From positions 1 through 40,595 of the forward strand of contig NZ_JASHIU010000019.1 in NCBI RefSeq assembly GCF_030733545.1: a stretch of DNA of 40,595 nt, in the 5' to 3' direction. The position numbers and the translations under genes are program-made. The notes under the pieces are model-generated. The model searched no databases. It saw nothing but the letters and a program-made list of their open reading frames with translations, and was not told the origin of the DNA. Positions 1-40,595 of the stretch are shown here, one piece after another (the first letter of the stretch is position 1; each line of letters begins with the position of its first letter). This DNA is from Oceanicaulis sp. MMSF_3324 (lineage in GTDB: Bacteria; Pseudomonadota; Alphaproteobacteria; Caulobacterales; Maricaulaceae).

Positions 1-19
1 ACCCCTTACCGTCAAGGGC

Positions 20-135
20 ATGAGCGCTAAGACACCTGACATCAATGATCCGAGGATCGCCCGGGCGCGGGCGATGCGGGAGGCGGGGGGGCGGAAACCG
101 CCAAGATCGCGCGCGCCTGCGGCGTGACGGTGAGC
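20..135 (+). pseudogene. Truncated, frameshifted 5' fragment of the HTH gene (copy 1)
   Basis: The first 116 bases match the start of the intact HTH gene at 1747, including the ATG, the residues MSA-TPDINDPRIARARAMREAG and the bases that encode the HTH. A run of seven G near 84-90 replaces five in the second copy at 960, adding two bases and shifting the frame. The match ends right after the codons for GVTVS, where the intact gene continues with TIYRW. The next bases run into a 97-bp palindromic element. It cannot make the HTH protein and is best read as a decayed duplicate. The 20 bases before it also match those before the intact copy, so the duplication included upstream DNA and probably extends off the left edge. 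Confidence 0.75.
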
Positions 136-164
136 CGCCAGCGCCCCGCCTGCCCCGCCCTTGT

Positions 165-261
165 GTCATCCCGGACGCGCAGCGCGCCGGGATCCGCCGG
201 AAACGCTCTGTTCTGATCGCAGAGACGCCTGCACCAGATCCCGGCTCAAGGCCGGGATGAC
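165..261. repeat. 97-bp composite palindromic repeat, copy 1
   Basis: The element opens with GTCATCCCGG and closes with CCGGGATGAC, so its ends are inverted repeats. It is built of two hairpins: an outer-left one (CCGG-ACGCGCAGCGCG-CCGG) and an outer-right one (CCCGGC-TCAAG-GCCGGG). A second copy of the same length lies at 1103-1199, again directly after a truncated HTH fragment. It has no coding capacity and resembles the dispersed REP-like elements common between genes in alphaproteobacteria. Confidence 0.75.
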
Positions 262-272
262 GGGTTCAGATA

Positions 273-518
273 TTAGGGATTAAACGGAAGCAAGCCGTTA
301 GACAGCCTGGCTGGCACAGGAAGCCTCTTGGCGTTCAGGTGTTCCAGAATTTTGGCCTCATGATGAGGCGCCCAACCATCATGGTTGCCTGCCTCACACC
401 GATCACAGACATAGATGTCATAGGCGTCTAACGAGAAGCCCTCATACCTATGCGGTCCAAATTGGTACTCCTCCCCGCATACAGGGCAGAGTTCCATATG
501 TTTGAATGGCATTTCCAT
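273..518 (-). CDS. Small zinc-ribbon protein, function unknown
   Basis: An 81-residue protein with a CPVC pair at about residues 11-14 and a CDRC pair at about 38-41. Four cysteines in two CxxC knuckles about 24 residues apart are typical of a zinc ribbon. The knuckles are followed by a His-rich stretch (NHDGWAPHHE) that could also touch metal. No catalytic motif is visible and I do not recognise a family. The ATG at 518 gives the fullest product; Met3 and Met8 are possible alternatives and the ribosome-binding site is weak for all. It sits alone between repeat blocks and reads against them. The intact frame and paired cysteines argue that it is real. Confidence 0.65.
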   Translation of the reverse strand: MEMPFKHMELCPVCGEEYQFGPHRYEGFSLDAYDIYVCDRCEAGNHDGWAPHHEAKILEHLNAKRLPVPARLSNGLLPFNP

Positions 519-650
519 CTCGCATTCTTTCTGTTGCGTCTCAATTATGCTTCAGGCCCGTCCGGCGGGGCCCAGCCAAATCATTGTAAACGCCAGTCTG
601 GAGTGTCTAACGGCTCGGGAGCCTGACATTCGCATCCAGGGTTGCTTTTC

Positions 651-1073
651 TGAGCGGGCGCCGTGCGTCCCTCTCCCCTTTTTTTAGGGGAGAGGACAGG
701 TGAGGGGTGAGCGGCGGGTCAGGCCTGAAGCGCCGCGCGGTTGAAGCGCACCCCCTCACCCGACCTCTCCCCCTTGTCCAAGGGGGAGAGGGGAAAGACC
801 GTCATCCCATTCTGAAGTCCCGAACGCGCGCAGCGCGAGCCGGGACCTCCATCAAGACACGGCGCCTCATGCGGAGGGAGGCCCCGGCTCAAGGCCGGGG
901 TTTCAGTCCGAGGGGAAGCGCTATCCCCCACCCCGCCCTCACCCCCTATCCTCAAAGCCATGAGCGCTGAGACACCTGACATCAATGATCCGAGGATCGC
1001 CCGGGCGCGGGCGATGCGGGAGGCGGGGGCGGAGACCGCCGAGATCGCGCGCGCCTGCGGCGTGACGGTGAGC
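651..1073 (+). repeat. 423-bp direct repeat, copy A
   Basis: This block matches 1438-1860 over its whole length. Both ends are offset by exactly 787 bp and only scattered differences are visible by eye. In order it holds a CTCTCCCC...GGGGAGAG hairpin (671-694), a CTCTCCCCC-TTGTCCAA-GGGGGAGAG hairpin (767-792), a second palindromic element (801-915) and the first 114 bases of the HTH gene (960-1073). The stretch 519-650 before it holds no gene or repeat that I can identify. Short reading frames here run through hairpins and are not credible genes. Confidence 0.8.
960..1073 (+). pseudogene. Truncated 5' fragment of the HTH gene (copy 2)
   Basis: Encodes the first 38 residues of the HTH protein at 1747 with one substitution (TPDI for TSDI). 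It stops matching after GVTVS, at the same base as copy 1. The frame then runs through repeat DNA to a stop at 1154, which would give a 64-residue hybrid lacking the HTH recognition helix. The shared breakpoint and the same 97-bp element after both fragments mean copies 1 and 2 derive from one already truncated ancestor. Confidence 0.75.
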
Positions 1074-1102
1074 CACCAGCGCCCCACCTGCCCCGCCATT
1101 GT

Positions 1103-1199
1103 GTCATCCCGGACGCGCAGCGCGCCGGGATCTGCTGGACACGCTCTGGTCTGATCGCAGAGACGCCTGCACCAGATCCCGGATCAAGTCCGGGATGAC
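1103..1199. repeat. 97-bp composite palindromic repeat, copy 2
   Basis: Same length and structure as the element at 165-261, with GTCATCCCGG and CCGGGATGAC ends and a few base changes (for example GGATCAAGTCC in place of GGCTCAAGGCC in the right hairpin). It again follows a truncated HTH fragment after an intervening 30-base GC-rich spacer. Confidence 0.75.
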
Positions 1200-1437
1200 G
1201 GGGGAATGATGCGGAGCTTGTCCCAACCTCTCGGCCTTCGGACTTGATCCGGAGGCGCATGCGGCGGATCGGCTGGGCTGGGTCCCCGGGTCAAGCCCGA
1301 GGACCGAGGGGAGAGTCTTATTCTCTTCCCCCAAGCACGCGGGGGGCCAGAGCCGGATGTGCTAGCGCGTGATGATCTCTGGGTCCCCGCCGGAGTTTAC
1401 CCTCAACTCGATTGGGGGCAGGGAAAGAGGGAGAGAG
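1200..1437. other. Gene-free spacer with a further palindrome
   Basis: No credible gene. It contains a 25-base imperfect palindrome at 1281-1305 (GGTCCCCGGG-TCAAG-CCCGAGGACC) with a TCAAG loop like that of the neighbouring elements. A partial related hairpin (GGACTTGATCCGG) lies near 1229-1252. The palindrome's right half and the bases after it recur at 2091-2119 inside the HTH gene. Confidence 0.5.
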
Positions 1438-1860
1438 TGAGCGAGCGCCGTGCGTCCCTCTCCCCTTTTTGAGGGGAGAGGACAGGTGAGGGGTGAGCGG
1501 CGGGGCAATGCCTGAAACGCAACGAGGGTGAAGCGCACCCCCTCACCCGGCCTCTCCCCCTTGTCCAAGGGGGAGAGGGGAAAGACCGTCATCCCATTCT
1601 GAAGTCCCGAACGCGCGCAGCGCGAGCCGGGACCTCCATCAGGATAAAGCGCCAGACGCGGAGGGAAGCCCCGGCTCAAGGCCGGGGTTTCAGTCCGAGG
1701 GGAAGACCTATCCCCCACCCCGCCCTCACCCCTTACCTTCAGGGGCATGAGCGCTGAGACATCTGACATCAATGATCCGAGGATCGCCCGGGCACGGGCG
1801 ATGCGGGAGGCTGGGGCGGAGACCGCCGAGATCGCGCGCGCCTGCGGCGTGACGGTGAGC
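1438..1860 (+). repeat. 423-bp direct repeat, copy B
   Basis: Second copy of the block at 651-1073, containing the same two purine-pyrimidine hairpins, the palindromic element (1588-1702) and the first 114 bases of the HTH gene, which is intact in this copy. Because this copy runs into a complete gene while copies 1 and 2 end in a truncated one, it is the likely source. This is inference from the layout. Confidence 0.8.
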
Positions 1861-2658
1861 ACCATCTATCGCTGGGCCGAGGCGCATGGCTTTCGCGTCC
1901 GGGATCTGGAGGCGGCGGCCTGGGACGCGGCGGGGCGGGGTTTGGGCACGGCGGCTGCCTCTCCCTGTCATTCACCGGTTTATCCGGTGAACCCATGCCG
2001 TGACCTGGCCTCCCCTCAACCGGAATGGATCCCCCGCACAAGGCGGGGGATGACAGAGGGTGAGGGTTTTGAGACGGCCCATGACTCCCCGGATCAAGTC
2101 CGAGGACCGAGAGGGGGAGTTTTCCCCCATGCTGAATTCCCGGCCCAGAAGCTGCTATCGTGCCGGGACCTCCATCAGGACACGGCGCCTCACGCGGAGG
2201 GAGGCCCCGGCTCAGGGCCGGGGTTTCAGTGTGGGATGACGAAAGAGGATGAAGCCCACGAAGACGCCCCCGAAATCACCGCCGAGCAATGGGGGCAGAT
2301 GGCGCGGAACCTGAAACAGCGCGCGCTCGCTCTGACCGAGGCGGGGCGCTTGCGACAGGCCGAGCAGGCGCTGCGCCTGGCCGAACGCTATGACCGCATG
2401 CGCGCCAGTGCGCCGCCGCCGAAGAAAAACGACGGCGTGGACTATCATGCGCTGCTGGAAAAGAAGCTGACCCGCCTGCAGCAGCATCTGCGCCAGCAGG
2501 CCGGGCTGAAGGAGGGCGAGGATTTCAGCCCTGAGCAACGCGCCGACGCCCAGCGCGGCCTCCAGCCCAGACCCCGGTCCTGGTATGAGGATCGCAAGCG
2601 CGATGCGGATACCGGCAGGGTCCGGCGTCCGGACGCGTCGGGCGGCGGCGCTGCATAA
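1747..2658 (+). CDS. HTH protein with a repeat-derived linker; possible small-terminase-like or other DNA-binding protein
   Basis: A 303-residue protein in three parts. Residues 8-50 form a helix-turn-helix of the resolvase/terminase type (ARAMREAGAETAEIARACG, then TVSTIYRWAEAHGF). Residues about 68-163 are read from dispersed palindromic repeats and are rich in Pro, Gly and Arg. Residues 164-303 are charged and helical (EQALRLAERYDRM, EKKLTRLQQHLRQQ) and end in a basic, Gly-rich tail. An N-terminal HTH with a helical C-terminus recalls phage-type small terminase subunits, but no packaging gene is nearby, so the role is open. An internal ATG at 2236 could give a separate C-terminal protein, though it has no clear ribosome-binding site. 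The ATG at 1747 is supported by its conservation in the two truncated copies. Confidence 0.6.
   Translation: MSAETSDINDPRIARARAMREAGAETAEIARACGVTVSTIYRWAEAHGFRVRDLEAAAWDAAGRGLGTAAASPCHSPVYPVNPCRDLASPQPEWIPRTRRGMTEGEGFETAHDSPDQVRGPRGGVFPHAEFPAQKLLSCRDLHQDTAPHAEGGPGSGPGFQCGMTKEDEAHEDAPEITAEQWGQMARNLKQRALALTEAGRLRQAEQALRLAERYDRMRASAPPPKKNDGVDYHALLEKKLTRLQQHLRQQAGLKEGEDFSPEQRADAQRGLQPRPRSWYEDRKRDADTGRVRRPDASGGGAA
2020..2240. repeat. Palindromic repeats inside the HTH coding region
   Basis: Three repeat pieces lie in tandem within the gene at 1747. The first is a hairpin with GATCCCCCGC and GCGGGGGATGAC arms around 2027-2053. The second is a GATCAAGTCCGAGGACCGAG piece at 2093-2112, related to 1291-1310. 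The third is a diverged copy of the element at 801-915 and 1588-1702, covering about 2138-2240 (CGGGACCTCCATCA through GCCCCGGCTCAGGGCCGGGG). No stop codon interrupts the frame across them. Confidence 0.65.
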
Positions 2659-2674
2659 AAGCTTAACACATTGT

Positions 2675-2711
2675 GAAAACGAGTTTTCAGGTCCGGAACT
2701 CTCCCTATAGT
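2675..2711 (+). promoter_or_regulatory. Possible promoter and operator of the secreted repeat protein
   Basis: A perfect short palindrome GAAAAC-GA-GTTTTC lies at 2675-2688. It is followed at 2706-2711 by TATAGT, a fair -10 box, with TTTTCA 16 bases upstream as a poor -35. The start codon of the next gene is 38 bases further on. The placement fits a promoter, but the -35 match is weak and the palindrome could also be the 3' end of the HTH transcript. Confidence 0.3.
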
Positions 2712-2748
2712 GGGTCTTGATCAGGGGCGCGCAATCTGGAGGGGAAGA

Positions 2749-5700
2749 ATGCGGCATTCACTTATCAAGGTCGGGCTGTGCGCGTTTGCCATCAGCCTGT
2801 CGGGCGGTCTGGGCGCCTGGGCGCAGGACGACGCGTCAGCTGTCGCGCAGGCCGAAGCGGCCCGCCTGCTGGAGCTGCGCGCGCGGCAAGGTCTTGATGA
2901 GGAGACGCTGACACGCTTCGGGATGCGGCTGGAGACCTGCCGGCATGACGCCGCCGCGGCGTGCGCCCGGTTGCAGGCCGAGCTGGAAACCCTTGACGCA
3001 TCGGGTGACGGCGCCCCGCCCCTGCGCCTGGTTCGCAGCGAAACCCGCCTCCTGCCCGGCTCGGATGGCGAGATTGCGCAGGCGGAGGCTGGCCGCTCCG
3101 AAGCGCAACGGGCGCACCCGCAAGAGGCCGACACCATTCGTCCGGTCGTGGACTTGCTGACCGCCACGCCGGACGTGCTCGATGTGGATGCAGGCCAGAC
3201 CACCCTCCTGATCGATTACGTAGTCTCCGATGAGGGCGGGTCCTTCCTGGACCTGATGCTGCTGGATCTCGAGCACATGACCGACAGGTCCGTTCCGGAC
3301 ATTACGGGCGGGGTGTTCATGCCCACTGGCGCGCGCACATCGGGTCAGGCGCGGATCAATCTCGATGCCGGGGTCATTCCCGGCGACTATCGCGTCCGTC
3401 TGGTGGTGTTCGACGGGGCGGGCAACGGCAATGATCTGAGCCAGCCTGCGCCTGAAGTGACCATCATCAACTCAAGCGCTGACGCCGACGCTCCGGTGCT
3501 GGACTCCCTCACCATCACGCCCGATCCGCTGACGCTGGAGCAAGCCGACGGGGAATTGACCCTGTCCTATGAGGTGCGGGATGTGGGCTCCGCCGGGCTG
3601 GAATATCTCTCCTTTGGTCTCTACCAGATCGACAGCCCGACCTCTTCGGGGGCCGTCGCGCACACCTATGTCAACTTCACGGGCGAAAGCCAGGCGGAGG
3701 GCGAGTTGACGATGACCGTTCCCGCTGGCGCACGACCGGGCGAGCATTATGTGAGCGTCTACCTGAATGACCAGGCGGATAATCGGCTCTTCCTCAATCA
3801 TGAGGACCCGGAGCCCTACCGCGTGCTGACCCTGATCAACGACCATGCCGACCTGCTGTCGCCCACCGTGAACCGGCTCACCGTGACGCCGGACGCCGTG
3901 GAGACCTCGGATCTGGGCTCCACCCTGCTCGTGGAATACGAGCTCGCAGATGAGGGCGGGTCCGGTCTGAAACATTTCTACATGACCTTGTCCCAGGCCG
4001 AGGCCCAGAAACGGCAGACCATCTACCGGTCCTCGCTCATCGAGTTTGATGGCGCACAGACCGCACGCGGCCAGTTCACCTTCCGTCTTCCGCCGAATTT
4101 TCCCACTGGCGCGTATTATGTGGGCGCCACGCTGCGTGACGAGTTGAACAATGCGGCCGGTGACGGGAACAGCATCGGCCTCGCAACCACCCAGCTGATC
4201 TGGGTGAACGAGCCGGGCAAGCGCGCGTTCGGTCCCTTCCCCAATGTCGTGGAGCCCGACGGCGAGGGCCGCGACATCTTCCGCGTGACCGGACTTGAAT
4301 CCGGACCGCCCCAGCAGATCGAGGTGGCGTTCAGAAATCCCGAGATCCCCGGCTTTGACGGCGCTTTCAGCGATTGCGACCTGGCGGTCCAACCGTCGCG
4401 TCATTCCGGCGGCGAGTATCTGATCCTGGCTCATGAACTGGCGGCCTGCGGCGTCTTTGGGTCCGCAGACATTGTCTTCCAACTCACGCCGCACGCCTCA
4501 GACCTCAATCAGGACATTGACCTGCGACGCTTCCGGCTGAGCGAAACCGGCATGCTCAGCGATGTGGGATCGGATCGCGGCCCGTACTCTGACTGGCATG
4601 AGGGAAGAGGCGAAGCCGAGTTCGGACCGTTTGAATGGACCGAGACCCCCGGCAGCGGACGCCTGCACCAGTTCCGGGTGTCAGGCTTGTGGGAAGATCG
4701 CCCCCACAGCATGGAGATCGCCATCGCCAAAGCCGCCGTGGACGGTTTCTCCGGGGCGTTCACCGACTGCACGATCGACATCCCTCTCAGTGAGATCGAT
4801 AACACAGCCTACACCTTCACCGGCGCCGATCTCGCCGCCTGCGGTGATTTCAGGCGTGCGGATCTCAGCTTCCGCTTTGTTGATATCGCCGATTATGGCG
4901 AGCCGATCACCCTGACCCGTCTTGTGACCACGGCCCAGGGATCGATCACTGACTTCTCCTTTGACCAGCTGACCGACACGCCGATCCAGCCCGTGTCTCT
5001 GTCCGGCGGGCGCGCCCAGGTCGAAGCCGGTCCGTTTGAATGGACGGGCGACGCGACCGCGCCGACCCAGAACCTGTTCCGGATTTCCGGACTGTCCGGA
5101 GACCCGCAACAGATCGAGGTCGCCATCAACAACGCCGCCGCCAGCGGTTATGACGGCGCCTATACCGACTGCAATCTGCAGATCCGCCCCAGCCGGGCCG
5201 GCGCTCATGACTACCTGATCAGCGCCGCGGACCTGGCCGATTGCGGCCCCTTCGTCCGCGGCGATCTCAGTTTCCGGATCACCGCCGCTGCTACGGACAT
5301 GCCCGACGGCGTGCGCGTCCGACGGATCGCGGTTGGCGCTCATGGCGATTTGACCGACTTCAATTTTGATCACGCCTTAAGCTCCGCGGCGACGATCCGG
5401 GACAGCGGCAACGGCCAGTCAAATGTCGTTCTGGGTCCGTTTGAATGGACCGGCGACAGCACGGTCGGCACTCAGAACGTCTTCAGGATTACCGGCATTG
5501 ACGGGCTCCCCACGCGGATACAGGCCGCTCTCGCTGACGCCACGTCAGAAGGGTATTCAGGCAGTTATCTGGATTGCGAACTGACGGTTCGACCGGGCCG
5601 CGCCAGCGAGAACGATTATGTCATCACCAGCAATGACCTGGCCGATTGCGGCGACTTCGTGCGCGCCAACATCACCTTCCGGGTCCATGCCAATACCGGA

Positions 5701-5784
5701 CAGATCAGCACTGATGTCCGCATGCGGCGCTTCGCCGTCACACGCACCGGCGGTTTGACGGACTTCGGATTCGACAACCAGTAA
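2749..5784 (+). CDS. Large secreted protein with three Ig-like and four Cys-containing repeats
   Basis: A 1011-residue protein. The ATG at 2749 is preferred over one 39 bases upstream because GGAGG lies 6 bases before it and it starts a classic signal peptide (basic start, hydrophobic core, cleavage near AWA-QDD at residue 25). A charged helical region follows to about 130. Three Ig-like repeats begin near residues 137, 254 and 377 (LTATPD, LTITPD, LTVTPD, then LxxEYELADEGGSGL-type strands). Four repeats of 131-135 residues begin near 494, 625, 760 and 895 with a GPFEWT-type strand. Each holds two cysteines (for example DC and LAxCG), so one disulfide per repeat is likely. No enzyme motif, anchor or sorting signal is visible. 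A periplasmic or cell-surface binding or structural role is inference. I do not recognise the four-repeat family. Confidence 0.85.
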   Translation: MRHSLIKVGLCAFAISLSGGLGAWAQDDASAVAQAEAARLLELRARQGLDEETLTRFGMRLETCRHDAAAACARLQAELETLDASGDGAPPLRLVRSETRLLPGSDGEIAQAEAGRSEAQRAHPQEADTIRPVVDLLTATPDVLDVDAGQTTLLIDYVVSDEGGSFLDLMLLDLEHMTDRSVPDITGGVFMPTGARTSGQARINLDAGVIPGDYRVRLVVFDGAGNGNDLSQPAPEVTIINSSADADAPVLDSLTITPDPLTLEQADGELTLSYEVRDVGSAGLEYLSFGLYQIDSPTSSGAVAHTYVNFTGESQAEGELTMTVPAGARPGEHYVSVYLNDQADNRLFLNHEDPEPYRVLTLINDHADLLSPTVNRLTVTPDAVETSDLGSTLLVEYELADEGGSGLKHFYMTLSQAEAQKRQTIYRSSLIEFDGAQTARGQFTFRLPPNFPTGAYYVGATLRDELNNAAGDGNSIGLATTQLIWVNEPGKRAFGPFPNVVEPDGEGRDIFRVTGLESGPPQQIEVAFRNPEIPGFDGAFSDCDLAVQPSRHSGGEYLILAHELAACGVFGSADIVFQLTPHASDLNQDIDLRRFRLSETGMLSDVGSDRGPYSDWHEGRGEAEFGPFEWTETPGSGRLHQFRVSGLWEDRPHSMEIAIAKAAVDGFSGAFTDCTIDIPLSEIDNTAYTFTGADLAACGDFRRADLSFRFVDIADYGEPITLTRLVTTAQGSITDFSFDQLTDTPIQPVSLSGGRAQVEAGPFEWTGDATAPTQNLFRISGLSGDPQQIEVAINNAAASGYDGAYTDCNLQIRPSRAGAHDYLISAADLADCGPFVRGDLSFRITAAATDMPDGVRVRRIAVGAHGDLTDFNFDHALSSAATIRDSGNGQSNVVLGPFEWTGDSTVGTQNVFRITGIDGLPTRIQAALADATSEGYSGSYLDCELTVRPGRASENDYVITSNDLADCGDFVRANITFRVHANTGQISTDVRMRRFAVTRTGGLTDFGFDNQ

Positions 5785-5804
5785 GGCCTGGAGAGCCATA
5801 GCCC

Positions 5805-7118
5805 CTACGCCGGCAAGCTCACGCGCGCCCGCAGGCCGCCCAGCGGGGAGTCCTCGAGCCGCAGTTCACCGCCATGGGCGCGCAATGTGTCGCGGGCGAT
5901 GGCGAGTCCGAGGCCCACGCCCTTGCGGTTGGCGTTGCGGCTTTCATCGAGGCGGGAGAAGGGTTTGAAGGCGTCCTCGCGCTGGTCGGCGGGGATGCCG
6001 GGGCCGTCATCATCGATGAGGATTTCCAGCCGGGAGCCATTGCGCCGCGCACTCAGCAGCACGTCCCCGGCATGGGCGGCGGCGTTGGAGACCAGGTTGG
6101 CGAGCGCGCGTTTCAGAGCGCTCTCGCGCGCGTGGACCAGAAGACCGTCTTCCACTTCGAGCCGCAGATCGACGCCCTCGCGGGCGGCGTCATCGGCGAG
6201 GGTTTCGCACAGGGCGGTGAGGTCGAGCGCGTCGGGCTCCTCGCCCGCCTGACCGCGCGCAAAGGCGAGATATTCCTCGAGCGCGGCTTCCATGTCCGCC
6301 AGATCGCGGCGGGCGGCGTCGCGCTCCTCGCTTTGCGGCATCAGGGCGAGCTGGAGCCGCAGGCGGGTGAGCGGGGTGCGCAAGTCATGACTGACACCGG
6401 CGAGCAATTGCGTGCGCTGTTCGATATGGCGCTTGAGCCGGCCGCGCATGTCGAGGAAGGCGGCGCTGGCGCGGCGGACCTCGCGGGCGCCGGCGGGCTT
6501 GAAGCGCTCCACATCCTGACCGCGGCCGAAGGCTTCAGCGGCTTCGGCGAGCTGGCGGATCGGTTTGACCTGGTTGCGGATGAACAGGATGGCGACGGTG
6601 AGCAGAAGGCCCGTGGCGAGGAACAGCCAGATCAGGAAGATATGCCCGGTGGTGGCGAACACCCGGTCGCGCGCCGCGATGAAGCGCAGCACGCCGCCCT
6701 CCACCTCGACGCGGATGTCCACATAGGCGGGGTAGCGGGTGGTGTCGAACCAGAAGGCGTTGTCCATCTCGTCGCCCAGCGCGGTCCTCAGGGTGCGATC
6801 GAGCGCCCGGAAGAAGGCGGTCCGGCGCGAGGTGGGCAGGGCATCGCCCTCGCGATACTCGACGCTGAGATCGGTTGTGGCGAAGGCCAGGTTCGCCAGC
6901 GTGTCAAACTGTTCGGGGCCTTCGCGCTCATAGAGCGCGGTGACCAGCGCCACCTCGCCCGCCACGCTTTCACTGAGGCGCGCCGTGGTGGTCTGCCAGT
7001 GCTGGTCAAAGAAGGCCCAGGTCACCGCCCCCTGCATCAGCGCCACGGGCAGGACAATGATCAGCAGCGAGCGCTCGAACAGGCCCTTGGGCAGATAGGG
7101 TTTCAGCGAAAAGCGCAT
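5805..7118 (-). CDS. EnvZ-type membrane sensor histidine kinase
   Basis: A 437-residue kinase. TM1 is at about residues 17-36, a periplasmic sensor at 37-157, TM2 at 158-180, then a HAMP linker. The dimerisation domain carries the phospho-accepting His244 in GVSHDLRTPLTRLRLQ. The ATP-binding domain shows an N box (NLVSNAAAHA), G1 (DDGPGIP) and G2 (GVGLGLAIA). This is the EnvZ/PetP-like layout. It starts 5 bases after the stop of the response regulator upstream, so the two are one operon and the regulator is the expected phosphate acceptor. The stimulus is unknown. It converges on the secreted repeat protein with only 20 bases between the stop codons. Confidence 0.93.
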   Translation of the reverse strand: MRFSLKPYLPKGLFERSLLIIVLPVALMQGAVTWAFFDQHWQTTTARLSESVAGEVALVTALYEREGPEQFDTLANLAFATTDLSVEYREGDALPTSRRTAFFRALDRTLRTALGDEMDNAFWFDTTRYPAYVDIRVEVEGGVLRFIAARDRVFATTGHIFLIWLFLATGLLLTVAILFIRNQVKPIRQLAEAAEAFGRGQDVERFKPAGAREVRRASAAFLDMRGRLKRHIEQRTQLLAGVSHDLRTPLTRLRLQLALMPQSEERDAARRDLADMEAALEEYLAFARGQAGEEPDALDLTALCETLADDAAREGVDLRLEVEDGLLVHARESALKRALANLVSNAAAHAGDVLLSARRNGSRLEILIDDDGPGIPADQREDAFKPFSRLDESRNANRKGVGLGLAIARDTLRAHGGELRLEDSPLGGLRARVSLPA

Positions 7119-7123
7119 CCGGC

Positions 7124-7834
7124 CTAGCCTTCAGCGCCGTCATAGACCGGCTCGGCGACCAGCTTGTAGCCCGAGCCGCGCACGGTCTGGATATAGAGCG
7201 GGGCCTTGGGGTCCGCCTCGATCTTGCGTCTGAGACGGGTGATCTGAACATCCACCGCCCGCTCGCCCGCGCCATTGGCGGCCTGTTCAGACAGCGATTG
7301 GCGCGACACCGCCTCGCCATTGGATTTGGCGAGCGCGGCCAGGAGCGCGGTCTCCCCGCCGGTCAGGCGCACCGATCGTCCATCCTCGCTCAACTGCCCG
7401 CTTTCGATCTCGAACCGCCATGGCCCGAACGCGACGGCTGACGGCCCGCGCGTCTGGGGCAGAGCCCGGCGCAGGATCGCCTGCACGCGCAGGACCAGCT
7501 CTTCAGGCTCGAACGGTTTGGCGAGATAGTCATCCGCCCCCAGGCTCAGCCCCTTGATGCGATCTTCGGGCTCACCGCGGGCGGTCAGCAGCAGGATGGG
7601 GGTGGCGTCGGTCTGGCGCACGGTTTCGGTCACCTCGAACCCGTCCGCGCCCGGCATCATCACGTCCAGAATGACAAGGTCAAAGCGCATCTGGGCCAGA
7701 AGCGAGAGCGCCTTCTGACCATCGCTGGCCGCCGTCACGCGCAGGCCGCGCGCCCGCAGGAACTTCGTCAGAAGATCGCGGATGCGGTCATCATCGTCGA
7801 CAACAAGGATATGGGCGGCGCGCGGGTCGGTCAT
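7124..7834 (-). CDS. OmpR-family response regulator
   Basis: A 236-residue two-domain regulator. The receiver has the acidic cluster VVDDDD at residues 11-16, phospho-acceptor Asp57 (VILDVMMPG) and the conserved lysine in LAKPFEPEEL. The C-terminal winged helix carries the OmpR-type signature (VDVQITRLRRKIE, IQTVRGSGYKL). The ATG at 7834 is chosen because the receiver domain begins right after it; the reading frame stays open upstream but without domain content. The ribosome-binding site is poor. It precedes and is coupled to the kinase at 5805-7118. It resembles OmpR/PetR-type regulators, but its target genes cannot be read from the sequence. Confidence 0.92.
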   Translation of the reverse strand: MTDPRAAHILVVDDDDRIRDLLTKFLRARGLRVTAASDGQKALSLLAQMRFDLVILDVMMPGADGFEVTETVRQTDATPILLLTARGEPEDRIKGLSLGADDYLAKPFEPEELVLRVQAILRRALPQTRGPSAVAFGPWRFEIESGQLSEDGRSVRLTGGETALLAALAKSNGEAVSRQSLSEQAANGAGERAVDVQITRLRRKIEADPKAPLYIQTVRGSGYKLVAEPVYDGAEG

Positions 7835-7896
7835 GGGAGTAAACTGCCCAAATCCGCCCGTTTTGACCAGTTGTCTGAGTGCGTCTGAAACCGTCG

Positions 7897-8199
7897 CTAA
7901 CTCTTCTTGAACGGCGCCGAGATCGCGGTGCCGACAATGGCGACGAGAATGCGCGCAATGAGCGTGAAGAAGAGCAGCAGAATGGCGCCCTCCTCGATCA
8001 GCAGGTCGAGCCAGACCTTGTAGCGCACCGGAATGTCGGGCCGAACGATCAGGGCCTCCACTTCCTTGGCGCGTTGAACCATCCAGTCGAGCCCTTCGGG
8101 CCACAGCACGCCCATGGCGATGAGCATGATGTAGGACAGGACAAATGACAGAAAAATCGTGAAAGTCGCGTTGGTCGCGCGCGCAAAGATCAGGCCCAT
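7897..8199 (-). CDS. Small two-helix membrane protein, function unknown
   Basis: A 100-residue protein with two hydrophobic helices at about residues 12-33 and 70-93. Between them is a charged stretch (MVQRAKEVEALIVRPDIPVRYK). The C-terminus is basic (APFKKS). The ATG at 8199 is chosen over a TTG five codons upstream because GGGAGG sits at ideal distance before it. It lies 62 bases upstream of the response regulator on the same strand, so it may be the first gene of that transcript. No known domain is visible. Confidence 0.75.
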   Translation of the reverse strand: MGLIFARATNATFTIFLSFVLSYIMLIAMGVLWPEGLDWMVQRAKEVEALIVRPDIPVRYKVWLDLLIEEGAILLLFFTLIARILVAIVGTAISAPFKKS

Positions 8200-8366
8200 A
8201 TCGGCCTCCCTCAATCCGTGGCGTCAGCCTCCCCACGGGCGACGCGACCGGACTTTAGCATCGCTCTCGCCGATGCGCAGTCCATTTTAAGACTTTATTG
8301 ACCCTGACGGCGCTTGCGGAGCGCCTGCGCGCCCCGCGCTGTGTTCAGGACCGTCAGAAGGCCTCT

Positions 8367-8498
8367 TCAGAGGATGAAGACCACGGCAATGATGCCCAGG
8401 GCCAGCACTGCGCCGCCCAAGGATGCGTAAAGGACATGTTCTTGCCAGGTCCGACGCTCGCCTTGGCGGGCTTCTGTTTTTTCAGCACGAATAGTCAT
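8367..8498 (-). CDS. 43-residue single-pass membrane protein, function unknown
   Basis: An ATG at 8498 is preceded by AAAGGAGG, the strongest ribosome-binding site in this region, 4-5 bases away. It opens a 43-codon frame ending in TGA at 8367-8369. The product has a charged, soluble N-terminal half (MTIRAEKTEARQGERRTWQ) and one hydrophobic helix from about residue 26 to its very end (LGGAVLALGIIAVVFIL). This is an N-in, C-terminal-anchor arrangement. It lies 51 bases downstream of the hybrid kinase on the same strand. Its size and shape recall small respiratory-complex accessory subunits, but no diagnostic residues support that. Confidence 0.75.
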   Translation of the reverse strand: MTIRAEKTEARQGERRTWQEHVLYASLGGAVLALGIIAVVFIL

Positions 8499-8549
8499 AT
8501 CGCCTCCTTTGACTGTGAGTAACGTCAACTAAGGCGATTGGTTCCACGC

Positions 8550-11500
8550 TCAACGCTCGGGCGCCTGGGTTTCCGCCAGGGACATACGCGGCTTGAGCAT
8601 ATCCAAAGCAGCAACAAGCGCATTCAATTCCACGGGCTTGCTGAAATAGCCCTCGATATCCAGGCTCTCCACGCGTGACCTAGTTTCGACCGTGGCGTCA
8701 GCGCTGACGATATACACCGGCACGCGGGATTCACCCGCCTCCCCCGCCCGCAGCCGGCGAATGGCTTCTTCCCCGCCCATGCCCGGCATATGCAGATCCA
8801 TGAGCACGGCGTCGAACTGCTCGTCGCGCAACAGGTTCAGCGCTTCGTCACCGCTTGCGGCCACGACCGGCTCATACCCGCCCTGACGGACCATTTCGGC
8901 GGTCACGTCACGATTGACCTTCTGGTCATCCACAACAAGCACGCGCTTGTCCCGGCCGCCCCGTTCAGAGCTCTGCTTGAGACGCGGCGGCATGGTGACC
9001 TGTGCAGCGTCCTCGCTCTTGGCGTCCGGAGCGGGGAATTCGAACCAGAAGCAGGCCCCCTCGCCGGATTCAGAATTCACCCCGATTGCGCCGCCCATCA
9101 GCGTGACCAGCTCGCGCGCAATCGACAAACCCAGACCGGACCCTTCATGGCTGCGCGAATGGGACATATCCGCCTGCTCGAACCGGCCGAACACACGTTT
9201 TTGCACGGTCTCGCTCAGCCCCGGGCCCGTATCATGCACCTCGACCCGCACCCGATTGTCCGCGTTCAGGCGGGCCTCGACCCGCACTTCGCCGGCATCG
9301 GTGAACTTGATCGCATTGCCCAGAAGATTGCTCAGAATCTGCCGCAGGCGGTTGGCGTCGAGCATCGCCAACCGATTCAGCTCGGGCGACAGGGTCAAGC
9401 GTAGCGGCAAGGCCTTGCGATCCGCTTCGGGCATATGAGCCTGAACCGTTTCCTCGATGACCTCGGACGGGCGCACCGGCTTTTTGACAAGCTTGAGCTT
9501 GCCCACCTCGATCTTGGACAGATCAAGGATGTCCTCAATGATGGATAGCAAGGCCCGGCCGGAGGAGCGGATCGTCTGTACGAATTCCTTCTGGCGGTCG
9601 TTGAGATCGGTCAGCGCCAGCAATTGCGCGATCCCCAGCACGCCATTGAGCGGGGTGCGGATTTCATGGCTCATATTGGCGAGGAACTGGGATTTCGCCT
9701 CACTCGCCGCCTCCGCGCGCGCCAGCGCGGTCTTGAGCGTGTCTTCAGCCCGCTTGTGGTCGGTCAGGTCCTCGACAATGCCGATCATCCGCACCGGGCG
9801 ATCATGCTCATCCCGATCCACCACCCGGATGAAGACCTTGATCCAGACGGTGTAGCCCGCCGTGTTGATGATGCGGTGTTCCAGCACGAGCTGTTCGCAC
9901 TCCCCCCGGACCAGGGACTGGGCCAGCATGTGCACGTCTTCGATGTCATCGGGATGCGTGAACCGGGTCAGCGCATCCACATGGGTTTCCTTGTAGGCCA
10001 GCTCCGGCTTGCCCAGGATGGATGCCAGCGTCGCATCCATCTGCAGCGTGCTGGTCTGGGATTCCAGCTCCCAGACGCCCAGCCCCGCCACACGCAGCGC
10101 CATCTGAGCCCGCAGGCCCGCCTGGCGCGCCTCCTGTTCAATCCTGAGCTTGTCAGTGATGTTGCGCAGCGTGCCGGATATGCGCGCAGGGCGACCGTCC
10201 TCATCGCACAGGACCTCGCCAACCCCCTCGACCCAAAGATAATGTCCCTCCGAGTGCTGAAGCCGGAAGACAAGGGTCTGCTTGTGCGGACCGGGACTGC
10301 CGGGCTCGATCACCGGGTTCTTCAGGGTTTGCTGGACGGCGGACAGGTCATCGGGATGCACGGCCGCCAGGAAATCGGCAATCCGTCGCACCCCGGCCGG
10401 CGCCGGATTGCCCGTCATCTGGTAATAGCCCGGTGACGCGAAGAGCTGATCGGTCTTGAAATCCAGATCAAAGACCGTCAGGTCCGACCCCTTGATGGCC
10501 ACTTCGTACAAGCGCCTGTGTTCATTGGCTTCCTGCTCGGCCTTGCGCAAGGGTGTCTGGTCCGCCGCAATGCCGCTCATTTCTTTCGGACGGCCGGTCT
10601 CATCCCGGCGTATGACCGCGCCATCCACCTGCAGCCAGACCACTTCTCCATCCGGCCGGATGATACGGTGCGCCAGGCTGATGCGGCCGTCTTCAGAATT
10701 CAGCGTCTCATCCAGAGTCGCGGCCACGGTCTCGCGATCCTCGTGGACCATCAGCATCAGCATGTCGGCCCAGGGAAACGGCCTGTCGGTCAGATCCGGA
10801 CGCCCTAGGAGCGCCGCGAAGCGCTGGTCGAGATAGATGACCTGCTCATCTGTGGTGTACCACCAGCGCCCCATATGGGCGCTGTTGATGGCCACTTCGG
10901 CGGTCAGTCGGGCCTTGAGCGCCCGCGATTCCGCTTCTGCGATCTCGCTGACATCGACCAGCGTGCCGACCATGCGACGAGGTGCGCCGGCTTCGGCCTT
11001 CTCCGCCTGTCCATGGGATTCCACATAGATCCAGTGCCCGTCCGTATGACGCACCCGAAGGCGTTCGCGGAGCGGTGTGCCATCCTCGAGATGGCGCCAG
11101 ATCGCCGTCTGATACCGCTCCCGGTCGCCGGGATGCATGAAATCGAGCCCGGATTTGGAGGTGGGCGGCTGATAATCCTCCGGCAGGCCCATGATTTCCA
11201 GAAGACGGTCGGACCAGTACAGCGTCTCTTCGTCCGCATTCCATTCCCAGATGCCGGCGCCGGTGCCTTCAATCGCCAGCGCATAGCGCGATTCAGAATG
11301 CTCCAGTTGCGCCTTGGTCGCCCGGGCCGCCTCGTTCTGGCGCCGCGCCTTGATGAAGGCGCCGATCGTATTGGTGAGCGGGGTCAGGAATTCGGCGAGT
11401 TCGGCGTCATATCCACCCTCACGATTGGCGACCCCGGCAATGCCCAGCAATTCCTCCCCGCTCATCATCGGCAGCGCCATGAAAGAGCGCATGGCCGGGT

Positions 11501-11894
11501 GGCCGGGCGGCAGGTTCACATCCAGCGTCTGCCCCTTGGCGGCGTTGGCGATGACCGGCTTTTGATCATGCAGGACGCGCGCAAACAGCAGGTCGGGATT
11601 GACGAACTCCATCACCCCTTCCTGGCCGGACAGCTGGTACAGGGCGCGTGAATCCTCGTCCCAGCTGATATCGGTCATGGCCCAGGAACGCAGCCAGGGA
11701 TTGACCCCATCCCCCTGACCGACGACCTCGCCGACAAAGCCGTATTCGGACTCGGTGATCTCCAGCAGGATGTGAAGCAAGCGATTGAACGAGGCGTGAG
11801 CGGTCTGCTCGCCCCCTATATAGATGGACTGAACATCTGAAATCGCTTCCAGAAGCTTGCGACTCCCAGCATCCGAAATCATGTCTCGCGCCAT
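8550..11894 (-). CDS. Hybrid sensor histidine kinase with GAF and PAS domains
   Basis: A 1114-residue soluble kinase with no membrane segment. An N-terminal GAF-like domain (about residues 25-190) is followed by four PAS/PAC units (about 205-330, 335-450, 455-595 and 597-720). Most units show a WxWN-, WVEG- or WVQ-type PAC ending. Then come the HisKA domain with His743 in NMSHEIRTPLNGVLG and the ATPase domain (NLLGNAIKFTD, DTGPGLS, GSGLGLSIAR). The C-terminal receiver (about 985-1100) carries acceptor Asp1033 in MDLHMPGMGG. There is no Hpt domain, so phosphate would pass to a separate Hpt or stay in cis. It transcribes divergently from the small peptide and antiporter genes. Signals are probably cytosolic ligands or redox state; which ones is unknown. 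Confidence 0.93.
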   Translation of the reverse strand: MARDMISDAGSRKLLEAISDVQSIYIGGEQTAHASFNRLLHILLEITESEYGFVGEVVGQGDGVNPWLRSWAMTDISWDEDSRALYQLSGQEGVMEFVNPDLLFARVLHDQKPVIANAAKGQTLDVNLPPGHPAMRSFMALPMMSGEELLGIAGVANREGGYDAELAEFLTPLTNTIGAFIKARRQNEAARATKAQLEHSESRYALAIEGTGAGIWEWNADEETLYWSDRLLEIMGLPEDYQPPTSKSGLDFMHPGDRERYQTAIWRHLEDGTPLRERLRVRHTDGHWIYVESHGQAEKAEAGAPRRMVGTLVDVSEIAEAESRALKARLTAEVAINSAHMGRWWYTTDEQVIYLDQRFAALLGRPDLTDRPFPWADMLMLMVHEDRETVAATLDETLNSEDGRISLAHRIIRPDGEVVWLQVDGAVIRRDETGRPKEMSGIAADQTPLRKAEQEANEHRRLYEVAIKGSDLTVFDLDFKTDQLFASPGYYQMTGNPAPAGVRRIADFLAAVHPDDLSAVQQTLKNPVIEPGSPGPHKQTLVFRLQHSEGHYLWVEGVGEVLCDEDGRPARISGTLRNITDKLRIEQEARQAGLRAQMALRVAGLGVWELESQTSTLQMDATLASILGKPELAYKETHVDALTRFTHPDDIEDVHMLAQSLVRGECEQLVLEHRIINTAGYTVWIKVFIRVVDRDEHDRPVRMIGIVEDLTDHKRAEDTLKTALARAEAASEAKSQFLANMSHEIRTPLNGVLGIAQLLALTDLNDRQKEFVQTIRSSGRALLSIIEDILDLSKIEVGKLKLVKKPVRPSEVIEETVQAHMPEADRKALPLRLTLSPELNRLAMLDANRLRQILSNLLGNAIKFTDAGEVRVEARLNADNRVRVEVHDTGPGLSETVQKRVFGRFEQADMSHSRSHEGSGLGLSIARELVTLMGGAIGVNSESGEGACFWFEFPAPDAKSEDAAQVTMPPRLKQSSERGGRDKRVLVVDDQKVNRDVTAEMVRQGGYEPVVAASGDEALNLLRDEQFDAVLMDLHMPGMGGEEAIRRLRAGEAGESRVPVYIVSADATVETRSRVESLDIEGYFSKPVELNALVAALDMLKPRMSLAETQAPER

Positions 11895-12059
11895 CCATCT
11901 TTCCCCGTACGGGCTAAGGCTGGTTTGCAGCTTGACCTAAGGGTGTCAATGACTGGTGAACTGCAAACCATCAGACTTTCTCTCGGGGCCGCATCGCGCT
12001 ATATGCCTGCAGGCAGGCGCTTCAAGCGCTCGCTCTAGCTTCTCGAGAAGGATCGTCCC

Positions 12060-12140
12060 ATGGCAGCTCTTGTCGCCCTCGGCCTCGCTTTCGGCATTTT
12101 CGCGCTTCTGAACCTGATCGACAACAAGCGTCTGGACTAG
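12060..12140 (+). CDS. 26-residue single-helix membrane peptide
   Basis: An ATG at 12060 preceded by AGAAGGA seven bases away opens a 26-codon frame. Residues 2-20 form one hydrophobic helix (AALVALGLAFGIFALLNLI), followed by a charged end (DNKRLD). It sits 39 bases before the antiporter gene on the same strand and could share its transcript. The good ribosome-binding site and clean membrane-peptide composition argue for a gene. The shortness means chance cannot be excluded. Confidence 0.55.
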   Translation: MAALVALGLAFGIFALLNLIDNKRLD

Positions 12141-12179
12141 GGCTCCCGCGCGCCCGGCGCGCCGGAGACATAGGTCCCC

Positions 12180-13184
12180 ATGCCCGACATTTTTCTGTTC
12201 AGCCTGATGGTGCTTGGCGGCATCGTCGTCCTTCTGACGGGCGGCGATATCCTGGTGCGTGGCGCGACCGCGCTCGCCAGCAAGGCTGGCGTGCCGCCGC
12301 TCCTGGTCGGGCTGACCATTGTCGCCTTCGGCACCAGCGCGCCGGAAATGGTGGTCAGCGCCGCCGCTGCGGTTGAAGGCGCGCCCGGGCTCGCCATCGG
12401 CAATATTGTCGGCTCAAACATCGCCAATGTGCTGTTGGTGCTGGGCCTGCCCGCCCTGCTGGCGCCCATCGCCTCCACCGCCAAGGGGGTCAAGCGCAAC
12501 GCCCTGATCGCGCTTGCTTTCACCGCCCTGTTCATAGCGCTCTGCTTTGATGGCGCGCTGTCGCTGATCGACGGCGCGATTCTGGCGGCCGGGATTGTCG
12601 GCTACATCACCTTCCTCGCCCTGACGGCCAAGGGTCATCAGGACGACCCCATGCTCGCCGAGCTGACCGATATCGAGCATATGGACGGTCTGCCCCAAAA
12701 AGCGCCCATGGTGGCGCTCTTCCTGCTGGGCGGCCTGGTCATGCTGCCCATCGGCGCCCAGCTCATCGTGGATGGCGGCGTGGGCATCGCCACCCTGTTC
12801 AATGTGCCAGACGCGGTGATCGGGCTGACCATCCTGGCTTTCGGCACCTCCCTGCCCGAGCTGGCCACCGCGCTCGTCGCCGCCCTGCGCAAGCAGGCGG
12901 ACATGGCGATCGGCAATGTGGTCGGGTCGAACATCTTCAATATCTGCGCCGTGGGCGGGATCACCGGCGTCGCCGCCAGCCTGGCCACGGGCGAACCGGC
13001 CCCCGTAGACGCCCAGTTCGTCCAGCTCGACTTCTGGGTCATGGCCGCCGCCGGCCTCGCCATCTTGCTGTTCGCGCTTGCGCGTCGCCCTATCGGACGC
13101 CTGTCAGGCCTTGTCATGACCTTGGCCTATGTGGGCTATATCGCGACGCTGGTGCTGATGAACCCGCTGACCCTGCCGGCCTGA
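12180..13184 (+). CDS. Calcium/sodium antiporter, CaxA/YrbG family
   Basis: A 334-residue polytopic inner-membrane protein with about ten helices and the internal duplication of the CaCA superfamily. The first alpha-repeat carries AFGTSAPEMVVS and GNIVGSNIANVLLVLG near residues 49-98. The second carries AFGTSLPELATA and GNVVGSNIFNICAVGG near 219-258. The acidic residue in each GTSxPE motif coordinates the cation. The length fits the family. The central hydrophilic loop (GHQDDPMLAELTDIEHMD) is acidic and may sense Ca2+. An EF-hand protein is the next gene downstream on the opposite strand, which may be a functional association around calcium; that is inference. Confidence 0.92.
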   Translation: MPDIFLFSLMVLGGIVVLLTGGDILVRGATALASKAGVPPLLVGLTIVAFGTSAPEMVVSAAAAVEGAPGLAIGNIVGSNIANVLLVLGLPALLAPIASTAKGVKRNALIALAFTALFIALCFDGALSLIDGAILAAGIVGYITFLALTAKGHQDDPMLAELTDIEHMDGLPQKAPMVALFLLGGLVMLPIGAQLIVDGGVGIATLFNVPDAVIGLTILAFGTSLPELATALVAALRKQADMAIGNVVGSNIFNICAVGGITGVAASLATGEPAPVDAQFVQLDFWVMAAAGLAILLFALARRPIGRLSGLVMTLAYVGYIATLVLMNPLTLPA

Positions 13185-13223
13185 TCCGGCGCATCAGCCT
13201 TTCCTCCGACCTGCGAAAAAAAT

Positions 13224-13248
13224 GGCCGACTGCGCGAAGCAGCCGGCC
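13224..13248 (-). terminator. Rho-independent terminator (minus strand)
   Basis: A 10-bp stem (GGCCGACTGC paired with GCAGCCGGCC, one A/C mismatch) with a GCGAA loop. Read on the minus strand it is followed by ATTTTTTT. The plus strand has the A run on the left side, so termination is directional. It faces the antiporter's 3' end, 40 bases beyond that stop, and would end a transcript coming from the EF-hand side. Confidence 0.7.
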
Positions 13249-13413
13249 AGATGGGAAGGTTCATCCGCCTTGCGGCGGGCGCTCGGGGAGGAGCGAGGAT
13301 CACTCTGGATGGACGCTGTGTCCTGAAAAGGACCGCAAAGCGGAAAGGTCGAGGCCTGAATAAGGCCCGCCTGCCGCAAGCCTGTCAGTGCGTTCATCTC
13401 ATCAGATACAAAC

Positions 13414-13440
13414 AGGGCCGGTCGCATCGCGACCGGCCCT
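13414..13440 (-). terminator. Perfect 12-bp hairpin after the EF-hand gene
   Basis: AGGGCCGGTCGC and GCGACCGGCCCT form a perfect 12-bp stem with a three-base loop (ATC). On the minus strand it is followed by GTTTGTATC, a partial T run. It lies 48 bases after the EF-hand stop codon, in the right place and orientation to end that transcript. The T tract is imperfect, so some read-through into the next hairpin region is likely. Confidence 0.6.
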
Positions 13441-13488
13441 GAAGCGCACGCCGGGGGAGCGTGCCGAGGGTGTGAAGCGCTGTGGCGA

Positions 13489-13749
13489 TTAGTGCGCGTC
13501 GCCGTGGTCTTCAGCCGGCAGGGTCGCCGACCAGGCTTCGAACTCACCTTCGTCCAGGCCGCCGTCAGCATTGACGTCATAGGCGGCGAATTCGTCTTCG
13601 GTGAGCTCCGGCGCAACAGCTTGCGCTTCGGACAGGGTGATCACGCCGTCGCCATCGGTGTCGACCGTGTCAAACATCGGGGCTTGGGCGAAAGCCGCGC
13701 CTGCAAAGGCAGTGGCGGCGATCGTGGAAATCAGCACTTGGCGTTTCAT
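13489..13749 (-). CDS. Exported EF-hand calcium-binding protein
   Basis: An 86-residue protein. The first 22 residues are a signal peptide with an AFA-QA cleavage site. The mature part holds two EF-hand loops: DTDGDGVITLSEA at about residues 30-42, a full canonical loop, and DVNADGGLDEGEF at about 58-70, also canonical with the last Glu in place. A short tail rich in Glu, Asp and His follows. The ATG at 13749 is chosen because AAGGAGAG precedes it and the signal peptide begins there; upstream in-frame sequence is not signal-like. It should bind two Ca2+ in the periplasm. It lies tail to tail with the Ca2+/Na+ antiporter. Confidence 0.88.
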   Translation of the reverse strand: MKRQVLISTIAATAFAGAAFAQAPMFDTVDTDGDGVITLSEAQAVAPELTEDEFAAYDVNADGGLDEGEFEAWSATLPAEDHGDAH

Positions 13750-13930
13750 CAGTCTCTCTCCTTGCTCTAGGCCAGTCCCTGACAAGGCGTCTGAGGGCCG
13801 CCTCGTCATCTGGCAGGATCGAATATGATGGGCGCTTGTGACCGCAGATGGCCGAAAAGAGGGAAATCTGGCGTGTTTTTAACGGCGTCTTCCCGCCGGA
13901 AGTCTGGCTAAATTGTGAACGTCTGTTCAT

Positions 13931-14515
13931 TCACGGCGCAGGCGCGAGATGGGTCACCTTGGTCTGGAAGGCGTCTTCATTGCCCTCAAGAATCAACGGG
14001 AAGGCGCGCGCGATCGCGTCGAGCAGCGGGCCCAGCCACTCGCCCTCGGCCTTGGAGAAATCGCCCAGCACCCAGTTGGTCACCTGGTTCTTGTCGCCGG
14101 GATGGCCAATGCCGATCCGGCCGCGCTTGAAATCACCCGCAATGTGCGCCTTGGTCGAGCGCAGCCCGTTATTGCCGGCATGGCCGCCGCCGGTTTTCAG
14201 ACGGAACTTGCCTGGCGCCAGATCCAGCTCGTCATGGAAGACCAGAATGTCGGCCGGATCGATCTTGTAGAACCGCGCCGCCTCCGCCACCGACCGGCCC
14301 GCCTCGTTGTAATAGGTCTGGGGTTTGAGCAGCAGCACCTTCTTCGGCCCCTGCCCGGTTTCCACCACGCCTTCCGCTGTCTGGCCCTGGAAGCGCGATT
14401 TCCAGGGACCCAGCCGCCAGTCCTCGGCGATGGCGTCCAGCGCCATGAAGCCCACATTATGACGGTTGCCGGCGTATTTCCCGCCGGGATTGCCCAGACC
14501 CACGATCAGATGCAT
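13931..14515 (-). CDS. pth: Peptidyl-tRNA hydrolase
   Basis: A 194-residue enzyme that releases tRNA from prematurely freed peptidyl-tRNA. The N-terminal motif VGLGNPGGKYAGNRHNVGF holds Asn9 and the catalytic His19. FHDELDLAPG holds the catalytic-dyad Asp95. GGGHAGNNGLRS and GIGHPG complete the pattern. One oddity: the family's PxTxMN motif reads PQTYYN, with Tyr69 at the position of E. coli Met67; Asn70 is kept. The ATG at 14515, with GGAG eight bases upstream, starts the conserved fold exactly. Upstream in-frame sequence overlaps the terminator and is not coding. It follows rplY on the same strand, a pairing common in bacteria. Confidence 0.97.
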   Translation of the reverse strand: MHLIVGLGNPGGKYAGNRHNVGFMALDAIAEDWRLGPWKSRFQGQTAEGVVETGQGPKKVLLLKPQTYYNEAGRSVAEAARFYKIDPADILVFHDELDLAPGKFRLKTGGGHAGNNGLRSTKAHIAGDFKRGRIGIGHPGDKNQVTNWVLGDFSKAEGEWLGPLLDAIARAFPLILEGNEDAFQTKVTHLAPAP

Positions 14516-14533
14516 GGCGCGCTCCACAAATGA

Positions 14534-14572
14534 AAAAGGCGGCTGGGACATGAGGTCCGCCAGCCGCCTTTT
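14534..14572 (-). terminator. Terminator between rplY and pth
   Basis: A 13-bp perfect stem (AAAAGGCGGCTGG with CCAGCCGCCTTTT, 13-base loop), with an A run on one side and a T run on the other, so it can act in both directions. On the minus strand it lies 28 bases after the rplY stop and 18 bases before the pth start. It would separate the two genes or act as an attenuator limiting pth. Confidence 0.75.
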
Positions 14573-14600
14573 AAGTCCGTCGCGGACGAAGGAAAGAGGA

Positions 14601-15233
14601 TTACTCCTCGTCGCCCTCGGCCTCGGTCTCTTCGGTGTCTTCACCCTCTTCGTCCTCGCTGGCGCGGGATGCGCGCGAGCTCTGGATGGTGGCGATGGTG
14701 AAGTCGCGGTCGGTGATCGACGGCGTCACGCCTTCAGGCAGGGTCACGGACGAGATGTGCACGGAATCGCCGATATCGTAGCCGGACAGGTCCACATCGA
14801 TCTGATCGGGGATCGAGCCCGCCGGCACGTCCACTTCGATCGCGTGACGCACGACATTGAGAACGCCGCCGCGCTTGAGGCCCGGAGACTTCTCGTCGTT
14901 GTGGAATTGAACGGTCACTTCGACGGTGATGACGGTGCTTTCGTCAACGCGCTGGAAGTCGATGTGCACCGGCTCGTCGCGAACCGGGTGGAATTGCACG
15001 TCGCGGGTCAGCACGGACTGCTTTTCACCCTTGTGATCGATGGTGATCATCTGGGCGAGGAATTTGCCCGAATTGATCGCCTTGACCACTTCGTTGTCTT
15101 TCAGCGCAATCGCGACGGGACCTTGGTCGCCGCCATAGAGAACGCCCGGCACAAAGCCGTTGCGGCGGGTTTCACGTGCGCCGCCAGTACCCGTGCGCTC
15201 GCGCACTTCTACGGAGAGAACAATATCGCTCAT
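14601..15233 (-). CDS. rplY: 50S ribosomal protein L25 (Ctc-type, long form)
   Basis: A 210-residue protein that binds 5S rRNA in the large ribosomal subunit. Residues 1-95 form the L25 domain (RERTGTGGARETRRNGFVPGVLYGG, DVQFHPVRDEPVHIDF). Residues about 100-185 form the TL5/Ctc C-terminal beta domain (GGVLNVVRHAIEVDVPAG, HISSVTLPEGV). The last 25 residues are almost all Glu and Asp with a few Thr, an acidic tail seen in alphaproteobacterial forms. The ATG at 15233 opens directly on the conserved beta strand. It sits between prs and pth on the minus strand, the usual prs-rplY-pth order. Confidence 0.96.
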   Translation of the reverse strand: MSDIVLSVEVRERTGTGGARETRRNGFVPGVLYGGDQGPVAIALKDNEVVKAINSGKFLAQMITIDHKGEKQSVLTRDVQFHPVRDEPVHIDFQRVDESTVITVEVTVQFHNDEKSPGLKRGGVLNVVRHAIEVDVPAGSIPDQIDVDLSGYDIGDSVHISSVTLPEGVTPSITDRDFTIATIQSSRASRASEDEEGEDTEETEAEGDEE

Positions 15234-15267
15234 GGTCCGGTCCCATACGAAATCGGTTTAAACGCAA

Positions 15268-15289
15268 GCGCCGCCGGTTTTGGCGGCGC
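15268..15289 (-). terminator. Hairpin between prs and rplY
   Basis: GCGCCGCC and GGCGGCGC form a perfect 8-bp stem with a six-base loop, followed on the minus strand by TTGCGTTTAAA. It lies 113 bases after the prs stop and 35 bases before the rplY start. It may terminate prs or attenuate rplY. The T tract is broken. A second, longer hairpin (AGCGGAT-C-GCTTGCG arms) near 15345-15378 has no T run. Confidence 0.45.
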
Positions 15290-15401
15290 GCGCTTCGTTC
15301 AGTCATTCAAGACTGAGTAAGAACTTTCGAGCCGCGGGCTATAGCGGATGCTTGCGGGGAGCGCAAGCGATCCGCTGACTCTTCCGCGGCGCGTCTCCAG
15401 C

Positions 15402-16334
15402 CTAGTCGAACAGCTTGGAGACAGACTCGTCATTGGCGATCCGCCGGATCGCCTCGCCCAGCAGCGGCGCCACGGACAGCGAGCGGATATTCTTGCCCGC
15501 CGCCACCTTGGCCGTCACATCAATGGAATCAGTGACAACCAGCTCCTTCAGGACGGAATTGGAGATGCGCTCCACTGCCTTGCCCGAGAGCACCCCGTGG
15601 GTGATGTAGGCGGACACTTCCTTGGCGCCCTGGTCCTTCAGCGCCGCAGCGGCGTTACACAGCGTGCCGCCGGAATCGATGATGTCATCAAAGATGATGC
15701 AGCGGCGGCCTTCGACATCGCCGATGATGTTCATCACCTCGGACACGCCTGCCTTGGGGCGGCGCTTGTCGACGATGGCGATGTCCGCGCCCAGGCGCCC
15801 GGCCAGCGAGCGCGCGCGCACCACGCCGCCCACATCCGGAGACACGATCAGAAGATCGTCCACATCGTAGTGCTTGCGGATATCATCCTCGATCACCGGC
15901 GTGGCGAACAGGTTGTCGGTGGGAATGTCGAAGAAGCCCTGGATCTGACCCGCATGCAGATCGATGGTCAGCACCCGGTGGGCGCCGGCCTCGGCGACCA
16001 GGTTCGCCACCAGCTTGGCGGTGATCGGCGTGCGGCCGCCGGTTTTGCGGTCCTGACGGGCATAGCCGAAATACGGGATGACGGCGGTGATCCGGTTGGC
16101 GCTGGCGCGGGCCAGGGCGTCCATGCAGATCAGCAATTCCATCAGATGGTCATTGGCGGGCTCGGAGGTGGGCTGGATGATGAAGACATCCTGGCCGCGC
16201 ATATTCTCGTCGATGCGCACAAACAGCTCGCCATCGGCAAAGCGTTCGATCTCCACATCCGACAGAGGCGCATCAAGATAATCGGCGATGGCCTTGGCCA
16301 GTGGCCGGTTGGCGTTGCCGCACATCAGTTTCAT
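15402..16334 (-). CDS. prs: Ribose-phosphate pyrophosphokinase
   Basis: A 310-residue enzyme making PRPP from ribose 5-phosphate and ATP, for nucleotide, His and Trp synthesis. The N-terminal [15 protein letters not shown] and FADGE motifs, the flexible-loop residues ([16 protein letters not shown]), the [13 protein letters not shown] signature and the PRPP-binding loop ([14 protein letters not shown]) are all present. The length is normal for class I PRPP synthetase. The ATG at 16334 is preceded by GGAAAGG at good distance. The start GNANRPLA fits a Cys-Gly-Asn form usual in alphaproteobacteria. It is divergent from the ethylene-receptor-like kinase across 214 bases. Confidence 0.97.
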
Positions 16335-16548
16335 GATCTGGCCTTTCCCGAGTTTTGAGCCGCGGCGCGCTCATAGCAGGATAAACGCGAGCGGCAAAGC
16401 GCCGGAGCGCCCGCTTCACTGTCATGATGATCAGGACGTGAACGGATCAACTCCCCCGACACGCGCACCGCGTATACCGGTACTGAAACACTCCCTTAAA
16501 CAGAACCGCCGAGGCTGGCAGGTGAGCCGGGCCAGTTCAGAGGTGTTC

Positions 16549-17721
16549 ATGCAATCGCTTCACGGCTTTATGCCCCATGGAATGTGCTATCTCTGGCGCG
16601 TGGACATCCTGCTCATGCACGTCACTGCAGATGTGCTGATCGGCCTGTCTTATTTTTCCATCCCCGTCGTGATCTGGCTGATTGCCCTGCGTCGCCCGGA
16701 CATCCTGTTCCGGCCGGTCGCCTATCTCTTCATCCTGTTCATCATCTTCTGCGGCGCGACTCACCTGTTCTCGATCTACACGATCTGGACGCCCGCCTAT
16801 TTCACCGAAGGCGTGCTCAAGCTGGTCACCGCCATCATCTCGGTGGCCACCGCCGTCACGCTCTGGCCCCTGCTGCCCAAGGCGCTCGCCATGCCCAGCA
16901 GCGCACAGCTGAAACGGAGCAATGACTCATTACGCGACGAAGTGAGCCTGCGCATCGGCGCAGAGCGTCAGCTGAAACAATTGACCAATTCGCTCGAACG
17001 CCAGGTCAAGCGCCGCACCGCCGATCTGGAACGCTCCAACGGCACGCTGAGGGACTTCGCCGCCGGCGCCTCGCACGACCTCAAGGCCCCCGCCCGACAG
17101 ATCTCGCTTCTGACGGATCTGGCCCAGCGCGAGCTGGGCGCGAACTCCAACGAGAAGGTGCTGGGCTATCTTCACGACGTGAAGTCCAAATCGCGCGACA
17201 TGCTCATGCTGATCGATACGCTTTTAAGCTATTCCGATCTTGTGGAGACCAAGGCGGTGTCGAGCGCCGCGCCGCTGCGCCCCCTGCTCGAGAAACTGCT
17301 GGACGCCTATTATCCCAAGACGCCCATCCGGCTGAACATCAAGGAAGACCCCGTTCTGGTCGGCGACGAGACCTTGCTCTCTCACCTGTTCCGCAATCTC
17401 GTCGACAACGCTGTCAAATATTCCGACAAGTCGGAGATCCATCTCACCGTTGACGCTCGTAATACCCAGGAGGGCCTGCTGGTGCGGTTCGCGGATAACG
17501 GGCCCGGCATTCCCGAGACCCAGATGGACGGCGTTTTCAAGATGATGCAGCGTTATCGCAGCGACGTTCCCGGCTCTGGCGTCGGCCTCGCCTTCTGCGC
17601 CCGCATCATGGAAGCCCATGACGGCAAGATTTCGGTCGACCGCCATTACGAGGGCGGCGCGCGATTCCTGCTTCACTTCCCCCCAGCCGAGGAGCCCGCC
17701 GATGACGAGCCTGATCATTGA
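16549..17721 (+). CDS. Histidine kinase with an ethylene-receptor-like membrane domain
   Basis: A 390-residue kinase. Three membrane helices (about residues 24-46, 55-77 and 86-109) form a domain resembling the ethylene-binding domain of plant ETR1 and cyanobacterial SynEtr1. Asp28, Tyr35, Ile38, Pro39, Cys68 and His72 each sit three positions after ETR1 Asp25, Tyr32, Ile35, Pro36, Cys65 and His69; the last two hold Cu(I) in ETR1. The sequence around them is DVLIGLSYFSIP and FCGATHLF. A coiled coil (about 118-168) leads to the kinase core with His176 in GASHDLKAP, N box RNLVDNAVKYSD, G1 DNGPGIP and G2 GSGVGLAF. The ATG at 16549 is chosen because AGAGGT precedes it and the conserved MPHGMCYLW lies right after. 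Copper and ethylene binding are inferred. The paired regulator overlaps its end. Confidence 0.88.
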   Translation: MQSLHGFMPHGMCYLWRVDILLMHVTADVLIGLSYFSIPVVIWLIALRRPDILFRPVAYLFILFIIFCGATHLFSIYTIWTPAYFTEGVLKLVTAIISVATAVTLWPLLPKALAMPSSAQLKRSNDSLRDEVSLRIGAERQLKQLTNSLERQVKRRTADLERSNGTLRDFAAGASHDLKAPARQISLLTDLAQRELGANSNEKVLGYLHDVKSKSRDMLMLIDTLLSYSDLVETKAVSSAAPLRPLLEKLLDAYYPKTPIRLNIKEDPVLVGDETLLSHLFRNLVDNAVKYSDKSEIHLTVDARNTQEGLLVRFADNGPGIPETQMDGVFKMMQRYRSDVPGSGVGLAFCARIMEAHDGKISVDRHYEGGARFLLHFPPAEEPADDEPDH

Positions 17722-18091
17722 GGACAGTCAGATTGACGCCACCCTGATCACGAGCGCCCTGGAAGCGCGCGGATATGGCGATCTGAAAGTCTTCGAGCGG
17801 GCTGAGGACGCGCTGGCCTTTATCCAGGGCGATTCGCCGCGTCCCGATTTCTGTCTGGTGGACAGCCGATTGCCCGGCATGTCCGGCGCGGATTTCATCA
17901 GGCTTGTGAAAAGCTGCGCCAAGATGGTCGGGGTGCCCTGCATCAGCCTGTCCACCTCCAATCTCAAGGACGAGATTCGCGTTGCGCTCGATGCGGGCGC
18001 GGACGGTTATTTCATCAAGCCCTCAGACCTGGACGCCTATGAGCAGGTGATCGCAGACATCATCAGCGCGCATCTCAGCGCGCCCGCTTGA
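17702..18091 (+). CDS. Single-domain response regulator
   Basis: A 129-residue receiver with no output domain. IIEDSQ (residues 5-10) gives the acidic pair, Asp54 in CLVDSRLPGMSG is the phospho-acceptor, and Lys106 in YFIKPSDLD is the conserved lysine. Its first 20 bases overlap the end of the kinase gene, which indicates translational coupling and a cognate pair. The ATG at 17702 has GAGGAG upstream inside the kinase gene and starts the beta strand of the fold. Receiver-only proteins often act by binding partners such as motor or phosphorelay proteins; the partner is not evident. Its last 17 bases overlap the end of midA on the other strand. Confidence 0.92.
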   Translation: MTSLIIEDSQIDATLITSALEARGYGDLKVFERAEDALAFIQGDSPRPDFCLVDSRLPGMSGADFIRLVKSCAKMVGVPCISLSTSNLKDEIRVALDAGADGYFIKPSDLDAYEQVIADIISAHLSAPA

Positions 18092-19211
18092 ACGGCGCGA
18101 TCCCCGGCGCAGGCGGCAGGCCTTGGGCGCTGAAGGCGGCGAGCTTGAACAGCGCTCCCATGTCCTCGGGCGAGACAAGACGATGCATCTGGCGTTTCAG
18201 CTTGGCCTGACCCGCTTCATCCACCGACCGCGCCAGCACCGCGGCGCGCTGCTCGATGCCCAGCTCGGTCAGGAAATCGCCCTGGGTCATGGGCCCGAAG
18301 GCTGACAGCCCCGCATCTTCCCCCAGGCGCAACAACCGGTCAAAATCCACCCAGGCCGTCAGGTCCGCCGTGCCCGGCGCGTCCAGCGGGTCCACCTTCT
18401 GATGGGCGCGAAGCGCCTGCAGCGTGTCCCCGGTCTCCGGCTTTGAAGACCCGTAATCGACAAACAGGGCATAGCCCGGATCACGCGCAAAGCGGGCCGC
18501 AAGCTGCTCGACCTGTTGCTGATCGCCGGGGCGCAACTCCACCAGCACACCATCCGCCGCCTCGCGCAGCTCCGGCGCCATGAAACCGATATCGCCTTCG
18601 CCCAGCACGGGGCCCAGCGCAAAGACAAAGCGGGTCTCGTCCTCAGGGTCGAGCGTGACCACGCGCTCGCGCCACTCGCCCTTGTGACGGATGGCCTGGC
18701 GCACGGGCAGGCAGTCAAGAAACTCATTGCCGATCACCACGGCCGGACCGGACGGGGCCTTGTCAAAGGACTTCGCCCAGCTGATCGGAACCTGCGCATT
18801 GGCCAGGGTTTGCCCCTGCACCATTTTCAGCGCGGGGGACGCCTCGACCAGGGTCACGTGCACGGCGTCCAGAAAGCCGGGCGCGGCGCGGCCGGCGCGC
18901 AGCATGTCGCTCATCATCCGCCCCGTGCCCGGACCCAGCTCGATCAGCTCAAAGCGCGAGGGCGCGCCCATCTGCATCCAGCATTCGGCCGCCCATAGCC
19001 CGATCAGCTCGCCGAACATCTGGCTGATCTCGGGCGCGGTGATGAAGTCATTGGCGGCGCCGAGCGGGTCTTTCGTGGCGTAAAACCCCGCCATGGGATG
19101 AAACAGGGCCTCGGTCATGAAGGCGGCCACCGACAGCGCGCCTTCCGAGCGGATGCGGTCACGCAGGCGCTCGGAGATGATCTGCGCGGGGCGAAAGTCG
19201 TCATCGCTCAT
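18075..19211 (-). CDS. MidA-family SAM-dependent methyltransferase
   Basis: A 378-residue protein of the MidA/NDUFAF7 (DUF185) family. The mitochondrial member dimethylates an arginine on a complex I subunit during assembly. The N-terminal signature GALSVAAFMTEALFHPMAGFYAT, FITAPEISQMFGELIG, the SAM loop ELGPGTGRMM and the later NEFLDCLPVRQ are all present. The start at 19211 has AAGGA eight bases upstream. It lies 21 bases after lgt on the same strand, an arrangement common in alphaproteobacteria. The pgeF/yfiH gene that often follows is missing here; a convergent receiver gene takes its place. A role in respiratory-complex maturation is inferred from the family. Confidence 0.9.
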   Translation of the reverse strand: MSDDDFRPAQIISERLRDRIRSEGALSVAAFMTEALFHPMAGFYATKDPLGAANDFITAPEISQMFGELIGLWAAECWMQMGAPSRFELIELGPGTGRMMSDMLRAGRAAPGFLDAVHVTLVEASPALKMVQGQTLANAQVPISWAKSFDKAPSGPAVVIGNEFLDCLPVRQAIRHKGEWRERVVTLDPEDETRFVFALGPVLGEGDIGFMAPELREAADGVLVELRPGDQQQVEQLAARFARDPGYALFVDYGSSKPETGDTLQALRAHQKVDPLDAPGTADLTAWVDFDRLLRLGEDAGLSAFGPMTQGDFLTELGIEQRAAVLARSVDEAGQAKLKRQMHRLVSPEDMGALFKLAAFSAQGLPPAPGIAPFKRAR

Positions 19212-19232
19212 GGGTCAGTCCTTGTCGTGGGC

Positions 19233-20114
19233 TCAGGCCGGGCGTTCGCCCACCGCCGGACGCTGGCGGGCGCGCCAGATCAGATAGGCGCCCAGCGCGA
19301 TCATGGGAATGCACAGCACCATGCCCATTGTCACATAGCCCTGCAGCGCTTCGGGCATTTGCCGGTCCGGCTCGCGGAACAGCTCCACAAAGGCGCGGAA
19401 CACGCCATAGCCGGCCAGGAAGGCCCCGGTCAGCAGCCCCGGTCGGCTGAGCGCACGGAAGCGGTAGATCAGGACGGTCAGGATGACGAACAGCACCAGG
19501 CCTTCCAGCGCCGCCTCGTAAAGCTGGCTGGGATGGCGCAACTGACAGGTCGGATCGGCGGCGAATCGCATGGCCCAAAGCAGGTCCGGCGCCGGGCGTC
19601 CATACAGCTCGCCATTGATGAAATTGGCCATGCGGCCAAAGAACAGGCCGATCGGCGTCGCCGCCGCCACCGCATCAGAGACCCGCAGGAGCGGCGCCTT
19701 GTGCGCCCGCGCGGTCAGCACCATGGCCAGCGTCACCCCGATCAGGCCGCCATGAAAGCTCATCCCGCCATCGGAAATGCCGGTGACGACCCGGACCGGC
19801 GTCTCCCAGATCATCGAGGTGTTGTAGAACAGGACATAGCCCAGCCGGCCGCCCGCTATGACGCCGATCATGATCCACAGCACCAGATCGTCCACGAAGG
19901 CGCGGGCATAGGGCGGTGTCTGGGTCTTCGGCGTCGTGCCCCACAGCCGGCCCTGCTTGATCAGGTGCAGCACCCAGAACAGGCCGCCGAACAGGCCGGC
20001 GATATAGGCGAGCGCATACCAGCGGATCGGGAAGGGACCGAGGATCCAGACCTTGGGTATGGTGAACAGGACCGGATCTATGAGGTCAAAACTGGCGGGG
20101 CATGCGCCTATCAT
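19233..20114 (-). CDS. lgt: Prolipoprotein diacylglyceryl transferase
   Basis: A 293-residue inner-membrane enzyme that moves a diacylglyceryl group from phosphatidylglycerol to the lipobox cysteine of prolipoproteins. It has about seven helices. The motifs present are the IRWYALAYIAG start, GGRLGYVLFYN, DGGMSFHGGLIG and the GRMANFINGELYGR signature (normally GR-xxNFINxE). The C-terminal FRExD segment (ELFREPDRQ) is also present. The ATG at 20114 has GGAG seven bases upstream. It is the first gene of an lgt-midA transcript that is divergent from ubiK across 128 bases. Confidence 0.96.
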   Translation of the reverse strand: MIGACPASFDLIDPVLFTIPKVWILGPFPIRWYALAYIAGLFGGLFWVLHLIKQGRLWGTTPKTQTPPYARAFVDDLVLWIMIGVIAGGRLGYVLFYNTSMIWETPVRVVTGISDGGMSFHGGLIGVTLAMVLTARAHKAPLLRVSDAVAAATPIGLFFGRMANFINGELYGRPAPDLLWAMRFAADPTCQLRHPSQLYEAALEGLVLFVILTVLIYRFRALSRPGLLTGAFLAGYGVFRAFVELFREPDRQMPEALQGYVTMGMVLCIPMIALGAYLIWRARQRPAVGERPA

Positions 20115-20242
20115 GAAAGGCTCCAGAAAAATAATTTGGCCGACAGGACCGGCTGTTAACTGTCAGGCGACGCGGCGCCGCATTGCTAAGCCGGCCCGTC
20201 GACGCCTATATGGGTCTTCATAGCAGAGCACACGGTGATGTC

Positions 20243-20548
20243 ATGCAGTCACGCAATCCCATGTTCGCAGATCTCGCAGATCTGATGACCGACGCTTTCA
20301 GCGCCGCCCAGGCGGCCGGCGACGAAGCGCGCGCGGTGTTCCGCGCCCAGGCCGAACGGATGGCGTCCGAACTTGATCTTGTCAGCCGCGACGAGTTTGA
20401 AGCTCTGCGCGCCGAAGCGGACGCCAGCGCCGCCCGGCTCGAATCGCTGGAGGCCCGCCTGGCCGAACTGGAAGCCCAATCGGTGAAAAAGCCGAGCCGG
20501 GCCAAGTCCACGGCCAAGACGTCCACAGCAAAAAAATCCGCTGAATAA
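20243..20548 (+). CDS. ubiK: UbiK/BMFP-family ubiquinone biosynthesis accessory factor
   Basis: A 101-residue membrane-associated helical protein. The N-terminal amphipathic part (NPMFADLADLMTDAFSAAQ) and the coiled coil ending in the family signature (VSRDEFEALRAEADASAARLESLEARLAELE) are typical of PF04380. The tail is rich in Lys, Ser, Thr and Ala (KPSRAKSTAKTSTAKKSAE), a common alphaproteobacterial extension. In enterobacteria UbiK helps the Ubi complex make ubiquinone; some homologues fuse membranes in vitro. The ATG at 20243 is chosen over an upstream frame start because the family begins at this point. The gene symbol is by family only. Confidence 0.8.
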   Translation: MQSRNPMFADLADLMTDAFSAAQAAGDEARAVFRAQAERMASELDLVSRDEFEALRAEADASAARLESLEARLAELEAQSVKKPSRAKSTAKTSTAKKSAE

Positions 20549-20662
20549 ACCACTTATCAAATCCCCACCGCAGAGCGCTTGCACCCCGAGGACGGGGCGG
20601 CATACCGTCCGACATGGGCGGCGAACTGAGTCGCCAGGCGCTGCGAGGGGCTAGAGGACCAC

Positions 20663-21160
20663 ATGGATCTCACCACCCAGGAAACCGTCATTGCGATGGA
20701 TCCGCTGGAAAGCATCGAGCAAGCCGTTCTGACGGCGCAATACGCCTATGAGCGCGATGACCTGGAACTCCACATGGCGGTGCCGGGCTCCTGGCGCGAT
20801 CATCAGATCTGGTTTTCCTATCGCCCGGACCTCGACGTCATTCACATGTTCGCGGCCCTCGATCTGAAGGCGCCGGACAGCCGCTACAAGGATGTCTGCG
20901 AACTGGTGGCGCGCCTGAACGAACGCCTGTGGATCGGCCATTTCGAGATCTGGCACGAGGACGGCACGCTGGTCTTCCGCCACGCCCTGACCCTGCCGGA
21001 GGCGGAGAATGTCTCCGTCGCCCAGGCCGCCACCATGATCGAGGCGGCCAAGGAAGCGGGCGAACGCCTGTATCCGGCGTTTCATTATCTGCTGTGGAGC
21101 GGTAAAAGCCCGCTCGAAGCAGTGGCCGCCGCCATGTTCGACACGGCCGGCGAAGCCTGA
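20663..21160 (+). CDS. YbjN-domain protein
   Basis: A 165-residue soluble protein of the YbjN/type III secretion chaperone-like fold. The visible features are a LESIEQAVLTAQYAYERDD start, WRDHQIWFSYRPDLDVIHMFAALDLKAP, ELVARLNERLWIGHFEIWHEDGTLVFRH and a late helical AFHYLLWSG segment. The biochemical role of the family is not settled; chaperone or regulatory roles have been proposed. The start at 20663 has AGAGG upstream. It lies 17 bases before proC on the same strand, and this pair recurs in Caulobacterales relatives, so an operon is likely. Confidence 0.85.
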   Translation: MDLTTQETVIAMDPLESIEQAVLTAQYAYERDDLELHMAVPGSWRDHQIWFSYRPDLDVIHMFAALDLKAPDSRYKDVCELVARLNERLWIGHFEIWHEDGTLVFRHALTLPEAENVSVAQAATMIEAAKEAGERLYPAFHYLLWSGKSPLEAVAAAMFDTAGEA

Positions 21161-21177
21161 GGATACGGACCCCCGAC

Positions 21178-22026
21178 ATGGCAGACACACAGGGCCGGAT
21201 CGGCCTGCTCGGCGCAGGCCGCATGGGCTCCGCGCTGGCTTCGGGCTGGCTGCGCAAGACGCGCGGCGGCGTCAGCGCCGACAAGATTGTTCTGATCGAC
21301 CCGCGCCCCGGCGTCGGCGCGCAAGCGCTGATCGAGCAATACGGCGTCACCTGCGCCCCGGCCCTGACCGGCGATATCGCCAGCACGCTCGACACGCTGG
21401 TTGTTGCGCTCAAGCCCGATCTGGTGCGCACGGCGCTGTCCGCCATCAGTGACGACCTGCCCGCTGACGCGCTGGTGGTTTCCATTGCGGCAGGCGTGCC
21501 CCTGCGCACCCTCGCCGCCGCCCTGCCCGGCCGTCCCATCGTGCGCGCCATGCCCAACACGCCCGCCGCCATCGGCGAAGGCGTTTCGGTCTGCGTGGCG
21601 AACGAAGCCGCCGACACCAGGGCTCTGATCCGTCAGAGCGAGAAACTGCTCAAGCCCGCCGGGCTGGTGGAGTGGATTTCCGACGAGCGGATGATGGATG
21701 CGGTCACCGCCGTCTCCGGCTCGGGCCCGGCCTATGTCTTCCTGTTCACCGAAGCGCTGGCTGCGGCGGCGGAAGCCGAAGGCCTGCCGCGCGCGCTGGC
21801 GGTGACGCTGGCCAAGCAGACCGTCATTGGCGCCGGCGCCATGATGAAAGCAGGGCTGGGCGAACCTGATGAGCTGCGCCGGAACGTGACCAGCCCGAAC
21901 GGGACCACCCAGGCGGGTCTGGATGCGCTGATGAGCGGCGGCGGCCTGCCGGGGCTGGTGCGCAACGCCGTTGCGGCCGCCGAACGCCGGGGCCGCCAGA
22001 TGGGCGCGCAGAGCGCAGGCGATTAG
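21178..22026 (+). CDS. proC: Pyrroline-5-carboxylate reductase
   Basis: A 282-residue enzyme that reduces 1-pyrroline-5-carboxylate to proline with NAD(P)H, the last step of proline synthesis. It begins with the Rossmann motif IGLLGAGRMGSALASGW. Then come the family segments IVRAMPNTPAAIGEGVS and the dimerisation-domain signature (VTAVSGSGPAYVFLFTEAL, then TSPNGTTQAGLDAL). The length matches the family. It starts 17 bases after the YbjN gene and converges on flgL with 19 bases between stop codons. Confidence 0.96.
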   Translation: MADTQGRIGLLGAGRMGSALASGWLRKTRGGVSADKIVLIDPRPGVGAQALIEQYGVTCAPALTGDIASTLDTLVVALKPDLVRTALSAISDDLPADALVVSIAAGVPLRTLAAALPGRPIVRAMPNTPAAIGEGVSVCVANEAADTRALIRQSEKLLKPAGLVEWISDERMMDAVTAVSGSGPAYVFLFTEALAAAAEAEGLPRALAVTLAKQTVIGAGAMMKAGLGEPDELRRNVTSPNGTTQAGLDALMSGGGLPGLVRNAVAAAERRGRQMGAQSAGD

Positions 22027-22045
22027 GCCCGCGCTGCGCCTATCC

Positions 22046-22957
22046 CTACAGATAGTTCAGCAGGCTGATCTGGCTGAGGCGTGAGAAGGTCTGGGCCGAG
22101 ACCTGCACAGCGGTCTGGGCCTGCTGGAAACGGGTGGCGGCTTCGGCCATGTCCGCATCCTCGATGTCCGCAACCATGATCTGCAGATAGTCCGAGCGCT
22201 TCTCGTGCCCGGTGATGGAGCCTTCGATCTGCTTCTGACGCGCGCCGTTTTCCGCCATCGCCGTGTTGATGGTGTCGAAAGCGTTAATGATGTTGGCGAG
22301 TTCGGTTTCCAGGAAGGTCTGCTGCGCATCGGTGATCTGACCATCGAACGGGCCGTTCGGACCGGCATTGAAGTCGGCGATCCGCTCGATCGAGGCCATC
22401 AGCTCGGTCCCCACCTCCGACGCCGTCGAATTGAGATCGATGGTGATGGTTTCCTCGATCTTGGTGGTCTGACGATCCGCGGCGTTCTGGAAGGTCGCGG
22501 AGACATCGGGAACCGCCGCCTGCAGATCGGCGATGGAGTTCGCGGTGAACGGCACGGCATCCGTGCGCCGACCGCCGAACAGGAAAGAGCCGTTAAAGCG
22601 CATGTTCAGCGCCGCCGAGGCCCGGTCGAACACTTCCTGGACCTTGTCCATCATGAACGAGCCGTCATTGGTGGTCAGCGCCGTCCGCAGATCGGTGGCG
22701 GCGGTCGTCAGCTCCTGATAGGCGAGATCCTGAACCTCGAGCCGGTTCAGAACACGCTCGTTCGCCCCGACAAAGGATTCGCTGCGCGCCTGCGCGGCGC
22801 GGGCGGCGATGATCGTCTCCGCGGAATTGGCGTAGCCCTTCAGGTCCGGCGCCTTCTTGCCGCTGGCGAGCTGTTCGCGGGCGTCATAGGCTTCTCGCTG
22901 GGCCCGCATCAGATCGCTCAGGGCGGCCTGGTTTGCGGCCTGGGTGGATATTCTCAT
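22046..22957 (-). CDS. flgL: Flagellar hook-filament junction protein FlgL
   Basis: A 303-residue flagellin-like protein that forms the second junction layer between hook and filament. The N-terminal coil (MRISTQAANQAALSDLMRAQREAYDAREQLASGKK) and the C-terminal coil (DADMAEAATRFQQAQTAVQVSAQTFSRLSQISLLNYL) are the paired D0/D1 helices of the flagellin family. The middle carries the FNGSFLFGGRRTDAVPF segment characteristic of FlgL rather than flagellin. It follows flgK by 19 bases on the minus strand and would be transcribed from the sigma-54-type promoter before flgK. Confidence 0.95.
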   Translation of the reverse strand: MRISTQAANQAALSDLMRAQREAYDAREQLASGKKAPDLKGYANSAETIIAARAAQARSESFVGANERVLNRLEVQDLAYQELTTAATDLRTALTTNDGSFMMDKVQEVFDRASAALNMRFNGSFLFGGRRTDAVPFTANSIADLQAAVPDVSATFQNAADRQTTKIEETITIDLNSTASEVGTELMASIERIADFNAGPNGPFDGQITDAQQTFLETELANIINAFDTINTAMAENGARQKQIEGSITGHEKRSDYLQIMVADIEDADMAEAATRFQQAQTAVQVSAQTFSRLSQISLLNYL

Positions 22958-22976
22958 TCTAAGCTCCCTTCCCGAC

Positions 22977-25103
22977 CTAAACGATGTTGAGCAGCGTATC
23001 CGACATTTCGCGGGCGGCCTGCAGCAGGCGCGCGGACGCGTTGTAGGATTGCTGGAACTGGATCATGCGGGCGAGCTCTTCATCGAGACTCACCCCTTCC
23101 ACGTCTGACCGCTTGATGTCGGCGGCCTCCTTGACGGATTCCGATGCGGTCTGGGACCGCTCGGCGGCGGCGGCGACAGAGCCGACCTTGCCTGCGACCC
23201 GGGCGCCGTATTCGACCAGGGTGGACATGCCCCCTGTCATGCTGCCGGCATCGTCAAAGCTGCGCTTGACCTGCCCGGCCGAGGCCAACTCCTGGCCGCC
23301 GCGATTGTCACCGGCGGTGACCACGATATCGCCCGGCGCCGTGCCGCCATCCACATCCAGCTTTGCCATGGAGAGCAGGGTGGAATCCGACCGGATCTCC
23401 GGGCTCACCTCAAAGCCTTCGGAGCGGCTCATGCGCGCGCCGTCAGACAGGCCGAAAATCGTGGTGAAGGACTTGCCGGTGCCGGTGCGCACGCTGGTGT
23501 CGCCCGTGACGACCACCTCATAGCGCTCGAACCCGGCATTGGGCGTGAAGCTGACCTCGCCATTGCCGTCCATGGCGAACGAACCGTAAGCGCCCAGGCC
23601 CGTACCGGCAGCGTTGAGCGCATTGAGCTGGTCCTGGATGCTGGCGCCGGCCACGTTCACATCGATATCGGCCGTGCGCGCCCCGTTCGGGCCCAGCACC
23701 TTGAAGCTCATCACCCCGCCCGGGGCGAGGCCGTGGGCGCTGGTCGCGGTCAGACCGGTCTCGAAGAAGGCCGGGCGGTCGGAATCCACAATGTCATTCA
23801 GGCCGAAATAATGCGAGAAGCCCCGGCCGCCGATCGAGGACGGGTTGGTGCTGTCCTGGGCCAGGGCAATGCCGTGATTGGCGTTCGCCGCATCAATGCT
23901 CAGTCGGCCATTGGTAAAGCTGGCGGTGCCGTTCGCGCCCAGCGCGGTGTTCAGCTCGTTGACGAGATCGGTGATCGAGTTCGCCGCATTGCCGTCAACG
24001 GTGAAGCCGGCGCCGGTCACGGTGATGTCGATGTTCTGGACCAGCGTGCCGTCATTGTTGACCACAGCCAGGCGCGCCGCGCCCGAGCCCTGCAGCACAT
24101 CCGCGCCGACCAGGCTGGTGTCACGTCCCGTCAGGGTGTTGGGCGGCGGATAGGCGCTGGCGTCATTGTGCGCGGCGTTGAGCGCATCGGCGGCGCCGGA
24201 GGCATATTCCGCCAGCGAGGCGGCGAGTTGAGGCAGGTCTTCATCACGCAGGTCAATCAAACCGCGCAATTCGCCCGACGTGATGTTCTGGGTGAGGTCC
24301 ACCCGCGCGCCGGAGGCGGACACGACCGCCGTGATCTCACCATAGTCGAGCCCGTAATTGCCGGTCCCGGCAGGCGTGTATTCCAGCTCCAGCCGGGAAT
24401 TGTCCAGCAGCGCCACGCCATCGGCCGTGGAGACGAAGATCCGGCCATCCTGCTGACGCTGGGTGCGCACATCGATATAGCTCGACAGCTCATCCATCAG
24501 CTCGACCTGACGGTTCGCCGCACCGCTGGTATCCGCCGAGCTGGCGTTCAGCGACTGGGCCTGCACGTTCAGATCCTGCATTTCCTCCAGGATCTCGTTG
24601 ATGCGGCCAATGCCCGCGCCGATCTTGTTATCGGCTTCGTTGCGCAAGGTGCGGATCTCGACCGACAGGCGCTCGGCCTCATCAAAGAAGCTTTGCAGCT
24701 CGGACGCGGCGCTGAGACGCGATACCGCCTCGGCGCTGTCCGCCGCGGCGGCGCTGAGCGAGTCAAAGGCGGTGTTCAGGCGACCGAAGAGCGAACCTTC
24801 ATCGCTGGTGCTGCCGAACTGGGCCTGCAGACGGTCCAGCGAGGAATAGCGGGCTGACGCTGCGGAGAAATCGGAATTGGCGCGAATGGAGGCGGCGAGC
24901 AGGTATTCGTCTGTAATGCGCTCGACGCCGCGCACGTCCACGCCCATCCCCTGCCCCGCAACATTGCGAGAGGTGATGGCCAGTTCGGTGCGCGCATAGC
25001 CGGGCGTGTTCACGTTGGCGACATTGTTGGACGCCGTGCGCAAACCCAGTTGCGACGCCTTGATGCCGGACAAGGCGTTGCCGATGACAGAATTGAGCGC
25101 CAT
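22977..25103 (-). CDS. flgK: Flagellar hook-associated protein FlgK
   Basis: A 708-residue protein forming the first hook-filament junction layer. The N-terminus carries the rod/hook signature (IKASQLGLRTASNNVANVNTPGYARTE). The C-terminus has the matching helix (VSLDEELARMIQFQQSYNASARLLQAAREMSDTLLNIV). A large Ala/Gly/Asp-rich variable domain lies between (about residues 200-600). The ATG at 25103 is chosen because GGAGG stands five bases upstream and the conserved N-terminus begins at once. The frame extends upstream through the promoter but has no matching content. It precedes flgL in one operon, divergent from fliK. Confidence 0.96.
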   Translation of the reverse strand: MALNSVIGNALSGIKASQLGLRTASNNVANVNTPGYARTELAITSRNVAGQGMGVDVRGVERITDEYLLAASIRANSDFSAASARYSSLDRLQAQFGSTSDEGSLFGRLNTAFDSLSAAAADSAEAVSRLSAASELQSFFDEAERLSVEIRTLRNEADNKIGAGIGRINEILEEMQDLNVQAQSLNASSADTSGAANRQVELMDELSSYIDVRTQRQQDGRIFVSTADGVALLDNSRLELEYTPAGTGNYGLDYGEITAVVSASGARVDLTQNITSGELRGLIDLRDEDLPQLAASLAEYASGAADALNAAHNDASAYPPPNTLTGRDTSLVGADVLQGSGAARLAVVNNDGTLVQNIDITVTGAGFTVDGNAANSITDLVNELNTALGANGTASFTNGRLSIDAANANHGIALAQDSTNPSSIGGRGFSHYFGLNDIVDSDRPAFFETGLTATSAHGLAPGGVMSFKVLGPNGARTADIDVNVAGASIQDQLNALNAAGTGLGAYGSFAMDGNGEVSFTPNAGFERYEVVVTGDTSVRTGTGKSFTTIFGLSDGARMSRSEGFEVSPEIRSDSTLLSMAKLDVDGGTAPGDIVVTAGDNRGGQELASAGQVKRSFDDAGSMTGGMSTLVEYGARVAGKVGSVAAAAERSQTASESVKEAADIKRSDVEGVSLDEELARMIQFQQSYNASARLLQAAREMSDTLLNIV

Positions 25104-25293
25104 GTGCGCCTCCAATACCGCTCCGCCGGGGCGTTTTTGCCCATAAGGCGGCAGAATTTTCCTAGCCAACACCTGGATAGCGATACTGTCAGCCCGACCG
25201 CGGTTCCCAATAAATACCTTTATTTTAAAGGCTTTTCTTGGCCCTGCCGGAATGACGCCTGTTCGCGCCTGCCTGCTGGCTGTGTGTAGACCC

Positions 25294-25308
25294 GCAAGCA
25301 ACGGGCCA
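25294..25308 (-). promoter_or_regulatory. Sigma-54-type promoter for flgKL
   Basis: On the minus strand the sequence TGGCCC-GTTGC-TTGC has the -24 GG and -12 GC of RpoN promoters at the exact standard spacing. Only the A of TGGCAC differs. It lies 191 bases upstream of the flgK start, so the leader would be about 180 bases. In Caulobacter, flgKL-type late genes depend on sigma-54 and FlbD, and FlbD is encoded in this window. Confidence 0.6.
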
Positions 25309-25441
25309 AACGTAAAACCGCGCCCGGCGCCCGGCAATTGTGTCATCCGGCATGGGGGAGAATCTGCCGGTCGGCGCCGATTTCAAACCCTAACAACAAG
25401 TTTACTTGCTGAATTAATTGACTTTTTTGATTTCACTGAAT
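25309..25441. other. Divergent control region between flgK and fliK
   Basis: Part of the gene-free stretch 25104-25553. This part holds an AT-rich segment (25391-25440) in otherwise GC-rich DNA, between the two sigma-54-type elements. That is where an IHF bend and FlbD enhancer sites would be expected. CCCGGCAA at 25329-25336 and CCGGCA at 25347-25352 resemble the CGGCAA core of FlbD sites, but the match is short. A second AT-rich stretch (25208-25238) lies in the flgK leader. Confidence 0.35.
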
Positions 25442-25456
25442 TGGCACGCCCTTTGA
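25442..25456 (+). promoter_or_regulatory. Sigma-54-like promoter for fliK-flgD-flgE
   Basis: TGGCAC-GCCCT-TTGA has a perfect -24 half and the right spacing, but the -12 half reads TTGA where TTGC is expected. It faces fliK, whose ATG is about 98 bases further on. Sigma-54 usually needs the -12 GC, so this may be a weak or mutated site. No better promoter is visible before fliK. Confidence 0.4.
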
Positions 25457-25553
25457 AGGGAAAGCGCGACCACATGGCTGGACAAAACGTCCCGCCCCTT
25501 CGACGCAGCAAAACGCGGCGCATCAGCTTGATGATTTGCGGAGCCCGACGCTC

Positions 25554-27518
25554 ATGCCGCTCGACCGTCTGCCCCCGGCCCCTGCGCCGACTGCCCCCAG
25601 CCCGAAACGCGCCCCACGCGCGTCGAGCGAGGGTGCGCAGGCGTTCAACCTGCCCGAGGCTGAAAACCGCAAGTCTGCTTCACCCTCCAGGTCCGAAGCC
25701 AGCAAAAGCGACGCCGCCAAGTCATCCCAGAGCCCGTCCAGAGAGGGCTCCGACGCCAAGGCGCGCGAAGGCGCGGCGGATGCACAGGCGCAACAGGCCC
25801 AGGCGGCGGAGGCTGCCGCTCAGGACGGTCGCGAAGCCGCGCTGACGATCAATGACCTGTTCAGCCAAGCGCTCAAGGGCGACTCCAGTGCGTCGCCAGA
25901 CGCTACGAGCGGATCGTCTTCCCAAGCCGCCCCGGCGGTTGGCGATGCGTCTGCAGATGCCGCCGGCTCCAAAGCGGGGGCAAATGGCAAGGCGGCGGAA
26001 GCCGCAGCCAAGGCTGGCGCTGAGGCCCAGCCCGCTCAGGGTGACTCCAAGGCCGGGGCTGACGGCGCCAAGGCTGACGCCAATGGAGCCCCCAAGGACG
26101 CCGCATCCACGACCGGCAAGCCGACCGAGGCTCAGGCGGCGACGGCCGCCCCTGCATCTGCATCTTCAGCAGACCAGTCCGATATTGCGCCTGAAGAGAC
26201 CGTCGCCGTGAAACCGGCCGCCAACGCCAAGTCCGAGACGACGGCCCAGGGCAAGAGTACAGAGACTGTAAACCAGGGCGCGACCGCCCAGCGCCCGGTA
26301 ACTGACGCACAGTCCGGCGCTGCGGACGATGACGCGGCACAGGATGTCGAAGTCAGCGCGACGCGCACGCGGGCGAACGCCGAAGCGCCAGATACCGGCA
26401 AGGCGCAATCGTCGACGACCGAGACCGAGACGCAATCATCTTCCGAGACCGGCAAGGCCCGAGGCGAGCAGGATGCGTCCGCCAAGTCCCGGAGCGAAGA
26501 GCCCAAGGCCCAGCCAGCCGCGACGCCCTCAGCGAGCCGCGAGGCTGAAGCCCAGGCCCAGGACGCCGCAGCCGCAAAGCCGCGCCCACAAGCGGAGACC
26601 CAGGGACAGACACAGTCTGCCAGCGTTGCAGCGGATGAAGCTCAGGCCGCTGCCGCCGCACAGGCCGCGTTCAAGGATGGAATGCGCGCAGACCGTCGCC
26701 CTGACTCAGACCGGGCGCCGGGCATTCAGAACAAGATCCGAAACGCCGACAAGAGCGAGGCCGGATCGAGGCCCGCTGCGCCCCAGGGCGGCCCTGAAGC
26801 CAGCGCGCCCAAATCCGCGAACGTGGAAACCGGCGCTGCGCCGTCCGCCAACCGTTCCGTTCAGCCGCCTTTCGCGACCCTGGCTGCATCCGCGCCTGTG
26901 GATCCGTTGTCCTGGCTGCTTCAGGACAGCCTGATGACGGGCGAGGCGCCGGTGGAAGCGCCGAGCGACACCTCTGACGCCGAGCTAGACATGAGCACGG
27001 TGCGGGCCGAGCCGCGCCTGGAAGCCGCACGGCCGTCCCAACACCCTCAAGCGCATGCGGCCTCACGCTTTGCGCCCACCACCACCCAGACGCTGGCCGC
27101 CCAGATCGCCCGCAAGTTCAACGATGGCGGGCGGGTGTTCGACATCCGTCTTGATCCGCCCGAGCTGGGCCGGGTCGAGGTGCGCCTGGAGCTGGGTCCG
27201 GACAACAAGGTGTCCGCCGTACTGAGCGCAGAGCGCGCCGACACCCTGTCCGAGCTGCAACGCTCCGCCCGCGATCTTGAGAAGGCGCTGACCGATGCCG
27301 GCCTCGAGCTTGGCGAGGACGGGCTGTCCTTCTCGCTGAGCGAGGACAATGGGGCGTTTGACGGCTTCCAGCAGGAGTCGGACGGCTCCGCTGACGGCTT
27401 CTCCGCCCGCAACCAATTCACGCTGGAGGTCGAGACCGACCTGCCCGGCGCCCCCCTCACGGACGCGTTGTACGGCTTCGCCGTTAGCCAGCGCGCCGGC
27501 GTCAATCTGATCGCCTGA
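25554..27518 (+). CDS. fliK: Flagellar hook-length control protein FliK
   Basis: A 654-residue protein. Residues 1 to about 480 are low-complexity, rich in Ala, Ser, Lys, Gln, Glu and Asp, and probably disordered, as expected of the molecular ruler. Residues about 500-600 form the conserved C-terminal Flg_hook domain (LAAQIARKFNDGGRVFDIRLDPPELGRVEVRLEL and DTLSELQRSARDLEKALTDAGLELGEDGLSFS), which switches export from hook to filament substrates. The ATG at 25554 has GGAG ten bases upstream. A TTG six codons earlier is an alternative. It leads an operon with flgD (16 bases downstream) and flgE. Confidence 0.9.
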   Translation: MPLDRLPPAPAPTAPSPKRAPRASSEGAQAFNLPEAENRKSASPSRSEASKSDAAKSSQSPSREGSDAKAREGAADAQAQQAQAAEAAAQDGREAALTINDLFSQALKGDSSASPDATSGSSSQAAPAVGDASADAAGSKAGANGKAAEAAAKAGAEAQPAQGDSKAGADGAKADANGAPKDAASTTGKPTEAQAATAAPASASSADQSDIAPEETVAVKPAANAKSETTAQGKSTETVNQGATAQRPVTDAQSGAADDDAAQDVEVSATRTRANAEAPDTGKAQSSTTETETQSSSETGKARGEQDASAKSRSEEPKAQPAATPSASREAEAQAQDAAAAKPRPQAETQGQTQSASVAADEAQAAAAAQAAFKDGMRADRRPDSDRAPGIQNKIRNADKSEAGSRPAAPQGGPEASAPKSANVETGAAPSANRSVQPPFATLAASAPVDPLSWLLQDSLMTGEAPVEAPSDTSDAELDMSTVRAEPRLEAARPSQHPQAHAASRFAPTTTQTLAAQIARKFNDGGRVFDIRLDPPELGRVEVRLELGPDNKVSAVLSAERADTLSELQRSARDLEKALTDAGLELGEDGLSFSLSEDNGAFDGFQQESDGSADGFSARNQFTLEVETDLPGAPLTDALYGFAVSQRAGVNLIA

Positions 27519-27534
27519 GCAGAAGAGCGAGATC

Positions 27535-28272
27535 ATGACCGAAGTCAACGCAGCCGCCCAAGCCGCCCAGGCGCAACAATCGCAAGGCCAATCCAAGCTT
27601 GCGACCGCCGACCTTGCGGAAAATTTCGACACCTTCCTGGTGCTCCTGACCGAGCAGCTGAAGAACCAGGATCCGCTGGATCCGCTGGAATCGGAGCAAT
27701 TCGTCCAGCAGCTGGTCCAGTTCTCCTCGGTGGAGCAGCAGATCGCCTCCAATGAATCGCTGGAAGCGCTGCTGTCCCTGCAGCAGAGCGACGCGCAGCT
27801 CAAGGCGCTCGAGTTCATTGGCAAGGACGCCACGGTGAACACCCGCTACAACCTGCTCAAGGATGGTGAAGCCACCTGGGAGTATGGCCTGGCTCAGGAA
27901 GCAGACAGCGTGGAGCTGCTGATCTTCAACGAGCGCGGCGAGCAAGTTCGCCGCCTGCAGGGTGAGACCAGCGAGGGCGTCCATGAAGTCGTCTGGGACG
28001 GCAAGGATGAGGGTGGAAACGCTCTGCCTGAAGGCGTCTACGAGATCGAGGTCATCGCCAAGGACGCTGATGACAACGCTATCGATGCCGCCACGCGCAT
28101 CAGCCACCGGGTCACCGGCGTGGAGATGAGCGGCGGCGAGGCACAGGTCAGCTTCGGCCGCGGCGAGCTCGTCTTGCCCGCCAGCCTGGTGACCAGCGTC
28201 CGCGAGGCCGCCAACACCGCCGCCAACACGAACAACGGCTCACCGGACGAAGAGTCCGAGGCCGCCGCTTAA
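27535..28272 (+). CDS. flgD: Flagellar hook assembly protein FlgD
   Basis: A 245-residue hook cap protein under which FlgE subunits assemble. The N-terminal signature is clear: FLVLLTEQLKNQDPLDPLESEQFVQQLVQFSSVEQQ at about residues 34-69. The C-terminal half contains the Ig/FnIII-type FLG fold (VELLIFNERGEQVRRL, VVWDGKDEGGNALPEGVYEIEV). The tail ends in an acidic stretch (GSPDEESEAAA). It sits between fliK and flgE, a normal hook-operon order. Confidence 0.96.
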   Translation: MTEVNAAAQAAQAQQSQGQSKLATADLAENFDTFLVLLTEQLKNQDPLDPLESEQFVQQLVQFSSVEQQIASNESLEALLSLQQSDAQLKALEFIGKDATVNTRYNLLKDGEATWEYGLAQEADSVELLIFNERGEQVRRLQGETSEGVHEVVWDGKDEGGNALPEGVYEIEVIAKDADDNAIDAATRISHRVTGVEMSGGEAQVSFGRGELVLPASLVTSVREAANTAANTNNGSPDEESEAAA

Positions 28273-28374
28273 CCCCGATAACGGGGAAACCGGAGCCCGA
28301 ACCGCTCCGCAACAAAATCGAGGCTCTCCGCCAGAAGGACCGGGAGCCCTGGCTAAAACGATGGGAAGCAAATC

Positions 28375-29772
28375 ATGAGTATCAACTCAGCCATGGCCGC
28401 CGGTGCATCCGGCCTGATCGCCAACTCTTCGGCGCTCGCGGCGATTTCCGACAACATCGCCAATGTGAACACCGTCGGCTACAAGCGCGTGGATACGATC
28501 TTCACGCCCAACTACAAGATCGGCGGCGGCGGCGAGACCCGCTACGCCTCTTCGGGCGTGAGCTCGAACTCGCGTCTGGACGTGAACTCGTCCGGCCTTC
28601 TGACCCCGGGCGTGAACGCCACCGACATGGCGATTGACGGCGACGGCTTCTTCGTCGTGCGCCCCAGCCCGACGGCAGGCGGCTCTTCTGACGCCGTACT
28701 GTTCACCCGTTCGGGCGGCTTCCAGACCGATTCCTCGGGCTATCTGCGCAATGACGCCGGCCAGTATCTGTACGCCTGGCCTGTCGCGGCAGATGGCACC
28801 GTCAACCAGAACCCGTCCAATGTGGACACGCTGGAAGCGGTGAACCTGTCCAATATCGGCGGCACCGCCAACGCCACCTCCAGCGTGCGCATCAACGCCA
28901 ACCTGCAGGCCAGCACCACGGCGTCCGCCGCGGCGGCGACCTATGACGCCACGGCCTCGGGCACGAACATGGCTTCGGGCACGGTGACGCCGGACTTCCA
29001 GCGCACCATCCAGATCTACGACACCCAGGGCGGTGTCCGCTCTGTGACCATGTCCTTCCTCAAGCACGCCACCAACGCCAACCAGTGGCATGTGGAGCTG
29101 CACGTGCAGCCCGCCTCTGACGTCACCACGGGCGCGCCCCTGATTGATGGCCAGATCGCTACCGGCATCGTCGCCTTTGACACCAATGGCGAGATTGTTC
29201 CCGGCGCTCCGACCACCCTGCCCACCACCTTGCCGTTTGAATCCTCGGACGCTGCAGGCGCTGTCGGCGCAGGCGCGGTGCGCTGGGCCGCATCAACGGG
29301 TGTTGGCGCGCAAACCATCGACCTGGATCTGGGCACAGCCGGCACGCCGGGCGGCATCACCCAGTTCAACTCGCCTTCCAACCTCGACTCCACCGTGGTG
29401 GATGGCGCGATCTTCGGCGCTTTCGCCGGTGTGGAAGTGAGCGATGACGGCTTCCTGTCCGCTCGGTTCACCAACGGCGTGGTGCGCCGCGTCTATCAAT
29501 TGCCGGTCGCGACCGTGTTCAACCCGAACGGTCTGGCCTCGGTCGGCGGCGCGAGCTTCCAGATCACCGAGGACTCCGGCGCCTTCACCCTGAACGCCCC
29601 CGGCTCGGGCGCCTCGGGCACCATTGCCGCGAAGACGGTCGAGAACTCCAACGTCGATATCGCGACCGAATTCTCCAATCTTATCATCACCCAGCGGGCC
29701 TATTCGGCCAGCTCCCGGATCATCACCACGGCCGACGAAATGCTGGCCGAGGCGATCCAGATGAAGCGCTAA
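28375..29772 (+). CDS. flgE: Flagellar hook protein FlgE
   Basis: A 465-residue structural subunit of the hook. The N-terminus (AAGASGLIANSSALAAISDNIANVNTVGYKR) and C-terminus (NSNVDIATEFSNLIITQRAYSASSRIITTADEMLAEAIQMKR) are the paired D0 helices of axial proteins. MAIDGDGFFVV and FTRSGGFQTDSSGYLRNDAGQYLYAW are hook/rod signatures. The variable D2-D3 region (about 150-380) is Ala/Thr/Gly-rich. It is shorter than the Caulobacter hook protein. The start has GGGAAG upstream. It lies 102 bases after flgD, ends at a strong terminator, and so closes the fliK-flgD-flgE unit. Confidence 0.96.
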   Translation: MSINSAMAAGASGLIANSSALAAISDNIANVNTVGYKRVDTIFTPNYKIGGGGETRYASSGVSSNSRLDVNSSGLLTPGVNATDMAIDGDGFFVVRPSPTAGGSSDAVLFTRSGGFQTDSSGYLRNDAGQYLYAWPVAADGTVNQNPSNVDTLEAVNLSNIGGTANATSSVRINANLQASTTASAAAATYDATASGTNMASGTVTPDFQRTIQIYDTQGGVRSVTMSFLKHATNANQWHVELHVQPASDVTTGAPLIDGQIATGIVAFDTNGEIVPGAPTTLPTTLPFESSDAAGAVGAGAVRWAASTGVGAQTIDLDLGTAGTPGGITQFNSPSNLDSTVVDGAIFGAFAGVEVSDDGFLSARFTNGVVRRVYQLPVATVFNPNGLASVGGASFQITEDSGAFTLNAPGSGASGTIAAKTVENSNVDIATEFSNLIITQRAYSASSRIITTADEMLAEAIQMKR

Positions 29773-29799
29773 CCCACCGCCGTCCCACCGGCCGACTGA

Positions 29800-29833
29800 C
29801 ACCCCGGCGCTTCGGCGTCGGGGTGAATTTTTT
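29800..29833 (+). terminator. Rho-independent terminator after flgE
   Basis: CACCCCGGCGC-TTCG-GCGTCGGGGTG is an 11-bp stem (one G-T pair) capped by a stable UUCG tetraloop, followed by AA and six T. It lies 27 bases after the flgE stop codon and isolates that operon from sciP. Confidence 0.9.
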
Positions 29834-29869
29834 CTAAACAACTGATTTACCGCACTTTTACCCTGCGCT

Positions 29870-29884
29870 TTAGGCTCACCTTAA
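29870..29884 (+). promoter_or_regulatory. CtrA-like binding site upstream of sciP
   Basis: TTAG-GCTCACC-TTAA matches the CtrA consensus TTAA-N7-TTAA except for one base in the first half. It lies 70 bases before the sciP start codon, in an AT-richer stretch. In Caulobacter sciP is a CtrA target, so the site is in the expected place. A small hairpin (GACCCG-CGTTAGA-CGGGTC, 29915-29933) follows in the leader. Confidence 0.5.
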
Positions 29885-29953
29885 GAGGCCTTCGCTATAA
29901 CCCTCCTCATTAAGGACCCGCGTTAGACGGGTCTTCTTACAAGGATGGGTCGG

Positions 29954-30226
29954 ATGGAACGTCGAGCGAAGAAGGAAAACTATGTCATCGGTCCAGATGG
30001 CAGCCCTTTAACCGTGGCCGATTTGCCGAGCCCGGATACCAAGCGTTGGGTTATTCGCCGAAAAGCTGAAGTGGTCGCCGCCGTACGGGGCGGACTTCTC
30101 AGCCTGGATGAAGCCTGTGATCGCTATCGGCTGACCGTGGAGGAATTCCTCTCCTGGCAGCGCTCAATCGACCGGCATGGCCTTGCCGGACTGCGCACCA
30201 CGCGCATTCAGCAATACCGCCAATAG
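29954..30226 (+). CDS. sciP: SciP, small CtrA inhibitory protein (DUF1153)
   Basis: A 90-residue DNA-binding protein. The core VIGPDGSPLTVADLPSPDTKRWVIRRKAEVVAAVRGGLLSLDEAC, followed by YRLTVEEFLSWQRSIDRHGLAGLR, is the SciP/DUF1153 family with its helix-turn-helix. In Caulobacter SciP blocks CtrA from recruiting RNA polymerase in early cell-cycle stages and restrains flagellar and other CtrA genes. Its place between flgE and fliF matches Caulobacter. I prefer the ATG at 29954, which has AAGGA eight bases upstream. The ATG at 29945 adds three residues but overlaps that site. A terminator follows. Confidence 0.9.
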   Translation: MERRAKKENYVIGPDGSPLTVADLPSPDTKRWVIRRKAEVVAAVRGGLLSLDEACDRYRLTVEEFLSWQRSIDRHGLAGLRTTRIQQYRQ

Positions 30227-30259
30227 GCGGTTCGCCCCCCTCTCTTTCAGGCCTGCTTT

Positions 30260-30301
30260 CAGCGCGGCGAGCTTCAGTTCGCCGCGCTGATCGTGTTTTT
30301 T
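30260..30301 (+). terminator. Rho-independent terminator after sciP
   Basis: CAGCGCGGCGA and TCGCCGCGCTG form a perfect 11-bp stem with an eight-base loop, followed by ATCGTGTTTTTTG. It lies 33 bases after the sciP stop and makes sciP a monocistronic unit separate from the fliF operon. Confidence 0.88.
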
Positions 30302-30312
30302 GATTCAACGCG

Positions 30313-30328
30313 TTAAGACCTCGTTTAC
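30313..30328 (+). promoter_or_regulatory. CtrA-like binding site upstream of fliF
   Basis: TTAA-GACCTCG-TTTAC matches TTAA-N7-TTAAC with one mismatch. It is just after the sciP terminator and 78 bases before the fliF start. The Caulobacter fliF promoter is a class II promoter activated by CtrA and repressed by FlbD, so this is the expected position. GATTC, a CcrM (GANTC) methylation site, lies at 30302-30306, seven bases upstream. Confidence 0.5.
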
Positions 30329-30405
30329 GCGGATAGTGGGAAAAACTTGCCTAGCCGCTACAGGGAGCGGCGTTTTCCTGATTCGGAAATCAGCAAGGGC
30401 CCAGC

Positions 30406-32058
30406 GTGAACGCGTTACTGGAACAGCTTTCTCGATTCGGAGTCGGTCGACTGGCCGCCATTCTCGGCCTCACCGCCGGTGCGGCCGCGGCTCTGGTGTT
30501 TTTCACCATGAGCATGAACTCCAATGGCCAGGCGCTGCTGTTCTCCGGGCTCGGCCCGGCGGACGCAGCGGCGGTCAGCGAGCGCCTGGATCAGGCCGGC
30601 ATCACCTATGAGCTGCAGGAAGGCGGCTCGGCGGTCTATGTCAGCACCGACCAGGTGGACGAGGCGCGCATGCGGGTGGCCTCGGGCGGCGCGCTGAGCT
30701 TTGGCTCGGTTGGCTATGAGATCTTTGACGAGACCGATGCGCTGGGCACCACCAGCTTTGTCCAGAACGTCAACGCCAAGCGCGCCCTGGAAGGCGAGCT
30801 GGCCCGCTCCATCAACACCCTGAACACGGTATCCGCCGCCCGCGTGCACCTGGTGCTGCCCGAACGCCGCCTGTTCTCCCGCGAGCAACAGGATCCGTCC
30901 GCCTCCGTCGTGATCAGCGTGCGCGGCGATCTGCCAAGCTCCCAGATCGCGACGATCCGCAATCTCGTCGCTACCGCCGTGCCGGGCTTGCAGGCCAACC
31001 GCATCACCCTGGCCGATGACCAGGGCCGCCTGCTGGCTGCGCCCAGTGATGCGGAAGGCGATGTCATCGGCGCCATGCTCGATGATCGCCAGAACGCCAT
31101 CGAACAGGATCTGCAGGAAAAGATCCGCGATCTCGTGGAAGGCATTGTCGGTCCCGGCGGCGTGCGCGTCGCCGTCACCGCCGAACTGAACCGGCAGAGC
31201 CAGACCCGCACCCGGCTGGAATATGACCCCAACGGCCAGGTCGAGGTGAGCCGCCGCGCCGTGGAGGAAAGCCGGGCCGAGCCCGTCACCTCCGGCGGCG
31301 TCTCGGTCAGCGAGAACACGCCGGACGCCGAAGCGGGCGCGGATGGCGAAGCCCCGCTCATGGCCACCAGCCAGAGCTCGACCACCGAACGCAATTACCA
31401 GAACACCCAGGAAGAAACCGTCTCCATCATCCAGGCGGGCGATCTGGAGCGCCTCGCGGTCTCGGTTGTCCTCGACGAAGTGGCGACCGTGGACGAGGAA
31501 GGCAATCTGACCTTCGAACCGCGCAGCGAGGCCGAGCTGACCCAGATCCGCAATCTGGTCGCCGCCGCCGTGGGCTTTCCCACCGGCACGACGCTGACCG
31601 ATGGCGACCAGATCCTGGAAGTCACCTCCATGCGCTTCAATCGGCCCGACCTGACGCTGGGCACCCCGGCGCCGGAAGGCTTCTCGCTGGCGCGTCTCGA
31701 CTTCATGCGCATCGCCGAAATCGTCGTGCTGTTCGTGACGGCCCTGCTGGTGATCCTGCTGGTCGCCCGGCCGCTGGTGCAGGGCGCGATCGGCAATGTC
31801 AGCAGCCGCCCCGCCCTGGCGGGCGCTAGCGCTGGCGGAGGCGGCATGCCGGAAAATGTGCAGGCGCTGCTGGGCAATTCCGAGGGCGGCCAGATGATGC
31901 TGCCCGAGGGCGAGTCCGCCGATGACCATATCGACGTGGCCCAGATCGAGGGTCAGGTGAAGAAATCCTCCGTGCGCAAGGTCGCCTCACTTGTGGAACA
32001 GCATCCTGATGAATCCATGAGCATCCTGCGCACCTGGATGCACGACGGGGAGGGTTGA
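30406..32058 (+). CDS. fliF: Flagellar MS-ring protein FliF
   Basis: A 550-residue inner-membrane protein that forms the MS ring. TM1 is near residues 15-35 and TM2 near 437-457 ([19 protein letters not shown]). Between them are the periplasmic ring-building motifs ([52 protein letters not shown]). The C-terminal tail that binds FliG ([32 protein letters not shown]) is intact. The start is a GTG at 30406 with AAGGG six bases upstream. It is the first gene of fliF-fliG-fliH-fliN-flbD and would respond to CtrA. The fliG start lies one base after its stop. Confidence 0.96.
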
Positions 32059-32059
32059 G

Positions 32060-33097
32060 ATGGCTGAAGCGCCTGCTCCTCGTGGTCGGAAGATCGACGA
32101 TCCCGCCAATATGAGCGGGGCTGAAAAGGCCGCCGTGATCCTGCTGGCGCTCGGCGACGAGCAACGCCAGCTGTGGGAAATGATGGATGACGAGGAAATC
32201 CGCGTCGTCTCCCAGGCCATGGTCAATCTGGGCAATGTGACCTCGGGCGCGGTCGAAAAGCTGATCATGGAGTTCGTCGGCTCCATGTCGTCCACCGGCT
32301 CCATCGTCGGCTCGGTCGATCAGGCCCAGCGCCTGCTGTCCTCCTTCCTGCCCGAGGACAAGGTCGACCAGATCATGGAAGAGCTGCGCGGTCCCGCCGG
32401 CCGGACCATGTGGGACAAGCTCGCCAATGTGAACGAGGTGGTGCTGGCGAACTATCTCAAGAACGAATACCCGCAGACGGTCTCGGTGGTGCTCTCCAAG
32501 GTGCGTCCCGATCACGCCTCGCGCGTGCTGGCCGCCCTGCCCGAGGATTTCGCCATGGAAGTGGTGACCCGGATGCTCCGGATGGAGCCCGTCCAGCGCG
32601 AAATCGTGGAAAAGATCGAAGAGACCCTGCGTTCGGAGTTCATGAGCAATCTGGCGCGCACCTCAAAGCAGGACAGCCACGAGCTGATGGCGGACATCTT
32701 CAACAATTTCGACCGCCAGACCGAGAACCGTTTCCTCGCCTCTCTGGAAGAGCGCAATCGCGATTCCGCAGAGAAGATCCGCTCGCTCATGTTCGTCTTC
32801 GAAGACCTGGGCAAGCTCGATCCGCAAGGTGTTCAGACCCTGCTGCGCGGCGTGCCCAAGGACCAGCTGGGCCTGGCGCTCAAGGGCGCGTCCGACACGC
32901 TGCGTGACCTGTTCTTCTCCAACATGTCCGAACGCGCGGCGAAAATCCTGCGCGAGGACATGGCGTCCATGGGCCCGGTGCGCCTCAAGGACGTGGATGG
33001 CGCGCAACAGGCCATGGTCAACCAGGCCAAAGACCTCGCCGCAAAAGGCGAAATCCTGCTGTCCGAAGGCGGCGGCGAAGACGAGCTGATTTACTAG
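32060..33097 (+). CDS. fliG: Flagellar motor switch protein FliG
   Basis: A 345-residue C-ring protein linking FliF to torque generation. The N-terminal domain ([16 protein letters not shown]), the middle armadillo domain ([27 protein letters not shown]) and the C-terminal stator-contact domain are present. The charged residues run through [34 protein letters not shown] and [29 protein letters not shown]. The EHPQTIA-type motif appears here as EYPQTVS. GGAGGG lies within the end of fliF and the genes are one base apart, so they are translationally coupled. Confidence 0.97.
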
Positions 33098-33110
33098 GAG
33101 CCCATGGCGA

Positions 33111-33779
33111 ATGACTGACGGCTTCAAGAAATTCGACTTTGACCGGGAGTTTGACTCCGACGGCCGCATTCTGCGTGAAGGCGACACCTTCAAGCGCGTC
33201 TATACCGAGGACGAGATGCAGATGGTGGCCGAGCAGGCCGCCGAAGCCGCGCGCCAGGTCGCCGAGATCGAGGCCCAGGAAGCCGCTGCTGAAGCGGCCG
33301 GCCAGGTCGTGCATCAGGTCGCCGGACTGCTGGGCCGCCTGCAGGCGGAATCCGAAGCCATGCGCCAGGATGCAGCGCGCCTTGCGCTGGCCTCGGCCCG
33401 CATCATCGCTGGCGCTGCGCTCGAGCAGTATGGCGAGGAAACGCTGAAGGACTGCATCACCGAAGCGCTGGCCGATCTGCGCAGCGAGCCGCGCGTGGCC
33501 GTCCGGGTGAACCCGTCCATGTCCGACGCGCTGGCGGAGATCCTGGAAGGCGAAGCCGCGCAGAACGGTCTCGAAGGCGCGCTGATCGTTCGCGCCGACA
33601 GCGACATCGCCCGCACCGACTGCGTGCTGGAATGGCGCTCGGGCGCCATTGAACGCACCACCGCTGACATCGAATCCCGCATCGAGCAAGCCGTGAAGAA
33701 CTGGCTCGCCCAGCCCCGAGAGGGCGATGCGGATCTCACCCCCGATCAGGCCGCCATGGGCGGTCAAGCCTCGGCCTGA
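33111..33779 (+). CDS. fliH: Flagellar assembly protein FliH (FlbE of Caulobacter)
   Basis: A 222-residue protein with the FliH layout: an acidic N-terminus, a long Ala/Glu/Gln-rich helix (about residues 35-95) and a C-terminal globular domain. That domain contains VRVNPSMSDALAEIL and DCVLEWRSGAIERTTADIESRIEQAV, which resemble the FliH/HrpE/V-ATPase E-subunit motifs. FliH binds the FliI ATPase and tethers it to the C ring. Sequence similarity in this family is weak, so the call rests on these motifs plus the position between fliG and fliN, which is exactly that of flbE in Caulobacter. The start has TAGGAG ten bases upstream. Confidence 0.85.
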   Translation: MTDGFKKFDFDREFDSDGRILREGDTFKRVYTEDEMQMVAEQAAEAARQVAEIEAQEAAAEAAGQVVHQVAGLLGRLQAESEAMRQDAARLALASARIIAGAALEQYGEETLKDCITEALADLRSEPRVAVRVNPSMSDALAEILEGEAAQNGLEGALIVRADSDIARTDCVLEWRSGAIERTTADIESRIEQAVKNWLAQPREGDADLTPDQAAMGGQASA

Positions 33780-33791
33780 AGGAGTTAGACC

Positions 33792-34169
33792 ATGAGCGAC
33801 GACGATCTGAACCTCCCCGATCTGTCTGACGGCCCGGATGTGGTGAACCCCGATCCCGAGCCGATGAACGAGCCCGAAAACGGCGCGGCCCAGGCCCTGA
33901 TCGACGAGGAGGTCCGCACGGCGGTGGACCTGGCGCCCGTCTTTGACGTGCCGGTCAACATCTCCGCCGTTCTGGGCAAGGCCCATGTGGATGTGAACTC
34001 GCTGCTGCGCCTGACCTCGGGCTCGGTGCTCGAGCTCGACCGCAAGGTCGGCGAAGCCATCGACATCTACGTGAACTCTCGCCTGGTGGCGCGTGGCGAG
34101 GTCGTCGTCGTGGACGACCGGCTGGGCGTGACCATGACTGAAATCATCAAGGACGGGGACACCGGCTGA
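33792..34169 (+). CDS. fliN: Flagellar motor switch protein FliN
   Basis: A 125-residue C-ring protein. An acidic, Pro-rich N-terminus (about 1-45) precedes the SpoA/surface-presentation domain (VFDVPVNISAVLGKAHVDVNSLLRLTSGSVLELDRKVGEAIDIYVNSRLVARGEVVVVDDRLGVTMTEII). The start has GGAG seven bases upstream. It is the fourth gene of the fliF operon, 12 bases after fliH. FliM is not in the window. Confidence 0.96.
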   Translation: MSDDDLNLPDLSDGPDVVNPDPEPMNEPENGAAQALIDEEVRTAVDLAPVFDVPVNISAVLGKAHVDVNSLLRLTSGSVLELDRKVGEAIDIYVNSRLVARGEVVVVDDRLGVTMTEIIKDGDTG

Positions 34170-34200
34170 CCCCGGCCGCCCATAGGAAAGGAAACGAACG

Positions 34201-35565
<1,365 letters not shown>

Positions 35566-35571
35566 CGCAAA

Positions 35572-35594
35572 GCCCGGTTCTGAACGGACCGGGC
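35572..35594 (+). terminator. Possible terminator after flbD
   Basis: GCCCGGT and ACCGGGC form a 7-bp stem with a nine-base loop just after the flbD stop. The T-rich segment that follows (CTCTCGAAACGCTTTTG) is broken and distant, so termination would be partial at best. Confidence 0.3.
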
Positions 35595-35699
35595 GCTCTC
35601 GAAACGCTTTTGACGTGATGAGAATCCGGGCACTCAAATCCCAGGGCGGGGCGCAGAAGCGGCCAGCCTGTTAACCTTACCAGAACGGGCCCTTTTTAT

Positions 35700-37814
35700 A
35701 TGGCTGACGCCAACGCCTCTTCCCAAAGCGGGGTCGACTTCGCCCAGATCGCCAAGCGGCTGGCGCGGGGCGATATCGCGATGGGTCTGGGGGTTCTGGG
35801 CCTTCTGGTCATGCTGATCCTGCCTTTGCCCAAGGCGCTTCTGGACGTGATGCTGGCGGTGTCGGTGAGCTTTTCCGTGCTCATCCTGATGACAGCGCTG
35901 TTCATCAAGTCGCCGCTGGAATTCACTGCTTTCCCGGCCATCCTGCTGGTTGCGACCATGCTCCGACTGGGGCTGAACGTGGCTTCCACCCGCTTGATCC
36001 TGTCGGAAGGACAAAGCGGCACGGCGGCGGCGGGCGACATCATCGAAGCCTTTGGCAGCTTCGTGATGCAGGGCAATTTCGTCATCGGGATCATCGTGTT
36101 CATCATCCTGGTGATCGTGAACTTCGTGGTCATCACCAAGGGTTCGGGGCGGATTGCGGAAGTCGCCGCCCGCTTCACCCTGGACGCCATGCCCGGCAAG
36201 CAGATGGCGATCGACGCCGACCTGTCTTCGGGTCTAATCAACGAGGATGAAGCCCGCAAGCGCCGCAAGGAGCTCGAAGAGCAATCGAACTTCTTCGGGG
36301 CCATGGACGGCGCCAGCAAATTCGTGCGCGGCGACGCCATGGCGGGCATCCTGATCACCTCGATCAACCTCATCGGCGGCATGATCATCGGCGTCGCCCA
36401 GTCGGGCATGGATTTCGGTTCGGCGGCGAACACCTTCTCGACGCTGACCATCGGTGACGGCCTGGTCTCCCAGATCCCGGCGCTGATCGTGTCGCTGGCC
36501 GCGGGCCTTCTGGTTTCCAAGGCCGGCGTGGACGGGGCCGCGGAAGAAGCGGTGTTCGGCCAGCTTTCGGCCAACCCCGCCGCCATGGGCATGGTCGCCG
36601 GCACCTCGCTGGCCATCGGTCTGCTGCCCGGCATGCCGCTCATTCCCTTCGGACTGATGGCGGCGGGCGCCGGCGCACTGGCCTGGACGAGTTCGAAGAA
36701 ACGCGACAAGGCGGTCGAGACCGAGGCGCGAGAGGCCCTCGCCGAGGAGGAAGCCGCCGCGCAAGCGCCCGACCCCGCCGATGCGCCGATCGAGGACACG
36801 CTGCATATCGACGAGCTGAAGATCGAGCTCGGCTATGCCCTGCTGCCGCTGATCAATGATGTGGAAGGCCGTCGCCTGACCGACCAGATCAAGGCTCTGC
36901 GCCGCAATCTGGCGCAGGACAGCGGCTTCGTGCTGCCCAGCGTGCGCATTGTCGACAACATGCAGATGCCCGGCGAACAGTATGTGCTGCGCGTCAAGGA
37001 GATGGAGGCCGGCGTCGGCGAGCTGAAGATCAACCAGATCCTCGCCATGAACCCGTCCGGCGCCCAGGTCGAGCTGCCCGGCGCCCACGTCAAGGAGCCC
37101 GCCTTCGGCCTGCCCGCCACCTGGATCGACGAGAGCAATCGCGAGGAAGCCACCTTCCGCGGCTATACGCTGGTGGACCCGGCGGCCGTGCTGGTCACCC
37201 ATCTGACCGAAATCCTGCGTGACAATATGGCCGAGCTTTTGAGCTATTCGGAAACCGAGAAACTGCTCGACGCCCTGTCGCCCCAGCATCGCAAGCTGGT
37301 GGACGAGATCACACCGGGTCAGATCACCCGCGCAGGCATCCAGCGCGTATTGCAGAACCTGCTCAAGGAGCGCGTCTCGATCCGCGATCTTGCCGCCATT
37401 GTCGAGGGCGTGGCCGAAGCGTCGGGCGCGACCAACAATCTCGACGCCATCACCGAGCATGTGCGCACCCGCCTGGCGCGCCAGATCTGCTATTCCAACC
37501 GCGGCCCGGACGGCAATCTGCCGGTCCTGTCGCTGAGCCCGCAATGGGAGCAGGCCTTCGCCGAAGCCCTGATCGGGGAAGGCGAGCGCCGCCAGCTGGC
37601 GCTGGCGCCGAGCAAGCTTCGCGAGTTTGTCGAGGTCGTGCGCGCCGCCTTTGACCGGGCAGGGATGAGCGGGGATGTGCCGGTGCTTCTGACCAGCCCG
37701 CATGTACGCCCCTATGTGCGCTCGCTGACCGAACGCTTCCGCCCGCAAACCGTGGTGATGAGCCAGAACGAGATCCACCCCAGCGCCCGGCTCAAGACCG
37801 TCGGCCAGATTTAA
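35700..37814 (+). CDS. flhA: Flagellar export gate protein FlhA
   Basis: A 704-residue protein. About eight membrane helices occupy residues 25-330 (GLGVLGLLVMLILPLPKALLDVMLAVSVSFSVLILM and following). The FHIPEP-type signature RLGLNVASTRLIL and the cytoplasmic loop AGILITSINLIGGMIIG are present. The C-terminal cytoplasmic domain (about 350-704) forms the nonameric docking ring for export substrates. The length is normal. The ATG at 35700 lacks a clear ribosome-binding site (CCTTTTTAT precedes it). A TTAACCTTACC segment at 35671-35681 may be a half CtrA site. It leads an flhA-flhF-flhG group, 134 bases after flbD. Confidence 0.96.
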   Translation: MADANASSQSGVDFAQIAKRLARGDIAMGLGVLGLLVMLILPLPKALLDVMLAVSVSFSVLILMTALFIKSPLEFTAFPAILLVATMLRLGLNVASTRLILSEGQSGTAAAGDIIEAFGSFVMQGNFVIGIIVFIILVIVNFVVITKGSGRIAEVAARFTLDAMPGKQMAIDADLSSGLINEDEARKRRKELEEQSNFFGAMDGASKFVRGDAMAGILITSINLIGGMIIGVAQSGMDFGSAANTFSTLTIGDGLVSQIPALIVSLAAGLLVSKAGVDGAAEEAVFGQLSANPAAMGMVAGTSLAIGLLPGMPLIPFGLMAAGAGALAWTSSKKRDKAVETEAREALAEEEAAAQAPDPADAPIEDTLHIDELKIELGYALLPLINDVEGRRLTDQIKALRRNLAQDSGFVLPSVRIVDNMQMPGEQYVLRVKEMEAGVGELKINQILAMNPSGAQVELPGAHVKEPAFGLPATWIDESNREEATFRGYTLVDPAAVLVTHLTEILRDNMAELLSYSETEKLLDALSPQHRKLVDEITPGQITRAGIQRVLQNLLKERVSIRDLAAIVEGVAEASGATNNLDAITEHVRTRLARQICYSNRGPDGNLPVLSLSPQWEQAFAEALIGEGERRQLALAPSKLREFVEVVRAAFDRAGMSGDVPVLLTSPHVRPYVRSLTERFRPQTVVMSQNEIHPSARLKTVGQI

Positions 37815-37837
37815 CGTCCTGAAGGAGAGACGGCGCG

Positions 37838-38821
37838 ATGCGCCTGCGCACCTACACCGGAGACAGCCTGAGCCTAGTCATGGAGCAAGTGCGCCGTGAG
37901 CTGGGTCCTGATGCGGTGATCATCTCCACGATGGATTCGCCCGAAGGCGGGGTGCAGGTGCGCGCCGCCGCCGAGCGCGGCGCGGTCCAGCCCAAGCCCG
38001 AAACGCCCGAAGCCGCCCTGGCCAAGCGCGATCAGGCGCGCGCCACGGCGCGGGGCCAGGCGGATGAAGGGCTGACGCGCATCGCCCGGGCGCTGAGCTG
38101 GCATCTGCCGCCCGAGCGCGCCTCCGAAGCGCTGATGGACAGCGCCATGGCGCTCGAGGACGGCGAAGCCACCGCCACCCTCGCCCGTGCGCTCGACCAG
38201 CGCTATGGCGTGCATCCGCTGGAAGCTGATCCCGGTCGCCCGGTCCTGCTAGTGGGACCGCCGGGAACCGGCAAGTCCTCCGCCCTCGCCAAGCTCGCCG
38301 CCCGCGCCGTCGCCCAGGGCCACGCCCCGGTGCTGATCAGCGCCGATGTGCGCGCCGGCGCTGCAGAACAGATGACGGCCTATGCCGATGCGCTGGACCT
38401 GCCGCTGGAATGCGTGACCGGGCCGCGCGAACTCAGGACCGTGCTGGAGCGCCTGCCCGCCGGACCGACCCTGATTGATGTGGCGGGCCTGAACCCGTTT
38501 GATCTGGACCAGCTTGATGACATTGCGGCCCTGGCGGACGCCTCTGACGGGGAGATCGTCGCGGTTCTGGACGCTGGCATGACGCCGGGCGACGCCGAGG
38601 ACGCCGCCGCCCTGTTCAGCTCGATCGGCGCGGGCCGGGTCATCGCCACCAAGCTCGACATCGCCCGTCGCCTGGGCGCTTTGCTGGCGTTTGGTGAAGC
38701 CGGACTCGCCTACGCCCAGATTTCCGCCTCCCCCTTTATCGGCGACGGCCTCGCGCCCGCCACCGCCCTGCGCCTGTCCAGACTGCTTCTGGAAGACCCC
38801 GGAGAGGAGCTCCCGGCATGA
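37838..38821 (+). CDS. flhF: FlhF-like SRP-family GTPase
   Basis: A 327-residue GTPase of the SRP/FtsY/FlhF type. The N-terminus (MRLRTYTGDSLSLVMEQVRRELGPDAVIISTMD) is typical of FlhF. G1 is GPPGTGKSSALAKLAAR near residue 140, the DTYRxxA-type motif reads ADVRAGAAEQ, G3 is IDVAGLNP (DVAG for the usual DTAG) and G4 is ATKLD. FlhF positions the flagellum at the pole in many polar flagellates. The G3 change may lower hydrolysis; this is inference. It starts 23 bases after flhA with AAGGAGA upstream. Its stop overlaps the flhG start by four bases (ATGA). Confidence 0.9.
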   Translation: MRLRTYTGDSLSLVMEQVRRELGPDAVIISTMDSPEGGVQVRAAAERGAVQPKPETPEAALAKRDQARATARGQADEGLTRIARALSWHLPPERASEALMDSAMALEDGEATATLARALDQRYGVHPLEADPGRPVLLVGPPGTGKSSALAKLAARAVAQGHAPVLISADVRAGAAEQMTAYADALDLPLECVTGPRELRTVLERLPAGPTLIDVAGLNPFDLDQLDDIAALADASDGEIVAVLDAGMTPGDAEDAAALFSSIGAGRVIATKLDIARRLGALLAFGEAGLAYAQISASPFIGDGLAPATALRLSRLLLEDPGEELPA

Positions 38822-39621
38822 CCAATTTCGCCACAGACGCCACGACGGCGCTGAGCGCGCCGCGCCGCGCCGGACCGCTGCTCGCCATCGCGTCAGGCAA
38901 GGGCGGGGTCGGCAAGACCACGCTCGCCATCGCCATGGCCCATGCCTTTGCCCGCCGGGGGCAGCGCACCTTGCTGGTGGACGCCGATCTGGGCATGGCC
39001 AATGTGGATGTGCAGCTGGGCGTCAGCGCCCATAGCGATCTGGCTTCAGTCGTCGCGGGCGATCTGAGCCTGGCCGAAGCGGTCAATTCCGCCGGCGAGG
39101 ACAGCTTCGACCTGATCGCGGGCCCCTCCGGCTCCGCCGCGCTGGCGGGGCTTGATCTGGAGACCGTCAACCGGCTGGCCGCGGGCGTCACCGCCGCCGC
39201 CATGGCCTATGATCGCACCCTGATCGATCTGGCCGCCGGCGCCGAACGCTCCACCATTCGCCTCGCTGCGGCCGCGGATGATGTCATTGTCGTGCTCAAT
39301 GACGAACCGACCTCGCTGACCGACGCCTATGCCTTCGTGAAGACGCTGCGCATGCGCGATGAAGGCGCGAGCCCGTTCGTGGTCGTCAACAATGCGCCGG
39401 ACCACGCTTCGGCCCAGACCGCCTATCAGGGCTTCGCCAAGACGTGTGAGAGCTTTCTGGGCTTCCGTCCGCCGCTGGCGGGGATTGTGCGCCGGGATGC
39501 GCACGTGCCGCTGGCGGTGCGCGCACAGACCATGCTGGAAAAGCGCTATCCCGCCTCCGACGCCGCCTCTGACATCGCCAAGCTCGTCCGGGCGCTGGAG
39601 CATGGCGTTCCGGTCAAGTAA
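38818..39621 (+). CDS. flhG: MinD/ParA-type ATPase FlhG (FleN/YlxH)
   Basis: A 267-residue ATPase that sets flagellar number together with FlhF. The deviant Walker A SGKGGVGKTT is at residues 26-35, the switch motif LLVDADLGMANVDVQLG at 52-68, and LIDLAAGAE holds the second switch Asp. An N-terminal extension of about 20 residues could carry the activating DQAxxLR-like segment but has no obvious match. The C-terminus lacks a clear amphipathic membrane helix. It overlaps flhF by four bases, so the two are translationally coupled. It is 67 bases before a small membrane protein. Confidence 0.93.
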   Translation: MTNFATDATTALSAPRRAGPLLAIASGKGGVGKTTLAIAMAHAFARRGQRTLLVDADLGMANVDVQLGVSAHSDLASVVAGDLSLAEAVNSAGEDSFDLIAGPSGSAALAGLDLETVNRLAAGVTAAAMAYDRTLIDLAAGAERSTIRLAAAADDVIVVLNDEPTSLTDAYAFVKTLRMRDEGASPFVVVNNAPDHASAQTAYQGFAKTCESFLGFRPPLAGIVRRDAHVPLAVRAQTMLEKRYPASDAASDIAKLVRALEHGVPVK

Positions 39622-39688
39622 GATGGCCCACGCCCTGGGGGGCGGACGATGACACGGCCGCATACATGCGGTTGGAACGGGGGGAACG

Positions 39689-40015
39689 ATGGCGGGCAAT
39701 GACGCCTGGAGCCTGTTATGGGCCGGTTTCACATTCTTTGATCTGTCTTTCATCCTGATGGCGGGGATCGTCGCGGCGCTGGCCATGCGCCGATGGCGGC
39801 AGCTGACGGCGGCGGCCCTGATCGCCTACGCCATCGATGTGCTGTTGCGCTTTACGCTGGAATTCATGAGCGCCGGGGACATGCCGGCCAATTTCGCCAT
39901 GGATCTCGCCTTTGCGCGCATGGACATGCACGCCCTGTCCGCCATGCTCCGCCCGTTCTTGTATTTCGGCACGATCGCCATCCTGTTCGGGATCAAGAAA
40001 CGCTATGGCGGATAA
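39689..40015 (+). CDS. Small polytopic membrane protein, function unknown
   Basis: A 108-residue protein with three hydrophobic segments at about residues 10-32, 38-58 and 80-102. An ordered polar loop (MSAGDMPANFAMDLAFARMDMHALSAM) lies between the second and third, and the C-terminus is basic (IKKRYGG). The ATG at 39689 has GGGGGAA a few bases upstream. It follows flhG in the same direction and may be cotranscribed, but no flagellar motif is visible and no family is recognised. Confidence 0.75.
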   Translation: MAGNDAWSLLWAGFTFFDLSFILMAGIVAALAMRRWRQLTAAALIAYAIDVLLRFTLEFMSAGDMPANFAMDLAFARMDMHALSAMLRPFLYFGTIAILFGIKKRYGG

Positions 40016-40064
40016 CAGTCCGCTCTGCATCCAAATCACGGCCTGACCGCATCCTGATCTGAAA

Positions 40065-40085
40065 GCGGCGCCATCGGGGCGCCGC
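40065..40085. other. GC-rich hairpin between two unknown genes
   Basis: GCGGCGCC and GGCGCCGC form a perfect 8-bp stem with a five-base loop. There is no T run on the plus side and only a short one (TTTC) on the minus side. It may be a weak terminator or a leader hairpin for the next gene. Confidence 0.3.
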
Positions 40086-40101
40086 CACAGACAGGTTTGC
40101 C

Positions 40102-40557
40102 ATGCTCAACGCCCTCCTCCTCGCCACCGCCATGCTCAGCCCTCTCGCCCCAGACGTACAGCTGGGCGAGAGTGAAGCCGCAAATGCCGCCGCATTGCAG
40201 GCGCTGTGCGCGTCACAGACCCGCCGCGAACTGGACCCGGCCGAGTTGCCGCTCGCCCAGTCCAGCCACGTCCAGATCGATTGTGACGGCTATGTCTTCA
40301 TGGATGCGCACCGCCGGGCCGAATTCGTGTTCGCCGATGACCGACTGACCCATGTCTGGGTGCTCGTCGAAGCCGACGAGCTCGATATGCTCGATGCAGC
40401 CTTCACGGAACAATACGGCCCCGCCAGCGTGCGCACAGAGGGTTTCAGCGCCTATTTCGACGCCCGGGCGGCGGTGCGCCGGGATATCCCAGAGGCGCTG
40501 TACTACGCTTCAGATGCGGCGCCGCTCTTTGAGGCCTGGTTCAGCAACGCCGGCTGA
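40102..40557 (+). CDS. Putative exported protein, function unknown
   Basis: A 151-residue protein with a short hydrophobic N-terminus (MLNALLLATAMLSPLAPDV) that looks like a signal peptide without a strong cleavage site. The rest is acidic and mixed: Cys36 and Cys61 (VQIDCDGYVFM) could form a disulfide, and the segments FADDRLTHVWVLVEADELDMLDAAF and VRRDIPEALYYASDAAPLFEAWF are amphipathic. The ATG at 40102 has CAGG upstream. No domain is recognised. It is the last gene; the remaining 38 bases hold nothing identifiable. Confidence 0.7.
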   Translation: MLNALLLATAMLSPLAPDVQLGESEAANAAALQALCASQTRRELDPAELPLAQSSHVQIDCDGYVFMDAHRRAEFVFADDRLTHVWVLVEADELDMLDAAFTEQYGPASVRTEGFSAYFDARAAVRRDIPEALYYASDAAPLFEAWFSNAG

Positions 40558-40595
40558 CCCCCGAGATCGGCAGAATCAAAAAGGGCGCGTCCGGC

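Follow-up and report, generated by a model that had tools for sequence, protein, structure and literature searches.

The stretch of DNA analysed here, 40,595 nucleotides from Oceanicaulis sp. MMSF_3324 and referred to as the window, contains a gene for a histidine kinase that a first-pass annotation had described as ethylene-receptor-like. The locus raises the question of whether this alphaproteobacterial protein senses ethylene, to which partner it would pass the signal and whether the response is linked to motility. Publications are given by PMC number.

The kinase gene, its partner gene and the sensor domain

The sensor histidine kinase gene was placed at 16549..17721 on the forward strand (ATG at 16549, stop codon TGA at 17719-17721; 390 aa) on the basis of the open reading frame, Pfam matches and a structure model. 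This start was preferred over that of a longer frame of 477 aa beginning with ATG 16288, because AGAGG is located five bases 5′ of ATG 16549 and because the open frame of a relative with 83% identity (L003) extends just 21 codons further upstream. From the N- to the C-terminus the protein consists of a membrane ethylene-binding-like domain (16600..16893, forward strand; PF25487 ETR1_N, residues 20-115), HisKA and HATPase_c. The kinase core (17047..17685, forward strand) was delimited by Pfam, motif positions and alignment and comprises HisKA at residues 167-231 with H176 (27.7 bits against a cut-off of 26.9) and HATPase_c at residues 272-379 with N287, D316 and a G2 box at 342 (85.1 bits). The 3′ end of the kinase gene is overlapped by 20 bases by the gene of a receiver-only response regulator (17702..18091, forward strand; 129 aa), which bears out the earlier statement that the kinase is coupled to a receiver-only protein. 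The regulator carries the acidic residues E7 and D8, the presumed phospho-acceptor D54 and K106; its receiver domain PF00072 was scored with 61.7 bits on a longer ORF enclosing the regulator, and no output domain was found in the 129 aa with Pfam. Judged by motif positions, all boxes of kinase and regulator are intact. The window's genome contains 18 other matches to the regulator, at 23-35% identity.

The match of residues 20-115 to ETR1_N reached 111.5 bits (E = 2.3e-32; cut-off 27), while the same profile gave no match in 14 control genomes. In the profile search of residues 1-115 that the first-pass annotation had proposed as a check, ETR1_N was the only Pfam family found, with no second family at E 1, and a different three-helix sensor family was rejected. 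Among the NCBIfam models compared with the window protein, the best 25 of 83 all stayed under their own cut-offs.

All seven residues essential for binding in ETR1, together with K91, are present in the window protein as D28, Y35, I38, P39, I65, C68, H72 and K91. The first bases of their codons are located at 16630 (D28), 16651 (Y35), 16660 (I38), 16663 (P39), 16741 (I65), 16750 (C68), 16762 (H72) and 16819 (K91), and that of S98 at 16840. The earlier placement of D28, Y35, I38, P39, C68 and H72 was correct, and I65, K91 and S98 can be added. The offset of exactly three relative to ETR1 which had been reported for the former residues holds too: D25, Y32, I35, P36, I62, C65, H69 and K91 of ETR1 were matched on its sequence, and S98 was matched by position. 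Y32 is taken here to be the seventh essential residue of ETR1. C65, H69, I35, P36 and I62 are named as essential in PMC6586836, and D25 and K91 in PMC11819568.

A full-length AlphaFold2 model (27 rows) had a mean pLDDT of 82.5 and a pTM of 0.58, and a domain-only model (43 rows) a pLDDT of 90 and a pTM of 0.75. In both models the sensor domain is predicted to form helices at residues 18-48, 55-80 and 84-114, and in the full-length model a long predicted helix (118-196) runs from the sensor into the kinase. No chain of a solved structure resembled the sensor domain by sequence at E 10; a PDB profile search with the domain returned a single chain at E 0.24, a rhodopsin, and nothing meaningful, and Foldseek gave 45 matches up to E 10, none of them at E 0.001. 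The comparison of the full-length model with solved structures returned many kinases, and the best 50 listed are histidine kinases or phytochromes by title.

Comparison with known ethylene receptors and conservation of the binding site

The closest proven relative found for the window protein is AzoEtr1 of Azospirillum brasilense, another alphaproteobacterium, for which function as an ethylene receptor was reported in 2025: radiolabelled ethylene is bound by AzoEtr1, and the protein has an influence on biofilm and on the colonisation of roots (PMC11819568). For the comparison its sequence was taken from a plasmid record of A. brasilense Sp 7 (locus L131). The sensor domains of the two proteins share 50% identity over 114 aa, and the checked positions are in register: D35, C75, H79 and K98 of AzoEtr1 correspond to D28, C68, H72 and K91 with an offset of 7 each, as counted on the L131 translation. 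Both proteins end in a kinase, and AzoEtr1 is likewise followed by a receiver-only regulator, AzoRRetr1 (135 aa in print), the start of which overlaps the kinase stop (PMC11819568). With the ETR1_N match, the binding residues and the confident three-helix model, this relative upholds the original description of the window protein as an ethylene-receptor-like kinase. The differences are that a PAS domain separates sensor and kinase in AzoEtr1 (525 aa), whereas Pfam detected no such domain in the window protein at E 1, and that the function was tested in AzoEtr1, whereas the window protein is known from its sequence. Moreover, BLAST similarity between the two loci is limited to the sensor, and neither the kinase core nor the regulator of the window had a match to L131 at E 1e-3, although the kinases and regulators of both loci are members of the general superfamilies of kinases and receivers. 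Therefore, the output of AzoEtr1 is not transferable to the window pair.

SynEtr1 (slr1212) of Synechocystis PCC 6803 is also an ethylene receptor kinase with phosphotransfer to a regulator, but it is in addition a light receptor, and its signalling targets are slr1213 and a small RNA (PMC11819568, PMC6682694, PMC7700396), whereas no photoreceptor domain was found in the window protein with Pfam. Ethylene inhibits the kinase of ETR1 and, by indirect evidence, that of SynEtr1 (same sources). With Arabidopsis ETR1 and the plant receptors the window protein shares the family of the membrane domain (Pfam ETR1_N); it differs in that no GAF domain was found after this domain (Pfam, E 1) and in that the receiver is encoded separately. 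Compared with ETR1, it is three residues shorter between helix 2 and helix 3 and starts with the bacterial FMPHGxCxxW instead of the plant N-terminus.

According to a review, many proteobacteria carry ethylene-binding domains with a wide range of outputs (PMC7700396), and the novelty of the window protein is therefore limited; since AzoEtr1 is in print, the receptor type and its alphaproteobacterial precedent are already known. The view that ligand and output are open in this group thus no longer applies to alphaproteobacteria in general, where AzoEtr1 was tested (PMC11819568), and stands for the Oceanicaulis group, in which no test was found. A narrow literature search returned no work on ethylene or copper binding by a Maricaulaceae receptor.

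Conservation was counted on 84 fetched domain rows, which represent 77 distinct segments. H72, Y35 and I38 are kept in 77/77 segments, C68 in 74/77, I65 in 71/77, D28 and P39 in 63/77 each and K91 in 59/77, and all eight residues occur together in 46/77. The three segments without C68 are degenerate paralogues, as are the three rows that do not align at the N-terminal motif; in the 81 rows aligning there, P9, H10, G11, C13 and W16 are kept throughout (81/81). In a Colwellia group (L019, L021, L022, L023, L028, L029, L033, L041, L052) the Pro36 equivalent is replaced by Thr with Cys and His retained, and ethylene binding may be altered in these proteins, judging by this change. The D25 equivalent is N in nine cyanobacterial rows. 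Because of such residue changes, membership in the family alone is no proof of ethylene binding. The sensor is more similar between relatives than the kinase: in ten 20-kb regions with HisKA-type kinases, the two closest genomes excluded, identity to the window was 55-68% for the sensor versus 34-48% for the kinase, for instance 67.8% versus 47.6% in L111 and 63.6% versus 33.9% in L112.

Distribution, a second copy and possible split receptors

The nearest named relative of the window protein, among the best 80 of 549 matches, is from Oceanicaulis sp. HTCC2633 (83%); further named matches among these 80 belong to cyanobacteria, gammaproteobacteria, acidobacteria, Balneolota and other groups. 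ETR1_N was detected over its cut-off in 23/119 genomes of the family and in 28/385 genomes of the class (the window's genome counted in both cases), and the domain is a patchy but ordinary part of alphaproteobacteria. A tree of 81 distinct domains grouped the window with 13 other HisKA-type kinases with weak support (94/26), all of which belong to the window's family or to an unclassified alphaproteobacterial bin of its genus. A receiver gene is located directly downstream in 12 of the 14 clade members, window included, and is absent in L089 and L090. For 66 distinct long ORFs the downstream receiver was a short frame in 32 cases and a long one in 1 case; 29 had none, and 4 were cut by a contig end. 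Ethylene-receptor-like kinases beside response regulators were also seen on a conjugative plasmid of Novosphingobium (L132) and on a mobilizable plasmid of Blastomonas from an algal phycosphere (L133), and such plasmids are a possible route of spread.

The profile search revealed a second ETR1_N kinase in the window's genome (G000:C11:153164-153448, 42.3 bits). Its gene (L002 751-1863, reverse strand; 370 aa) has kept the HisKA and HATPase_c matches and H72, while His, Ala, Ala, Ala and Tyr stand at the places of D28, P39, I65, C68 and K91, respectively. No receiver gene was found directly downstream. Close copies are present in G088 and G096 (L108, L109), which are also the two genomes with the window locus.

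In seven genomes of one Maricaulis-type genus the sensor domain is free-standing (127-158 aa in six, 255 from stop to stop in one) and keeps all eight residues, and in 7/7 it is followed on the same strand by a separate kinase gene. An example is L059 with the domain at 5986-6369 and the kinase at 6376-8055; the kinases of the others (L050, L058, L096, L097, L099, L100) are 44-66% identical to the L059 kinase over the part compared, and the prediction of two membrane segments refers to the L059 kinase alone. The split layout, with the binding residues likewise retained in the free-standing domain, also occurs in two further alphaproteobacterial families, at L137 5681-6106 and L138 5352-5810 (G251, G355), and a narrow search of part of the literature did not find this form in print. 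At L139 (5713-6297, reverse strand) the sensor frame and the next kinase frame (5005-5709) are parted by a stop, perhaps due to a broken gene or an assembly error. Within the window's family the sensor domain is furthermore fused to HWE_HK in L107 and L104 and to HisKA_2 in L088. The idea that HWE-kinase copies lie beside the PhyR stress pathway was rejected, as no such gene was present among 10 neighbours of L114 and L124.

These layouts are observed. A speculative reading of them, rather less likely than not, is that the ethylene-binding domain of Maricaulaceae is a plug-in module which has been wired to HisKA, HWE and HisKA_2 kinases and, in the Maricaulis-type split receptor, might act in trans, and that the copy lacking the copper-site Cys could modulate the intact one. 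Action in trans and the partnership of the latter copy are guesses. The second copy and the split form are more interesting than the receptor of the window itself.

Probable function of the gene pair and its genomic neighbourhood

The gene pair is best explained, with good confidence, as a two-component ethylene sensor of the bacterial ETR1_N type; ligand binding by the window protein is predicted, whereas the order of the domains, the residues, the overlap of the genes, the conservation of sensor and pair, and helices in the models were observed here. By analogy to AzoEtr1, SynEtr1 and ETR1, the sensor protein would sit in the membrane as a dimer, in which C68 and H72 of helix 2, aided by D28 of helix 1, would hold one Cu(I) per chain for the binding of ethylene. 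From helix 3 (K91) the signal would run to the kinase along the long helix 118-196, which presumably forms a coiled coil in the dimer. If the sign of the response resembles that of the three known receptors, ethylene would probably lower the autophosphorylation of H176. The phosphate would pass from H176 to D54 of the overlapping regulator, and the phosphorylated regulator would then act by binding other proteins.

The same fold and copper site might have another natural ligand, such as CO, another olefin, another Cu(I)-binding gas or copper itself, which is considered unlikely. On general chemical grounds, a Cu(I)-Cys/His site could accommodate several small ligands, and the family also occurs in Colwellia, Balneolaceae and Gemmatimonadota, which appear to be without an evident tie to plants. 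Ethylene is favoured by the retention of the seven ETR1-essential residues and K91, including the equivalents of I35, P36 and I62, which in an ETR1 simulation adjoin the clusters of ethylene (PMC6586836), and by AzoEtr1, which has the same residues and binds ethylene (PMC11819568). That the receptor is degenerate or vestigial and has lost ligand binding is highly improbable: such a copy seems to exist in the window's genome at G000:C11, with Ala for C68 and His for D28, whereas in the window copy none of the checked residues is changed, both enzyme modules and the partner gene are retained, and the identity of the sensor to those of the two closest relatives amounts to 89% and 85%.

Preferring the ethylene sensor, we turn to its output, for which control of motility or taxis is quite doubtful. 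The description of the window as rich in motility genes is accurate for about 22-38 kb and does not fit the immediate neighbours, a prs-like gene (15402-16334, reverse strand) and a MidA-type methyltransferase gene (18075-19211, reverse strand; Pfam Methyltransf_28); the gene names used (prs, midA, lgt, accC and proC) are our presumptive reading of the neighbour proteins. At 8550-11894 (reverse strand) the window encodes a large hybrid kinase that combines GAF, several PAS, HisKA, HATPase and receiver domains. A flgL-like gene lies about 4 kb off the pair with flgK beyond, and from prs to flgK the two closest relatives share the gene order of the window. For a test of this linkage, 12 proteins of the flagellar region were compared with 27 neighbourhoods (20 regions of 20 kb, including that of the own-genome paralogue, and 7 named loci), which represented 18 of the 24 further genomes of the family that had a match; G021, G066, G106 and G114 were left out. 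Matches were obtained in L115, L116 and L003 only, L003 being the same place as L116; flagellar-region proteins thus occur near the pair in 2/19 regions of relatives, both from the closest ones. Of 14 further genomes of the genus, 2 have the pair between prs and midA (G088, G096) and 3 have prs and midA adjacent with short gaps of 97, 450 and 428 bases (G108, G052, G080); in the remaining 9 prs and midA are not neighbours, and in 4 of these they are on different contigs. The survey shows that the presence of the pair between prs and midA is variable; elsewhere in the genus it sits at another place or was not found. AzoEtr1-YFP localises to one cell pole, which would suit a role in motility, whereas aerotaxis was unchanged on disruption of AzoEtr1 (PMC11819568). 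The suggested link to taxis is not supported by these results. Attachment or metabolic adjustment near algae is our guess for the output of the regulator, ranked above flagellar control; surface behaviour such as attachment and biofilm formation, which had been suggested along with taxis, would be a guess by analogy.

The window protein joins the known bacterial ethylene-receptor-like kinases, and it probably senses ethylene, as far as its sequence can tell. If ethylene is bound, a bacterium of the Oceanicaulis group would read a gas that is mainly known as a hormone of plants; in one study the relative abundance of Oceanicaulis was higher in co-culture with a diatom than without it (PMC8940921). 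If true, the tested bacterial ethylene receptors would be extended from cyanobacteria and a root colonist to algae-associated bacteria. Moreover, the copy lacking the copper-site Cys in the same genome, a natural control, and the Maricaulis split form would give access to how the membrane domain passes its signal.
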